This document shows positions 1 through 64,000 of a DNA stretch of 64,000 nucleotides, in pieces. The first letter of the stretch is position 1, and every line of letters begins with the position of its first letter. A program made the position numbers and the translations under genes. The notes under the pieces were generated by a model, which had not been told where the DNA came from, made no database searches, and saw only the letters and a list, made by a program, of their open reading frames with translations. Source of the DNA: Bacteroidota bacterium (GTDB taxonomy: Bacteria > Bacteroidota > Rhodothermia > Rhodothermales > UBA10348); NCBI GenBank assembly GCA_027622005.1, contig JAQBZH010000008.1, positions 1 to 64,000 of the forward strand, given 5' to 3'.

Positions 1-62
1 TATGCGCCCCGCCTCTTTTCTATTACTAAACCTCCACTCTGCTCTATTTCAAAGCAAGGGGG

Positions 63-665
63 CTAAAATCCTATTCCGAGGCGGACCATAATCGAATTCT
101 GGCGCTGAGCTTCATCCGAATCAAATTCGAACCCGCCAACCTGAAATTTGTCTTTCATAAATCGGGAGACGCCGATAGCATAACGTATCTCAGGAAAGAG
201 CGTCACACCAGCAACGGTAATCGCGAGACCGGCTCCAACGTTTCCTGAGACACTGACCTTTTCAAGCGCTTCGTCATAATCCGAGTTGCTAGATGACGGA
301 AACGAAAGCACAGGCCCAGCCAATAAATACGGTTTTATAAAAGGGGTAGCCGTCAGGTTGAACCTCAAATCGACCGGAACATCGATTAGCGTAAGATCAA
401 AAGCATCGACAATACCGGCCGTATCCAATTCCAAATCGGCAATATCTCTGTAATAGGCTCCAATCCGAAGTCCGACCGGACCGGCACCCATATTGTAGAA
501 TACACCAACGTGATATCCACTTGCGTTGTCAAACGTGGCCTCACGATTGCCGGAAATATCTGACATCGTATCAAAATTGAGTCCTGCGGCTATTCCCAAT
601 TGACCGTAGCTGGCAGCCGGCGTCCATAGAAGGAAAAGAAAAATGAAATAGATTATTCGTTTCAT
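63..665 (-). CDS. Outer membrane beta-barrel (PorT-like) protein
   Basis: ORF 63..803 trimmed to Met at 665 (MKRIIYFIFLFLLWTPAASYGQ signal peptide); AGLNFDTMSD, repeated amphipathic strands, C-terminal SIMVRLGIGF. Confidence 0.7.
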   Translation of the reverse strand: MKRIIYFIFLFLLWTPAASYGQLGIAAGLNFDTMSDISGNREATFDNASGYHVGVFYNMGAGPVGLRIGAYYRDIADLELDTAGIVDAFDLTLIDVPVDLRFNLTATPFIKPYLLAGPVLSFPSSSNSDYDEALEKVSVSGNVGAGLAITVAGVTLFPEIRYAIGVSRFMKDKFQVGGFEFDSDEAQRQNSIMVRLGIGF

Positions 666-827
666 AAAACTGCGTATTTGGTTGAAGGAAATGAAGCTTT
701 GCATCAAGGTAGCCGCCGTAACATTCACTTTTGTATCAAAACTGAATGTAAAGACACTCACCAGGTGCAACTCCGTTATCGACGCGGAGTTTGCCTTAAT
801 CATTAGTATTTATCCGTCTGAAAGCGA

Positions 828-1973
828 ATGAAAATAGGTATCACGTGTTATCCAGTCTACGGTGGTAGCGGGGTTGTAGCTACGGAACTTGGAAAGGCAC
901 TAGCGGCCCGGGGACATTGCGTCCATTTTATTGCCTATTCCATCCCCTTTCGCCTAGGTCATATCCATGACAACATTCGTTTTCACGAAGTAAACGTCAA
1001 TAATTATCCGCTTTTTGAATACCCGCCGTACACCTTGAACTTAACCTCCAAGTTGGTCGATGTCGTCAAATACGAAGAGTTGGACATTTTACACATGCAT
1101 TATGCAATACCTCACGCCACAAGTGCGGTTTTAGCTCGACAAATTTTGGCGTTGGAAGGGATTCGAATTCCCATTGTGACTACGCTTCACGGTACCGACA
1201 TAACCATTGTAGGACAAGACCCGTCGTTTGCCCCCGTCGTCAACTATTCGATCAATCAGTCGGATGGCGTAACGGCCGTTTCTGAGTATTTAAAAAAGGA
1301 AACGCTAAGTAGTGGAGACATCACCGCAGAAATCGAAGTCATTCCGAATTTTATCGATACGAACCGTTTCCGCCCGCTAGAAAAGGGCCACTTCAAACAG
1401 GCATTGTGCCCCAACGGTGAGAAATTACTCGTTCACGTTTCAAACTTTCGACCTGTAAAGCGCGCTGTTGAAGTGGTAAACGTTTTTTACAACCTAAGAA
1501 GCCTGGGATATGCTATTAAGTTGCTATTGGTTGGAGACGGTCCAGACCGTGCCGCTGCGGAACACAAAGCCCGCGAATTGGGGGTTTATGAGGAAATTCG
1601 GTTTTTAGGAAAGCAAGAACCGGTCGAAGAGATTCTTTCAATTGCAGACATTTTTTTGATGCCTTCTAGCTCAGAAACGTTTGGATTAGCCGCGTTGGAA
1701 GCAATGTCGTGTGCCGTACCAGTGGTCGCCTCCGATATTGGAGGTGTTCCGGAGCTGGTCATAGACGGGGAAACCGGCTTTTTATGTCCGTTGGCAGATA
1801 TGGAGATGTTTACAGCTAGAACTAAACAACTCTTGGACGATCCCGAGTTGCTTAAAAAAATGGCGGCGGCATCACGAGAAAGAGCCGTCAAGGTATTCGA
1901 TACGAGTATTATTATCCCGCATTACGAGTCGTATTATGAAGCGGTAAGAGAATCTGTATCATCCGCGGTTTAG
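828..1973 (+). CDS. bshA: N-acetyl-alpha-D-glucosaminyl L-malate synthase BshA (GT4 glycosyltransferase)
   Basis: MKIGITCYPVYGGSGVVATELGKALAARGH...IPFRL; GT4 motif SSSETFGLAALEAMSC.VPVVASDIGGVPE. Confidence 0.93.
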   Translation: MKIGITCYPVYGGSGVVATELGKALAARGHCVHFIAYSIPFRLGHIHDNIRFHEVNVNNYPLFEYPPYTLNLTSKLVDVVKYEELDILHMHYAIPHATSAVLARQILALEGIRIPIVTTLHGTDITIVGQDPSFAPVVNYSINQSDGVTAVSEYLKKETLSSGDITAEIEVIPNFIDTNRFRPLEKGHFKQALCPNGEKLLVHVSNFRPVKRAVEVVNVFYNLRSLGYAIKLLLVGDGPDRAAAEHKARELGVYEEIRFLGKQEPVEEILSIADIFLMPSSSETFGLAALEAMSCAVPVVASDIGGVPELVIDGETGFLCPLADMEMFTARTKQLLDDPELLKKMAAASRERAVKVFDTSIIIPHYESYYEAVRESVSSAV

Positions 1974-1975
1974 GC

Positions 1976-3034
1976 GTGCAGCATTTAATCAGTCAGAAAA
2001 AAGCCAATTATCCTATTTCGGATTATTTGAGGTCCTATCTGACGCGATACGGTCGTATTTGGTCGGAATCGATTCGATATCGGGACTTGAACCGATTTAC
2101 CAATGCGATTCCCCTCTATGACGAAAAGGGGAAAGACACTCTCTGGTCTACTGTTCTGTATTCTGAGTCCGATCGGCAGGAAATACACCAGCAGCTTTTA
2201 ACAGCTTACACCATTCTCAAAGCAGATGGCGACACCTCGATTACAAAGTATTTATACATTGATCGGGTCGACCAATGCATCCACGGCAACACGCTCCCTT
2301 TCCGAATCCGAGTTGTAAACCGTATAAACGAAAATTTTGACTACTTCTACGTCAAAAAAGTAGATGCCAATCGGATCTACGGTCTGGAAATCGAGCACAT
2401 CCTTTCGCCCAACCGGATCAACTATTTCATTCATGCGCAAACTATAGTTGAGGAGCACATCATAGGCATTCCGGCGGACGCATTTTTACGCGAAGAAATC
2501 CCGGTTACTAATTTTGATCAGGTTCGCCTAGCCAAAGAGTTTGTCAAATTTAACGAACGCTGTTTCATCTCGTTGCTGGGTGACATGCATTCTGGAAACT
2601 TCGTGATCGAGTTGACCAGAGACTTTGAAAAATGGCATTTTCGAATGCATTCGATCGACTTTGATCAACAAAGCCATCATTGGAGAAAGGAAGTTTATCT
2701 GCCGGAATGTTTTGAACAAAACGCGCTTTTCGTGTCGATTGTCAACCGGAATCTAGCGCCGGAAAATGTCCTCCAATACCAAAAGGAGGAACGAAGCCTG
2801 GTAGCAAACCGCGTTCGCGTCTCTCACGGACGCTTTAATCAACTGATGGATGTGATGAAAGAAGATATTATATCCCCGGACGACTACGTCAAACGATTGG
2901 GCCAACAGCTCTCCGAACATTACAAAGAAGCAAAATTTGAATCGTGTGAGACTATGGGAGAAATCGTTTTCGCTTCCATCACTCGACTCCTCGACACCTC
3001 TCTCCCGGCTTCCTTCCCACGAGTAATGGTCTAG
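1976..3034 (+). CDS. Uncharacterised protein with atypical kinase-like (APH/PKL-like) motifs
   Basis: GTG start 2 nt after bshA stop; LLGDMHSGNFVI followed by SIDFD resembles the HGDxHxGN...(I)DFD catalytic loop and metal motif; upstream FYVKK and GLEIEHIL. Confidence 0.6.
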   Translation: MQHLISQKKANYPISDYLRSYLTRYGRIWSESIRYRDLNRFTNAIPLYDEKGKDTLWSTVLYSESDRQEIHQQLLTAYTILKADGDTSITKYLYIDRVDQCIHGNTLPFRIRVVNRINENFDYFYVKKVDANRIYGLEIEHILSPNRINYFIHAQTIVEEHIIGIPADAFLREEIPVTNFDQVRLAKEFVKFNERCFISLLGDMHSGNFVIELTRDFEKWHFRMHSIDFDQQSHHWRKEVYLPECFEQNALFVSIVNRNLAPENVLQYQKEERSLVANRVRVSHGRFNQLMDVMKEDIISPDDYVKRLGQQLSEHYKEAKFESCETMGEIVFASITRLLDTSLPASFPRVMV

Positions 3035-3702
3035 ACACCCAAAAAGTCATTTAAAAACGGATTGTTTTTGCGTTCCTCACCAATGGTTGTCATTGGTCCG
3101 TGACCAGAATAAACCCGAATACTATCGTCCAGCGTCATTAATTGCTGAAAAATTGACTGCATTAGTGTTGCTAGATTTCCCCGCCAAAGGTCGGTGCGCC
3201 CGATAGAATGCTGAAACAGCACATCACCCGAAAGAACAAAACCGTTTTTTTTGTCCAAAAAACTAACAGAACCAGGAGAATGACCGGGTGTGTGGAGGAC
3301 ATTCCATTCGACATCGCCGAACCGGATTACTTCTTCGGGCTCAATAAGCCTGACCGGAAGCGGAGGTTGTTTGATTTTGATGCCAAACATATTCGATTGA
3401 AATGTGGCCTGCTCCAGTAATACCTTGTCTTCACCGTGCACCTCAATTCCCTGGCCGTAATACTCGCTTAAGTCAGCACAACCAAAAATGTGGTCAATAT
3501 GCGCGTGCGTGAGTAATATCCGCGATACCTTGGTTCCGGTGGAATGCACATACTCGATCAACTCGTCGCGTTCCCAATCGGCGTGGCACGACGGGTCCAC
3601 GATTACGCACTCTCCAAGGCTTGAGACTACATAACAGTTGGTTGAAAATGGGTTATATGTGAATGACTTTATGACCACTGCGGTAAGCACCAAGAGAAAC
3701 AT
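3031..3702 (-). CDS. MBL-fold metallo-hydrolase (glyoxalase II-like)
   Basis: THAHIDHIFG, HTPGHSPGSVSF, SGDVLFQHSIGRTD, YSGHGPMTTIGEE motifs; true start probably the internal GTG near VVIKSFTYNPF. Confidence 0.88.
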   Translation of the reverse strand: MFLLVLTAVVIKSFTYNPFSTNCYVVSSLGECVIVDPSCHADWERDELIEYVHSTGTKVSRILLTHAHIDHIFGCADLSEYYGQGIEVHGEDKVLLEQATFQSNMFGIKIKQPPLPVRLIEPEEVIRFGDVEWNVLHTPGHSPGSVSFLDKKNGFVLSGDVLFQHSIGRTDLWRGNLATLMQSIFQQLMTLDDSIRVYSGHGPMTTIGEERKNNPFLNDFLGV

Positions 3703-3756
3703 AATTAAATCAACGGTATAGGTCAGATAACAGACCTAACCCTGAAAACGGGGCCG

Positions 3757-5217
3757 TTGTGCCACGCCAAGCTATTGAAACAGTTTCATCGAATGATCCT
3801 TCGGATGCTCCCCGGCCCCATGGTGGCCTGGATCGGAGTTTTGATGTTTCTTTTGGTGATGCAATTCTTAATTAAATACTTGCCGCAATTGGTCGGCAAA
3901 GGGTTACCCGTCCTGGCAATCGCCGAATTGATCGTTTATAATTTGGCGTACATGTTGGTCTTAGCAGTTCCCATGGCTGCACTCATTTCAACACTCATGG
4001 CGTTTGGAAAGCTCGCGGAATCTAACGCCTACGCCGTCATTAAAGGAGCCGGGGTTTCGTTTCCTCAATTAGTTTGGCCCGTTTATGTAGCTGGATTGCT
4101 GTTAGCCGCTGGCATGTGGTATTTCAACACGGAAATTCATCCGGAAGCTAATTTCAGGGCCCGAAACCTGTGGCAAGATATTCGATTGGCTAAACCCGGA
4201 TTTGACCTACAAGCGGGTGAATTCTACGACGGAATAGAGAATTACAAGATTTTGGTTGGTGATATTGCCCAAGACAACGCCAACCATCTAAACGATATAA
4301 CCATTTACGATTACTCCGAGGGGTCCCGTTTCCGAACGGATATCCGGGCTTCTTCGGGAATGTTGGAGCCCATAAAACGGGGTGGATCACTCAATCTGGT
4401 CCTATTTGATGGAGAAATCCATCGAAAGCGATCCCCTGGGACGTTGGACACTGATCGATATGAAAAACTATCCTTCAAACGTCACTTGCTCCGGATTTCG
4501 ATGGAAGACCTGGATTTTAAGCGGTCCGATCCGGCGGAGGGACGCCGGACCGATCGCACGATGAAATCGGATGAAATGAAGGCCTTGGTCGATTCCCTTG
4601 AAACAAGTGCAGAAGGTCAACGCGTTCAATTGCGATCCATCATGGCGTTATTAGGTACCGGAGCCGTAACCCGAAATGAAATGGGGGTCACTGTCCGTGA
4701 TGATGTTCGTTCGAGCTTGCCGTTCATTTCCGGAGCATCGGCTGATAACGGAGGCTTAGTGGGGGTCGAAACGAAGCAATTGGCTGCCAAGACCATGCGC
4801 GGTGTCCAAGTTCAGGTGGCTGCGGCCCAGCGATCAATTCTTTGGGCGCATTCCAAAGCTGATCGATATCGGGTGGAAATACATAAAAAGTATTCTTTGG
4901 CTCTGGCTTGCCTGATTTTCATGATGATTGGGGCCCCGCTGGGTCTGTTTATACGGCGCGGTGGTTTAGGAACGTCAGCGGCTTTGGCAGTTGCGATATT
5001 TCTGTTTCACTGGGTTTCCTTGGCCAATGGCGAAAAACTAGCAGATCGCGGTTACCTAGAACCTTGGATTGGAATGTGGATTGCAGATATTATTACCGGA
5101 TTAATTGCGCTCTATTTGACGTTTTTTGTTTGGCGAGATTTGAATTCCATCCCCCGATTTTTCTTTTCTTTTCGAAAACCGGTTCCGACCAAAGTTTTGG
5201 ATCCGTTGACGTCTTGA
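3757..5217 (+). CDS. LptF/LptG family (YjgP/YjgQ) permease
   Basis: N-terminal TM bundle LMAFGKLAESNAYAVIKGAGVSFPQL, central periplasmic domain, C-terminal TM bundle; start uncertain. Confidence 0.85.
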   Translation: MCHAKLLKQFHRMILRMLPGPMVAWIGVLMFLLVMQFLIKYLPQLVGKGLPVLAIAELIVYNLAYMLVLAVPMAALISTLMAFGKLAESNAYAVIKGAGVSFPQLVWPVYVAGLLLAAGMWYFNTEIHPEANFRARNLWQDIRLAKPGFDLQAGEFYDGIENYKILVGDIAQDNANHLNDITIYDYSEGSRFRTDIRASSGMLEPIKRGGSLNLVLFDGEIHRKRSPGTLDTDRYEKLSFKRHLLRISMEDLDFKRSDPAEGRRTDRTMKSDEMKALVDSLETSAEGQRVQLRSIMALLGTGAVTRNEMGVTVRDDVRSSLPFISGASADNGGLVGVETKQLAAKTMRGVQVQVAAAQRSILWAHSKADRYRVEIHKKYSLALACLIFMMIGAPLGLFIRRGGLGTSAALAVAIFLFHWVSLANGEKLADRGYLEPWIGMWIADIITGLIALYLTFFVWRDLNSIPRFFFSFRKPVPTKVLDPLTS

Positions 5218-5262
5218 ACCTCGGCCTCATTCGATATTCCGACCATTTTTTCTCCTGATTCC

Positions 5263-5970
5263 ATGCAAAAACCGGGAACGCTTTTTCTCGTTCCGACCCC
5301 AATCGGCAACCTCGGCGACATGACGGTTCGCGCTGTGCAAACGCTTAAATCGGTTGCCCTCGTCGCGTGCGAAGATACCCGAACTTCGGGTGTCCTTTTA
5401 AACCACTATGGTATAGAAACGCCCAGAACGAGTCTACACGCTCACAATGAACACGGAAAAGTGCAGAGGATTGTTGAAAAAATGATTTTGGGCGAAGATG
5501 TGGCACTTATTTCAGACGCTGGCACTCCGGGTATTTCGGATCCCGGATATCTTCTTACCAGAGCCGCCCTCGATGCCCATTTGAACGTGTGTGCTCTTCC
5601 GGGGGCTTCGGCTTTGATTCCCGCATTGGCTGCAAGTGGATTGCCAACCGACAAGTTTGTATTTGAAGGCTTTTTACCCCCCAAAAAAGGGCGCCAAACA
5701 CGTATCAAAGAATTGGTCGAGGAAGATCGGACCGTTATTTTTTATGAATCCCCACACCGAATTGGCAAACTCATAGCTCAAATTATGGAGTTCGCGGGTG
5801 AGGATCGCCAGGCGGTAATCGCTCGAGAATTGTCCAAGATCTACGAAGAATACGTTCGCGGCACCCTGAAAGAGTTGGCCGCGTGGGTCGCGGCCCAGCC
5901 CAAAGTCCGCGGAGAAATCGTCTTTTTATTGGCCTCCCAAAAGAACTCGGAACGAATCAAACTGGTTTAG
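5263..5970 (+). CDS. rsmI: 16S rRNA (cytidine(1402)-2'-O)-methyltransferase
   Basis: GTLFLVPTPIGNLGDMTVRAVQTL, CEDTRTSGVLL, SDAGTPGISDPGYLL, FEGFLPPKKGRQ, FYESPHRI. Confidence 0.96.
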   Translation: MQKPGTLFLVPTPIGNLGDMTVRAVQTLKSVALVACEDTRTSGVLLNHYGIETPRTSLHAHNEHGKVQRIVEKMILGEDVALISDAGTPGISDPGYLLTRAALDAHLNVCALPGASALIPALAASGLPTDKFVFEGFLPPKKGRQTRIKELVEEDRTVIFYESPHRIGKLIAQIMEFAGEDRQAVIARELSKIYEEYVRGTLKELAAWVAAQPKVRGEIVFLLASQKNSERIKLV

Positions 5971-6015
5971 GGTGCGTTCATCTCGCCGCACATCACCAAT
6001 CGAATTTAGCATAGC

Positions 6016-8892
6016 ATGAACTGGAATCGGACCGAAAAACTCGTAGCAGCGCTAGTATTTGTCTATTCTTTGATCATTTACCTGTTGACGGTTGCGCCTG
6101 CAGCTTCCTTTTGGGATTCCGGTGAATTCATTGCTATCGCAAACCGACTTCAAGTTTCCCATCCGCCGGGTGCTCCGTTTTACATGTTGGTCGGAAGGCT
6201 ATTTTCGATGTTCGTCCCCACTGCTTACGTCGCCTTCTCGGTAAATCTAGTTTCCGTTCTATGCAGCGCCATAACCGTTTTGTTGCTGCATTTGATCATT
6301 GTGCGCTTCATTCGCGAGTGGCAGGGAAATCCATCCGTATGGAATTCTATAGACCGCATTGTGGCCCTGACGGGTGGAGTTATTGGGGCTTGTACCTTCG
6401 CAGCGACCGATTCTTTCTGGTTCAACGCTGTTGAAGCGGAAGTTTATGCCATGTCGATGCTCTTCACCTCAGCGGTGGTTTATCTCATACTTCGCTGGAG
6501 AGAGGAGGCCGCTCTCGAGGAAGAACGACTCAATTCGGGACAGCATCGTTTTGGATTGGCTACCAATCGATATCTAATCTTGATTTCTTACTTCTTTGGA
6601 TTGGCCATCGGCATTCACCTATTGAATCTGCTGGCGATCTTCTTCATCGCCCTGATCGTGTTTTATACTGAGTTTGAAAATGCCGAATGGACTTCAGGAC
6701 AGCGTTTTTGGGGGCTGGTAGTGACTGGGGTTGTGTCTTCGTTGGCGTTTTTGGCAGTTTATCCCGGAATCGTTCAAATTTTACCTGGCGTTTTAGGCGA
6801 CTCCCCTGCCCCTCTTTTCCTAACGATTACTTTATTCGCCCTAATTGTATTTGGCGTTTATTGGACGCACCGCCAAGGAATGCAAGCGCTCAATTTGATC
6901 ATGCTTTGTTTGACGGTCGTAATGATTGGGTACTCATCATATACCCTGATCTTCATTCGAAGCGCCTCGAACCCTCCCATTGACGAAAACGACCCTGAAA
7001 CAGTAGAAGGCATTGTTTCCTATCTAAAACGAGAGCAGTATGGAAATACGCCCGTTCTGAAAGGGTTTTCGTATGATAATAGCTTGGGAACGGTTGAAAG
7101 TCGTAAGGGACAGGAAAAGTACTTCCCTCGCCGATATTCACCCGAACCAAGTCATATGCGTGTTTATGGTCAATACGCTTCGGATTCGGAGTTTTTCTGG
7201 CAGTATCAGATTGGCCACATGTATGTTCGCTATTTCATGTGGAATTTCGTTGGCCGAGCCAGCGATGTACAGGATGCCCCTGCCATAACGGGGCTGTCCA
7301 GTCAAGAAAGTGATCAGTATTACTATCAAACGCCGAGCGAAAAATCTAGTCGAAACGCCTACTACGGCTTGCCGTTACTCTTGGGACTCATTGGAGCCGC
7401 CTTTCATTTTATGAAAGATTGGCGTCGGGCATTCGCCGTGCTAGTCTTGTTTCTGTTGACGGGACTTGGGATTATCCTGTATTTAAATCAGACGCCATTT
7501 CAACCACGAGAGCGGGATTACGCTTATGTGGCCTCTTTCTTCGCTTTTAGTATCTGGGTGGGGATCGGAGCCTCTGGTCTCGTTCGACTGGCGCACGATT
7601 CCTTAAAAGAGCGTTTTGAAGACGCTCGCCTCCGGCCCGTTTTATTAGTTATCTCAACGGTCCTGTTCGCCGCGGTTCCTTTGTTGATGATGTTCGTCAA
7701 TTACGATGACCACGACCGGAGTGGCCAATACGTAGCTGGCGATTATGCCTACAATATGTTGGTTGGTCTTGATGAAAATGCCATCATCTTTACAAATGGA
7801 GACAACGATACTTTTCCGCTGTGGTATGCTCAGGAAGTCGAAGGCTTTCGTCAAGACGTTAGAGTGGCCAACCTTTCGCTTCTGAACACTCCTTGGTACG
7901 TAAGGCAGTTAAAGAATCAAGCTTCGAGAGATTCAGATCCCCTACCTATTTCGCTTGCAGAGAGCGCCATCGACGACCTCCAAATCGTGCCTTGGCAGCC
8001 ACGGGAACTCGAACTACCGGTAGATAAGGCGGCCATCTTAGGTACTTCTGAAATGGATGCCCGGATCCAACATGAAGATTCAAGTTTGATTGAGAGCCCC
8101 ATGAAGTGGTTGTTGGAGGGTCGTCCATACAGCAAGGAATTCAATCTCTTGTACGGCGCTGACCAGGCAGCTCTAAACATCTTGATGACCAATGCCCAAC
8201 AGAAATGGAAACGACCGATTTATATCGCGGTCACGGTTAGTCCTGATGGTCAGTTGGGCCTTGAAAATTACTTCCAATTAGAAGGTCAGGCGTACCGAAT
8301 TGTACCGATCAAACACGAGGATCAGTTGGGCCGCGTCGTGCCAGGATTGACGAATGAAAAGCTGAAGCTGTTCCGGTTTAGAGGGCTAAACGATCCCGAC
8401 GTCTATTTCGATGAAAACATTCGTCGAATGACGGATAATTACCGCAATATTTTCTCCCACACGGCCGAGAATATGGCTCGTGCAGGTCAAATTAAGGAAG
8501 GATTGGAACTGATGGATTGGTTTATGGAGCAAGTTCCATTTTCGACCATTCCTGGGGACGAGTTGTCGTTTGCGTTTATGGCTCAGGCCTACGCCTCGCT
8601 CGGAGAATCCCAAAAATCGGCAGATATTTGGAAGATTGCCGAGCCTCTAATTCTACATAATCTGAAAAATGCGTCGAGCAGTAGAGAAATTGAACGAGCC
8701 GCCCAATTTATTGAAGTGATTCGTGGAACCTACCTTGAAATACGGGACTTCGAAGCCTACGCAAGCTTTATGAATGCCATCTCGGAGATCACGGCTGATT
8801 CATCCTATCGTCCAACCGCGGCGGAAATAGAGGCCATGTTTGACGCTTCAGCGGAAGCTTTAGGGAAAGATTCACTTGCGGACAACGAATAG
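6016..8892 (+). CDS. DUF2723 family membrane protein (protein O-mannosyltransferase-like)
   Basis: VAPAASFWDSGEFIAIANRLQVSHPPGAPFYMLVGRLFSMF; many TM segments; TNGDNDTFPLWYAQEVEGFRQDVRVANLSLLNTPWYVRQLK. Confidence 0.9.
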   Translation: MNWNRTEKLVAALVFVYSLIIYLLTVAPAASFWDSGEFIAIANRLQVSHPPGAPFYMLVGRLFSMFVPTAYVAFSVNLVSVLCSAITVLLLHLIIVRFIREWQGNPSVWNSIDRIVALTGGVIGACTFAATDSFWFNAVEAEVYAMSMLFTSAVVYLILRWREEAALEEERLNSGQHRFGLATNRYLILISYFFGLAIGIHLLNLLAIFFIALIVFYTEFENAEWTSGQRFWGLVVTGVVSSLAFLAVYPGIVQILPGVLGDSPAPLFLTITLFALIVFGVYWTHRQGMQALNLIMLCLTVVMIGYSSYTLIFIRSASNPPIDENDPETVEGIVSYLKREQYGNTPVLKGFSYDNSLGTVESRKGQEKYFPRRYSPEPSHMRVYGQYASDSEFFWQYQIGHMYVRYFMWNFVGRASDVQDAPAITGLSSQESDQYYYQTPSEKSSRNAYYGLPLLLGLIGAAFHFMKDWRRAFAVLVLFLLTGLGIILYLNQTPFQPRERDYAYVASFFAFSIWVGIGASGLVRLAHDSLKERFEDARLRPVLLVISTVLFAAVPLLMMFVNYDDHDRSGQYVAGDYAYNMLVGLDENAIIFTNGDNDTFPLWYAQEVEGFRQDVRVANLSLLNTPWYVRQLKNQASRDSDPLPISLAESAIDDLQIVPWQPRELELPVDKAAILGTSEMDARIQHEDSSLIESPMKWLLEGRPYSKEFNLLYGADQAALNILMTNAQQKWKRPIYIAVTVSPDGQLGLENYFQLEGQAYRIVPIKHEDQLGRVVPGLTNEKLKLFRFRGLNDPDVYFDENIRRMTDNYRNIFSHTAENMARAGQIKEGLELMDWFMEQVPFSTIPGDELSFAFMAQAYASLGESQKSADIWKIAEPLILHNLKNASSSREIERAAQFIEVIRGTYLEIRDFEAYASFMNAISEITADSSYRPTAAEIEAMFDASAEALGKDSLADNE

Positions 8893-8943
8893 ATTGGATC
8901 TGCAGGTGTTTCGACGTTTATCGTAGACTCAGAAAGGCCGGTT

Positions 8944-9786
8944 TTAACGAACGACCGTTATCGTTCCCATTTTGGAATGGCCGCTTGCCGTTAATCGATA
9001 ACTATAAAGACCAGAAGGTAGATTCGAGGTCGGAATGCGCATTTGTTGGCTTCCGGCGGAAAGAAGACTCGTTTCGGATTGATGACTGATCCGGCCAACC
9101 GAATCGTACAAAAATAAGGCTACGCTTGCAGCAGCGGCGAGGTCAAAAGAAACCGTGAAAGCTTCCCTTGTCGGGTTCGGGTACGCTTGCTTTAAAGTAA
9201 GGGCTGAGGGGAAAAGCTCATCTTGAACGGCGGTATTCCCGGCATTCGCCAAAGGAAACGAAGTCGTGTAAATAAAGTCGTTGACAGGAAAACCGTCTCC
9301 GTTGGCTGTGTTGGCGGCTGCATAAAAAATCACATTACCGCCGGCGGCTACTGGGGGTATCCACTTTACCTTCCATTGATAGGTGTCGGTCGCCCTCGGG
9401 GCTAAAGGTGCATGTGTCAAATATTGAAACGCAAGACCACCGTCGGCCAGCTTCGTACCTTCTGTTTCTTCCCAGCTACCGGTCATAGATCCGCCGGCGT
9501 CCCGAACCGTAATCTGGAATCCGAAGCGGGCTGCTCCGGGCCGCGATGTCCGAATGGTCAGTTCCACCGGAATTCCGCTTTGATACGCCGCAGGCCCCTC
9601 GATCGAAACTTGACCATTGCCAGAATTTACCAGATTTGACCAGTGACAACCCCCGTCGGCGCAAGTAAGATCGCCGGGAGCCCCTGTCCTCCCCCCTGGG
9701 GCACCGGTAGACAGCACCGAAGCCGCCAATAACCAAGTGCTTAAAAGCAGGACTACATAGGGAAACGCTCTTAACTGTAATCCCAT
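8944..9786 (-). CDS. Choice-of-anchor V-like protein with type IX secretion C-terminal sorting domain
   Basis: N-terminal signal; TGAPGDLTCADGGCHWS; C-terminal AYPNPTREAFTVSFDL...LYDSVGR...LPSGLYSYRL. Confidence 0.8.
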   Translation of the reverse strand: MGLQLRAFPYVVLLLSTWLLAASVLSTGAPGGRTGAPGDLTCADGGCHWSNLVNSGNGQVSIEGPAAYQSGIPVELTIRTSRPGAARFGFQITVRDAGGSMTGSWEETEGTKLADGGLAFQYLTHAPLAPRATDTYQWKVKWIPPVAAGGNVIFYAAANTANGDGFPVNDFIYTTSFPLANAGNTAVQDELFPSALTLKQAYPNPTREAFTVSFDLAAAASVALFLYDSVGRISHQSETSLLSAGSQQMRIPTSNLPSGLYSYRLTASGHSKMGTITVVR

Positions 9787-9795
9787 TTGTTTTTC

Positions 9796-10299
9796 CTATT
9801 GAGTGGCTACTCGAACCACAAATGGGTGCGACAATTCGTTCAATTTCAACGAGTAAGATCCAATGCCATATTCACCTTCTAAGTCGAGGTAATATCGATA
9901 AGGCCGTAAAACGCTCGCACAGACAGCTCCCCCGGGGCGTCGCATGGTCAATGTCACCAAAATCAAGTTACCTGCACGCTGTTGTACCACATTGTGAAGC
10001 TCAGAACAGGCGTCTGGAAAAGATCCTTTGATCAGGACTTCGACCTGCCCCGTGGCTGTGGAGTTCGTTATTTTTGCCGGTCTGATGGTAACGGACTCGT
10101 ATGTGGCATCAAAGAAACGATATTCGGTTGTTCCATCCGGGGGCGAGATCATAATTGTTTGCCGACCGTCAACAGAAACACCGTCTTCCCGATGACCAAA
10201 CTCATCCTCCGGTTTTAGCGGAGAAAGGGCGATGCATCCAGAAATTGCCATCGATCCCAGCAAAATGAAATAGGTGGTTGACAATACCTTTTTGTGCAT
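9796..10299 (-). CDS. Hypothetical lipoprotein
   Basis: Signal with lipobox-like MAISGC; no recognised domain. Confidence 0.55.
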   Translation of the reverse strand: MHKKVLSTTYFILLGSMAISGCIALSPLKPEDEFGHREDGVSVDGRQTIMISPPDGTTEYRFFDATYESVTIRPAKITNSTATGQVEVLIKGSFPDACSELHNVVQQRAGNLILVTLTMRRPGGAVCASVLRPYRYYLDLEGEYGIGSYSLKLNELSHPFVVRVATQ

Positions 10300-10313
10300 A
10301 ATCGCCCGTCAGA

Positions 10314-10778
10314 TTAATCTTTGAGTATTTTGACATCGGCCGCGGATCCCATTTCGTCCACGGTGGCGTGGGGAGCATCTCCCCACAACCTTTCTAAAGA
10401 ATAATATTCCCTTTGTTCACGTAAAAATACATGCACAACGAGGTCCACGTAGTCCATCAACACCCAGTTGTGATGCTCTTTTCCTTCAACGTGCCACGGA
10501 CGTTCACCAGCCTTTTCTTTTAAATTGGCGCGAACGGATGCCACGATAGCTTTGACTTGAAGCTCTGAATCCCCGGTGGCAATCACAAAAAAGTCCGCAA
10601 CTCCACTTACAATGCGGACATCAAGAACTTCAATGTTTCGACCCTTTTTTTCAAGGATAGCGTCAACCGCCAACCTAGTAATCAACTTAACCGGGGCGTG
10701 GGTTTTTCTTTTTTTGTCCTCTAAGCGCTCGGGTGCAAATCCACGAGGTTCAAGTTTCAAATCTTTAATCTTTAGCAT
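10314..10778 (-). CDS. rsfS: Ribosome silencing factor
   Basis: DVRIVSGVADFFVIATGDSELQVKAIVASV...WVLMDYVDLVVHVFLREQREYYSLERLWGDA. Confidence 0.94.
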   Translation of the reverse strand: MLKIKDLKLEPRGFAPERLEDKKRKTHAPVKLITRLAVDAILEKKGRNIEVLDVRIVSGVADFFVIATGDSELQVKAIVASVRANLKEKAGERPWHVEGKEHHNWVLMDYVDLVVHVFLREQREYYSLERLWGDAPHATVDEMGSAADVKILKD

Positions 10779-10817
10779 TAAGGCTCCCTGGAAATCATCC
10801 AGTTTTTTTCAACTGTT

Positions 10818-11321
10818 CTATTGGATTGAGTCTGGAACGGCCATATCCACGTCAAGGCTATCTCCAAAATCGATCACTCGCCAAGGCCTAATCTGTTCAA
10901 AATCATTCCCGATTACGATCGTGGCATCGAAAAAATACTCGGGACCTACATCCACTTGAACAGAAGAAGCTGGAAGGCCAATGGCCAAGGCTACTTGTGC
11001 TGCCGCGTCGAGGTTTCCGATTCGGTCTAAGATCACCGATTTTTCTAGAATACCCTCTGGATAGTTATCCGTACCAACCACATCAAAGCCCTCCTCGCGC
11101 ATAAATTCCATCATTTTTAGGGCAAGGCCTGGTTTCCCTGTGGCATTGAGAATGTTGACCTGGATGATGTTTCCAAGCAAATTACCCGGGTTGTCAAACC
11201 GATGAGGGTCGGGAGTTACGGTCGTAACACGAATAAAAAAGGCGTAAAAGAGCGTTACGGCCACCCCTAGCAATAGCAGAATACCGAGGTTAAGTAGCCA
11301 ATTATTGAATCTAGTAGTCAC
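10818..11321 (-). CDS. LytR C-terminal domain-containing protein
   Basis: One N-terminal TM; IQVNILNATGKPGLALKMMEFMREEGFDV...VDVGPEYFFDATIVIGND. Confidence 0.75.
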   Translation of the reverse strand: MTTRFNNWLLNLGILLLLGVAVTLFYAFFIRVTTVTPDPHRFDNPGNLLGNIIQVNILNATGKPGLALKMMEFMREEGFDVVGTDNYPEGILEKSVILDRIGNLDAAAQVALAIGLPASSVQVDVGPEYFFDATIVIGNDFEQIRPWRVIDFGDSLDVDMAVPDSIQ

Positions 11322-11406
11322 TAATTCTTTGAAGCACAGAAGTTAAAAATACAAGATTAAAATGAAATCAAGTTACAATTAACTCGAATATTGGCGCTTT
11401 TTCGGA

Positions 11407-11970
11407 TCAACGAAGGCGATCATTCCAGAATAATTCCCTGCCTGTCGAATTGTAATCCGCTTGTAACGAGCTTCCACCGTACCGAGAATAACCATTTCCG
11501 TAACCCCCGTATCCACCGTATCCGTAAGGATTCAACATCGAACCGTACGGATTCTGGCGAAATGACAGATGGATCTCCATATTTTCTTTGGGGCGGTAGG
11601 CTATCTGGGCATTTTTAATAAAAACCTGACTATCGTTCTGTCCCGTGACGCTCATTCCGCTCTGGCCTGACAATGGGGAGTAAGCTGCAGCAACATCCAT
11701 TCTAGCGGCCAATTTGGAGCTAAACTGCCACTGCATCGTGTTGGTGTACATGGACAGGCTATTTCCACCCATCGAAGACAGCTCGAACGAATGGCTCATC
11801 GCAAAATGCTCGGGAGAAAAATATTTGTTCAGCGAAAAACCCGAGCCACCTTGATCATACAAAGGAACGGAAGCTTTTGCGGGAGAGCCTGCTGAACGCA
11901 ACTGAGCTTGAACAGGGCTATTTGCAGCCAGTAAAAGGGCAAAAAAGAGAGCAAATAGAGAAGTTCGCAT
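11407..11970 (-). CDS. Hypothetical secreted protein, Gly/Tyr-rich C-terminus
   Basis: Signal peptide MRTSLFALFFALLLAANSPVQAQ; YGYGGYGGYGNGYSRYGG. Confidence 0.6.
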   Translation of the reverse strand: MRTSLFALFFALLLAANSPVQAQLRSAGSPAKASVPLYDQGGSGFSLNKYFSPEHFAMSHSFELSSMGGNSLSMYTNTMQWQFSSKLAARMDVAAAYSPLSGQSGMSVTGQNDSQVFIKNAQIAYRPKENMEIHLSFRQNPYGSMLNPYGYGGYGGYGNGYSRYGGSSLQADYNSTGRELFWNDRLR

Positions 11971-12121
11971 AATAGAAGACCTATCTGTAGACTTGGAGGA
12001 AGTCGGAATGTCGTATTATATAAAGGCATACGACTCAAGTCAAGAACGTTCCGCGTGCCCTATTATTTTGTGCCCTGTCTAATAATATTTTTATTGACCT
12101 AGAAGCTCTCAATTCCGACAC

Positions 12122-13138
12122 ATGTCCAAAGCATCCGTATTACTTGGGATTGAAACATCGTGTGACGACACGGCCGCGGCTGTATTAATTGACGGAAGTT
12201 TGATGTCAAATGTGGTTTCGTCTCAGCCTCAGCACATTGAATTTGGGGGAGTCGTGCCAGAAGTCGCTTCCAGGGCGCATGAAAAGCTTTTAGTTTCGGT
12301 CGTTGATGATGCGCTAAAACAAGCCGGAATCGGCAAAAATGAGCTTACAGGCATTGCCGTTACAAAAGGACCAGGGTTAATTGGCTCGTTGATGGTCGGG
12401 GTCTCTTTTGCCAAAGCTGCAGCGCTCGGTCTCGGCGTTCCTTTTATTGGCGTAAACCATCTTGAAGGTCATCTGGCTTCGCTCTTTCTTTCCAATCCTC
12501 CGCCCCCCTTTCCACACCTGTGTCTGATCGTATCTGGAGGCCACACTCAACTGATGCAAATCGATGCTCCTGGTCAGTTTAAGGTCCTTGGTAAAACTAG
12601 AGATGACGCGGCTGGAGAGGCATTCGATAAAGTTGGTAAAATATTGGGGCTTGATTACCCCGCGGGCCCCCAAATTGATCGACTCGCCATTGCGGGAAAC
12701 CGCTCCTTTCATCCGTTTCCTAGGACTCGGCTGAAAGGATACGATTATTCGTTCTCTGGGATCAAAACATCCGTTTTATATTATCTAAACTCTTTTGATG
12801 AAATGCATCGAGAGGAGCTAATACGGAATTCCCTTGCAGATATTTGCGCTTCTTTTCAAGAAGCCGTGGTAGATATGCTCATTAGTCCGATTAAAAAAGC
12901 CATTAAAGATACCGGCATTCGACACGTCGGGTTGGTGGGCGGCGTATCAGCGAATTTGCGCCTCAGAACGAAAATGCTCGAACTCTTAAAACAAAACAAA
13001 GGCCAATTGTACGTTCCCGAAATGGCCTATTGTATGGACAACGCAGCGATGATTGCGATGGCCGGCTATTTCCGGTTGAAAAATGGAGAACAAAGCGACC
13101 TTTCTGAAATTGCCAATCCGTCCCTAAAACTACTTTGA
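12122..13138 (+). CDS. tsaD: tRNA N6-adenosine threonylcarbamoyltransferase
   Basis: LGIETSCDDTAAAV, VVPEVASRAHEK, GVNHLEGHLASLF, LIVSGGHTQL, DDAAGEAFDKVGK, GGVSANLRLR. Confidence 0.97.
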   Translation: MSKASVLLGIETSCDDTAAAVLIDGSLMSNVVSSQPQHIEFGGVVPEVASRAHEKLLVSVVDDALKQAGIGKNELTGIAVTKGPGLIGSLMVGVSFAKAAALGLGVPFIGVNHLEGHLASLFLSNPPPPFPHLCLIVSGGHTQLMQIDAPGQFKVLGKTRDDAAGEAFDKVGKILGLDYPAGPQIDRLAIAGNRSFHPFPRTRLKGYDYSFSGIKTSVLYYLNSFDEMHREELIRNSLADICASFQEAVVDMLISPIKKAIKDTGIRHVGLVGGVSANLRLRTKMLELLKQNKGQLYVPEMAYCMDNAAMIAMAGYFRLKNGEQSDLSEIANPSLKLL

Positions 13139-13479
13139 GCACTTTAGAAGATATCATTGAACGGATTCAAGGCGTTTTTGACCAAAATCAAGAAGGCGAC
13201 CCGGATGATATTTCGTTTTGGCGAGATCGAATCGATGCGATAGATCAGATTTTGTTGATTCTTTTAAACGAGCGATCCAATTGTGCCAACACCATTGGAC
13301 ACGTAAAAAAGAAATTAAATCTTCCGATTTATGTCCCTGAAAGGGAGAAAGTAGTCCTGGAAAATGTTCTAAAGGGTAACAAGGGTCCCTTGGATGACCA
13401 CGCAGTGCGTGGATTGTTTGAACGCATCATAGATGAAACCCGGTCGCTCGAGCGCCGAAAGTTTCAAAACATGGACTAA
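13135..13479 (+). CDS. Chorismate mutase (AroQ type)
   Basis: TTG start overlapping tsaD stop (TTGA); FWRDRIDAIDQILLILLNERSNCANTIGHVKKKLNLPIYVPEREKVVLENV. Confidence 0.85.
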   Translation: MSTLEDIIERIQGVFDQNQEGDPDDISFWRDRIDAIDQILLILLNERSNCANTIGHVKKKLNLPIYVPEREKVVLENVLKGNKGPLDDHAVRGLFERIIDETRSLERRKFQNMD

Positions 13480-13491
13480 TAGTTACCCGAA

Positions 13492-14553
13492 TTGAAGATA
13501 ACCCGAACCCATATTTGGACACTAGTAGGTATCGTCATTTTAGCCGGTCTTACTACGGCTTTCGTCGTCAATGATCAGTTCTTTGGCGATGCCACAACGG
13601 GTTTTGATCAGGCTCAGCCTTTCAATGTGTATCCAGAGGCGTCGATTGAACAGGTGGCAGATAGCCTAGTGGCTAACCGGATTTTATCAAAAAAATCTGG
13701 CCTTTTGCTTCTGGCGTCATTGAGTGGCTGGGGTGACGTAATCAAAGCAGGTCATTATGAAGCTACGGTAGGTCAGTCCAATCTCGATCTACTCATTATG
13801 ATGAGACAAGGGAGGGAAACACCTATTCATATGGTCGTTCCTGGCGGGACGTATAAGGAGCGACTAATAACGAGAATGGCCAAAGACATGGCCTTTTCCG
13901 AGGACGACCTCAAAAATGCGTTGGGTGATGTTCGACTGGCAACTGAACTAAAGACCGACACGACGCATTTGTGGGCCTACATGGTCCCAGATACCTATTT
14001 CTTTTACTGGCTAACGAGTCCAGAAGACGTCATTCGAAGGCTAAAAGACCAAGCCGATAAAGTCATAGCTGCGACCATTGACTCGGTTCAGAGCTTACCG
14101 CAGAACATGACTCCGGATGAGGTCGTGCGTATGGCCGGAATCGTTGAATGGGAATCGGCCCATAATCCCGAAAAAGCGACCATAGCCGGGGTTTACTTGA
14201 ATCGATTAAAAAATAAGTGGAAGCTCGACGCCGACCCCACGGTTCAATATGCCATCATGAAAATAGAGGGCGAGAAAAGGCGGCTGTTTTTTAGGGATTA
14301 CAAAATGAATCATCCCTATAACACGTACAAATTTAGAGGATTGCCCCCCGGACCTATCACCAATCCTTCAATGCCCTCGATTCAAGGGGTTTTGAATCCA
14401 GAAACCCATGACTACTTCTTTTTCGTCGCTAAGGGAGATGGACAGCATCTTTTTAGCAGATCGCTGAATGAGCACCGCCAGCGCGCACGCGATTATTATA
14501 GGTTGATGCGAAAAAAACGCGCTGAAGAAGAAGCGGCAAAGGCGTCTGAGTAA
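13492..14553 (+). CDS. mltG: Endolytic transglycosylase MltG
   Basis: TTG start; MAGIVEWESAHNPEKATIAGVYLNRLKNKWKLDADPTVQYA...YNTYKFRGLPPGPITNPSMPSIQGVLNPETHDYFFFVA. Confidence 0.94.
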   Translation: MKITRTHIWTLVGIVILAGLTTAFVVNDQFFGDATTGFDQAQPFNVYPEASIEQVADSLVANRILSKKSGLLLLASLSGWGDVIKAGHYEATVGQSNLDLLIMMRQGRETPIHMVVPGGTYKERLITRMAKDMAFSEDDLKNALGDVRLATELKTDTTHLWAYMVPDTYFFYWLTSPEDVIRRLKDQADKVIAATIDSVQSLPQNMTPDEVVRMAGIVEWESAHNPEKATIAGVYLNRLKNKWKLDADPTVQYAIMKIEGEKRRLFFRDYKMNHPYNTYKFRGLPPGPITNPSMPSIQGVLNPETHDYFFFVAKGDGQHLFSRSLNEHRQRARDYYRLMRKKRAEEEAAKASE

Positions 14554-14622
14554 TCTAAACGCCTAGAAAATGTTTTGCTCGCTTCAGAGGATTCGTACTA
14601 AGGTATCTGCGGACCCGCACCT

Positions 14623-15120
14623 TTAGAAAAAGCTGTAAACAAACGCTTTCAGTCCCATAAGAATTCCAATCAGGCCTAGGAGAAACCCCGCTCCGTACCA
14701 GATTCGCCCGATTTTTGGCAAGTAAATGACGAATTGCAAGGCGCCAAACAGCACGGTGACGCCGCCCATCATCAACCAAAGCTCTTCAAAGGGTCCTGTT
14801 GGTCGAATCAGACTAAATACCACCAACGCCGGTATCCCAATGCCGATCAATGTTGTGGCCGCAAACGTAACGAGCGTAGTGATGTACGACCACCCAATAT
14901 TCGCTTTAACCCCAAACAATCTTTCCCTTACAACGCGGTAGGATCGATCCCGAACGAGAAGGATGGACACGATTGGGATAAGAAGGACGCCGTATTTAAT
15001 TACGATTTGAGCCGAAACGCGGTCAAATCCTTGCCCGTACATGAACCAAACGACAACGGCCATTTCCGCAGCAGCCAACAAAACGAGCCCGAACAATACG
15101 TTTTTGATTAGGTTGGCCAA
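14623..15120 (-). CDS. Hypothetical membrane protein
   Basis: 165 aa with about 5 hydrophobic TM segments. Confidence 0.55.
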   Translation of the reverse strand: MANLIKNVLFGLVLLAAAEMAVVVWFMYGQGFDRVSAQIVIKYGVLLIPIVSILLVRDRSYRVVRERLFGVKANIGWSYITTLVTFAATTLIGIGIPALVVFSLIRPTGPFEELWLMMGGVTVLFGALQFVIYLPKIGRIWYGAGFLLGLIGILMGLKAFVYSFF

Positions 15121-15201
15121 AATAGAATGTTCGTTTGATTGTAAACCGATGCTTTGCTTGTCGTGTCTATCCCCATAAATCAGGTACCCGATCTAGGGAT
15201 G

Positions 15202-15234
15202 GTAGGGGGGAATGCCGAAGGCATTCCCCCCTAC
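15202..15234. terminator. Perfect 15-bp hairpin with 3-nt loop, at the 3' end of the FadL-like gene
   Basis: gtaggggggaatgcc-gaa-ggcattcccccctac; on the minus strand the apex reads C(TTCG)G; on the plus strand it is followed by tttttaaaa. Confidence 0.75.
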
Positions 15235-15237
15235 TTT

Positions 15238-16830
15238 TTAAAACCCAAACGTAACGCCTAATTGGAATCGACTCCGCATGACGTCTTCCGTTACATACGG
15301 TGCCGGTGCGTCAACGAAATCGGTATAAACTTGGTATTTGTCTTCAAACGACTCTCTCATCCATGAAAAATCAGCTCGAATATTTTTACCAATTGTGTAT
15401 CCGACGCCAGCACTAACAAACGTCCGGTCTCGATTGATTTCGGCACCTCCGGCTTCCAACTTATTAGCGTGGGCATCGGGATAAATCGCTAGTCCGGCGC
15501 GAACGACCCAAGAATCATCCAAATTGTAAACAACGCTTAATCGCGTATTAAGAACCGCATCCAGCCCCCTAGTGATGGCTACATTTTCGTCGGCGAAATT
15601 ATCCTCTTCTGAATCCATTTCCATTTGCGACCAATCAATGTATTCGATATCAGCCGCTATATGGGCTTTACCGAATGTATGGGCTGCACCTAAGCCCAAT
15701 TTCCAAGGCGTGGTAAACGAGTACGTAAAGGAACCTGTACCAGCGTCCCGATCATCGCCACCATACTCAAAAGAATCTCCATTGTCGAAAAGGGTCGAGA
15801 GAACCGTACTATAATTGTCATCAACCGAATAGTAAGTCGGACTTTCGACCGACATTCCAAGACTAAGATTGGGCCGGACCACTGCGGAAAACCCAAAACG
15901 CACATTGGCGCCTACAACATCGGACTCAACTCTTTCTTGAAATCGTAAAAAATCGAAGTCCGTGGTTCCGCCAAACCCATCATTATGATTGTTGAAATCA
16001 TCTTCTACCAATTCCCGAGAGTAAGTGTACGTCCCGAACGGGATATTGATGGACGCCCCAAACATCACATCTTTCGCAATCTCCATGGCCCCACCCACAT
16101 TGATTTCAGACATCCGGCCGGTTTCGTCAACGAAACCAATCTGACTTAATGTCCCCCTCGTCACTGCCGGCGTAAATGGGACCGAATTGCCAGCACTCAG
16201 CTTATCCTGATCCAGATCGATCGCGAAGGTTTCGAATCCAATAAATGATAGCGTTCTGTCAAACGATGGAAACGTGCCATCGGCATCCGTTTCTAACGTA
16301 AACTCACTCTCAACTGGCATCAAAAAGTCCGTAAACGAATTGGATTGGTTGTTCCCTTTGAAAAGTAGACTCCTTTCAAAACTAGCTACTTGATTGAAGG
16401 AGGCTCCAACCACCATGGATCCTTGTGTTGTAGGCAGTTTAAAGAGATAAGAGAGGCTTCCGAGTCCAGATGCCGTTACGTCGTTTTTCAATGGGCTCGA
16501 GATGCCAGGCGCCGTAAATACACCTTTATCCGTCGTGTTTAGCCCTGTCAGTGAACCACTAAAATACGAGCCTTTCGCCCAGCCAAGCCCAGCCGGATTC
16601 GTAAAAAAGGCAGAGCCGTCGGATACCCCCGCTATTCCTGTGCCCGCCAAGCCCATATTGATTGCATTTACACCCGGCGCTCTGCCGGCCAATCGATAAG
16701 CGTCATCTCCGGTTTGGCCATAAGCAATGCCTGTAAACATCCAAGCCAACGAACAAATAACAAATGCCAGAATCGTGATCTCCCAATAGCTTTGATGCTG
16801 GAAGGCGATGGTTTTAACCCTAGTTTTCAT
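15238..16830 (-). CDS. OmpP1/FadL/TodX family outer membrane transporter
   Basis: Signal; DDAYRLAGRAPGVNAINMGLAGTGIAGVSDGSAFFTNPAGLGW; C-terminal beta-strand RSRFQLGVTFGF. Confidence 0.85.
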   Translation of the reverse strand: MKTRVKTIAFQHQSYWEITILAFVICSLAWMFTGIAYGQTGDDAYRLAGRAPGVNAINMGLAGTGIAGVSDGSAFFTNPAGLGWAKGSYFSGSLTGLNTTDKGVFTAPGISSPLKNDVTASGLGSLSYLFKLPTTQGSMVVGASFNQVASFERSLLFKGNNQSNSFTDFLMPVESEFTLETDADGTFPSFDRTLSFIGFETFAIDLDQDKLSAGNSVPFTPAVTRGTLSQIGFVDETGRMSEINVGGAMEIAKDVMFGASINIPFGTYTYSRELVEDDFNNHNDGFGGTTDFDFLRFQERVESDVVGANVRFGFSAVVRPNLSLGMSVESPTYYSVDDNYSTVLSTLFDNGDSFEYGGDDRDAGTGSFTYSFTTPWKLGLGAAHTFGKAHIAADIEYIDWSQMEMDSEEDNFADENVAITRGLDAVLNTRLSVVYNLDDSWVVRAGLAIYPDAHANKLEAGGAEINRDRTFVSAGVGYTIGKNIRADFSWMRESFEDKYQVYTDFVDAPAPYVTEDVMRSRFQLGVTFGF

Positions 16831-16968
16831 ATTGCCTAAGTATCTATTTTTTAGAGCTTTGTAGACATTGATATCAGCGCTTTTTTGGCCGTTCTCTGCC
16901 CGTACCCAACAAGGGATAATGGGAGGTGATAGAAGTCAAAAAAGCTAATGTTAGCCGGATGGGCTAGG

Positions 16969-18276
16969 TCAATTGCCCGTGCGAGAAGAACTTCTGGAAG
17001 AACCGGATCCTGAAGACCGACTCGACGAACCTGAAGAAGATGATCCGGATGATCGGCTGCTGGAGCCCGTTGATGAGCCCGTTGATCGGCCGCTTGAACC
17101 CGATGACCGGCCGCTTGAACCCGTAGATGAACCCGATGACCGGCCGCTTGAACCCGTAGATGAGCCCGACGAGCGGCTACTAGAGCCTGTCGAACGCCCG
17201 GTCGAACTGGACCCTTTTGAACTCTCTGTTCCAGAAGAACGCGAGCTACCCGATCTTGAGGATTCGGTTGATCGTGTAGTTCCGCTTGAACGCGTGCTGC
17301 TTCCTGTAGACCGCGAAGTAGAGGAACCCGTCGATCTTTCGGTCGCGCCCTCTGACCTGGTCGAAGAACCTGTTGATCTAGTACCAGAAGATCTGGGGTT
17401 TTCGCCACTCCGATTCCCGGATGTGGTTCGAGTAGCCGTTCTCCCCGTACTGATTGTCGTACGTGAAGTATTATTTCCATCATTGGAAGCCCCGATAGTC
17501 GAGCGTGTAGCGCGAATAGGAGTATCCGACTTCCCTGCCGAACTCGCGCTTCCTGACGTGTTTACAATGGTTCTCGATCCCCGATCAGCTATACCGGTCG
17601 AAGATCCGCTTGTCAAATTGCCTCGGTTACTGTTAACTCCGACGCGGCCGCCTCTCATTTCCTCGTCTCGGCCGCTGGTCAAAGCGCTTCTTGCCATGGT
17701 AGCGTCTCGAGCTCCATAATTTCCTCGTGCTACCGAGACTCCACCCGAATAGGGATAACCGTAGTTACCGTAGCCATACTGGTTGTATCCGTATCCACCA
17801 AATCCATTACCGTAGCCATATCCGAAGTGGCCATATCCGTAACCATAGGACGAATAACCCAATCCATACCCAAATGGGCTCCCATAGCCAAAAGAGAAAC
17901 TCCATCCCGGAGAATACATTCCGGCTAAGGAGTTGCAGTAAAAGACGTCCCAGCAACTGTAATTAGAATACCCAAAACCGTAAAAAGAGTCGAAATAACG
18001 GCTGTATGTGTAAGGGTCGTGATTATACCAGTCGTAGGAATCGTACACGTCTTCATCGACGTAACCATCTTCATAATACTTGCGCACAACTACGTCGCCG
18101 TCTTCTTCGTAATCAGCTACAACCTGATCTAATCCACCGTGTGGACGTTCGAAGGCTACTAATTGGGTATAACAACCGCTAGTAAAAATGAGGGCGAAAA
18201 GGCCCAAAACGAGCGGTAGAAAGGTTTTAAGCGGGCGGTTGCCGTGGCTAACTGGGTGCAGTTTTTCGGTCTGCAT
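16969..18276 (-). CDS. Low-complexity lipoprotein: Gly/Tyr-rich middle, Ser/Gly/Thr/Arg-rich repeat tail
   Basis: Met at 18276 with upstream aaggagtt RBS; MQTEKLHPVSHGNRPLKTFLPLVLGLFALIFTSGC lipobox; then YGYGYGHFGYGYGNGFGGYGYN, then (SGSSTGSSGRS)n. Confidence 0.7.
   Translation of the reverse strand: MQTEKLHPVSHGNRPLKTFLPLVLGLFALIFTSGCYTQLVAFERPHGGLDQVVADYEEDGDVVVRKYYEDGYVDEDVYDSYDWYNHDPYTYSRYFDSFYGFGYSNYSCWDVFYCNSLAGMYSPGWSFSFGYGSPFGYGLGYSSYGYGYGHFGYGYGNGFGGYGYNQYGYGNYGYPYSGGVSVARGNYGARDATMARSALTSGRDEEMRGGRVGVNSNRGNLTSGSSTGIADRGSRTIVNTSGSASSAGKSDTPIRATRSTIGASNDGNNTSRTTISTGRTATRTTSGNRSGENPRSSGTRSTGSSTRSEGATERSTGSSTSRSTGSSTRSSGTTRSTESSRSGSSRSSGTESSKGSSSTGRSTGSSSRSSGSSTGSSGRSSGSSTGSSGRSSGSSGRSTGSSTGSSSRSSGSSSSGSSSRSSGSGSSRSSSRTGN
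17105..17170. repeat. 33-bp tandem minisatellite (two near-identical units plus degenerate flanking copies) encoding SGSSTGSSGRS on the minus strand
   Basis: gaccggccgcttgaacccgtagatgaacccgat (17105-17137) and gaccggccgcttgaacccgtagatgagcccgac (17138-17170). Confidence 0.85.
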
Positions 18277-18544
18277 ATCAATAACTCCTTTTTTATGGCT
18301 TAGTGGCAAATCCGACCCTGGTAGTTTAATTAAGCACGAAACATCATTAAAGTTTCCTTCTAACTCTGCCGCACTCAATTGTCGTTTTGGCACACATCCC
18401 CTTTTTGAATTCATCTCATGGGGTTGGCATTTGGTGAAAACTACGGCAAATACCGCGCCGAATCGTGTCCGAGTCATCTAAGCGGTGTATATACCGTTTT
18501 AGTGACTTCAATTCTAGGCAACTGCTCGCAGAACTGTACAGTTT

Positions 18545-18552
18545 TACTTTTG
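18545..18552 (+). promoter_or_regulatory. Possible Bacteroidota-type -7 element upstream of proS
   Basis: TACTTTTG matches TAnnTTTG, about 49 nt before the proS start; no clear -33 TTG seen. Confidence 0.3.
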
Positions 18553-18600
18553 TAGGACCGCATAGTAAGTCGACTTTCTTCTTTTCGAATCTATAGTAAA

Positions 18601-20073
18601 ATGGCTGAAGCAATCACCTCGCGTGAACAAGATTATTCTCAGTGGTATTTGGACGTTATTAAGTTTGCAAAGCTGGCGGATTATTCCCCAGTCCGCGGGT
18701 GCATGATTATTCGGCCCAATGGCTATGCCTTGTGGGAAAATATGCAGAAGGCTTTGGATGAAATGTTCAAAGCAACGGGGCATCAAAACGCTTATTTCCC
18801 GATTTTCATCCCCCAGTCGTTTTTGGCGAAGGAAGCAGCGCATGTGGACGGCTTTGCGAAAGAATGTGCGGTCGTTACTCACTCTCGTCTAAAAATGGAT
18901 CCAGTCCTTGGACTGATTGCAGATCCCGATTCCAAGCTCGAGGAGAATCTCATTGTCCGGCCCACGTCCGAGACGATCATATGGGATACCTACAGCCGCT
19001 GGATTCAGTCCTGGCGTGATCTTCCTATCCTCTTGAACCAGTGGGCCAATGTGGTTAGGTGGGAAATGCGAACCCGCTTGTTCTTGCGCACCATGGAGTT
19101 CTTGTGGCAAGAAGGGCATACCGCGCACGCCACCGAGCAGGAAGCGATCGCAGAAACGCTAACGATTTTAGACATCTATGCCAAATTCGCTGAAGAATAC
19201 ATGGCCGTACCGGTCATTAAGGGAATTAAAACCGCCTCCGAGCGCTTTGCAGGGGCTGTAGAGACCTATTGCATCGAAGCTATGATGCAAGACGGCAAGG
19301 CCCTTCAAGCCGGAACGAGTCACTTTTTGGGTCAAAATTTTGCCAAAGCATTCGAGTGCAAGTTTCAAAACAAAAACAACGAGCTGGAATATGTTTGGGC
19401 CACTTCGTGGGGCGTCTCGACCCGCTTGATCGGCGCCTTAATTATGGTTCATTCGGATGATCAAGGACTCATCCTGCCACCCAAACTTGCACCTACCCAA
19501 GTCGCCTTGGTGCCGATTTATCGTAGCGACGAAGAACGCACCAAAGTGCTCGAGACCGCAGGGAGGATCAAAGCCGAGTTGACAGCCGCGGGCGTACGCA
19601 TAATTGTTGACGACCGCGATGGTTTCAGACCCGGTTGGAAGTTCAATGAGTATGAAGTTCAAGGCGTTCCAGTCCGCCTGGCCCTCGGTCCTCGAGACGT
19701 CGAAAATGGAACTGTGGAAGTGGCTCGACGGGACAATGGATCGAAAACCACTGTTTCCAGCGCCAACTTGGGCGAGTTCATGCTGAAAACACTCGACGAA
19801 GTTCAAAACGGATTGTTTGAACGAGCCCTTAAGTCGCGTGAAAGCATGACGACTACGGTTGAAACGTATGAGGAATTCCTGTCTGTTCTCGATTCAAAAG
19901 GTGGGTTTGTCCGCATGCATTGGGACGGTACAGACGAAACAGAGCAACGGATAAAAGAAGAGACTAAGGCTACCATTCGATGTATTCCGCTCGAAGGATA
20001 TGACGAAGCCGGGTTCGATCCGATTTCAGGTAAGCCGTCCAAAGGCTATGTCTACTTCGCCCGATCTTATTAG
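18601..20073 (+). CDS. proS: Proline--tRNA ligase (archaeal/eukaryote-like type)
   Basis: [123 protein letters not shown]. Confidence 0.96.
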
Positions 20074-20120
20074 GGCCCCGTAGGGTATTTGGGCTCAGTC
20101 CGGCTTCTAGGCCTCCTAAT

Positions 20121-21371
20121 TTATCTTACTTTGAAATCAAGCGGGAGCCCCAAAATAATGGACGGTTTCCGGAGTGTGCTGTCGGCCGAGGGGCTAAACA
20201 AAGGCCATTGACTGTTGGCCATATAAAAAAGTGAGTCGTTGGACACAAAACCCACCGTGGGGTCATGGTAGTCAGGATGGTTGGATTCGAGCGTCACTAC
20301 GGCTCCGATGGTCGTTGGCGTTAGCAATTCAACAAAAATAACGCGAGGCGGGACCATACCATTTTGAATAGCGATCAAGCCCCCGTCGTACGCTATAAGC
20401 CCATCAATTCCGAGAAGTGTGACGCCAACTCCCGCATCAATCAAATGAGCCGAACCCGTCGAAGGGTCGACATGAAATATGCCCGCGGCGTAGTCTGCCA
20501 CATACAGCCTTTTATTTAGGTATGCTATTCCTTGAGGAGAGGTGAAAGGATCGCCCACGGAGAGTGGAATTAGTTGATCTTCCTCTACTTTGTAAATCCC
20601 GGGGGCCTGACTATCGGAAACGAAAACTTCGCCCGCGGGACTGATCTCCACGTCACCAAACCAATGATTTAGGGTATCCTTTGGCGAAATGGCAAGATCA
20701 ACGACGCCGGTTGATAAATCGATTTTTACAATTTGGGACGACCCAACTAATTCCGGACTGGCTCCTCCCTCTTGGGTCGCCGTAGCGGCGACCCAAACGT
20801 GATTTTCAAACGTTTTCATTCCCAAAGCGCTTCGAGGACTGAGATCAACTAAAGTCGCTCCATCATTCCATGCAATTCTGTTCTGACGAACCGAGGCCAT
20901 GAGCCATTTTCCATCTACCCGAGCAATTCCTTCAGCTTGAAAGTTTGGATCCGAACCGACAAATGCCCGCGCTGAAGCGACCTTGGGATTATTATTTCTC
21001 AAGAGTCGAAACTCCAGATCTTGCCCGACAGATATGGCGCGTAAACCAACGAGGTCTGGATCATCGAACGAGACATACACCCCCATTTTGGCCAAATTCT
21101 CAAAGGTACTCAGGGCAGATAGCGTATCGCCATTCATTAAATAGGCGCGTCCGAGATGGTATTCAAGCGACGCATGAGCCGGTCGTAATTTGGTAGCTCG
21201 CTTCAATCCTTCGAGGAAATCGGCCAGATTGCCCTCCTCAAGGGCTGAAAAAGCCGCGCTTGCAGCCAGCCGTCCTTCACGAATTCGTTCGGCTGTGGGG
21301 TCACCGGGCTGCTTTTGAGCACATCCTGCTAGGAGTAGAACTAAGAAAATGACCCATTGTAAACGTATCAT
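20121..21371 (-). CDS. Lipoprotein with TPR-like N-terminus and NHL/SMP-30-like beta-propeller repeats
   Basis: Trimmed to MIRLQWVIFLVLLLAGCAQKQ (Met at 21371, RBS caggaag); HASLEYHLGRAYLMNGDTLSALSTFENLAK; GDVEISPAGEVFVSDSQAPGIYKVEE, PQGIAYLNKRLYVADYAAG. Confidence 0.65.
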   Translation of the reverse strand: MIRLQWVIFLVLLLAGCAQKQPGDPTAERIREGRLAASAAFSALEEGNLADFLEGLKRATKLRPAHASLEYHLGRAYLMNGDTLSALSTFENLAKMGVYVSFDDPDLVGLRAISVGQDLEFRLLRNNNPKVASARAFVGSDPNFQAEGIARVDGKWLMASVRQNRIAWNDGATLVDLSPRSALGMKTFENHVWVAATATQEGGASPELVGSSQIVKIDLSTGVVDLAISPKDTLNHWFGDVEISPAGEVFVSDSQAPGIYKVEEDQLIPLSVGDPFTSPQGIAYLNKRLYVADYAAGIFHVDPSTGSAHLIDAGVGVTLLGIDGLIAYDGGLIAIQNGMVPPRVIFVELLTPTTIGAVVTLESNHPDYHDPTVGFVSNDSLFYMANSQWPLFSPSADSTLRKPSIILGLPLDFKVR

Positions 21372-21441
21372 AGCTTCCTGTTTAAGCGGGCTGGGCCCGA
21401 AATTTTGAGAAGTCCCAAGGTATTTATTCGGACACTTATAA

Positions 21442-22089
21442 ATGATGCATAAATCCGTCGCTCGAAACGGCGCGTGGTGGGTGTCAATGATTTTGAACCC
21501 ACTCATCGTACCTCCTGTACTATTTGCAGTTGTTGCGCGGTCAATTGGGTTTTCAAGCTGGAATATGGGAATTATTATCGTCACATCTGTACTTTTGTAC
21601 TGTGTTGCTCCTTTGGCGTATCTCCTTGTCCTGCTTAAAATTAAAGCGATTGATAGTATCGAAGCTCGAGATCAATCAAAACGCCAATCTCCCTTGTACT
21701 GGGGTGCGTTATGGCTAACCGTCGCTGTTCCAGTTATGATGTGGGCTTCAAACGGGAATTCACCTGTATTTGGCCTCATAAGCACCATTTTCGCTGTAAA
21801 CATCTTCATTATTGCAGCTATCAATCGATCGTTTAAGATTTCGATTCATGTTTCAAGTGTATCCGGATTTCTTTCGCTACTATTCGCGCTACAATTCTGG
21901 CAGCTGGTGGAGTCTGAGTTATTGAGCATTCCCTTAGTCGTGGGGGGCATTGCAAGCATTATTCTGGTGGGCTGGGCTCGATTTCATTCAAAAGCTCATC
22001 AATTGGCCGAAATAGGATGGGGCGTTGTCTTCGGCCTCGTGGCTCCTGCCCTGGAAATCACCCTATTAACATTGTTTTGGAAAGGGTAG
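21442..22089 (+). CDS. Hypothetical multi-pass membrane protein
   Basis: About 6 hydrophobic segments; EARDQSKRQSPLYW and ARFHSKAHQLAEIGWGVVFG are weakly PAP2-like, not conclusive. Confidence 0.5.
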   Translation: MMHKSVARNGAWWVSMILNPLIVPPVLFAVVARSIGFSSWNMGIIIVTSVLLYCVAPLAYLLVLLKIKAIDSIEARDQSKRQSPLYWGALWLTVAVPVMMWASNGNSPVFGLISTIFAVNIFIIAAINRSFKISIHVSSVSGFLSLLFALQFWQLVESELLSIPLVVGGIASIILVGWARFHSKAHQLAEIGWGVVFGLVAPALEITLLTLFWKG

Positions 22090-22243
22090 AAATTGTCCCC
22101 CGTTACTTTACCAAGCTACAAGACTCTTCCATTCGGTATGAACCAACACCAACCCTCCGAAATCAGGAACGAAGCCAGAATGCCGGTGTAGTTGGACTGC
22201 AGAATTTCTCCCGCTCTGTTTAACCATCAGTTGAATTATCCGC

Positions 22244-24766
22244 TTGGTCACACGCTCCATTCTTGACTTTCGAGCTGTTTCAAAAATATGGGTGGCCTGT
22301 TGGCTAGTTTTTTTAGGTGCGTTTTGTCTTGTTGACACGTCCTATGGGCAAGAATGGGGCGCCGTTTCTGGACGCGTATTTGCCTCCGATACGAAATATC
22401 CCCTACCCGGCACATCAGTGGTGGTATCCGGCACTAATTTTGGCACCGCCACCGACGTAGATGGCCGATTTTACCTCCGTTTGCCGTCTGGCAACTACTT
22501 ACTTCGATATTCTTCCATCGGATTTCGTTCGGTGTTGGATTCCGTTATAGTGGCGGCCGGAGAAGTATCGACGCGTGAAGTCAGCTTGGAGCCCCAACCG
22601 ATTGAAATTGGTGAAATCACCGTTGAAGGCCGATCTACGACTGAAGTTGGGGCCTTTGAATTGACCGCAGAAGACCTTGAATCTATTCCGGCGCCCATGA
22701 AAGATGCCCTGAGGGCGCTTCGAGTTTTACCTGGCGTGGTAGTCAACAATGAGTTGTCTAACCAGTTTTCCGTTCGGGGTGGCGGCTTCAACGAGAATCT
22801 GTTTTTCGTCAATGGTTTCGAAATTTTCCTCCCCTTTCGGCCCCGAACGGGTGAACAGGAAGGACTATCGCTGATCAACGGGGACTTAGCAGAAAAATTG
22901 ACTTTTTATACAGGAGGATTTCCGGTGCGCTTCGGCGGAAAACTTTCCTCTGCCGTCGATGCAGCATATCGAAAACCGCAAGACCGTTCAGAGTCTTTAA
23001 GGGCCACGGGCTACGTCTCGATGTTAGACTTTGGTTTATCTGCCAGTTCTTCGGCATTAAACGGTCGCTTGGGATGGCTTGTTGGCGCCAGAAAATCGCA
23101 GGCGCGGCGGTTTTTTGAAAAACAGGACCTCAAGGGAGAGTATCACCCAAATTTTAGCGACCTGCAGGCATACGTAGGATACACGATCAGCCATGGACAC
23201 GAGATCGAAGTCTTGGGCATGTACGCGCAAAACGAATTTCAACTCGACCCCAGCGGTCGGAAAACATATTTTGGAACCCTGAGCCAAAACGAGGCCTTAG
23301 CTCCATCCAATCTAAAATCATTGTGGATTCGATTTGATGCCGACAACCAAGAGCTGGATTCGTACGAAACCGGTTTTGTGGGCATTCGGTCGTCGAATCG
23401 ATTGACGCCTCAACTTCGCGCGGAGCACGATTTCTCCTTGTACAAGACGGCAGAATCGGAGTTTTTAGATCTTTCTGGTACAGCTATTCTTTTTCAAGTG
23501 GACTTAGGGTCCGACAATCCTGACGAAGGAGACGGACTCTACCCCACCGGTTCAAGTCAACAGATAGACGCAGCCGATAACCGAATTGAAGTAACAACTT
23601 CAACCGCAACCGGAAGATGGTATTTAAATTCTACTCGTCACGCCGCCGAAGCTGGTTGGTCCGTCCGCCATTTCGGATTTAACGATAGGCTGGAGGAAAA
23701 ATCGGTGGTAGTCGGGCGTTCCACTCAAGGAGATATCGTCCGAATTGTAGCCGATAGTTTGTCGGGTAATGCGAAACTGGACGCCTGGCAATCTTCGATT
23801 TTCGCCCAAGACACGTTTGATCTGCTAGAAGGAGATCCCGGAAAACTAGTTTTGACCGGTGGAATACGGGCTGACCATTTTTCCTTTACGGGTGAATGGA
23901 CCTTCTCCCCGAGGGCTTCTTTTTCGTACTTGAAGAGTCCGATAACGACCTATTTCGGATCGATAGGCATATATCACCAAGTCCCAACCTACCGAGAACT
24001 GCGTGGCAAGCCGGTTCTGGGAGAAACGATTTTAGGGGCATTAAACCAGGATTTGGCTTCTCAAAGGTCTCTCCAGATTGTTTTGGGAGGAGAATATTTT
24101 ATCCCGTCCAAACGATTCTATATCCGAGGAGAAACCTACGTTAAGAGGATTACCAACCTTATTTCGTATGACATTGAAAATGTGCGGGTCTTGTATTCGG
24201 GTGAAAACGACGCAAAAGGGTTGATGTACGGTCTTGACCTCCAAATGCGTGGCGAATTAGTGCCGGGGATGGAGAGTTGGATCAATTACTCCTTCTTGAA
24301 AGCAACGGAGGAATTCGAATCGGCCTTTGTGACACCGCAAAACGAGGGGCGCGTAGCACGACCTACAGACCAGCGTCATACGGTTTCGCTATTCGTCCAA
24401 GACTATATCGCTTCAGATCCGAGTTGGAGCATCCATTTGCGCGCGCTATACGGATCAGGCCTTCCGTATACGCCCCCGATCCCCGGCCAACGACTTGGAA
24501 ATCTGCTTGCTCAAGCTCCGGGAGACCGTTTTTCGGCTAGGTATACTCGCTTTTTCCGATTCGATATGGGGGTAACCAAGAAAATCACGCCCACTCAAAC
24601 CAATTCGCGTGTGGCAATTGAAGTCACCGCAGAGTTTTTGAATGTGTTTAATATGGTCAACACCGTCAGTTATACGTGGGTACCCGATGCTTCGGGGATT
24701 TGGCAGCGTATTCCTACCCGTCTGACTCCTAGAACGTTTAACGTCCGCGCAACGGTTCGATTCTAA
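22244..24766 (+). CDS. TonB-dependent receptor with N-terminal carboxypeptidase-like plug-preceding domain
   Basis: VSGRVFASDTKYPLPGTSVVVSGTNFGTATDVDGRFYLRLPSGNYLLRYSSIGFRS; plug LRVLPGVVVNNELSNQFSVRGGGFNENLFFVNGFEI; barrel C-terminus RTFNVRATVRF. Confidence 0.92.
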   Translation: MVTRSILDFRAVSKIWVACWLVFLGAFCLVDTSYGQEWGAVSGRVFASDTKYPLPGTSVVVSGTNFGTATDVDGRFYLRLPSGNYLLRYSSIGFRSVLDSVIVAAGEVSTREVSLEPQPIEIGEITVEGRSTTEVGAFELTAEDLESIPAPMKDALRALRVLPGVVVNNELSNQFSVRGGGFNENLFFVNGFEIFLPFRPRTGEQEGLSLINGDLAEKLTFYTGGFPVRFGGKLSSAVDAAYRKPQDRSESLRATGYVSMLDFGLSASSSALNGRLGWLVGARKSQARRFFEKQDLKGEYHPNFSDLQAYVGYTISHGHEIEVLGMYAQNEFQLDPSGRKTYFGTLSQNEALAPSNLKSLWIRFDADNQELDSYETGFVGIRSSNRLTPQLRAEHDFSLYKTAESEFLDLSGTAILFQVDLGSDNPDEGDGLYPTGSSQQIDAADNRIEVTTSTATGRWYLNSTRHAAEAGWSVRHFGFNDRLEEKSVVVGRSTQGDIVRIVADSLSGNAKLDAWQSSIFAQDTFDLLEGDPGKLVLTGGIRADHFSFTGEWTFSPRASFSYLKSPITTYFGSIGIYHQVPTYRELRGKPVLGETILGALNQDLASQRSLQIVLGGEYFIPSKRFYIRGETYVKRITNLISYDIENVRVLYSGENDAKGLMYGLDLQMRGELVPGMESWINYSFLKATEEFESAFVTPQNEGRVARPTDQRHTVSLFVQDYIASDPSWSIHLRALYGSGLPYTPPIPGQRLGNLLAQAPGDRFSARYTRFFRFDMGVTKKITPTQTNSRVAIEVTAEFLNVFNMVNTVSYTWVPDASGIWQRIPTRLTPRTFNVRATVRF

Positions 24767-24767
24767 A

Positions 24768-26189
24768 CTATTTTTGGACTGGTGTTGGAAATAAGACGCC
24801 GGCTTCCCGTTGCCACCTTTTAAGCTCCGCTAACATGGCGGTGGTAAGCTCTGAACGTACCATAGCAAGGTCCCTGGTCTCCGAAGGGTCCTCGTCTAGG
24901 TTGTACAGTTCAGCTTCGTCATTTTCAAAAAACTGGATTAGCTTCCACGGTCCTTTTCGAATAGCGCCGCTGGGACTTCCGCCCTGGTTGCCATAATGAG
25001 GGTAATGCCAGAACAACGTTCGTTCCGGCTGATTTTTGCCTCGTAGAACGGGGACGATCGATCTTCCGTCCGTTATTTTGGATTCAAGCCCAGCGATTTC
25101 TAACATAGTTGGAAGGTAATCTATGCTGCTTACCAGTTCAGCAGATACACTACCAGGCATGGTCTCCCCCGGCCATTTGATGATAGTTGGTTCCAAGATC
25201 CCGCCTTCATAAAGCCAGCCCTTTCCGGCCCGGTACGGAATGTTTGAGGTAGGATGTCCCTCTGATGTGCTCAGGCCCCCGTTATCCGAAGTAAAAATGA
25301 TAATGGTTCGGTCCGCGACGCCAGCATCTTCGATGGCCGCCATTACTTCTCCAACGGCGGCATCCATCGATTCAATCATCCCCGCATATATGGCATGATC
25401 CTGAGACTGCCTGACCTTTCTCAAGCCTTCTTCTCCCCAAACCGTCTGGCTGCCCAACGCCAACTTCTTAGCTTCGTATTTGGATTGCAATTCCGGCGTC
25501 GTCATCAACGGAGTGTGGACGGAATAGAAGGATAGAAAAGCTAAGAACGGCTTATTGCTGTTGTTTCGGATGAAATCGGCCGTTTCGCGTCCAAGCCGCG
25601 TCGGCAAAAGCTCCCCGTCCGGACCATCATCCAATTTTGGATTACCGTATGGTGAAAAATACCTACTACCTCCATATGGTCCACCGGCTTCATGTCCACC
25701 TCTGTTTACCTCAAATCCGTGGTCTTCTGGATAAAAGCCTTCATTCCCAAGGTGCCACTTTCCAGCAAAAAACGTCGCATATCCCTTTTTTTTGAGTGCT
25801 TCTGCCATCGTTAGTTCGCTGGATGGCAGTTGATCTACATAAGGAGCAGGAAGCATCTTTCTGGAGTCAGCATAGTTCGGCCCGACCTTGTCCGGTTGAA
25901 CAGCTCCAAAATAGTCCGTGGTTTGAAGTCTACCGGGATATTGCCCTGTCATGATGCTCGCGCGAGTTGGACTACAGACCGGGGCGGCGGCATAAGCTTG
26001 AGTGAGCCGAATTCCTTCAGAGGCGAGCTTGTCGATAGACGGAGTTTCGTAAAACGTCTGGGGATTATTCGCCCCGATATCCATGTATCCCAAATCATCT
26101 ACTAGAATGAAGACGAAATTCGGCTCCCTGGGCTCAGCGTAGCCGAAAGCGAGAAGCGCCAGGACCGCGAGTAAATGGTACTTTTTCAT
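24768..26189 (-). CDS. Sulfatase (arylsulfatase-like)
   Basis: Met at 26189; NFVFILVDDLGYMDIGANN; CSPTRASIMTGQYPGR (C-x-P-x-R signature); FAGKWHLGNEGFYPEDHGFE; FTSDNGG. Confidence 0.93.
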   Translation of the reverse strand: MKKYHLLAVLALLAFGYAEPREPNFVFILVDDLGYMDIGANNPQTFYETPSIDKLASEGIRLTQAYAAAPVCSPTRASIMTGQYPGRLQTTDYFGAVQPDKVGPNYADSRKMLPAPYVDQLPSSELTMAEALKKKGYATFFAGKWHLGNEGFYPEDHGFEVNRGGHEAGGPYGGSRYFSPYGNPKLDDGPDGELLPTRLGRETADFIRNNSNKPFLAFLSFYSVHTPLMTTPELQSKYEAKKLALGSQTVWGEEGLRKVRQSQDHAIYAGMIESMDAAVGEVMAAIEDAGVADRTIIIFTSDNGGLSTSEGHPTSNIPYRAGKGWLYEGGILEPTIIKWPGETMPGSVSAELVSSIDYLPTMLEIAGLESKITDGRSIVPVLRGKNQPERTLFWHYPHYGNQGGSPSGAIRKGPWKLIQFFENDEAELYNLDEDPSETRDLAMVRSELTTAMLAELKRWQREAGVLFPTPVQK

Positions 26190-27095
26190 AGGTCTTCTTG
26201 TCCTTTCCAAATACAACGATGAGTGCAACGGCGACCACTAAAACCACAATCCCAATGATCATGCGCGGAACGACTGGTTCATGCGCGATCCAAGCGCCTA
26301 AAATCACCGCGACAACGGGATTAACAAACGCATACGAAGCTATTTGCTTGGGCGGGGCGTTTCGCAACAGCCACACGTAAGAAGAAAAACCGCCCCAGGA
26401 CCCAAACACAACGAGGTACCACCACCCCAAAATGGAATCGGTACTCATGGCACTAAAACTAAACCCGATGGATTCACCGGCAATCAACCCCATAATTGAA
26501 ACGGCAGCGCCTCCGGCAAGCATTTGGACAGCCGATGACATAAACAGATTATCGGGCATCGAAATCATCTTACTTCGCAGGGATCCAACAGACCAAGAAA
26601 TGGAAGCAACAACGACGGCCAGTACTGCCAATCCACTTTTTGAGCTTGCCCCGAGTGCCAGTTCAGGCCATACTAAAAGTATGACTCCTCCCAATCCCAA
26701 CACCAATCCTGTAATCACATACCGGTTGGGGACTTCGCCTTTGAGCATCGTCCAGTCCAACAAGACCATCCAACAGGGTACGGACGTGACCAATAAGGCG
26801 GCCATACCCGAATATACAGCTCTGCCCAAGCGACCAGACTTGTTCCCAACCCCAAAGTAAGCATTCCAACCACGGCGGCGTTACGCATTTGAGCTTTGGA
26901 GGACGTCTTAATGCCCCGTGCTCTCAAAAAAACAAACAACAATCCGCCAGCAAAGACAAAACGCGAGCCTATGGCAAAAAACGGCGGGATCGTTTGAACT
27001 GCATAGGCAATGGCTAAATAGGTTGATCCCCACACCAGATATATCATCACAAATGCGACGATCAGGTGAAAGGTTCGGTTCTGCAAGAGCGACAT
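26134..27095 (-). pseudogene. EamA/DMT family transporter gene interrupted by an apparent 1-nt deletion frameshift
   Basis: N-terminal ORF 26715..27095 (LVWGSTYLAIAYAVQTIPPFFAIGSRFVFAGGLLF...LVAWAELYI) continues in another frame as 26134..26829 (SGMAALLVTSVPCWMVLLDWTMLKGEVPN); break near 26808-26815. Confidence 0.8.
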
Positions 27096-27409
27096 TGAGC
27101 GGCGGAATTGGGTGTTTGAGCAAGGTACGTTATTGCCAGATTTCCGACTACGAAGAGATATTGGATTTACTTAGAATCAAGCGCCCGTTTTTGAATCTGT
27201 ATAGCAGCGAATTAGCCTTTTTAAAGGTCTGACAAGACGCCGCACAGTAACTATTTGAGCTTTTTTTTCGGGAAATGGCGTGGACCGATGGTGAAAATGC
27301 GTTTCCCTATTAGAAGGGACTTTTATCGGCCACCTACCGATCCTTGAAATTCATGTTACAAAGTTGTGCCAACTTCCTCTGTACTTGAAGAACAACGATC
27401 CCCCACGTT

Positions 27410-30400
27410 ATGAAAACACCCTCGCTCTCCTTCGTAATCACATCCTCAGCTGTCATCGTATTGGTCTTCTGGATGGTTCGCAGCTCGTCATCCAAAATTC
27501 CGACTTCAGAATCCAGCACCCCATTGTCCTTGGTAGACAGTTTGTATTTGGAGGCTCGTAACACCCATGTGATGCCTTTGGATAAACTAACGTCTGCATT
27601 TGAGTCATCGCTTTTAAACAATGAGCTGAGATTAGCCGCCGACTTTGCACTCGGAATTGTTTACGAAAACATCGGATCTGGAGACCTGGAAAACGCCAAG
27701 GCGTTCATAGACAATTTTCTCCTTGCACAGGACTCTTTACCTTCAATCCGAGCGCTTGGTTCATGTGGGAGCGGCTATTTGGATATCAAAATAGGCCCGT
27801 CGAACGACGCATTGTCAGATTTAAACATTTGCCTTGAATACTTTGCAGCGAATCGTCACGTGTATCCACATGTTTATGGTCACGCGCTTCACTTAACAGC
27901 GCTATGGTTTCATGAACAGGGACAATTCGAAAAATCACTCGAATACTACAATACTGCGCTTGAATTCAGAAAAGACAATACCAGCGATTCTCAGATAGAT
28001 CGAGCCGCGACCCTCAATAATATTGGTAACGTATACTGGAAAAGTGGTCAATTAAGAAAAGCTTTGACCTATCACGAGCGTGCACTTCTCTTAAAACAAA
28101 ACATCTTAACAGCAGGACATCCTGATATTTCAGCAAGTTTAAACAATATTGGCAACGTATTAGCCGACTTAGGTGAATACGAACAAGCTTTAGAATTTCA
28201 CAAAACTGCCTTTGGCCAAAGAATGGGCAATTTGGGAAAACATCCTGCTACGGCTCATTCCCTTCATAATATGTCTGAAGCTCTGTTTCATTTAGGTCGG
28301 CACAGCGAATCATTCGAATCAATGAAAAAGGCGTTGGACATGAAGCAACAAACAGTAGGATCTCAGCACCCCGATTACATCAATTCGATTTCATACTTAG
28401 GATATTTCTATTCCTATACGCATAGGTTTTTACTTGCAGATTCCTTGTTTAATATTTCCTCCGTATTTTGTCGCTTAAACAAATCTTATGTCTGTTCGGA
28501 TACTGAAGTTCTTCAGAATCTTCACCTCCTTAAACAAGGCAAGGTCCATCAAATTGAGTCCTTATTGGACGTTGCGACCCAAAATGAGCGAAATATTGTA
28601 GCGAACTCAAATCCATTGACGTCTGAGCTTTATCTCGGCATGGCAGAACATTTCCGAAAACTCAAAAACTATCCAAAAGCACTTAAATTTGCCAAGCTCG
28701 GGATTTACGCTGCGTCTGGATTGAAATATGAAAATTTGTTGCTTACCCCAACTGCTACAAACAATGTTTCTAATAGAGATCGACTCATTGATTTACTGGG
28801 AATAGTTAGTACCCTTTATAACGAAATAGCACACCACACCAATTCTAAAGAGAACTTAATTTTTGCGCAGCAGGCAAACGTTTTGTCACTTATTCTTTTG
28901 GACGAGTCATTTAATGACCCCTGGACTGATATTTCAAGAAATAGGTCGTCAAACTACTCGAAGGATATATCAGAAAGAGGTATTCGAACATCTCTAAGAT
29001 TATTTGAAATAGATGATAACAAACAACATCTGTACTCGGCTTTTGAATTTGCAGATTACGGGAATAACTGGGCACTTCAGGCACATTTAGTTGAGGTAGA
29101 ATCTATCGCAAAAGCCGGGGCTCCTGAATTTTTAGTATTGGAATTAAAGTCTTTAGTTTCGGAACTAGTAAATCTAAATAGAAGAGAGAATACCAGAAAG
29201 ACTCAAGTCTCAATCATTTCATCTTCGAGATCAGATTCAATTTTTTCCGTGAAAGAACGACTAGCAAAATTGAGAAAGAATCTTCTCGACAATTATCCAT
29301 TGTTTGCTGAATTCAGAAGTAATAGACCTAATAATAGTCTTTATTATTTACAGTCTTATTTATCTATAAATAATTCAACATTATTGGAATTTTTTGAGCT
29401 CGATAACCAACTGTTCACGATTCTCGTCAATGCAACCGAAATATCTTTATTTGATCTGGGTAGCGCGAAAACTGTTGAATCTTGGGGCCAGCGATTTGTG
29501 GATGCGATGGATCCGGAATATCCGACACTTTTTTTAGAACCGAGTAGAAAACTGTCTGAGTTAATTTTTGAACCTCTTCGATCTAAAATTGAGACTTCAA
29601 ATCTAATCGTTATCCCGAATTCAACCATCCAGAATATCTCTTTCGAGGCCCTTTCAAATCCTTCGCCTAAATCGAAATTGAACAAAAATGGCCAGGGCTT
29701 CCTGATCGAGGAATTTTCATTTGTTTACACATTTTCTGCCTTGTCATATTTACGATCTCAAAATTCATCCTCTATACTGAAGGATCGAAAAATATTAGCA
29801 GTTGCTCCTGTTTTTGATCGTTCACCTTCCATGTCCTCAAATGTTAAAGACTTTTTAACTCAAAACTCTGAATTCGGAGAACAAGGTGAAATCACAGTAG
29901 AACCCTTACTGGGGTCTTTAAAGGAGCTTGAATACATCTCAACCCTTTCGAAAAAGGGCTCTTCTAATCCCAATCAAGTTCAATTAACAGAACAGCTGTT
30001 GCGAAAAGATGCCTCGGAGTACGCGATTAAAAATAAAAATTTGCGTGATTTCAACATTCTTCATTTTGCGACACACAGTTTTTCAGATATAAACGACCCG
30101 TTTAGTTCTGGCATTTTACTAGAACTAGATGGTACAAATGGAGAAGACGGAATCTTGTTTACTAGCGAAATTTGGGGGCTCAACATTAACGCCAACTTGG
30201 TTGTATTGAGCTCCTGTGATACTGCAAAAGCAGGTGGTTCGAAAATGACCAGTTTATCTGGATTTGCAAGCAGCTTTTTCTTTGCAGGTGCGGAAAACCT
30301 ATTTGCTTCGATATGGCCTAGCGATGACCTTGGTAACCAAATATTGATGCACCAAGTTTATTCACATATTTCCGCAGGGAAGTCGATCGCCAGTTCGTTG

Positions 30401-30532
30401 CGGTCTGCAAAATTAGAACTTTTAAAAGATGATGGGCCGATTTCACATCCATACTATTGGTCGGGGTTTATCCATATAGGATCGTCGGTGGGGTCGGAGA
30501 ATTCGACGGCAAATGATGTTCGTTTTAGATAA
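27410..30532 (+). CDS. TPR repeat and CHAT domain protein, membrane-anchored (caspase-like)
   Basis: N-terminal TM/signal; Kinesin-light-chain-like TPRs (AATLNNIGNVYWKSGQLRKALTYHERALLLKQ); C-terminal CHAT HFATHS and VVLSSCDTAKAG with catalytic His codon 30074-30076 and Cys codon 30215-30217. Confidence 0.88.
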   Translation: MKTPSLSFVITSSAVIVLVFWMVRSSSSKIPTSESSTPLSLVDSLYLEARNTHVMPLDKLTSAFESSLLNNELRLAADFALGIVYENIGSGDLENAKAFIDNFLLAQDSLPSIRALGSCGSGYLDIKIGPSNDALSDLNICLEYFAANRHVYPHVYGHALHLTALWFHEQGQFEKSLEYYNTALEFRKDNTSDSQIDRAATLNNIGNVYWKSGQLRKALTYHERALLLKQNILTAGHPDISASLNNIGNVLADLGEYEQALEFHKTAFGQRMGNLGKHPATAHSLHNMSEALFHLGRHSESFESMKKALDMKQQTVGSQHPDYINSISYLGYFYSYTHRFLLADSLFNISSVFCRLNKSYVCSDTEVLQNLHLLKQGKVHQIESLLDVATQNERNIVANSNPLTSELYLGMAEHFRKLKNYPKALKFAKLGIYAASGLKYENLLLTPTATNNVSNRDRLIDLLGIVSTLYNEIAHHTNSKENLIFAQQANVLSLILLDESFNDPWTDISRNRSSNYSKDISERGIRTSLRLFEIDDNKQHLYSAFEFADYGNNWALQAHLVEVESIAKAGAPEFLVLELKSLVSELVNLNRRENTRKTQVSIISSSRSDSIFSVKERLAKLRKNLLDNYPLFAEFRSNRPNNSLYYLQSYLSINNSTLLEFFELDNQLFTILVNATEISLFDLGSAKTVESWGQRFVDAMDPEYPTLFLEPSRKLSELIFEPLRSKIETSNLIVIPNSTIQNISFEALSNPSPKSKLNKNGQGFLIEEFSFVYTFSALSYLRSQNSSSILKDRKILAVAPVFDRSPSMSSNVKDFLTQNSEFGEQGEITVEPLLGSLKELEYISTLSKKGSSNPNQVQLTEQLLRKDASEYAIKNKNLRDFNILHFATHSFSDINDPFSSGILLELDGTNGEDGILFTSEIWGLNINANLVVLSSCDTAKAGGSKMTSLSGFASSFFFAGAENLFASIWPSDDLGNQILMHQVYSHISAGKSIASSLRSAKLELLKDDGPISHPYYWSGFIHIGSSVGSENSTANDVRFR

Positions 30533-30535
30533 CGT

Positions 30536-31741
30536 TTACCTGCGCCCATTAGCAAGTTTGATCGATTCTGGAAGCGACCGGAGTTTTAGCATTGAAATAG
30601 CTCCAAACAAGCATCCGGGAAATAGGATGGTGAAAGCCCATTCGAAGCCTACATATTGGATTGCGATTGGAATGATTTGAAGGGTTATGAGTGTCACCAG
30701 AAATCCTAGGCTCGTTTGGACTTGAAGAGCGGTTCCGACATATTGGGGATCGGCCAGCTCAGTGAGGGCTGTGCTGAATTGAGCGCTATCTGCTATGACG
30801 AAAAATCCCCATATCAAACAAATAATGGTTAGCGGGATGGGGTACGGATACAGGAATCCAGCCAAAAGACAACACCCTCCCGAAGCGATTAGAGAAAGAC
30901 TCGTAATTTTAGTTCTACCTACCCTATCTGCCGAAATGCCGGCGAGAAACGAGCCCACGGCGCCGGCTGCAAATACGCCGAAACTGGCATACCGGGCGAT
31001 GTTTTCTGACTCTCCTGCCGAGTTGTAGCTGGCCGTCAGCATGATTGGGACCCAGGCCCAAACGGCATACAATTCCCACATGTGGCCAAAGTAGCCGAAG
31101 TTTACCAGTCGAGTAGGACGATGGGTTAGTCCTTTGGTAGCTTGTTTCCAGTCGAATTTTGCAGCAGCTCCTAAATGGGGGCCGGATTTAATAAAACCAA
31201 ACGCTAGGCCGGCGGCAATGAGGGACATTAGTGACGTACCGATCATTACAAAACGCCAATTGGGTAAAAGCGATATCTGGGAAGACAAGGCATTTAATAA
31301 ATGCGGAAGGCCCGACCCGAGGGTGACCGCCCCGACTAGCAAGCCGATTCCGCGCCCTCGATCTTCTTTGCACCAACTGGCTACGATTTTCATGGCTGGC
31401 GGGTAAACGCCAGCCATCGTGGCCCCGGTTAAGAACCGGAAAATCAAAGCAGACTCAGGACCACCTGAAAAAAAAGGAATAAACGCGTTGACCAACGCAC
31501 CTAGAACCGCATTATAGGCCATTATTTTAGTGGCGCTAAATCGATCCGCCCAATTAAAAACCGCGCTCGTTAGAGCGCCTACCACAAACCCGATCTGAAC
31601 GGACATGGTCATCCAGGCTTTCATCGTCGCAGAAAGATTCCATTCCAAGGCTAGTTGAGGGACAACCGCCGATGCTGAAAACCACAACGACATCGATAGC
31701 AGCACAACTATGGAAAGCAGTGTCAGGTTTTTGGCTTTCAT
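30536..31741 (-). CDS. MFS transporter
   Basis: 12 TM-like segments; MKAWMTMSVQIGFVVGALTSAVFNWADRF, GATMAGVYPPAMKIVASWCKEDRGRGIGLLVGAVTLGSGLPHL. Confidence 0.9.
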   Translation of the reverse strand: MKAKNLTLLSIVVLLSMSLWFSASAVVPQLALEWNLSATMKAWMTMSVQIGFVVGALTSAVFNWADRFSATKIMAYNAVLGALVNAFIPFFSGGPESALIFRFLTGATMAGVYPPAMKIVASWCKEDRGRGIGLLVGAVTLGSGLPHLLNALSSQISLLPNWRFVMIGTSLMSLIAAGLAFGFIKSGPHLGAAAKFDWKQATKGLTHRPTRLVNFGYFGHMWELYAVWAWVPIMLTASYNSAGESENIARYASFGVFAAGAVGSFLAGISADRVGRTKITSLSLIASGGCCLLAGFLYPYPIPLTIICLIWGFFVIADSAQFSTALTELADPQYVGTALQVQTSLGFLVTLITLQIIPIAIQYVGFEWAFTILFPGCLFGAISMLKLRSLPESIKLANGRR

Positions 31742-31854
31742 AAATACTCAACCAACTTTCAAGAATCGTTTTGGCGACAAACCATTGAAAGTAGGCTTTT
31801 TAATACTTCCAATTGGACCCATCCATCGACAGCGGCTGCAAACTTTCGTGCTAC

Positions 31855-31893
31855 GATAAAGGGCGCGGCGATTTTATCGCCGCGCCCTTTATC
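31855..31893 (-). terminator. Perfect 18-bp stem / 3-nt loop hairpin downstream of the M28 peptidase gene
   Basis: gataaagggcgcggcgat-ttt-atcgccgcgccctttatc. Confidence 0.8.
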
Positions 31894-31965
31894 ATCAAAA
31901 TCAAAATACCCTACGAATTTCAGAGTCCTACTGAAATTCACGGATTAAAGGCCTTAGACTTGAGC

Positions 31966-33651
31966 CTAGCGACCCGTAGGTCCAGCCACGTTTACCCTTG
32001 GAAGCGGTTTACGTGGAAGCAGCTCGTCTCTTTCCGATGTGTGATACACAAATGAGGCAATAATCGTTGCAGCTTGCTTCAGATCCGCTTCAATGGTGTG
32101 GTCGAACACGTCCATGTTGGAGTGATGTGTTTTCGGGCTATAAGCAATGGTGTCTTGAATAAACTGAAAGCCAGGAAGACCGATGCCGTCAAAAGACAGG
32201 TGATCCGTTCCTCCCGTTCCATTCAATGTCAGTGTAGCTGCATCCAAATCATGAAATGGGGTCAGCCATTGACGGAAAATGGGAGCAACAGCTTCGTTTC
32301 CCTGGAGATGAACCCCTCGGATCCGGCCGGAACCGTTATCCATGTTGTAATAGCCCGAAAATTTTTCATATTCAGTATGAAATACGGTCGGAGGTTGGCC
32401 ACGGCCTTCTGACTCAGCAAAATTGGCAGATACATAGGCCCGGGATCCAAGCAATCCTTGCTCTTCACCCGTCCAAAGTGCGATACGAATGGTTCGTCTT
32501 GGGCCCTTACCTTGATCGGCATACACCTTCTTCAGAATGCGAACGGCCTCCATCATGGCTGACGATCCAGCAGCATTGTCCGTTGCTCCCGTGCCGGCAT
32601 GCCAAGAATCGAAGTGGGCGCCAAGCATCACAATTTCGTCCCCAATTTCAGGATCCGTTCCTGGGATTTCGGCGATAACATTGTATTCGTCGAGATCATT
32701 GCTTGTAAATTCAACTTTGAGGTCTACACTCACTTTGACCTTAATACCTTTTTCCAACATTCGGGCGAGCCTGTTGTAATGCTCGACTGCAACGGTGAAC
32801 TGCGGGGGTGTAGGCGGAGCATCGACGGACTGAGCGCCAACTCTAGTGCCTGGAGCATCCTCAGCGCTCGTTGGAACCGCGGCGCTTGAGACAAAGATAG
32901 TTCCATAATCCCCTTTGCTGCCGGCATCCAATACAGCGATCGGCATTTCACTGAGAACCAGGTTGCGCATAGCAGCGGCTACTTGGAATGCACCGGCCGC
33001 ACCGCCTGGCCCCCGTCCACCGCCCTGTCCCCGTCCACCGCCCTGTCCGCGTCCGCCGCCTTGACCCGCGGGCTGCGGAGCAGCATTCGCCAATCTAAGT
33101 AGCGACGCGTCGGTGTGACGTTCGGCAATGGCTTCAAATGGCTCTTCAACTTCGCGGATGGCTTGAATCATAACAACCTTACCGGCCAACTTTCCGCGAT
33201 AAGCCTCTACTTCTTCTGCCGTTGAAGCGGATACCAGAACCAATTCTCCCGCAACATGGCCGTTGGTTCCGGGGGACCAAGCCTTTGGATATGCCATCAA
33301 ACTGATCATCCCAAACTCAGACGTAGCTTCTAGGTTAAAGTGCTTCAAGGTCCACCCACGGCCAAAAGGACCCCATTTGCTCTTATGCGCATTTTTGAGG
33401 CCCATATCTTCAAATGTCTTTACGGCCCAGTTAGAAGCGGCATCTAAAGCTGGCGATCCTGTAAGGCGGGGGCCGAAAACGTCCGTCATCCAGGACATAT
33501 AATTCATTACGTTGCTGTTTTCCAGCCCTTCTGCGCGAATCAAATCGACTGCTTTTTGGTCGACAGGCTCAAGCGTGGTTTGGGCAGAAACAGGAAGCAG
33601 TACTAAAGCCAATAAGATGGCTCCGATACCGACTTTGAATCGGTGGGTCAT
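31966..33651 (-). CDS. M28 family zinc peptidase
   Basis: Met at 33651 with signal; VMLGAHFDSWHAGTGATDNAAGSSAMMEAVRIL; LWTGEEQGLLGSRAYV; HHSNMDVFDH. Confidence 0.9.
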   Translation of the reverse strand: MTHRFKVGIGAILLALVLLPVSAQTTLEPVDQKAVDLIRAEGLENSNVMNYMSWMTDVFGPRLTGSPALDAASNWAVKTFEDMGLKNAHKSKWGPFGRGWTLKHFNLEATSEFGMISLMAYPKAWSPGTNGHVAGELVLVSASTAEEVEAYRGKLAGKVVMIQAIREVEEPFEAIAERHTDASLLRLANAAPQPAGQGGGRGQGGGRGQGGGRGPGGAAGAFQVAAAMRNLVLSEMPIAVLDAGSKGDYGTIFVSSAAVPTSAEDAPGTRVGAQSVDAPPTPPQFTVAVEHYNRLARMLEKGIKVKVSVDLKVEFTSNDLDEYNVIAEIPGTDPEIGDEIVMLGAHFDSWHAGTGATDNAAGSSAMMEAVRILKKVYADQGKGPRRTIRIALWTGEEQGLLGSRAYVSANFAESEGRGQPPTVFHTEYEKFSGYYNMDNGSGRIRGVHLQGNEAVAPIFRQWLTPFHDLDAATLTLNGTGGTDHLSFDGIGLPGFQFIQDTIAYSPKTHHSNMDVFDHTIEADLKQAATIIASFVYHTSERDELLPRKPLPRVNVAGPTGR

Positions 33652-33828
33652 GATAAAAATGGTTTGATTACAACAACAACATCTGGATGTTAGACGATGA
33701 GGCGGCATCTTCATTCCACGTTTGAACGGCTGATATTTAAAAGATAAACCGCGTTTAATTGCCCGACGGTGTGCTGCGCTCTGGACCTTTCGAAAATCAA
33801 TTCGGCTGATGGGATGATCAAAACGAAA

Positions 33829-33859
33829 AGTGGCGCGGCGATTTCATCGCCGCGCCACT
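33829..33859 (-). terminator. 14-bp stem / 3-nt loop hairpin downstream of the HExxH metalloprotease gene, sharing its core with 31855..31893
   Basis: agtggcgcggcgat-ttc-atcgccgcgccact. Confidence 0.8.
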
Positions 33860-33886
33860 CAAATTCACTCTTGACCCAAGCAAAGA

Positions 33887-36379
33887 CTAATCTTCGTCTG
33901 TGTCTAGGATCGCGTCGATTCTGGTTGACAATTCGCGAAGGTGCAAACGCGTCATAGAGTCCGACGTGCGGCCGGCCGCTCTGTCAATCTGTGACTTCAC
34001 ATCTTCCAACTCTCCACGAACAAGAGCTTTTATGTCGGATTGTGCCACATTTACGGACGTAAATCCAATTTCAAGCAAAAATCCGGTTGCGACGAAATTT
34101 GGCGAATTTAGAAGTGACGCCATTTGGTCTACATAACCGCGCTGAAGATTTCTGCGGTAGGAGTCGATCGCGGAGGCACTTGCCAATTCCTTAAATACGG
34201 CGCTCTGAACCCCGCTGAATAGGTCGAGCATCGTGTATCCGTTGGACCCATACCGATTCTGAATCTCCGACAAGCGAGCGAGCACTTGAATGTTCAGAAC
34301 TCTGCCAAGAGCTCCTACCTGGTAGCCTCGGATTCGATTTTCCGTTCCAACAATTTCAATTCTCTGTAGAATATCATTGCGAATGAGCCAGGTTGGGGTC
34401 GTCCAAACATAATCAGAAAGCCATTGAATGGCACGTTCCTGGCGTTCTTTGGAAACGGGTGTATAAACGACACCGGCCTGATCAGTAGTCTTATTCTGCT
34501 GATAAATGCCCCCCAGATTGGCCGCGACGTGACCGATATAACGGTTGTACTGCCCACCTACGTTGCCATAAAGTTCATTCAACTGATCGTAATCGTGCGC
34601 TTCGTCTTTGCTCCAATCGATCAATTTGTCCAAGATGCGCTGTAGGTTTAAAATTCCGAGCCGTGAAGCTTCCATTTCATCATTTGAAATGTTTTCAGTC
34701 TGAGCACGATGGTCAGAAGGAATGCTTGCTCCAAACCACATTGCAGGATCGTTTGCTCTTTCCTTTACCCATTGATTGAGAATGAGGCGCTCATCTTCCG
34801 GAGTCCGCTCTCCATCAAACCATGAGTAAGTCCACTTTCCTGCCCAATCGTCATACTCTCCAACCAATGCGCTGTATTGAGTTACGCCGTCGCCAGGCTG
34901 TGCCACGTAGTTAAACCGGGCATAATCCATGATAGAAGGTGCTACACCGTGCTTCGTCGTGAATTCTGGGTCGCGAAGCTGCGCTATGGAATAAGCATAG
35001 GAAGAACCCATGTTGTGTTGATACCCCAACGTGTGGCCCACTTCGTGTGCTGAAACGAAACGGACCAACTCCGCCATCACCTCATCATCAAACATCGCAG
35101 TTTGGGCCGATGGGTTGATGGCAGCCGTCTGAATCAAATACCAGTTGCGCAGAAGCTGCATCACGTTGTGATACCAATTGATATCGCTTTCCAAAATTTG
35201 ACCGGTTCGAGGATCATGCACGTGGGGACCCGAAGCATTTTGAATGTCGGACGCGAAATACCGTAAAACGGAATAGCGAGCGTCTTCCGGGCTAAAGTCT
35301 GGATCTTCCTCAGCGGTTGGTGCCATTTTCCCAACAATCGCATTCTTGAAGCCAGCCGCTTCAAACGTCCTATTCCAGTCGTTTACTCCTTGAATCAGAG
35401 CGGCACGCCATTTAACCGGCGTATTTTGGTCGATGTAATAAACAATTTGATCGACCGGCTCAACCAATTCTCCTCGTGCATAAGCAGCTGGGTCTTTTGG
35501 CTCAAGCTTATATCGAGTTACATAACACGTGGTCTCGGCGCGTTGTTGGGTGCCGTTGTATTCGGTGAACTGAACGCTAAACAAGCCAACTCTATCGTCG
35601 CACAAACGTGGCTTCATGGGCACAGCGGGCAATTCCACCATCGACTGGGCCATTTCAACGGTAATAGTATTCGTAGAAGAATTCGACGGAGCGGCGCCTG
35701 CTTCATACGTCAATACGTGCCGAACTTCTACGTTTTTGGGAAAACTCTTTACGGAAGAGATATACGAACGGCTTCCGTCAACCCGGCGAACTTGAAATCG
35801 TGACCTGTAAAAAGACGGCAGCCCTAAAGACGGCACATCGGAGTTATAGAGCGAAGTGACATCAACCACAATCCCCGAACTGTCTGCACTTAAGGCTTTA
35901 ATTTCAAAAGAAGCAACAATGGGCTCTAAATTTGAATTGCGCACAGCCTGATAAATCGGATCGTTTTCATCGCCACGATTTTCATACCCGACCACTTTTA
36001 GAAATAGGTTGTTGCCGTTTCTGTCCCATCGTACGACTTGAGTGTTGGCTTTTTGTCCGCCGTATCCAATATCCTCGGCTGTTTTAGCGATACGCGTAAC
36101 TAATAGAAATTCCCGTCCCAGTTGGGAATTTGGGATCTCGTAGTAGTAGGTTTGATCGTCACGATAAACCGTGAATAGGCCGTCGTCTTTGACAAATGTG
36201 TCTTTAATGACTTCGGAGAATGGCTTTGGGCCTTTCTTATCGTCCTTTTTGTCGGCAGCGGACTTTGCCGCGTCTGCCACACCGGGCTTTGTGGTTTGCA
36301 CTTCTTTTGAAGAAGTACACCCAGCCACCACTAGAAACAGGGATAGCACAGTGGCTAGGTAAGTATTGGAATTCCTCAT
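33887..36379 (-). CDS. Zinc-dependent metalloprotease (DUF4953/DUF5117-type) lipoprotein
   Basis: LVVAGCTSS lipobox; HEVGHTLGYQHNMGSSYAYS; SIMDYARFNYVAQPGDGV. Confidence 0.92.
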   Translation of the reverse strand: MRNSNTYLATVLSLFLVVAGCTSSKEVQTTKPGVADAAKSAADKKDDKKGPKPFSEVIKDTFVKDDGLFTVYRDDQTYYYEIPNSQLGREFLLVTRIAKTAEDIGYGGQKANTQVVRWDRNGNNLFLKVVGYENRGDENDPIYQAVRNSNLEPIVASFEIKALSADSSGIVVDVTSLYNSDVPSLGLPSFYRSRFQVRRVDGSRSYISSVKSFPKNVEVRHVLTYEAGAAPSNSSTNTITVEMAQSMVELPAVPMKPRLCDDRVGLFSVQFTEYNGTQQRAETTCYVTRYKLEPKDPAAYARGELVEPVDQIVYYIDQNTPVKWRAALIQGVNDWNRTFEAAGFKNAIVGKMAPTAEEDPDFSPEDARYSVLRYFASDIQNASGPHVHDPRTGQILESDINWYHNVMQLLRNWYLIQTAAINPSAQTAMFDDEVMAELVRFVSAHEVGHTLGYQHNMGSSYAYSIAQLRDPEFTTKHGVAPSIMDYARFNYVAQPGDGVTQYSALVGEYDDWAGKWTYSWFDGERTPEDERLILNQWVKERANDPAMWFGASIPSDHRAQTENISNDEMEASRLGILNLQRILDKLIDWSKDEAHDYDQLNELYGNVGGQYNRYIGHVAANLGGIYQQNKTTDQAGVVYTPVSKERQERAIQWLSDYVWTTPTWLIRNDILQRIEIVGTENRIRGYQVGALGRVLNIQVLARLSEIQNRYGSNGYTMLDLFSGVQSAVFKELASASAIDSYRRNLQRGYVDQMASLLNSPNFVATGFLLEIGFTSVNVAQSDIKALVRGELEDVKSQIDRAAGRTSDSMTRLHLRELSTRIDAILDTDED

Positions 36380-36514
36380 TTAACTCTGTATTGGATCGTT
36401 CTTGGTATGCTGGCAGGATGAGTTAAGCTGCCGAAATAGGCCGGATGGGCCATTAATCAAAGGTAGTTATGATTGCTTCGCCAATCAAATAATATGGTTT
36501 TGAAAGTTTTCAGA

Positions 36515-37786
36515 TTACTCTGACTTAATTCCCTGAATGGCTATCAACCGATCGGTTCGTGCAAATAAGTCATGGTAGTAGACAAAAGCCGTGTACAGGT
36601 TTTCCAGTTGGGGTAATCCGCTGCGCATTGCTGAGGAAAGCGCTGGATTGGTGGTTGCATAGACGTATTCGTATCGGCCCTGTTTTAAGAGGAGATCCGT
36701 TTCGTACCAATTGTCTACGGAGTTCCAGATCAAAACATGGTCCGGGTGAATCTGCCAATCGTTGAAGCTTCCAACGATGTAGACTTTTTCAGCTACTGGC
36801 AAATTGTCTGCTGGCACTAGCTTAAATATTGCCTGCACATATTCGGACGAATAATCTGGTTCTGTGACAAATCGATTGGCCGAGCGAATAACCATTTGAC
36901 CATTGAGAAAAGGTGCCAATTGAGTTCCTGCGAATCGGGCTCGATCAGGCTCAATCTCTATTCGCCAAGGGCTAGTCTGTTGATTAAACCTTTCAACTCT
37001 CCCCCCAGTACGTAGCTCAGACAAGTCTATGAAGAAATTAGAGGGCCGGGGCTGAAAGGACTCTTCAGGCCGTAAATAAAAGGTCAGATCGGGTAAAACA
37101 TCGAGCGTAGGTCTTGTCACACAACGGCTTTCGGCAATTTCGGAGTTTCTTACAAAGCACACCGAATAATCAAATGCGTTGGTGTTGGCCGTAGGTGTGC
37201 GAAATCGAACAAAAGGTTGGATGGAGCTGGCACGATTTCCGGCCATCATCACACGATCCAATTTCATATCCACCGGAGTCGATTGTTCGGTTACAAAAAA
37301 TCTTCGTTCAAACAAAGCTGCTTCTTCATTGCCTTGCTCAGAAACGCGAAGCACATAATTGCCGCTTAATTTGAAATCAATGTTGCGATTCGGAAAATTG
37401 TATTCATAGTGGATATACGGGATGATTGTGGCTCCAGAAGAGCGAAAATCCTGAATAGCATCCTGATGAAAGGCGGTCAGAAATTCGGAAGGAAATAAAT
37501 CGCGTTCCCATTTCTGATTAGCATGGTATACATAAATGGAGAGTGGCCGAGAAGGCCGTTCAACGATGTCAAATGCCAATCTGAGGGATAGTCCAGATCG
37601 TATTTCGACGATGGGAAGCGACGTCTCACTCTGCTCTGGATGTAACTGAACGGAGCGTATTTGGGGGTGATCGATAACAACGTCGACTCTCTCACTAGAA
37701 GAAACTTCAGGGACCGACGTTCCAACTTCGGACAAAGCAGAACACCCGGCAAAAAACAGCAGAAAAATCAGGAATATGATTTTCAA
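36515..37786 (-). CDS. DUF5103-like type IX secretion system plug protein (lipoprotein)
   Basis: LLFFAGCSA; RPLSIYVYHANQKWERDLFPSEFLTAFHQDAIQDFRSS...YIHYEYNFPNRNIDFKLSGNYVLRV; RYEYVYAT. Confidence 0.85.
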   Translation of the reverse strand: MKIIFLIFLLFFAGCSALSEVGTSVPEVSSSERVDVVIDHPQIRSVQLHPEQSETSLPIVEIRSGLSLRLAFDIVERPSRPLSIYVYHANQKWERDLFPSEFLTAFHQDAIQDFRSSGATIIPYIHYEYNFPNRNIDFKLSGNYVLRVSEQGNEEAALFERRFFVTEQSTPVDMKLDRVMMAGNRASSIQPFVRFRTPTANTNAFDYSVCFVRNSEIAESRCVTRPTLDVLPDLTFYLRPEESFQPRPSNFFIDLSELRTGGRVERFNQQTSPWRIEIEPDRARFAGTQLAPFLNGQMVIRSANRFVTEPDYSSEYVQAIFKLVPADNLPVAEKVYIVGSFNDWQIHPDHVLIWNSVDNWYETDLLLKQGRYEYVYATTNPALSSAMRSGLPQLENLYTAFVYYHDLFARTDRLIAIQGIKSE

Positions 37787-37809
37787 GACTACAGAATATT
37801 GTAGGACAA

Positions 37810-38742
37810 CTATAAAATATGATAGGACAGGCCTACCGATAGCACTTCTTTCAATTGCGCCTGATCGCTGACGTCTTTGTCATAGAGAACGGACCATTCA
37901 AAGTTGACTTGAAGCCACGAATTCACTTTCATGTTGACCACATTTTCCCAGATTAAATCGGGGCTTTCCGGCGTGTTAAACGCAGCAAAGAGACCTAGGG
38001 TCGATTTGATGAATACGTTTTTGAACAACTCTTTGTTAAAGTCGGTAAATGCTTCAATGCCGAGTTCATACCGTACTGATTTATCGGGGTCAACATTATA
38101 AAGGGGCCGTAATTCGGCAATGGTTACAATGGTTTCTTTTCCGGCAATACCGAATCGCTGAGATATCCAGGGCCGTGCTTGGTAGGTCATTCCAACGGAC
38201 TGTGTAATGGTAGCAGGCGCTAAAAAAGCCGAAACTTTAACAGGAGGTCTTCTCCCATCTCCAAACGGGTTTTTTTCAAAATTGAAACCTGAGGCAAACT
38301 GTGTTCTCGCCTGGATAGCGGCTGTGGGGTGCAATTTGTCTAAAAATCCGGCTCCATTATAATTGAACGTGGCTGAAAGACGGATCAAATCCTCGGCCTT
38401 ACGAAATTGTAAGGTGTCCTGCTTTACCAGACCAAACCTGAGCTTGGCGTCTAATTTTTGTTGCCATCCTCCTCGATCAACCTCCGTATTTCCGTCAATT
38501 CCCACACTAAACGCTAGCGTATTCACCCCGCCTTCGGCCCAATTCTGAAATCCGACCTGAGATCCGGCCAAACGTCCAATTACTTCGGATTTCCATAGGC
38601 CTTTTGTTGAATCAGGAGCCGTTTGGGCAAAGGAAAGCTGACTGAGCGTGGATCCCGCCACCAGCAAAACAAGTCCGATGCGAGACGTAGCTCTAACGGT
38701 CGAAAAAAGAAGCGTCCTGGTAAAAAAGTCGAAATGAATCAT
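37810..38742 (-). CDS. DUF3078-like outer membrane protein
   Basis: Signal ending SFAQ; VGFQNWAEGGVNTLAFSVGIDGNTEVDRGGWQQKLDAKLRFGLVKQ. Confidence 0.82.
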   Translation of the reverse strand: MIHFDFFTRTLLFSTVRATSRIGLVLLVAGSTLSQLSFAQTAPDSTKGLWKSEVIGRLAGSQVGFQNWAEGGVNTLAFSVGIDGNTEVDRGGWQQKLDAKLRFGLVKQDTLQFRKAEDLIRLSATFNYNGAGFLDKLHPTAAIQARTQFASGFNFEKNPFGDGRRPPVKVSAFLAPATITQSVGMTYQARPWISQRFGIAGKETIVTIAELRPLYNVDPDKSVRYELGIEAFTDFNKELFKNVFIKSTLGLFAAFNTPESPDLIWENVVNMKVNSWLQVNFEWSVLYDKDVSDQAQLKEVLSVGLSYHIL

Positions 38743-38801
38743 AATAAATAAGGGCATTGGGTGCGACTCGACAAAAATAAATGTCAAAAGTTACCGCAAA
38801 A

Positions 38802-38834
38802 AAAAAGGTCGTGCCAAAAAGACACGACCTTTTT
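38802..38834 (-). terminator. Intrinsic terminator of the Hc1-like gene
   Basis: aaaaaggtcgtg-ccaaaaaga-cacgaccttttt (12-bp stem); on the minus strand followed by a run of T. Confidence 0.85.
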
Positions 38835-38855
38835 CTAATTCCCAAAAAATCGAGA

Positions 38856-39029
38856 TTAGTCGTTTTTTTTGTTCTGAACTTCAACACGAATGTTTTGAGA
38901 CATCGTTTTCAGGTCCTGCATAGCTTTACGGACACGGGTTCCGGCAGCTTTGTTGCCTTTTTCATAAAATTTGCTAAAGTCATCTTCTAATCCGTCCACG
39001 AAGCCTTTTAGGTCGGCGAATTTACTCAT
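38856..39029 (-). CDS. Histone H1-like (Hc1 family) small protein, 57 aa
   Basis: Not in the ORF track (below its length cut-off). Manual translation MSKFADLKGFVDGLEDDFSKFYEKGNKAAGTRVRKAMQDLKTMSQNIRVEVQNKKND*; RBS-like gaggaa upstream; terminator downstream. Confidence 0.88.
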   Translation of the reverse strand: MSKFADLKGFVDGLEDDFSKFYEKGNKAAGTRVRKAMQDLKTMSQNIRVEVQNKKND

Positions 39030-39272
39030 TTGGATTCCTCTATATAATAGATGTGTTCTGTAACCGAGGCGTGTTGAAGTTCACCTCGTACTAATCAGGC
39101 TCAAACTAAGCTCTGTTTGCTCTGCTGTCAAGAAATAATCCTTGTTTTGAAGCGTTTTTGGGCATTTTGTTTGTAATAATCCCAAATTTCACCCAACCTC
39201 GAGCCCTTTTTACGGCACCTAAAACGTGGAAAGTTCAGTACTTCGAACCAAAAACCTGGTAGCGATTAAAGT

Positions 39273-39968
39273 TTATGAATCGCGCGGCAATGAAGGCCCT
39301 GAAATAGACCAAATTGAAAGATCTGAACGGTTCTCGATCAATTTTGAGACCCAGTTATTCTTTATAAGGCCGCTTAATTGTTCACCTCCGTCTTCCGATT
39401 CCAATACGCCAAACTTACCTGTAACTCGTTGGGAGAGAATCGAAATGGACACCTTCTCCGACATGTTTTTTACCATGGCAGAGGCCATCGTAACGGGATG
39501 AACATCGCGCAGTATACCGCTTTCCGCTCGGCAGACGGACATCACGATTGGAACGACCATTGGAGCTTGCCAAAGACCCAAACTTATAGCTTTTTTGGCC
39601 ATAATCTCGCCGTCGACAGACCGAAAAAGGCCCCTTTCAAAGCCCAACATTCCTACCGCAGCGACTCCTTCGTCTGTCAGCCGAGTTACGATGGTTTTTT
39701 TCTCTTCTCGAACCAATTTTTCCACATCTTCGGAGATTTCTCTAGTAATTAGGAGTTCATCGCGCTCAAATCTTCCGGTATCGAGTCCGTTTTGAAGAAG
39801 CAGTCGTTCGATTTTTTCGTCACAACCAACGATCAAACACATCCTTCGACCATCTCGATGAGCTTTCGCAACGCTTCTGGACAACGCATCCCAGAACATC
39901 AAATCCTCTTGAGGACGATAGTCTACGAGTAGAATTTCAACCCTGTCTGAAGACGATTTCATAAACAA
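39273..39968 (-). CDS. Hypothetical protein, weak acetylglutamate kinase-like (amino acid kinase) features
   Basis: LTDEGVAAVGMLGFERGLFRS...APMVVPIVMSV...ILRDVHPVTMASAMVKNMSEKVSISIL resembles the layout of the C-terminal half of ArgB-type kinases. Confidence 0.55.
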   Translation of the reverse strand: MFMKSSSDRVEILLVDYRPQEDLMFWDALSRSVAKAHRDGRRMCLIVGCDEKIERLLLQNGLDTGRFERDELLITREISEDVEKLVREEKKTIVTRLTDEGVAAVGMLGFERGLFRSVDGEIMAKKAISLGLWQAPMVVPIVMSVCRAESGILRDVHPVTMASAMVKNMSEKVSISILSQRVTGKFGVLESEDGGEQLSGLIKNNWVSKLIENRSDLSIWSISGPSLPRDS

Positions 39969-40087
39969 TCAGTTACTAACATGCGTTGATTCCGGAGACG
40001 AGGAAGACGTTATTACAACCCTGCCTTTCTACCGTTTGAATAGGCCAATTTCACGTCCAAGTACGCTTTAACGCCCCGATAGATCTT

Positions 40088-43000
40088 ATGGATTTTTGCC
40101 ATCTGCACTGCCACACCCAATATTCTTTATTAGACGGTGCGGCGCGCATTAACCGGTTGGTGGCAAAGGCCCAAGAATTGGAAATGCCAGCGCTCGCTAT
40201 CACTGACCATGGCAATCTGTTCGGTGTCCCGGAATTTTACACCGAGGCAACCAAAGCCAATATTAAGCCCATCATCGGATGTGAGTTTTACGTGACGCCC
40301 GTTCGGATGGCCGACAAAACTAATCGGGTTAGATACCACCAGGTTTTACTGGCGAAGAATGCAGAGGGATATCAGAATCTCATTCGTTTGTCCTCCCTCT
40401 CCTATACAGAGGGTTATTATTACAAGCCTAGAATTGACCTGAACGTCCTTATGGCGCACTCGGCGGGTTTGATTGCGACTACCTGTTGCCTTCAGGGGCA
40501 TGTGCTTCAAACGATACTGAAAGAAGGTGAAGCTGCCGCCAGGAAAGTCTTCGAGCAATACCTCGATATTTTCGGCTCAGACTATTATATCGAGATTCAG
40601 GATCATAAGATTGCCGATCAGCAGAAGTGTAACGCCATACTCTTGAAATGGGCCCAGGAATACGAGGTCGAACTCGTTTCCACGAACGATGTCCACTACG
40701 TCGAACAGGCCGACTCAGCCGCTCAAGACGTGCTTCTTTGCCTTCAAACCGGTAAGGATCTGTACGATCCGAATCGGATGAAATTCGAGAATGATCAGTT
40801 TTACCTGAAGTCTGGAGCTGAAATGGAGTTGGCACTTCGCAACGTAGATGCCACTCAGGTCAAAAAGGCGCTTTCTAATACGTTAGTCATCGCGGACAAA
40901 TGTGACTTTCAGTTGCCAATTGGCCAGCTGCTCATGCCCCACTTTCCCCTTCCTGCGGCCTTCGGAGAGGACGTGGATGCTTATTTACGGCATTTGGTCT
41001 ATCTACGGGCTAAAGAAAAATGGGGCTCATTGACGCTTGAGCAAACGGAGCGCATCGACTATGAACTGGGTGTTGTTTCGCAAATGGAGTATGCCGGCTA
41101 TTTCCTCATCGTGCAGGATTTTACGACGGCAGCTCGGACGCTCGGCGTTTCAGTCGGACCTGGTCGGGGCTCGGCCGCAGGCAGTTTGGTCGCTTATTGT
41201 CTCGGAATTACAAACATTGACCCGCTTAAGTATGGTCTGCTGTTTGAACGCTTTCTAAACCCGGAAAGGGTAAATATGCCCGACATCGACATTGATTTTG
41301 ATGATCGAGGACGCAGTAAAGTGATTGACTACGTAGTCGAAAAGTACGGCCGGGAAAACGTGTGTCAGATCATCACGTTTGGAACGATGGGACCTCGCTC
41401 AGTTATCCGGGATGTTGCTCGCGTGCTGCAGATTCCGCTTCCGGAGGCAGACCGAATTGCTAAGCTCATCCCGGAGGGCGCTGGGGTGACTCTTGAGAGC
41501 GCTTTCAAAGACGTTCCCGAGTTTAAACGTTTGCTTCAAGACCCGAATGAACAAATTCGCAATTTATTGCACTATGCAAAGGTGTTGGAAGGTTCGGCCC
41601 GTCACACCGGAGTGCACGCGGCGGGGGTCATCATTGCCCCGGGAGCTGTTAGTAATTTCGTACCTGTCTCGCTGGCTAAGGGAAAGAGCGGAAACGATGA
41701 TGTTATCATCACGCAGTATGCTGGAAATTGGGTAGAATCGATTGGTCTTCTCAAAATGGATTTCTTGGGGCTGAAGACGTTAACGGTCATTGATGATACG
41801 TTAGACCTTATCAAACAGGAGCACGGCCTGGAATTGGATGTGGATACAATTCCACTCGACGATACGGCCACTTTTGAGCTATTTCAGCGCGGCGACTCCG
41901 TTTCCATTTTCCAGTTTGAATCAAGCGGTATGCGGGAATGGCTTCGTAAGCTCAAGCCTACTTCTATCAACGATTTGATTGCTATGAATGCGCTCTATCG
42001 GCCTGGGCCGATGGAGAACATTCCGACTTACATCGCCCGAAAACATGGAAAGGAAGTTGTTTCGTATCCGGACGAGATGCTAAAACCTATCCTGGAGCCG
42101 ACCTACGGAATACCTGTGTATCAAGAACAGGTCATGCAAATGGCGCAAGTGATGGGGGGGTATACGCTAGGTAGTGCGGATATTCTTCGTCGCATCATGG
42201 GCAAGAAAAAAGATTCGGAGATGGCCGATCAGCGAGCCATTTTTGTGGCAGGTGCCGCCGAAAAATCGGTTTCAGAAAAGGTTGCCAACGAAGTCTTCGA
42301 TTTGATGGCCAAGTTTGCGGGGTACGGTTTCAATAAATCGCACGCAGCTGCTTATTCGATCGTGGCCTATCAGACGGCGTATCTCAAAGCGCATTATCCG
42401 GCCGAATTTTTAGCAGCGTCCATGACAAACGAAATGTCGGACACTAAAAAGCTGGCCTTTGTTTTGGACGAAGCCCGTCATCTAGGACTTGAATTGCTTC
42501 CGCCAGACCTTAACGCATCCAGAGCGCGTTTTACAGTGGAAAAGGGGAAAATTCGATTCGGCCTCGGGGCTATCAAAGGCGTCGGATTCGGCGCAATTGA
42601 AGCTATCGAAAAGGAAAGGGACAAAAATGGCCCTTTTACCACTTTATTTGAATTCGCGCGCCGGGTCGACCTACGAACCGTCAATAAAAAGGCCGTAGAA
42701 AGTCTCGCGAAAGCCGGGGCCATGGACCGAATGGATGGTCATAGAGCGCAGTTCGCGGAAGCTGTAGAGATTGCGATACAGTACGGTCAAAAAATCGCAG
42801 CGGACCGCATGGCGGGGATGATTTCGTTGTTTGGCGATCCGGGCGGTGACGGCTCTGTGGGTATCGAACCGACGTTGCCAACCGTCGAACCGTGGGCCAA
42901 GGCCAAGATGTTGAAGGAAGAGCGCGACGCCGTTGGATTTTACGTATCAGGACATCCACTTGAGTCGTATTTGGCGGAGTCGCGGGCTTTTGCGTCGGCT

Positions 43001-43582
43001 CAAATTGCAGACGTTCCCGAAATTGTTGAAAGAGAAGGTCCAGCAGAAGAAGCCTGGTCCTACAGGAATAGCCGCCCTCAACACTCCTTTTGCGCGGTGT
43101 TAACTGAGGTTCAACACCGCTCCAATAAGTCCGGAAAACCGTTCGCCATTTGTCAATTCGAAGATTTCACTGGTCAGGCCGAATTGGTCTGTTTCTCAAA
43201 CTCCTACGACAAAGTTCAGCGCTATCTCATGGTGGATGAGATCGTATTGATCAAAGGAAGCGTCGAAATGCGTGGCGGAACGGCCAAAGTCATTGCCAAT
43301 GACATCATTCCTATGTGGAAAGTGCGAGAGCAAATGGTCAAGTCTTTGATCTTGAGACTATCGAGTACTGAGCTAAGGATCGAACAAGTGGAAAAGCTCG
43401 ACAAGCTTCTATCCGAACACAAAGGCACGTGCAAGCTTTATTTTGACCTCGTCACAGACACCGACCCCGTTCCATGTCGTGTGATGAGCCGAACGTCCGT
43501 CATCGACCCCAACGAAGAAGTGATGCGAGGTTTATCCAGCATTTTCGGGCGTCGTTCCATAACGGTTGAGGGCGAAAACTAA
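40088..43582 (+). CDS. dnaE: DNA polymerase III subunit alpha
   Basis: FCHLHCHTQYSLLDGAARI PHP domain; VGPGRGSAAGSLVAYCLGITNIDPLKYGLLFERFLNPERVNMPDIDIDFDD; C-terminal OB domain. Confidence 0.98.
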   Translation: MDFCHLHCHTQYSLLDGAARINRLVAKAQELEMPALAITDHGNLFGVPEFYTEATKANIKPIIGCEFYVTPVRMADKTNRVRYHQVLLAKNAEGYQNLIRLSSLSYTEGYYYKPRIDLNVLMAHSAGLIATTCCLQGHVLQTILKEGEAAARKVFEQYLDIFGSDYYIEIQDHKIADQQKCNAILLKWAQEYEVELVSTNDVHYVEQADSAAQDVLLCLQTGKDLYDPNRMKFENDQFYLKSGAEMELALRNVDATQVKKALSNTLVIADKCDFQLPIGQLLMPHFPLPAAFGEDVDAYLRHLVYLRAKEKWGSLTLEQTERIDYELGVVSQMEYAGYFLIVQDFTTAARTLGVSVGPGRGSAAGSLVAYCLGITNIDPLKYGLLFERFLNPERVNMPDIDIDFDDRGRSKVIDYVVEKYGRENVCQIITFGTMGPRSVIRDVARVLQIPLPEADRIAKLIPEGAGVTLESAFKDVPEFKRLLQDPNEQIRNLLHYAKVLEGSARHTGVHAAGVIIAPGAVSNFVPVSLAKGKSGNDDVIITQYAGNWVESIGLLKMDFLGLKTLTVIDDTLDLIKQEHGLELDVDTIPLDDTATFELFQRGDSVSIFQFESSGMREWLRKLKPTSINDLIAMNALYRPGPMENIPTYIARKHGKEVVSYPDEMLKPILEPTYGIPVYQEQVMQMAQVMGGYTLGSADILRRIMGKKKDSEMADQRAIFVAGAAEKSVSEKVANEVFDLMAKFAGYGFNKSHAAAYSIVAYQTAYLKAHYPAEFLAASMTNEMSDTKKLAFVLDEARHLGLELLPPDLNASRARFTVEKGKIRFGLGAIKGVGFGAIEAIEKERDKNGPFTTLFEFARRVDLRTVNKKAVESLAKAGAMDRMDGHRAQFAEAVEIAIQYGQKIAADRMAGMISLFGDPGGDGSVGIEPTLPTVEPWAKAKMLKEERDAVGFYVSGHPLESYLAESRAFASAQIADVPEIVEREGPAEEAWSYRNSRPQHSFCAVLTEVQHRSNKSGKPFAICQFEDFTGQAELVCFSNSYDKVQRYLMVDEIVLIKGSVEMRGGTAKVIANDIIPMWKVREQMVKSLILRLSSTELRIEQVEKLDKLLSEHKGTCKLYFDLVTDTDPVPCRVMSRTSVIDPNEEVMRGLSSIFGRRSITVEGEN

Positions 43583-43696
43583 TCTAGACCCTCTTGGCAA
43601 GGACTAGGGCAAAACGCATTCGAGCGCGTAACCAGCTAGTCCGAGGTCCGTAGGGAAATTTCGACTCCGCGATTGTTTGATTTAGCCTGCTTACTC

Positions 43697-44815
43697 ATGC
43701 GAAAAGCCCCCTTCTTGGTATTGATATGGCTCTTAACAGGCTGTTCTGCCCAAATAGACGAGCTTCGTTCGTCGTACGCCCCTCGTTCTGCTCGTGAAGC
43801 CTACGTCCTAGGCCTCGAAGAAACAGGAATTTCGAATTCCGAAATGGCCAGTCGCTGGTTGCGTCAGGGCGAGGAGGTTTTGGCTTCACCCGTCGTTCCG
43901 AGTTTGCCCTATTTAGAAGAGGGCCTTCTCAATCCGACACAAATTATGGCCGTAGGTTATCAATTGTCTCTCAAAAAAGGGCAGCATTTGATAGTTGATG
44001 CGCGTCTTCAGGGATCTTCCCTTCTTTTCCTAGACCTTTATGATCAAACTGGTTCTGGCTTTAGAAGAGTGGTATCTGCCGATTCTACTTTCCTCCTTCG
44101 ATACGACATTAATAAATCGTCCACGTATGTTTTGCGCCTCCAACCTGAAATACTGGCCGAAGGTCTTTTTACGCTATCGATCAAAGTCGAGGCGTCTATC
44201 ATTTTTCCGGTTTCTGGGAGAGGGGTAACCGATATCGGGAGTCGATTCGGGGTTGAACGTGACGGTGGACGAAGACGCCATCATGGGGTTGATATTTTTG
44301 CAAATCGGGGTACGCCGGTGATTGCCGTTCGAAAAGGGTTTATCAGTAGCACCCGAATTGGAGGTTTAGGGGGGAAAACAGTCTGGCTTCGCGACCAATC
44401 CGGAAATAATTTTTATTACGCCCATCTCGACTCCCAGATGGTGCGGGAAGGCCAGAGGGTGGTTCCCGGGGACACGTTGGGTCTTGTCGGTAACACGGGT
44501 AACGCAAGAACTACGCCGCCGCACCTTCATTTCGGGGAGTACGATCGGGGTCCCCACGACCCTTGGCACTTCCTATACATGCCGCCGGGGCGCCCATCAG
44601 ACCTCAACGCCGATCCGACGCGGTTTGGCACCTCCGTATTCGTAGAGCAGGCCTTGCGCCTTCAACCTAGTGAGAAAGCCGATATGATTGGGCCTGATTT
44701 TACGCCGCTAAACGGGATCGTGATTGGCGCGACCGGATCGTTTTATCACATCCGATTGGAAGATAAAACGGAAGGATATATCCATAAATCTTTCGTTGCC
44801 ACAGCTTCCCCGTAA
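43697..44815 (+). CDS. M23 family metallopeptidase (LytM), lipoprotein, with C-terminal SH3-like region
   Basis: LLTGCSA lipobox; HHGVDIFANRGTPVIAVRKGFIS...NFYYAHLDSQMVREGQRVVPGDTLGLVGNTGNARTTPPHLHFGEY. Confidence 0.92.
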   Translation: MRKAPFLVLIWLLTGCSAQIDELRSSYAPRSAREAYVLGLEETGISNSEMASRWLRQGEEVLASPVVPSLPYLEEGLLNPTQIMAVGYQLSLKKGQHLIVDARLQGSSLLFLDLYDQTGSGFRRVVSADSTFLLRYDINKSSTYVLRLQPEILAEGLFTLSIKVEASIIFPVSGRGVTDIGSRFGVERDGGRRRHHGVDIFANRGTPVIAVRKGFISSTRIGGLGGKTVWLRDQSGNNFYYAHLDSQMVREGQRVVPGDTLGLVGNTGNARTTPPHLHFGEYDRGPHDPWHFLYMPPGRPSDLNADPTRFGTSVFVEQALRLQPSEKADMIGPDFTPLNGIVIGATGSFYHIRLEDKTEGYIHKSFVATASP

Positions 44816-44853
44816 GGAAACCCTTTTTGCGGAAATGGGTGATATTCGTCGGT

Positions 44854-45138
44854 ATGAAAAATTATCTAGCTATCTTACCTCGACGAATATTGATTGGACT
44901 CGTACGAGGATACCAATTGATTCTCTCGCCTCATCTGGGATCGGCTTGCCGATATCACCCCACTTGTTCTGCGTATGCGATTGAAGCCATAGGCAAATAT
45001 GGCGCGTGGAAAGGCGGTATTTTGGCGACTCATCGCATTTTCCGGTGCAATCCATGGGGTGGACACGGAGACGACCCTCCCATTTGGTATTCCGAACGAC
45101 CGGGCCGCAAAGAGAGCCACGACTCGAGCAGTTCATAG
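44854..45138 (+). CDS. yidD: Membrane protein insertion efficiency factor YidD
   Basis: GLVRGYQLILSPHLGSACRYHPTCSAYAIEAIGKYGAWKGGILATHRIFRCNPWGGHGDDPP; start assigned to Met at 44854. Confidence 0.95.
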   Translation: MKNYLAILPRRILIGLVRGYQLILSPHLGSACRYHPTCSAYAIEAIGKYGAWKGGILATHRIFRCNPWGGHGDDPPIWYSERPGRKESHDSSSS

Positions 45139-45211
45139 ACAAATCGGGGCTTGACCTGTACCTTTCTTCCCAAGCGGCTTTCCCTCCCCTCATTTTTACC
45201 GACCAGACCTC

Positions 45212-45715
45212 ATGTCAGCCTCTTTACATGAATTAAATGCGGCCACCCAAAAAGCGCGAATTTCGGTCATTACCTGTTCCGATACCCGGACAATCAATTC
45301 CGACACCAGCGGCGCATTTATTGTTGACACGATTAAAACCGCTGGGCATGAATTGGTCTCGTACGTGATTACGCCGGACGATTCCGCACTATTGGCGCGT
45401 GCCATTATCCAAGCAAAAAAAGAGCGCGCAGACCTGATTTTGATCAATGGCGGAACCGGTATCTCGAAGCGGGACAACACGTTCGATACGTTAAGCCGGA
45501 TGATAGAATCACCGCTTCCAGGCTATGGAGAGCTTTTCCGATACCTGTCGTTCAAAGAGATAGGCGCTTCGGCTATGTTATCTCGCGCTCAGGCGGGCAG
45601 AATGGGCGACACGTTCATCTTTTCAATGCCTGGCTCTACGAGTGCCGTTCATTTAGCTATGACCACCCTAATCTTGCCACAAATCGGGCATATAGTTCAG
45701 GAAACGAGGAAATAA
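45212..45715 (+). CDS. MogA/MoaB family molybdenum cofactor biosynthesis protein
   Basis: ISVITCSDTRTINSDTSGAFI; LILINGGTGISKRDNTFDTLSRMIESPLPGYGELFRYLSFKEIGASAMLSRAQAG. Confidence 0.93.
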   Translation: MSASLHELNAATQKARISVITCSDTRTINSDTSGAFIVDTIKTAGHELVSYVITPDDSALLARAIIQAKKERADLILINGGTGISKRDNTFDTLSRMIESPLPGYGELFRYLSFKEIGASAMLSRAQAGRMGDTFIFSMPGSTSAVHLAMTTLILPQIGHIVQETRK

Positions 45716-45814
45716 GCGGGCTTCCGATCGACTGGCAGTAACCGTAACGCGCAAAAGACAGGACGATTCGAATAGACCCGCTTCAACGAGCAGAGCTACT
45801 GTTGTTTTAGCGAG

Positions 45815-46285
45815 TTAATTAGAACTGGTTGAATCCTGCGGCGCCAATTCAGCATGTTGGCGCGTACTGTCTGAACCCATCGAAGAACGAGAGGCAGCTG
45901 TACTATCTCTTCCGGTTGATTCTGGTTTACGTATAACTCGTTCATACCAAGAAGCAAGCTTTAGATTCTGCTCCTCCGTAAGAAGCGGCATCATATCCGT
46001 TTTTAAGGAATCCATCAGCGTAGATCGATGCCACTGATAATGACGAAGAAATATGCTCAGTTTTGATTGGTAAGTTTTCGTAAGCGACCGAAGCGTGTCT
46101 TCTTGGGCCAGATCTACCGGATCGATATACTTATCGATAGCGGCGTAGAGACCACCTTGCCTCCGCATTTCACTTAATTTTTCCATCCTTCGATTATGCA
46201 TGGTGCTTTGACCTAAGGCGCCTAATGCGATCCCTATCAAAAGCATGCCGACCAATACGAAAATGGTTTTAGCGTGTAATTTCAT
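45815..46285 (-). CDS. Membrane-anchored Spy/CpxP-like periplasmic protein
   Basis: N-terminal TM; helical region with MPLLTEEQNLKLASWYERV (LTxxQ-like). Confidence 0.6.
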   Translation of the reverse strand: MKLHAKTIFVLVGMLLIGIALGALGQSTMHNRRMEKLSEMRRQGGLYAAIDKYIDPVDLAQEDTLRSLTKTYQSKLSIFLRHYQWHRSTLMDSLKTDMMPLLTEEQNLKLASWYERVIRKPESTGRDSTAASRSSMGSDSTRQHAELAPQDSTSSN

Positions 46286-46294
46286 GGTTCTAAC

Positions 46295-46672
46295 CTATGG
46301 GTGATCGTCTAAATGGATATCATAAGCAGAGGCCAGGGTAACCGGTGGGAGTCCGAAAACCATCTCTGCAGCTGACTGCTCAAACTCATTTTCGTTCGAT
46401 AATAACTGAATATTGTAAAAGGCCAGTGCGATCACAACGAAGAGTCCTGCTACGAATACAGGACGAAACCAGCTGAAAAGTTCAGCCAACCAGACTTCCT
46501 CCGTGTTCCAACTTTGAGGTCTGCGCAATGCGCGCATTACGCGCTCGGCGGGCATAGACATCATGGTTTCATTTCGTTCTGTTTCAACGAGATGCCTGAG
46601 TTCATGCACGAACGCATCTGAGAGTGAACTCAAATATTTATTGTCGCTTTCTTTTTGTTTCTGGGTACGCAT
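46295..46672 (-). CDS. Small single-TM protein, putative anti-sigma-like factor
   Basis: Directly downstream of the ECF sigma gene; one TM (FVAGLFVVIALAFYNIQLL); start chosen at MRTQKQKES. Confidence 0.5.
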   Translation of the reverse strand: MRTQKQKESDNKYLSSLSDAFVHELRHLVETERNETMMSMPAERVMRALRRPQSWNTEEVWLAELFSWFRPVFVAGLFVVIALAFYNIQLLSNENEFEQSAAEMVFGLPPVTLASAYDIHLDDHP

Positions 46673-46685
46673 AATATCGTAGCGT

Positions 46686-47342
46686 TTAGTTCTCACTCAA
46701 TACGGTTGAATCGCCAAGATCAATTCTCAGTCGATCCAATCCTCTCTTCAGCCGGGAAAGGACCGTACCGTAAGGCACATCCAAAATCCGGGCCGTTTCC
46801 TCTGTACTAATGTCTTCTATCAACCGCAACACAATCACGGCTCGCTGATTGTCGGGCAGCTTGTTTACAGCTCGACGAAGTTGTGTCCTTCGTTCTCCGG
46901 AAGTGATCCCAAAGTCCGTCCGATCGCTCGAAATGGGATCTGATTCTGGAAAATCGGTCCAAGGCTTCAGCCACATAGTTCGTTTTCGCTTGCGAAGCGC
47001 ATCCAAACTTTTGTTGATGGCCATTCGAACCACAAAAGTTTTAAGCGACGCATCTCCTCGAAAGGAATAAATCGAACCGTGAAGCTTAATAAACACTTCC
47101 TGAACGACGTCGTCCACTTCCGGGACAGGCCCCAGCATTCCCGTAACCGTTCGCGATACCTCATCCATAAACCGCTCAACCAAAATCCGAAACGCGTGGT
47201 CATTGCCGTCAAGGGTGGCAGCAATTAAAGACGATTCAGAACTTGAAATTGAAACCGGTAAATTCCTGACAGCCGTCAGCTCTGTCGAGTCGACCGACAG
47301 ATGCGAAAACCAAGCGGATATGGATTGACTAGCTTGCAACAA
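46686..47342 (-). CDS. ECF RNA polymerase sigma factor
   Basis: VDDVVQEVFIKLHGSIYSFRGDASLKTFVVRMAINKSLDALRKRKR; LPDNQRAVIVLRLIEDISTEETARILDVPYGTVLSRLKRGLDRLR. Confidence 0.94.
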   Translation of the reverse strand: MLQASQSISAWFSHLSVDSTELTAVRNLPVSISSSESSLIAATLDGNDHAFRILVERFMDEVSRTVTGMLGPVPEVDDVVQEVFIKLHGSIYSFRGDASLKTFVVRMAINKSLDALRKRKRTMWLKPWTDFPESDPISSDRTDFGITSGERRTQLRRAVNKLPDNQRAVIVLRLIEDISTEETARILDVPYGTVLSRLKRGLDRLRIDLGDSTVLSEN

Positions 47343-47380
47343 TAAATTCCTGAACCTCGAGCGCGTAACAAATAACTTCT

Positions 47381-47818
47381 TTAACGACCCTGCCCGGGTG
47401 GCCGCCCGCCACCACCACGACGTTGTTGCTGCTGGGCTGCCTGAACTTCTGAGTATTTTTTCAATTGGTCAGCCGTCAAAACATCTCCGAGCGCAGCTAC
47501 GGTTTCTTTTTCCAATTCGGACATTTTTCCACGCATGGCTTCGCGATTTCCGCCGGCCTGCCCTGATGCCCGAAGTTCCATCATCGTTTTTACCCTCTTT
47601 TCTTGGGCTGACCACAGAATTTCTTTAACCTTTGGGCTCTGCTCTTCGGTTAGAGCCAAAGTTGTCGTTAACGAAGCAAAGTTGGCATCAAATGCCGCTT
47701 TTTGTTCGGCCGGCGTTTGTTGACCGCCACGTCCTTGAGCCAGGACTACGTTGGCCGATCCGAATGCCAAAATGGCAAACAGGCTACAGCCTACGATTAG
47801 CTTAATTTGAGAACGCAT
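47381..47818 (-). CDS. Secreted Spy/LTXXQ-like protein
   Basis: Signal peptide; LALTEEQSPKVKEILWSAQEKRVKTMMELRAS...VLTADQLKKYSEVQ; Q/R/G-rich tail. Confidence 0.65.
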   Translation of the reverse strand: MRSQIKLIVGCSLFAILAFGSANVVLAQGRGGQQTPAEQKAAFDANFASLTTTLALTEEQSPKVKEILWSAQEKRVKTMMELRASGQAGGNREAMRGKMSELEKETVAALGDVLTADQLKKYSEVQAAQQQQRRGGGGRPPGQGR

Positions 47819-47931
47819 GATTATTTTTGTTTACTGTTCAATACGCCTTAGACGAGTCTTCTAACAATACATTCCATTTCGCCCCGATCTACCAGTCCAA
47901 CATCTGATGAAATTTGAACAGAACCAAGTAG

Positions 47932-49500
47932 ATGGCGTTTGGAAATCGTAAAATACCAATCCATTCGTGTTCGAATCTATATAATACTGCATTGCAAAGG
48001 GACTTTCGGATCTATAATACGCTGTCACGTTCGGTGGAATCTATTCTTCCGATAAAGGAAGGACACTTGTCGTTTTATTCGTGTGGCCCCACGGTTTACT
48101 CTTATGCTCATATCGGTAATTTCCGCTCGTTTGTCACAGCCGATTTAATCCTTCGAACGGCCAAGGCTGTTGGTTGGAAGGTGACTTACGCCACCAATAT
48201 TACCGATGTCGGGCACCTTACCGTGGATGACTTCTCCGATTCAAGTGGAGAAGATAAAATGGCAAAGGCACTTCGATCCAAAGAAGGCGAAGCGTTTGCC
48301 AATGTTTGGGATCTGGCACGCTATTATTCCGGCAAACTGATTGAAGACTGGCAAATTCTCAATCTTTTAGAACCGACTGTTCGTCCGCGCGCCACCGAGC
48401 ACATGAGGGAGCAAATTGCTGCAGTGCAGAGCCTTTTGGATAAGGGTCATGCGTATGAAACCTCCCAGGGCGTCTATTTCTCGGTTACCTCTTTCCCCAG
48501 TTATGGGCAACTTTCGGGGAATACCCTGGATAACGAATTGGAGCAGACCGTCAGAAACGTCGTAGTCGACACGGAAAAACGTGATCCAAGGGACTTTGCC
48601 CTGTGGAAGAAAGACGACAAGCATTTGATGCAGTGGTTTAGTCCTTGGGGCTGGGGCTTCCCGGGTTGGCATATTGAATGTTCGGCCATGGCCATGGCTT
48701 ATTTGGGTGATGAAATTGACCTCCATGCCGGTGGAGAAGACCTCATTTTCCCCCACCACGAATGCGAGATTGCTCAGTCTGAGTCACTTACCGGTAAACC
48801 GTTCGCCAAGTATTGGGTCCACACGCGCTTTTTACAGGTGGAAGGCGAAAAAATGTCCAAAAGTCTTGGGAATTTCTACACCGTCAGAGACTTAGTGGCG
48901 CCGACGTCCGAAGGCGGAAAAGAAATTGATCCACTGGCGGTTAGGATGACGTTGCTTTCGGGTCATTACCGTAAGCCGTTTAATTTTACCATTAAAACGT
49001 TAAAAGGAAACGTCAAACACCGAGAACGCCTTGCTGAAATTGTTAGCGTAGTTGGATATTCCGACTCCGCAAACAGGATCTACGAAGGCGATTTTGGCCA
49101 TGCCCTTCAAGCCACTTATCATCGGGCACTAGACGCAATGACAGATGACTTAAATACTCCTACGGCCCTCGTGGCCTTGTTTGGGGGTACGAAGATGATT
49201 CTTTCTAAGCTTGCCAATTTGACCGCTACTGAACAGGAAGCGATTCGATCCTGGCTAGCTGATATGAATGAATTACTGGGCGTAATTCAGGTATCCGGGA
49301 AAAGTGCGACTGTTGAAGATAACCGGAGCGACTCAAGTCTGGGAGTTAAAGTGGAAGCATTGCTAGTTGAACGCCAACAAGCTCGCGTCGACAAGAATTG
49401 GGGCCGTGCGGACGAAATCAGAAAGGCTCTGACTGATTTGGGCGTCGAAGTAATGGATACACCCGAAGGGGCGAAATGGAAAAAAATAGGATCACTCTAA
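47932..49500 (+). CDS. cysS: Cysteine--tRNA ligase
   Basis: YSCGPTVYSYAHIGNFRSFVTADLILR; GWHIECSAMAMAYLGDEIDLHAGGEDLIFPHHECEIAQSE; GEKMSKSLGNF (KMSKS). Confidence 0.97.
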   Translation: MAFGNRKIPIHSCSNLYNTALQRDFRIYNTLSRSVESILPIKEGHLSFYSCGPTVYSYAHIGNFRSFVTADLILRTAKAVGWKVTYATNITDVGHLTVDDFSDSSGEDKMAKALRSKEGEAFANVWDLARYYSGKLIEDWQILNLLEPTVRPRATEHMREQIAAVQSLLDKGHAYETSQGVYFSVTSFPSYGQLSGNTLDNELEQTVRNVVVDTEKRDPRDFALWKKDDKHLMQWFSPWGWGFPGWHIECSAMAMAYLGDEIDLHAGGEDLIFPHHECEIAQSESLTGKPFAKYWVHTRFLQVEGEKMSKSLGNFYTVRDLVAPTSEGGKEIDPLAVRMTLLSGHYRKPFNFTIKTLKGNVKHRERLAEIVSVVGYSDSANRIYEGDFGHALQATYHRALDAMTDDLNTPTALVALFGGTKMILSKLANLTATEQEAIRSWLADMNELLGVIQVSGKSATVEDNRSDSSLGVKVEALLVERQQARVDKNWGRADEIRKALTDLGVEVMDTPEGAKWKKIGSL

Positions 49501-49515
49501 ACCGACATTACCGAA

Positions 49516-50025
49516 ATGGCATACGCGAGTAAGTTACTAGACACCGGCACTATGGAAGGCGGTTTGGTCCGAATGATCGAGCGATTCAAGACCGAGGGAA
49601 CGCTGATTGGAGAGGCTAAACTAGATCAATTCATAATGGACAATCCGAATGCCGCTTTGCTGGGGATGTTGTTCGATCAACGAGTGCGGGCAGAATATGC
49701 ATTTGCGGGCCCTCATCGATTGTTTGAACGCTTAAGACATTTGGACTTCAAGAAAATAGCCAAAATGAATCTGGAGGATTTAGCGGCTGCTTTTGGTGAA
49801 AAGCCAGCTGTACACCGCTTTACCAATGTGATGGCGGAAAGAACCCATCAGATCGCCAAAATCGTTGTTGAAAAATATGATGGGAAGGCTGAAAACATGT
49901 GGAATCAAGGCGTCGACTTTCCAACCATTCAAAAGAGATTGATTGAATTACCCGGTTTTGGGCCAATGACAGCGTCCAAAATGAAGTATGTGCTCCATTA
50001 TTTCGGCTATCGTGACTTTTCTTAA
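49516..50025 (+). CDS. HhH-GPD-type base-excision DNA repair protein
   Basis: ALLGMLFDQRVRAEYAFAGPHRLFERL; EKPAVHRFTNVMAERTHQIAKIVVEKYDG; LPGFGPMTASKMKYVLHYFGY. Confidence 0.8.
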   Translation: MAYASKLLDTGTMEGGLVRMIERFKTEGTLIGEAKLDQFIMDNPNAALLGMLFDQRVRAEYAFAGPHRLFERLRHLDFKKIAKMNLEDLAAAFGEKPAVHRFTNVMAERTHQIAKIVVEKYDGKAENMWNQGVDFPTIQKRLIELPGFGPMTASKMKYVLHYFGYRDFS

Positions 50026-50105
50026 AGCCAATCCCCAAACGTCCCGAAATTTTCGCGATCGGTAGTAACCGGACCCTACTTAGTCAACTGTTTTGCTTGG
50101 GAGTC

Positions 50106-50366
50106 TTAAGCAGCCATCGCAAGGAAATTATTATCCGTTATGGTCAAAGGACCAATCACTAGATAATTGCCGCTCTGTTTGATTTCAATGGCTGGCCGTT
50201 CAAGTGACGGTGTGTACATAAACGAGTCCCATGCGATGTCCACTGCTGCGTCAATTAACTCTGAAGCGTCCCACTGTCCGGAACGTGAGAATATTGATCT
50301 TTCCCAGCCCAAGGCTCCGCCCGGTAGTGTACGTACGTATTTTTCAAGGTATTCGTGTGCACCCAT
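50106..50366 (-). CDS. Hypothetical small protein
   Basis: Start taken as MGAHEYLEK (50366); 86 aa, no recognised domain. Confidence 0.45.
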   Translation of the reverse strand: MGAHEYLEKYVRTLPGGALGWERSIFSRSGQWDASELIDAAVDIAWDSFMYTPSLERPAIEIKQSGNYLVIGPLTITDNNFLAMAA

Positions 50367-50447
50367 TTTCTCATCCTCCTTTTCCCTCTGTTTCCAGAAT
50401 TTCAAAGTCAGTTTAGTGTCACTCTTTTTATCGGCAGGTCCTTTCAA

Positions 50448-50484
50448 ATAAAAAGGCAGCTACCAAGAGTAACTGCCTTTTTAT
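50448..50484 (-). terminator. Hairpin terminator downstream of trkH
   Basis: ataaaaaggcag ... ctgcctttttat (12-bp stem, 13-nt loop). Confidence 0.75.
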
Positions 50485-50559
50485 CTTCCAAAACTCGTGC
50501 CGGGCGCGCCAAATCAAAGAGTTATTACTTCGAGTGGTCAAAAACAGCCAATGAACAGT

Positions 50560-52068
50560 TTACCTCTTCCAAAAAGCGGGTACAAAAAGGATCACCACAG
50601 TAAAGATTTCGAGTCTTCCTGCCATCATCAACAGAGAAAGCACCCATTTACCCATAACGGGAACGTGTGCATAGTTCTCGGATGGTCCCAAAGTCCCAAA
50701 CGCAGGCCCAATGTTACCAACACTGGACAGTGTGGCCCCAAATGAGGTCAGAATATCCAATCCAAGGAAAGACATCAACAGCGTCCCAAGGGCAAGCATA
50801 CCCAAATACAGAACGATAAACGAAAGCACGTTTTTCATTACCTCTTGGGAGACAACTCGGTCATTTAGGCGAAGAGGCATCACCGCTTGCGGATGGATGA
50901 GCTGTTTGATCTCCTTAAACGAGTTTTTAAACATCAACACATGGCGAACCACTTTGACCCCACCTCCGGTTGAACCGGCCATTCCCCCGATATAAAAACA
51001 GACAAAAAGGATACCAATCGCCATTGGGGGCCAGATTTCGTAGTCTGCGGTCCCAAATCCGGTCGTGGTGATAATGCTTGCAGCTTGAAAGGCGCCGTAT
51101 CGGAGGGCGTCGGCAACGGAGGCATAGCCCTCAAAAACACCATCGGCTTGAAGATTAGGAAGAAAACTCATACTAGGCGTCCAAATGCTAAACGTAATCA
51201 GGGCCGTTGCTGCCAGCATGATTCCGGTGTAGACCCGAAATTCGGTATCTCGAAATACGGTTACTGTTTTGCCCCGAAGAAGCCTAAAATGAAGCGCAAA
51301 ATTGACCCCGGCTAAAAACATAAAAACCGTAATAACCCAATCGATATAAGCCGAATCAAATTGCCCTACGGATCCATTTTTTGTTGAAAAACCGCCCGTT
51401 GCCATGGTCGCAAAAGCGTGATTTACGGCATCGAAAGGGGTCATCGCCGGCAAAAGAAAGCCAATCTCGGCAACCGTAATGCCTACATAAATCAACCACA
51501 ATCTCTTGGCAGTTTCCTGTACTCTGGGCGTTAGCTTATCAGCCGAAGGTCCAGGTACTTCCGCCTTATACAACTGCATCCCCCCAACCCCCAGAAGCGG
51601 AAGGATGGCGAGCGTCAAAACAATGATCCCCATCCCTCCCATCCAGTGAGCCAGGCTTCTCCAAAGCATAAACGAGCGCGGCATGGACTCAATGTCCATA
51701 TTTCCTGCGCCGCCGAAAATGGTGGCACCCGTCGTTGTAAAGGCACTCATCGTTTCGAAAAACGCATCTGTATACGACGCCAACACCCCTCCGAATACAA
51801 ACGGAAGGGCTCCAATTAAGGAAAGTACCAACCAAGCCAGGGCAACAATAGCAAAGCCGTCCCGAATTTGAAGCTCCTGATTGGCTTTCTCTTTGTAAAA
51901 CCACGATACGGCTCCAATAAACAGCGATATCAATGCGGTAAATCCAAATGCCCACCATTCCGCTTCGCCGTAGAACAGCGCCACAAGCATTGGAATTATC
52001 AATGCCGCACCAAGGAAGAATACCAACATTCCTAAGGTGTAAAAAACGGCTTTTAAATTTAAGACCAT
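50560..52068 (-). CDS. TrkH family potassium uptake protein
   Basis: FFETMSAFTTTGATIFGG; LAHWMGGMGIIVLTLAILPLLGVGGMQLYKAEVPGP; HAFATMATGGFSTKNGS; IGGMAGSTGGGVKVVR. Confidence 0.95.
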   Translation of the reverse strand: MVLNLKAVFYTLGMLVFFLGAALIIPMLVALFYGEAEWWAFGFTALISLFIGAVSWFYKEKANQELQIRDGFAIVALAWLVLSLIGALPFVFGGVLASYTDAFFETMSAFTTTGATIFGGAGNMDIESMPRSFMLWRSLAHWMGGMGIIVLTLAILPLLGVGGMQLYKAEVPGPSADKLTPRVQETAKRLWLIYVGITVAEIGFLLPAMTPFDAVNHAFATMATGGFSTKNGSVGQFDSAYIDWVITVFMFLAGVNFALHFRLLRGKTVTVFRDTEFRVYTGIMLAATALITFSIWTPSMSFLPNLQADGVFEGYASVADALRYGAFQAASIITTTGFGTADYEIWPPMAIGILFVCFYIGGMAGSTGGGVKVVRHVLMFKNSFKEIKQLIHPQAVMPLRLNDRVVSQEVMKNVLSFIVLYLGMLALGTLLMSFLGLDILTSFGATLSSVGNIGPAFGTLGPSENYAHVPVMGKWVLSLLMMAGRLEIFTVVILFVPAFWKR

Positions 52069-52080
52069 TTTAGTGGGTGA

Positions 52081-53433
52081 TTATGGAGCTGCAAATAAGC
52101 TTTCCACCTTAGCAATTTGGCCCGGCATTACGAAAACGAAAGCACTTGTTCCTGCCTCAATTCGTGTGAGTCCGGTGGCAATTTCGACATCTTTGCCGCT
52201 ACTGACCGCGCCCACTAAGACCCCAGCTGGCAGTTTCAAATTCATTAGAATATCTGAAGTAATCATAGAACGCGGCGCGGCTTCAAATTCCAATATTTCT
52301 GCGTCCATCCCGTGAACGGTGGCCACGCTCTTCACATGCTTGCCTCTAAGGAATCGCATAATTTCGCGTGAAACGGACAGTTTTTTGTTTACGGCAGCGT
52401 CCAGGCCGATGGATTGACTGATCGGGATATAAGCTCCTTTTGACAGAAGCGCCACCGTCTTTCGAACGGTTAAATGCTTCGCCAACAGACACGTCACAAG
52501 GTTCGACTCTTCGCTGTCCGTAACAGCAATGAAGGCATCCATATCGGAGAGGCCTTCGGTAATCAACAAATCGATATCGGTGTCGTCCCCGTGGATCACC
52601 AAAACAGAACCCAACATTTCCGCAAGTTGTTCGGCTCGCTGCCTGTCGTCTTCGATCAACTTGATGCTTTTATGCTTTTCCTGGCTCAGGCGGTAAGCCA
52701 CTTTTGCCCCAATGTCGGTGCCCCCCAATATCATAATATTTTCGATGCGCCTGTCAGACTTTCCAAACAGCTCCAAAATGGGCGGAACACTCTTTGGTCG
52801 CGACAGAACGAACACCTGATCGTCCTTTCTAAATCGTTCGTCACCGTTAGGCAAAATGGTTCGAATCCCTCTGGTTATCGCCATCACTCGAAAACGAATG
52901 GAAGATTCCCCAAAAACCACTTCCCGTAACGTTTTTCCAATAACAGGGCTGTCGGAATCCAGACGAAGACCGACCAAATGGAGCCGGTCGTCGGCCAACA
53001 TGACCACGTCGGTGGCGCCTGCCCGCCGAATCAATCGGACAATCTCTTCCGATGCGCTCTCTTCCGGGTGAATGACCAGATCTATCCCAAAATCCTCGGC
53101 ATTTAAGACGGCCTTGGTGTTCGATAATTCGCCCGACCGAACCCGGGCCACGGTGGTTTCAACTCCCAATCGATCGGCCAACATACAAGCGATAATATTG
53201 ACTTCGTCGATGGCCGTTACGGCAATCATGATCCGAGCTTGCCGAATGCCGGCTTCCTCTAAGACGGCGGTTGAAGTCCCGTTTCCGCAAACCGTCATAA
53301 CGTCCAATTTATCGCTCACATAGGCCAAAGCCTCTGGGTCAGAGTCGATTACTACGACGTCATGCTCCGCGTGAGACAATAGTTTTGCCACATCAAATCC
53401 TACGACTCCCGCTCCTAAAACAATTGCTCTCAT
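52081..53433 (-). CDS. trkA: Trk system potassium transporter TrkA
   Basis: Two Rossmann/TrkA-N units (MRAIVLGAGVVGFDVAKLLSHAEHDVVVIDSD; IMILGGTDIGAKVAYRLSQEKHKSIKLIEDD) and TrkA-C regions. Confidence 0.94.
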   Translation of the reverse strand: MRAIVLGAGVVGFDVAKLLSHAEHDVVVIDSDPEALAYVSDKLDVMTVCGNGTSTAVLEEAGIRQARIMIAVTAIDEVNIIACMLADRLGVETTVARVRSGELSNTKAVLNAEDFGIDLVIHPEESASEEIVRLIRRAGATDVVMLADDRLHLVGLRLDSDSPVIGKTLREVVFGESSIRFRVMAITRGIRTILPNGDERFRKDDQVFVLSRPKSVPPILELFGKSDRRIENIMILGGTDIGAKVAYRLSQEKHKSIKLIEDDRQRAEQLAEMLGSVLVIHGDDTDIDLLITEGLSDMDAFIAVTDSEESNLVTCLLAKHLTVRKTVALLSKGAYIPISQSIGLDAAVNKKLSVSREIMRFLRGKHVKSVATVHGMDAEILEFEAAPRSMITSDILMNLKLPAGVLVGAVSSGKDVEIATGLTRIEAGTSAFVFVMPGQIAKVESLFAAP

Positions 53434-53457
53434 GCTGTTACGATATCATTCGAAATG

Positions 53458-54177
53458 TCAAACGGGCCAACTTTGCTGGTTCCAGGCCTGATCCCAAAAC
53501 ATCCACTCGTATTTTACGCTCAAATCAAATGCTTCCATAGCGATTTGATGGTCCTCGGAGCTTTTCTCTAGAGATTCTCGCTCTAAAAAAAGCAAAAGCT
53601 CATTAGTGTACGACATGAATGACGGATCTGTGTACGTAAGGAGCCAGTTTCTATACAGATGATCCTCGGGGATTTCTCCGTACAACTGAGAAATCATAAT
53701 CCCAATTTCGGTATACAACCACGGACACGGCGCCAAGGCGGCTAATCCTTTTAACAGAGATCCTTGTGCGGCACAGGTCAGCATATGATTTTGGTACGCC
53801 CGATTATTCGGCGTAAGCTCAAGTCTAGCAACGTCTTGTGCTGAATATCCAAACTGTTTTCCGTATTCAGTATGCAATTGTTGCTCGACGACCAAGGCCA
53901 ATTTAGCGCCTTCAATAAACCACAATTTATCCTCCGGTCGATGATACCTAGTTGATAACACCGAACAGACATCCGCATAACCTTCCAAATATCGAGCGTC
54001 CTGCATTTGATAAAACCGAAAACGCTCGGCAGAAAGCGAGCCATCAATTAAAGCCTTCACAAACGGATGTTCGAAAGACGCCTCCCAGGACTTGAGAGCG
54101 TGTTGTTTGCAACGAAGGGCGAAAGGATGCATTTTTTGGGTGAAAAGGGGCAAATTATGGCTCAGATGAAGGGGCAT
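53458..54177 (-). CDS. TenA family protein (thiaminase II-like)
   Basis: HPFVKALIDGSLSAERFRFYQMQDARYLEGYADV; ALAPCPWLYTEIG; start more likely at MHPFALR. Confidence 0.9.
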   Translation of the reverse strand: MPLHLSHNLPLFTQKMHPFALRCKQHALKSWEASFEHPFVKALIDGSLSAERFRFYQMQDARYLEGYADVCSVLSTRYHRPEDKLWFIEGAKLALVVEQQLHTEYGKQFGYSAQDVARLELTPNNRAYQNHMLTCAAQGSLLKGLAALAPCPWLYTEIGIMISQLYGEIPEDHLYRNWLLTYTDPSFMSYTNELLLFLERESLEKSSEDHQIAMEAFDLSVKYEWMFWDQAWNQQSWPV

Positions 54178-57100
54178 TCAATTGCCTGTTTTGTTCAACG
54201 GTACTTTGATCCAGAAAGTACTTCCTTGTTCAAAGCGGGTAGTAAAACCAATTTCTCCATCCATATTCTCAATCGTTTTTCGGGCGATTGCCAGTCCTAG
54301 CCCTGTTCCACTCGTCTTTGTTGAAAAACTAGGGACGAAAATCTTCTCCCATAAATTTCTGGGTATTCCTGTCCCATTATCAATGACCTCGCTCAAAACG
54401 AACCACTTTTCGTCTTCCAACACGGCTTGGGAAGTAACTACAATTTTAGCGGTCCGCCCTTCTGGAACAGCTTGAATAGCGTTTTTCAGGAAATTGATGT
54501 AAACCCTTCTCAGGGCTTCCCGATCGGCTTCAACAATGTATCGATCGGTACTCAACCGGGTCTGAATTTCGACATTGTCTTCCGCCTGCATCAATTCAAC
54601 GGCTTCCAAGATTACTGCATTTAGATCGACCTCTTCTCGAATGTGCGTAGGCATGCGGCCAAAGGAAGAAAACTCGTTCGCAATCCGGGCGAGCGTATCA
54701 ATTTGTTCAATTAGAGTCGTGGTCGTCTGATTGAATTTAGCTGAAAACTTGTCTTCATCCGATCCATTTTCGCTTCGTCTAGAATACGCTGAGCGTAGAT
54801 GTTGAATGGACAGCTTCATGGGGGTCAAAGGATTCTTGATTTCGTGTGCCACTTGCCTAGCCATCTCCTTCCAGGCTAGTTGTCTTTCCTGCTGTCCAAT
54901 TAGTCGTTGACTTTCTTCCAGTTGGTCCTGCATCGTATTGAAGGAATCAACCAGCCCCGCGATTTCGTCCTGCGTTCCAATCTGTGCAATTCGTTCGAAG
55001 TGGCCTGCCGCTACAGCTTGAAGCCCAGCTCTTAACTGCGCAATGGGACGCGTCAGTGCGTTTGCAAGCAATGAAGCCGTGACCATCACCACCAGTACCA
55101 ACAATAAAAGTGATCCAAATAAATAGGCTACCGTTCGTGCTCGTTCCTCTTCGATGCGCTCTTGTTCCGGAAGCGTCGGAATCGAAATAACGTATTTCGG
55201 AAGCCCCTTTTCATCCGTAAGAGTTCTAAAGCCGGCCGTATACTCGAACTGACCAAGGTTTTCATTGATCGCCACAAACCGAAATCCGTCTAGATATAGA
55301 GACGAAAACGCGCCGATAGGTAGGCGTCTTTCAATGAGTCGATCCCGAATAAGCTCAGGTCGACTTGCCTGCTCGACATCTATTCCACGGTAAATAACCA
55401 GATCCAGACCAACGCGCGCCGAAAGCGAATCCACATCGGTTCGTTCCAGGACGTGATAAGGGAGCTCTTCCCCACTGGTGTCCAACTGCAGTGTTTCTTC
55501 CACTCGATCCAAGTGCTGACGGAGCCATGAATCGATGGCGCGATCATTTTCGCCAGTGACGACACCCATTCCCACAAAGCCCATCGCGAATACGGTAATG
55601 ATGCCAACCGAAAAGAACGCGTTCAGCACCTGATCTCGAAATCGTTTGGGCTCGGGATCCGATCGTCGATTTTTTAGCCTCCAAACAATACCTCCTACAT
55701 AAACCGGAAGTACTAAGAACATTCCGGCAACCACGATCCGCAAAAGATGGTAGAGTTTATCAAAAATATTGGTTGTGCGACGTCGAACTGCAATGACCGA
55801 TGAATGGGACTCCGAATCGAGCGTCTCTTCCATCCGATAATACGTGTGGTACGCTCGGTCTCGAATTCCTTCTTCGAGCCACAATTCCGGATTACTTCGA
55901 AGTTGGGCCAAAACACCTTCTTCCAAAAAGGATCGACCAAAATTCCTTCCCTGGCTTCGGATGAGAATTCCATCTTGAAATTGAGCTATCGACAAATCGG
56001 CGTCCTGGTTGCCGTAATACCCCGTCGGGCTCAACACTTTTGGAAACGGAGCGCCGGCGGATTCGGTAATGATGCGTTGCTCCGCGCGGACTAGGGTGTA
56101 AAAAGCGCCTTGACGCGGGTCAAGCTGAAATCCGGTATAGCGAAATCGATTTTCGTCCATTAAACCCGTTAACTTCTCGATCATAGGCCCGTTTTGCCCG
56201 AATTCTCGATACATCTCGGCGAACAGTTCAAAATCGAATTTGTCGGCTTCGTCCCGTGTCGATCGGGGTACCCGACGAATCAGACTGCTGTAACGGCCAA
56301 GAACCTGTCCGTCTAATGCGTGAAGCGTCACGGTTACATCATAGCCGGCCATCGCGGATAACAAAAATCCGCCGGTGGATTCTTCGGCCAAAGAATCGAG
56401 TCTGGCGCGCTCTGATGGCTCTTCAGTTTGCTCGATAGATGAATAAGAAGATTGAAATCCGGGGGACGAGGCAGAAGTGAGCACCTGCGAAATCGCAAAC
56501 ATAATCCTGGAATCTTGATCTTCCAGAAAAGAGAGCGCCGCATCTTTCATATTGAGGTGCGTCTTTTGATCAGCGCTTACTTCCAGCATCGGAAATAAAA
56601 GGATCGACGTGACCATCACCAGCGGTACGATGTGTCTTAACGCCACCATGGGTGACCGTTTGGCGGGTTGCACTGGATTAATTCGGGCGGACACAATCAC
56701 TGCCAGTAGAATGACCGCAAATATCTCCAAAGGTGCACTCCAACCCACCCAACTAAAGATGAATCCCACCACAACTGCCGACACCAAATAGATCAAGCCA
56801 ATGCTTAAGGTTGAAGGCAGCAAGGAGGCGTCTTGTTTGTTCCAATTCAACAACATCCAGACGAGTCGACCACCGACCAAGACGGTTGTAAATACGATCA
56901 TCAAAAGCGAGCCAAAAACGACCAATATCATTCGCTCAGGGAGCAATCCCGACCGAGCAAAAAAGTCCAATGTGCTGTCTAATATGGTATGGGTGGACAA
57001 TTGGAATAAAAACGAAGCAAAAAACGCCACGATGACCACGTGCCCTAGTATCACAAGTCCAGTTCCAATTCGAAAGGAATGCCGCCCTTCAAAATGCAGA

Positions 57101-58269
57101 TTTTCCGCGATCTGTTTTCGAACTCGAGCCGTCATCCTTAGAAAAACCAACCCGGCCACGGTGATAAAAACCGCTGTTATAAACAGGTCTCCTATGGTTC
57201 GTAAGGCTCCAAATCCAAATTCGGAAGCCAGATGCTGAGGATCAAAGAGAGGTGCCAGAGGCGATTTTCCCATTTGCCATCTGGCAGGAATATCAAACGC
57301 TAAAAGAAACCAACGGGCGAAGAATAAACCAGCTAAATACGTCCCTAACCGCCCCAATAAAGAGGGCGTTTCTGTAGCCTCCTCCTGTGGGTAGAGGGGT
57401 GAAAACTTTGCCCACATGGTTCCTGTTGAGACGACTATTAGCCACAATACCAACAGAAAAGACCAAAATACCAGTATATCGTCGTATTTCTGCGCGCGAT
57501 CCGATTGCAACGACTGGGGCGATGGTTGGCTAATGCTAAGGCGCCCAAAGACGGTTCCATTCTTGGACGCCAATAAGCGTTCAGCCGGATTCCGAGCCGT
57601 TAAGTGCTCTCCAAATTCAAAGACGACCGGTGTTTTCAGGCGTTTGGACCACTCTTCGTTCCACGAATAGTCTCTTAAGTAGTCGTTTTTAATGGGCATG
57701 AAAGATTCTACTACCCTTCCCAATCGCACCGCGCCCAAAATCTTCTCGCCATCCATGACGGGTATCCAAACAACCAAAGCCGTTCGTTTCGAACCATCTT
57801 TAACGACCCGGTTAATGGGTTCGGCCAAAAATTCCGGGGCCGAAACACCCGAATCCATCGGAAATACCGGGCCGGCCCAAGCCAGAAGGGTCGGAGCGTA
57901 GTCATAAATTTCGAGAAAGGACCTGTCTTGCAGCTCTATAGAGGCTACAGTCCTAATAATCTTCTCGTTTTTTAAAGGACTTGCAATTTGCTCCCGAAAG
58001 CCCTCAATGATTTCGGGGGATTGCGCAATTTGCTCGGCATCATGGCGCAGGTCGCCCAACAATTGCGCCAAGCTTTCATCTATCTCCTGATAAGCGTTCT
58101 CCTGCCATTTTACTAAGTGGTCACTGCCGAGTGCTTCCAGTCGAGCCTCGTCCCATGAGCCAATCATTTTGGTCAAAATGAATGCGGCAACCAGAACCCC
58201 AGCTACGACCCAATTTGCACCGGGAGCCATTCGAACCCATTTAGAAATGATTCCAAAACGATTACTCAT
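54178..58269 (-). CDS. Very large multi-TM sensor histidine kinase (HAMP-HisKA-HATPase)
   Basis: HAMP region NALTRPIAQLRAGLQAVAAGHFERIAQIGTQDEIAGLVDSFNTMQDQLEES; H-box ARQVAHEIKNPLTPMKLSIQHL; GTGIPRNLWEKIFVPSFSTKTSGTGLGLAIARK. Confidence 0.93.
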   Translation of the reverse strand: MSNRFGIISKWVRMAPGANWVVAGVLVAAFILTKMIGSWDEARLEALGSDHLVKWQENAYQEIDESLAQLLGDLRHDAEQIAQSPEIIEGFREQIASPLKNEKIIRTVASIELQDRSFLEIYDYAPTLLAWAGPVFPMDSGVSAPEFLAEPINRVVKDGSKRTALVVWIPVMDGEKILGAVRLGRVVESFMPIKNDYLRDYSWNEEWSKRLKTPVVFEFGEHLTARNPAERLLASKNGTVFGRLSISQPSPQSLQSDRAQKYDDILVFWSFLLVLWLIVVSTGTMWAKFSPLYPQEEATETPSLLGRLGTYLAGLFFARWFLLAFDIPARWQMGKSPLAPLFDPQHLASEFGFGALRTIGDLFITAVFITVAGLVFLRMTARVRKQIAENLHFEGRHSFRIGTGLVILGHVVIVAFFASFLFQLSTHTILDSTLDFFARSGLLPERMILVVFGSLLMIVFTTVLVGGRLVWMLLNWNKQDASLLPSTLSIGLIYLVSAVVVGFIFSWVGWSAPLEIFAVILLAVIVSARINPVQPAKRSPMVALRHIVPLVMVTSILLFPMLEVSADQKTHLNMKDAALSFLEDQDSRIMFAISQVLTSASSPGFQSSYSSIEQTEEPSERARLDSLAEESTGGFLLSAMAGYDVTVTLHALDGQVLGRYSSLIRRVPRSTRDEADKFDFELFAEMYREFGQNGPMIEKLTGLMDENRFRYTGFQLDPRQGAFYTLVRAEQRIITESAGAPFPKVLSPTGYYGNQDADLSIAQFQDGILIRSQGRNFGRSFLEEGVLAQLRSNPELWLEEGIRDRAYHTYYRMEETLDSESHSSVIAVRRRTTNIFDKLYHLLRIVVAGMFLVLPVYVGGIVWRLKNRRSDPEPKRFRDQVLNAFFSVGIITVFAMGFVGMGVVTGENDRAIDSWLRQHLDRVEETLQLDTSGEELPYHVLERTDVDSLSARVGLDLVIYRGIDVEQASRPELIRDRLIERRLPIGAFSSLYLDGFRFVAINENLGQFEYTAGFRTLTDEKGLPKYVISIPTLPEQERIEEERARTVAYLFGSLLLLVLVVMVTASLLANALTRPIAQLRAGLQAVAAGHFERIAQIGTQDEIAGLVDSFNTMQDQLEESQRLIGQQERQLAWKEMARQVAHEIKNPLTPMKLSIQHLRSAYSRRSENGSDEDKFSAKFNQTTTTLIEQIDTLARIANEFSSFGRMPTHIREEVDLNAVILEAVELMQAEDNVEIQTRLSTDRYIVEADREALRRVYINFLKNAIQAVPEGRTAKIVVTSQAVLEDEKWFVLSEVIDNGTGIPRNLWEKIFVPSFSTKTSGTGLGLAIARKTIENMDGEIGFTTRFEQGSTFWIKVPLNKTGN

Positions 58270-58669
58270 CAGCCCGCTCGATCAGAAACTCCCGAATCTT
58301 CCAACCGCCTTCAGCGACACGCAGCCGCAAATAAAAGGAAAGTTTTTCGGTGGCTTTTTTGGGAGAGTATAGACCCTCAATAAACCACGCTCCCGATGAC
58401 TTAGTGGACGAAATAATCTTAAAATCATGGGGTGGATAGTCCTTAAAAAAGCTTTTTAACAGTAGAGTAGCTTGACTTCTGGAATAAAAACGACCTTCAC
58501 CAAACTGCACGATTTCAACAGAATTCATGGTTTGACCTGCGATTCCAACCGCATCGGCCGCCAGAATGGACGCTTTGAGTTCGCCTAACAACTGGTCCGT
58601 TGCTTGTGCTGAACCGATGGTCGGCGCCATGGCCATGAGCAATAAAAGAAGTAGAAATACGCGTTTCAT
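58262..58669 (-). CDS. DUF4783-like periplasmic protein
   Basis: Signal peptide; LKASILAADAVGIAGQTMNSVEIVQFGEGRFYSRSQATLLLKSFFKDYPPHDFKI; overlaps the histidine kinase start by 8 nt. Confidence 0.78.
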   Translation of the reverse strand: MKRVFLLLLLLMAMAPTIGSAQATDQLLGELKASILAADAVGIAGQTMNSVEIVQFGEGRFYSRSQATLLLKSFFKDYPPHDFKIISSTKSSGAWFIEGLYSPKKATEKLSFYLRLRVAEGGWKIREFLIERADE

Positions 58670-58763
58670 ATTGGCCAAATCTGAAGAATCGGTTCGTTAA
58701 GGTAGCAATTGATCCGGATTGCTCCGATATCTGTTCCAAACACTAAACCGAAAAAGGAAACAG

Positions 58764-58785
58764 TCGAAGGAGTTTACTCCTTCGA
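58764..58785 (-). terminator. Short hairpin between mutS2 and the DUF4783 gene, possible terminator
   Basis: tcgaaggagt-tt-actccttcga; weak T-tract context. Confidence 0.4.
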
Positions 58786-58973
58786 GGTCTACATTCTAGC
58801 AATAAACGCGCCTCCTTTATAATTGCGTCGAATTCGGCTGATAAGCGCTATCAATGAGTTCAGGCGTGTCTGTTTTGGCTGACAGAATTGACCAAAACAT
58901 AGGCCAGCCAATTAAATTGGACAACCAACTAATTCACCACCAACGGTAAGCGTCAAAAACGCGGTCCCAGGGT

Positions 58974-59013
58974 AACTAGAAATAAACGTGTGTAATTAGA
59001 AATAAATGTGTGT
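58974..59013. repeat. 20-bp tandem duplication spanning the mutS2 stop codon
   Basis: aactagaaataaacgtgtgt / aattagaaataaatgtgtgt (18/20 identical). Confidence 0.85.
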
Positions 59014-61404
59014 TACGCCGGCCCCGCCTTCGGACAAAGGAGCTTCTTCGTACCGGAGGATTCCATTCGCCGAATCCAGATACTCGTGTAAAGCTTTTCG
59101 GAGCGCTCCGGTACCCGTTCCGTGTAGGATTTCCAATCGCTGCACTCCAGCTCCTAGTCCTTGATCTAGAAATCGGACGATTAATGAAAAAGCTTCGTCT
59201 ACGCGTTGGCCTCTGATGTCCAAACGGGTCTTAACCGATTGAATGGACAATCTTCCATCCGAACCTAAGCTTTGACGCACCTTAACTTCCTGCTTAGCTT
59301 TTCCTCCGATTCGAACCAGGCGGCTCAGTTCGATCTTCATCTGCATACTGCCGTAAGCCACGACGGCCGTTTTTCCTTCCAAATCTGCAATTTCTCCGAT
59401 CGTTTCGGCCTCATCCATTCGTACCCGATCTCCGATTCGAATGGGAATATGCAACTCGGAAAGATCGCCACTTGATTTCCGCCGACCCTGCTTCTTCTTG
59501 GTTGACCTCTGAATCTCCTTTTGCAGAATGGACTTGGCCTCTTCTAAGTTCTTTCTGGAAGAAACAGTTACCGCTTTTGATGCGGCGGACTCCTTTATTT
59601 CTCGAATAGCCTGTTCAATCGACTTATTGGCGGTCTCGTATACGGCCTCGGCTTTTCGAAGTGCTTCGGCCCGAATGCTTCCCCGTTCTTCTTGAAGAAT
59701 AGCTAGTTTATTGGCCAGGGAATCACGTTGCGTTTCTAATTGAGCTTTTAAGGCCTCTGTGTTCTTGAGCGTTTCTGCCAAAAGAGCGTTTCGGGTCATT
59801 AAATCGGCAATCAGGTTCTCAGCCTTCACATGTCCTGAGCCCGACAATTCCTTGACTCTGGCGATAATCGATTCTGGTAGTCCAACTCTAAGAGCTATCT
59901 CCGCAGCATAGGACGAACCCGGAACGCCAGTTACGAACTGATAAGTCGGCTTTAATTCTTCCTGATCGAAGACCATCGATGCGTTCATTACCCCATCGGT
60001 TTCATGCGCGAACACTTTCAGGGGTCCAAAGTGGGTTGTGGCAATGGTCCGAACCCTATTCGCCAGCAGTTGCTCAAACGTTGCACGGGCCAGCGCCCCA
60101 CCCGCCTCTGGATCAGTGCCCGTTCCCGCTTCATCGATTAATACCAACGATTGTTCATTGGCTTCCGAAAGGATGAGGCCGAGCGTTTTTAAATGCGAAG
60201 TGAAAGTAGACAGATCATCTGCTAAAGATTGCTCATCCCCAATATCCACAAATAGACTGTCAAAAAGATCAAAACGAGCATTTTCCCCAACCGGAATGGG
60301 AATTCCATGAGCTAGCATCAAAGCCAACAGACCAACGGACTTCATCGTAACCGATTTGCCACCGGCGTTAGGTCCCGAAATAATGAGTACCGTGTTCTCG
60401 GCGCCAAGCTCCAACGCAAAGGGAACGACGCTTCGAGTGCCACCCTCCTTCAAAAAATGGAGTACCAAGGCTGGATTTCTGCCTTCTGTAATGCGAATCA
60501 GCCCCTCTATTTTAACTTCCGGCACCGTTCCCGAAATAACGTTTCCCAATCTCGCTTTGGCCCATTGCAAGTCAAACCGAGTAAGCTGGCCATATGCGGC
60601 TTTAATTTCGGGAAGCGAATCTCGTATGGAATCGGTCAATCTGACCCGGATAGCCAATATTTCACGCTGCTCCTCTGCTTCGAGCTCCCGAACTTCATTA
60701 TTTCCGATCAGGGCTGATTCGGGCTCGATATAAACCGTTTGGCCGGACGCCGACACGTCGTGAACGAAACCGCTGATTTTCCTTTTGGCTTCAGCGCGGA
60801 TTGGAATGACCAATCGACCACCTCGAACGGTTGGTTGATCGTCAGCAGCAAAGCCTTGAGAACTAGCGTAAGCCAAGGCTTTCATAGCCGCTTCCCGAAC
60901 CCGATTTCGGGTTTGAACTAGCTCCCTCCGAATCCTTTTCAATTCCGATGATGCTGCATCCAAAACGTCTCCACTTTCATCGATGGAGCTAAGGATTAGT
61001 TTTTTGGCGTCCCCCTGCATGACGATCGTCGAAAAGGACCCATCGACCAACGGATATTTAGCTTTGCGGGCCGAAAAGTAGGACTTGATAGAGTCAAACA
61101 ACTCCATTACTCGCGCTATGGCATACAAATCAAGCGCTTCCAGAGCCGCACCTTTCAGGGACGCCCTTGCCAGCGGGCTTCGAACATCATCAAACTCCCT
61201 AAACCCAATCGGATCGTCGAACTTCAAACACTGTTGAAGCTCATCAACCAGGCGTAGTTCATGTACGACTGCATCGACCGAGTTGAATGATCGAATATCA
61301 GATGATGAACGAAGAGTGGCTTCTCCAGCAACGCGCTGAACGAGCCAGTCGAGCACCACATCAAAACCCAATTTCGAAGCGCTTTCAACAGGAAACAGAT
61401 TCAT
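58996..61404 (-). CDS. mutS2: Endonuclease MutS2
   Basis: ISGPNAGGKSVTMKSVGLLALMLAHGIPIPV; LVLIDEAGTGTDPEAGGALARATFEQL; C-terminal Smr LDIRGQRVDEAFSLIVRFLDQGLGAGVQRLEILHGTGTGALRKALHEYL. Confidence 0.96.
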   Translation of the reverse strand: MNLFPVESASKLGFDVVLDWLVQRVAGEATLRSSSDIRSFNSVDAVVHELRLVDELQQCLKFDDPIGFREFDDVRSPLARASLKGAALEALDLYAIARVMELFDSIKSYFSARKAKYPLVDGSFSTIVMQGDAKKLILSSIDESGDVLDAASSELKRIRRELVQTRNRVREAAMKALAYASSQGFAADDQPTVRGGRLVIPIRAEAKRKISGFVHDVSASGQTVYIEPESALIGNNEVRELEAEEQREILAIRVRLTDSIRDSLPEIKAAYGQLTRFDLQWAKARLGNVISGTVPEVKIEGLIRITEGRNPALVLHFLKEGGTRSVVPFALELGAENTVLIISGPNAGGKSVTMKSVGLLALMLAHGIPIPVGENARFDLFDSLFVDIGDEQSLADDLSTFTSHLKTLGLILSEANEQSLVLIDEAGTGTDPEAGGALARATFEQLLANRVRTIATTHFGPLKVFAHETDGVMNASMVFDQEELKPTYQFVTGVPGSSYAAEIALRVGLPESIIARVKELSGSGHVKAENLIADLMTRNALLAETLKNTEALKAQLETQRDSLANKLAILQEERGSIRAEALRKAEAVYETANKSIEQAIREIKESAASKAVTVSSRKNLEEAKSILQKEIQRSTKKKQGRRKSSGDLSELHIPIRIGDRVRMDEAETIGEIADLEGKTAVVAYGSMQMKIELSRLVRIGGKAKQEVKVRQSLGSDGRLSIQSVKTRLDIRGQRVDEAFSLIVRFLDQGLGAGVQRLEILHGTGTGALRKALHEYLDSANGILRYEEAPLSEGGAGVTHIYF

Positions 61405-61412
61405 CCTTAGTA

Positions 61413-62405
61413 TTACCCGGACACTTCGCTGTGATCGCCAATGTTTAGTTTGCCAGAAAACGAACGAACAGTGGCATTTTTACCAATCAATGAATTTGAA
61501 AGCGACGAATCCGATACTCGAGCGTTTTCAAATAGGATCGAGTTCGAAATAGTAGAGTTTTTAACTACAGCACCTGCTTCCACGGAAACATTGGGGCCAA
61601 TTTCGCCCCCTTCCAAAGTCGCCCCCGGCCCCAGAAATACGGGGGGATGCACAACAGTGCCTTTTCCAGTGGCCGTATGACCTTCATGTTTGAGGATGAA
61701 TGAGGTCGTTTCAGACAATGCGGGGATATTTCCGCAGTCTAACCATTCTGTGACGGTTGCTGTTTTGAAAACTTTGTCCTCTTTCAACAGCAAATCAAAC
61801 GCATCTGTGAGCTGATATTCATTCCCAACACCCGTAATATTATGGTCGAACAGGTGCTGTATTGCTTTTTTCAAGATTTTAAGGTCCTTGACGTAATAGA
61901 TTCCGATGAGCGCTTCAGTAGAAATAAGAACTTGCGGCTTTTCTACCAAACGAACGATTCGGTCTCCTTCACGGACAGCAACCCCGTAAGCGCTTGGATC
62001 GTCAACGTGTTTGACCCATGCCACGACGTCCGCGGCGGTCAGGTCCACGCCCGGGTTCATATAAAATAGGGTATCAGCAAAAACCACGATGCCCTCGCCC
62101 TCCATTTGATCGGCGGCGCACGCAACAGCATGAGCCGTGCCTAAAGCAACGTCTTGAACTACAAAATGGGCGTTTGCGCCATGTTTAGAGCATATTTCAG
62201 TCAAGGTTGTTCTAACAGCAGGACCAAAATCTGGGCCCAAAACAAAAACGCCGTCCGTTATGGGGCGTGGTAAAACTGAAGAGAACATGTCCACAATGCG
62301 TTCAACCATACTCTTTCCACAAACGGGAAGGAGCGGTTTGGGAGTAACGTGGGAATGGGGGCGGACACGGGTACCGCGACCAGCCATCGGTATAATCAAT
62401 TTCAT
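61413..62405 (-). CDS. Sugar-phosphate nucleotidyltransferase with left-handed beta-helix tail
   Basis: MKLIIPMAGRGTRVRPHSHVTPKPLLPVCGKSMVERI; C-terminal hexapeptide-like GPGATLEGGEIGPNVSVEAGAVVKNSTISNSILFENARV. Confidence 0.92.
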   Translation of the reverse strand: MKLIIPMAGRGTRVRPHSHVTPKPLLPVCGKSMVERIVDMFSSVLPRPITDGVFVLGPDFGPAVRTTLTEICSKHGANAHFVVQDVALGTAHAVACAADQMEGEGIVVFADTLFYMNPGVDLTAADVVAWVKHVDDPSAYGVAVREGDRIVRLVEKPQVLISTEALIGIYYVKDLKILKKAIQHLFDHNITGVGNEYQLTDAFDLLLKEDKVFKTATVTEWLDCGNIPALSETTSFILKHEGHTATGKGTVVHPPVFLGPGATLEGGEIGPNVSVEAGAVVKNSTISNSILFENARVSDSSLSNSLIGKNATVRSFSGKLNIGDHSEVSG

Positions 62406-62435
62406 AGAATGTGGGTCTTTTTTAGCCGAATAAGC

Positions 62436-64000
62436 CTATTTTTGCCGGTTCTTTTTTGCGAACTCTCCCGACACAGAATGAGGTAGCTCGATCTGATATT
62501 CGGTAATCTCTCCGTCCACATTGTAAATATGCGGCACGCGAGGAATATATGAGTCGGATGATATCAAATGGCTAGCCCGGTCCGTAACAGACCAGCCTAA
62601 CATATCCGCTATCAAATAAGATGCGTCTTCAATGGGATACAGGTCGTCCTTATGGTCCTTGATCCTTCGCACGCGAGATGAATCAGCGTACGTCATATCA
62701 TACCATACTATGAATGGAACGTCCACTTGGACTTTCGACAGTTGTGGAAACCCATGCGCGCCGCCGGCTACTTCTTCACCGTGATCCGAAAAGTAGACCA
62801 TCGCAGCCGAGCGCGTATCGGATTCTGCTGTTTCCAAAATGCTCCGAAGCGTTCGGTCCGAATGATAGATGGTCGCATCATAATCAGCCGTCGCTGAATT
62901 TAAGGCTAGCATGGCCTCTTTGTCGCTCTCTTCTGATCTCGCTGAATACCTATAGTGGCTTCCAATCATATGCAATACGACGAATAACTTCCCCGTTCGT
63001 CGTTTTTCTACCAGTTCACTAAAGCGTCGACCTAATTCAACGTCCATTTTATCGCCGCCAACCTCATGCGAAATAAATGCGTGCTCCTTGGATTTGTGGG
63101 CAATCGCCCCCACCACGGTGTCGGTTGCCCCTACTGGAGCCTGATTAGACAACCAAACCGTATGATAACCGGCTTCGTTGGCCATATCCACGATATTCCA
63201 AAGTTCCTTATAAGGTGCTACGTCTTCAACCGTGGCAAAGGTAAGGGCTCGCTTGAGTGATTCGCGGGTTAGCGGAGACGGCGAAACGGCGTTGGTAAGA
63301 GCAATAAAATTGGGGTTTTCCGCCTGCATTCGATCCAAAAATGGAGTCGTTTTCGTGCCATAACCATACAATGAGTAGTGATGCCTGGTTGAGCTCTCTC
63401 CAATGACTACAACGACCAGATCCGTGGCCAAAATGGACGAGTCCTGAGTGATAAAATCCGGTTTCTTCGTCCAATTTACCTCAGCAAATCCGGCCTTTTC
63501 ATGGTAATAAGACGCTGTCAAGAGCCCTTCCCCTATTACCGGAACACCTTTGTACACGCGCGAAATCGTGGTGAGTGGGTTGTGAAACATGTCAAACCTG
63601 TCCGCTTTGTTTTCCATAGCGAAACCAAGAGGAATAACCATCAAAATCGACCATACAACGAACGCCCATTTTGAAGATATATCTTCTTTATTGGCTCGGT
63701 AGAAAAGGATTGAAACGGCCACGGCAAAAAGAGGCACGGCAATCACCGACGCCTTCGGAATGAGATTGAAAAACTCAGTGGCCTCTCGTTGATCGGTTTC
63801 AAACAACGAATAGAATCCACCCATAGAAATTCGCGATCCGAATAAATCGTAGTGGGTTCGATTGATTAAAAAAACGGCTGTATAAGCCAAAACCAATACA
63901 AACTTGGTGATTTTGCCCGCAAAAGACAGCACCAGAAGGACGGTCGCGGCACCAAAGAGGACTCGAAATAAAATCTGAACCCATTCTCCGAGGTCCCACT
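62436..64000 (-). CDS. Phosphoethanolamine transferase-like (EptA/CptA, sulfatase fold), 5' end beyond the window
   Basis: LVVVVIGESSTRHHYSLYGYGTKTTPFLDRM; VVLHMIGSHYRY; VYFSDHGEEV; reading frame stays open from the GTG at 63932 to the window edge. Confidence 0.85.
   Translation of the reverse strand, partial: WDLGEWVQILFRVLFGAATVLLVLSFAGKITKFVLVLAYTAVFLINRTHYDLFGSRISMGGFYSLFETDQREATEFFNLIPKASVIAVPLFAVAVSILFYRANKEDISSKWAFVVWSILMVIPLGFAMENKADRFDMFHNPLTTISRVYKGVPVIGEGLLTASYYHEKAGFAEVNWTKKPDFITQDSSILATDLVVVVIGESSTRHHYSLYGYGTKTTPFLDRMQAENPNFIALTNAVSPSPLTRESLKRALTFATVEDVAPYKELWNIVDMANEAGYHTVWLSNQAPVGATDTVVGAIAHKSKEHAFISHEVGGDKMDVELGRRFSELVEKRRTGKLFVVLHMIGSHYRYSARSEESDKEAMLALNSATADYDATIYHSDRTLRSILETAESDTRSAAMVYFSDHGEEVAGGAHGFPQLSKVQVDVPFIVWYDMTYADSSRVRRIKDHKDDLYPIEDASYLIADMLGWSVTDRASHLISSDSYIPRVPHIYNVDGEITEYQIELPHSVSGEFAKKNRQK

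Follow-up and report, generated by a model that had tools for sequence, protein, structure and literature searches.

The question raised by this locus is whether an open reading frame (ORF) of 352 amino acids, lying directly behind bshA, encodes a kinase, and if so, what its neighbor reveals about its function. The ORF is located near one end of the window, i.e., the whole 64,000-nucleotide stretch of contig JAQBZH010000008.1 that was analyzed. It reads through 352 codons from a GTG start, and the same codon is a Met start in same-genus homologs. The ORF upstream of it matches TIGR03999, the BshA equivalog, at 1.5e-162, which is over the model cut-off, and its TAG stop (1971-1973) ends exactly 2 nt before the ORF in question. 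The original prediction was of an undescribed atypical kinase coupled to bshA. Its coordinates agree with ours, both for the 2-nt gap and for the motifs GDMHSGN and IDFD, the latter (2654-2665, residues 227-230) lying 25 codons on.

Table 1 Features of the bshA-kinase locus, numbered along the window
Feature	Position	Strand	Basis
bshA (N-acetyl-alpha-D-glucosaminyl L-malate synthase), upstream neighbor; role as functional partner only putative	828..1973	+	TIGR03999
Kinase-fold protein, unnamed family ('DFDQQ kinase')	1976..3034	+	ORF, homologs, AlphaFold2 model, alignment
N-T-L-P-F-R (residues 105-110), beta1-beta2 turn, P-loop position	2288..2305	+	Model and alignment
Lys127, end of beta3, putative ATP-binding lysine	2354..2356	+	Model and alignment, 107/107
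Residues 130-140 (D130..R133..E138..E140), start of helix C	2363..2395	+	Model and alignment
EEHIIG (159-164), strand beta5 and hinge	2450..2467	+	Model and alignment
GDMHSGN (202-208), catalytic loop	2579..2599	+	Sequence and alignment
IDFDQQ (227-232), metal-binding motif	2654..2671	+	Sequence and alignment
All-helical C-terminal region (helices between residues 247 and 340), replacing EPK-type activation segment	2714..2995	+	Model
Convergent MBL-fold hydrolase (Lactamase_B)	3031..3702	-	Stop overlaps kinase stop by 4 nt

AlphaFold2 was run on the window protein and on a Cytophagales homolog from Fulvivirga, 53% identical to it, from input alignments that contained 54 and 41 homologs, respectively. 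Both models were confident (pLDDT 89.4 and 89.8; pTM 0.87 each), and their elements follow the kinase order, i.e., beta1-beta2-beta3-alphaC-beta4-beta5, alphaE, catalytic loop, a beta pair and DFD. The elements are beta1 (93-101), beta2 (109-115), beta3 (121-128, with K127), helix C (131-143), beta4 and beta5 (150-160), helix E (179-199), the catalytic loop (202-208), the beta pair (209-226) and DFD (228-230), after which only helices follow; an EPK-type activation segment is absent from the AlphaFold2 models. At the level of fold, the two models are thus predicted to be bilobal, with the sheet and helix C in the N-lobe, and the catalytic loop and DFx in the C-lobe. When both were compared with the PDB by Foldseek, the matches listed were almost all kinases: there were 77 matches at E up to 0.001 for the window model, including Vps34, STK33, LegK4 and Rio2, and 12 for the Fulvivirga model, including mTOR, Bud32 and Vps34. 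The E-values were 1.4e-5 for Vps34 (prob 1.00, TMq 0.41), 3.4e-5 for mTOR, 3.8e-5 for Rio2 and 8.8e-5 for Bud32, and in BFVD, too, most of the named top matches were kinases. Since the TM-scores were below 0.5 for every Foldseek match listed (best 0.41) and the rmsd was large, the overall fold differs from those of all solved kinases; a TM of 0.41 or less allows a fold-level assignment only and places the protein in no named family. The two models, the Foldseek matches and the invariant K127, D203, N208 and D228-F229-D230 together bear out the kinase-like fold that had been foreseen.

Conservation was counted in an alignment of 107 homologs, some of them merely 33-45% identical to the query. 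The residue set of the superfamily (beta3 Lys, catalytic Asp, Asn and metal Asp, arranged as D-xxxx-N ... D-F-x) was found in all of them as K127, D203, N208 and D228 (107/107), and the same is true of G202 and M204 in the catalytic loop, the whole of D228-F229-D230-Q231-Q232, and D130 and R133 at helix C. The ATP-binding Lys proposed within FYVKK (124-128) is putatively K127, not K128, and the helix-C Glu proposed within GLEIEHIL (136-143) may be E138 (106/107) or E140 (104/107), which are indeed at helix C in the model. The glycine-rich loop is not canonical; N105, P108 and R110, at its position, are invariant (107/107), as are E159, H161 and G164. Beyond the active site, W57, Y78, Y125, N249, Q267 and others are also invariant. 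The expectation that homologs would keep GDxHxGN and IDFD held for Asp203, Asn208 and DFD, but not for His205 (D+2), which is His in 78 of the 107 and Arg in the other 29, none of the latter from Rhodothermales, or for Gly207, which was kept in just 29. Since these two positions vary but the phosphotransfer residues never do, the outcome is mixed letter by letter and clear for the residues of phosphotransfer. It is to be noted that a loose regular expression for the kinase loop ([GHANS]Dx[HR]xxN, 12-26 residues, hydrophobic-D-[FLM]-[DEG]) hit 112 of the 1569 ORFs in 121 loci, all belonging to the DFDQQ family, compared to 0.1 per shuffled set. Synonymous sites were saturated among the homologs, precluding dN/dS. 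Because Lys127, Asp203, Asn208 and DFDQQ (228-232) never vary, the protein is most likely catalytically active, as judged from the sequences.

Pfam-A and NCBIfam scans with the query and diverse members returned no model that covers the DFDQQ family, and PDB sequence searches, with the single protein as well as with a profile, found no significantly similar chain. Within these libraries, the protein is undescribed, as originally suggested. A search of viral contigs and plasmids found no relatives of the kinase. We are probably dealing with an unnamed kinase family, common among Bacteroidota-type bacteria and not represented by a model in any public library searched. A strongly conserved gene that spans Rhodothermales, Cytophagales and Flavobacteriales has thus been without a Pfam or NCBIfam model, and its complete kinase active site makes it a tractable target.

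The named families were compared by hhalign, with alignments built here, against APH, HipA, long-kinase and ABC1 profiles and non-kinase controls. Across the catalytic loop and DFD, a profile signal approaching significance was obtained for ABC1/UbiB (PF03109) alone, and D-x-H-x-G-N is common to ABC1/UbiB and part of the DFDQQ family. Its hhalign E of 0.022, with the catalytic loop and DFD aligned, is marginal, as a non-kinase control reached 0.069, and its hmmscan signal was sub-threshold (0.011 for the best member; 2 of 54 members, the query itself not listed). Membership in ABC1/UbiB was rejected, since the score is below the Pfam gathering score; the match covers 79 columns only, and the DFDQQ family has DFD-QQ instead of DFG. 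APH (PF01636) and HipA (PF07804) were also rejected, as their hhalign E-values (0.36-0.69) fell in the range of the non-kinase controls and no Pfam match was listed for any member. Of the resemblance originally proposed to APH and ABC1, the ABC1 part is therefore marginal by profile, and the APH part is at noise level; APH and the DFDQQ family do share a helical C-terminal subdomain without an activation segment. The HipA catalytic loop is of the D-x-H-x-x-N style, as in the DFDQQ family, but no HipB-like partner gene was recognised near the kinase. A Ser/Thr-type assignment was rejected as well, the long-kinase profiles scoring like the non-kinase controls.

In shape, the best global overlap was with the PI3K-type kinases Vps34 and mTOR (TMq 0.32-0.41, rmsd 8-11). 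The PI3K motifs GDRHxxN and HIDFG resemble the G-D-x-H-x-x-N and I-D-F of the DFDQQ family, and the PI3K K-x-G-D-D-L-R-Q-D resembles its K-x-x-D-x-x-R after beta3. However, no Pfam PI3_PI4 kinase match was listed, no PDB PI3K sequence was matched, and sequence similarity to PI3K/PIKK (Vps34, mTOR, SMG1) was not detectable. Tested against the PI3_PI4 motifs (GDRHxxN, DFG), the family has GDM[HR]xxN, with Arg for His in 29/107, and DFDQQ; the protein also has an N-terminal 90 residues and C-terminal helices of its own.

From the models and the alignment, we infer catalysis, the roles of single residues and the class of substrate. ATP would lie between the lobes, its phosphates held by Lys127 together with either E138 or E140 of helix C. 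Mg2+ would be coordinated by Asn208 and Asp228, perhaps with Asp230, and Asp203 would act as the catalytic base, so that the gamma-phosphate would pass to a hydroxyl of the substrate. The C-lobe would carry a helical C-terminal subdomain without an EPK-type activation segment, an architecture known in eukaryotic-like small-molecule kinases (PMC4702295), which makes a small molecule or lipid a likelier substrate than a protein. In those kinases, substrate specificity varies with the residue that follows DFG (PMC4702295); the position after DFD is occupied by an invariant Gln in the DFDQQ family (107 homologs). We therefore consider it likely that the product of the ORF is a phosphotransferase competent for catalysis, a member of the unnamed DFDQQ family within the protein-kinase-like superfamily; it would rather act on a small molecule or lipid and would not be dedicated to bacillithiol. 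An active small-molecule or lipid kinase is the most likely identity, although it is the architecture that suggests this substrate class, and no conserved genomic partner names the substrate.

The main rival reading is that the same fold serves a protein kinase or an AMPylating enzyme that regulates a conserved Bacteroidota protein. A macromolecular partner would fit the invariance of W57, Y78, Y125, N249, Q267 and others, all well away from the active site; the top Foldseek matches include Bud32 and Rio2, two atypical kinases that have proteins as clients; and the D+2 Arg of 29 homologs occupies the position of the catalytic-loop lysine that is tied to protein kinase activity (PMC4702295). 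However, the models have no EPK activation segment, D+2 is His in most homologs, and no partner gene is conserved, which leaves this reading rather unlikely.

A dedicated role in bacillithiol metabolism was suggested by the position of the gene. In Rhodothermales, bshA is directly upstream of the kinase on the same strand in 28 of the 32 informative kinase-holding genomes, with gaps of -1 to 134 nt; this count combines 26 of 29 informative loci with genomes G035 (56 nt) and G005, while in the exceptions (G010, G025, G027 and G038) the genes are apart. Displacement or absence of the convergent MBL gene leaves the pair intact in some loci (L018, L022, L024, L027, L052-L054). Outside Rhodothermales, the loci examined had no bshA beside the kinase, bar two opposite-strand glycosyltransferase matches of 24-25% identity, and the gene-neighborhood survey thus did not bear out a linkage conserved across the family. 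In a tree of 74 kinase proteins, the linkage does not occur outside the Rhodothermales clade and has changed at least twice, which we prefer to read as one gain at the base of the clade, followed by loss. Co-occurrence is also loose: bshC was found in 292 of the 297 genomes of the phylum sample and the kinase in 80, and ten Rhodothermales without the kinase (G006, G016, G031, G033, G036, G037, G070, G224, G228 and G244) hold bshA over the cut-off. The coupling to bshA thus stands as a positional feature of Rhodothermales only, and many genomes with bshA or bshC lack the kinase.

Since the linkage is order-specific and the bsh genes often lack the kinase, the position suggests co-transcription in Rhodothermales, which is probable from the gene arrangement, and says little about function. 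The alternative that the operon reflects a shared pathway, in which the kinase phosphorylates a bacillithiol precursor, bacillithiol itself or BshA, draws on the tight spacing and on the survival of the pair in loci with a displaced or absent MBL gene. It is improbable in view of the restriction of the linkage to a single clade and the loose co-occurrence, and the bacillithiol literature searched, including that on the N-methylating enzyme NmbA (PMC12719100), names no kinase step. Membership in the pathway was accordingly rejected on linkage as well as on co-occurrence, and the link to bacillithiol is weak. The best reading is that history placed the kinase beside bshA in an order-specific arrangement; a tempting but misleading clue has thus been removed. 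A broader proposal, possible but tentative, is that of a new kinase family that acts on a metabolite, lipid or protein and forms a branch of the superfamily not recognised before, nearest to the PI3K type in shape, with co-expression of the kinase and bacillithiol synthesis in Rhodothermales; if true, the Rhodothermales kinase could couple thiol metabolism to phosphorylation. The weakest rival, a pseudokinase or a scaffold that binds nucleotides but transfers no phosphate, could appeal to the non-canonical P-loop, the low TM to active kinases and the change of His205 to Arg in 29 homologs, but it is very improbable, as the full invariance of K127, D203, N208 and D228 would be unusual for pseudokinases.

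As to its distribution, the kinase was found in 33 of 41 relatives in a one-genome-per-species search, and by profile search in about a quarter of the phylum sample. In a scan of GTDB contigs, the best 80 of 385 relatives were from Bacteroidota, Rhodothermota or uncultured bacteria, bar a few MAGs titled as other taxa. The gene is usually single-copy across Rhodothermales, Cytophagales and Flavobacteriales, with about 53% full-length identity between members from the first two, and the maximum-likelihood tree follows the lineages. Inheritance thus appears mainly vertical in these orders and related Bacteroidota, as far as sequence comparison tells. One genome (G126) has two copies (L178 and L179). 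With a branch of 2.62 and 33% identity to the query, L179 has diverged strongly, but it still has GDMRSYN and DFDQQ. At L204 (G275:C1:3152145-3164410), the kinase looks decayed, as just two weakly matching pieces with internal stops are left and tblastn with the window protein found nothing there, which indicates that the gene can be lost.

The MBL-fold hydrolase gene is a conserved neighbor of the kinase in many Rhodothermales, and it still adjoins the kinase in L064, L065 and L068, where bshA was not found nearby. No partner gene conserved across lineages was found, and the neighborhoods outside Rhodothermales differ per lineage. In Cyclobacteriaceae (L062-L110), the kinase follows pcm, a 4HBT thioesterase gene, an unannotated protein of ~180 amino acids and a DUF3817 protein, the last gap being mostly <20 nt in this lineage-specific arrangement. 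In three Cytophagales (L067, L074 and L078), a glycosyltransferase gene (Glyco_trans_1_3) lies directly upstream, at 3-8 nt in L067 and L078. A freshwater group has a UbiA-family gene downstream of the kinase, which we take to be heme O synthase-like, and elsewhere ABC-transporter-like or aldolase-like genes lie near the kinase.
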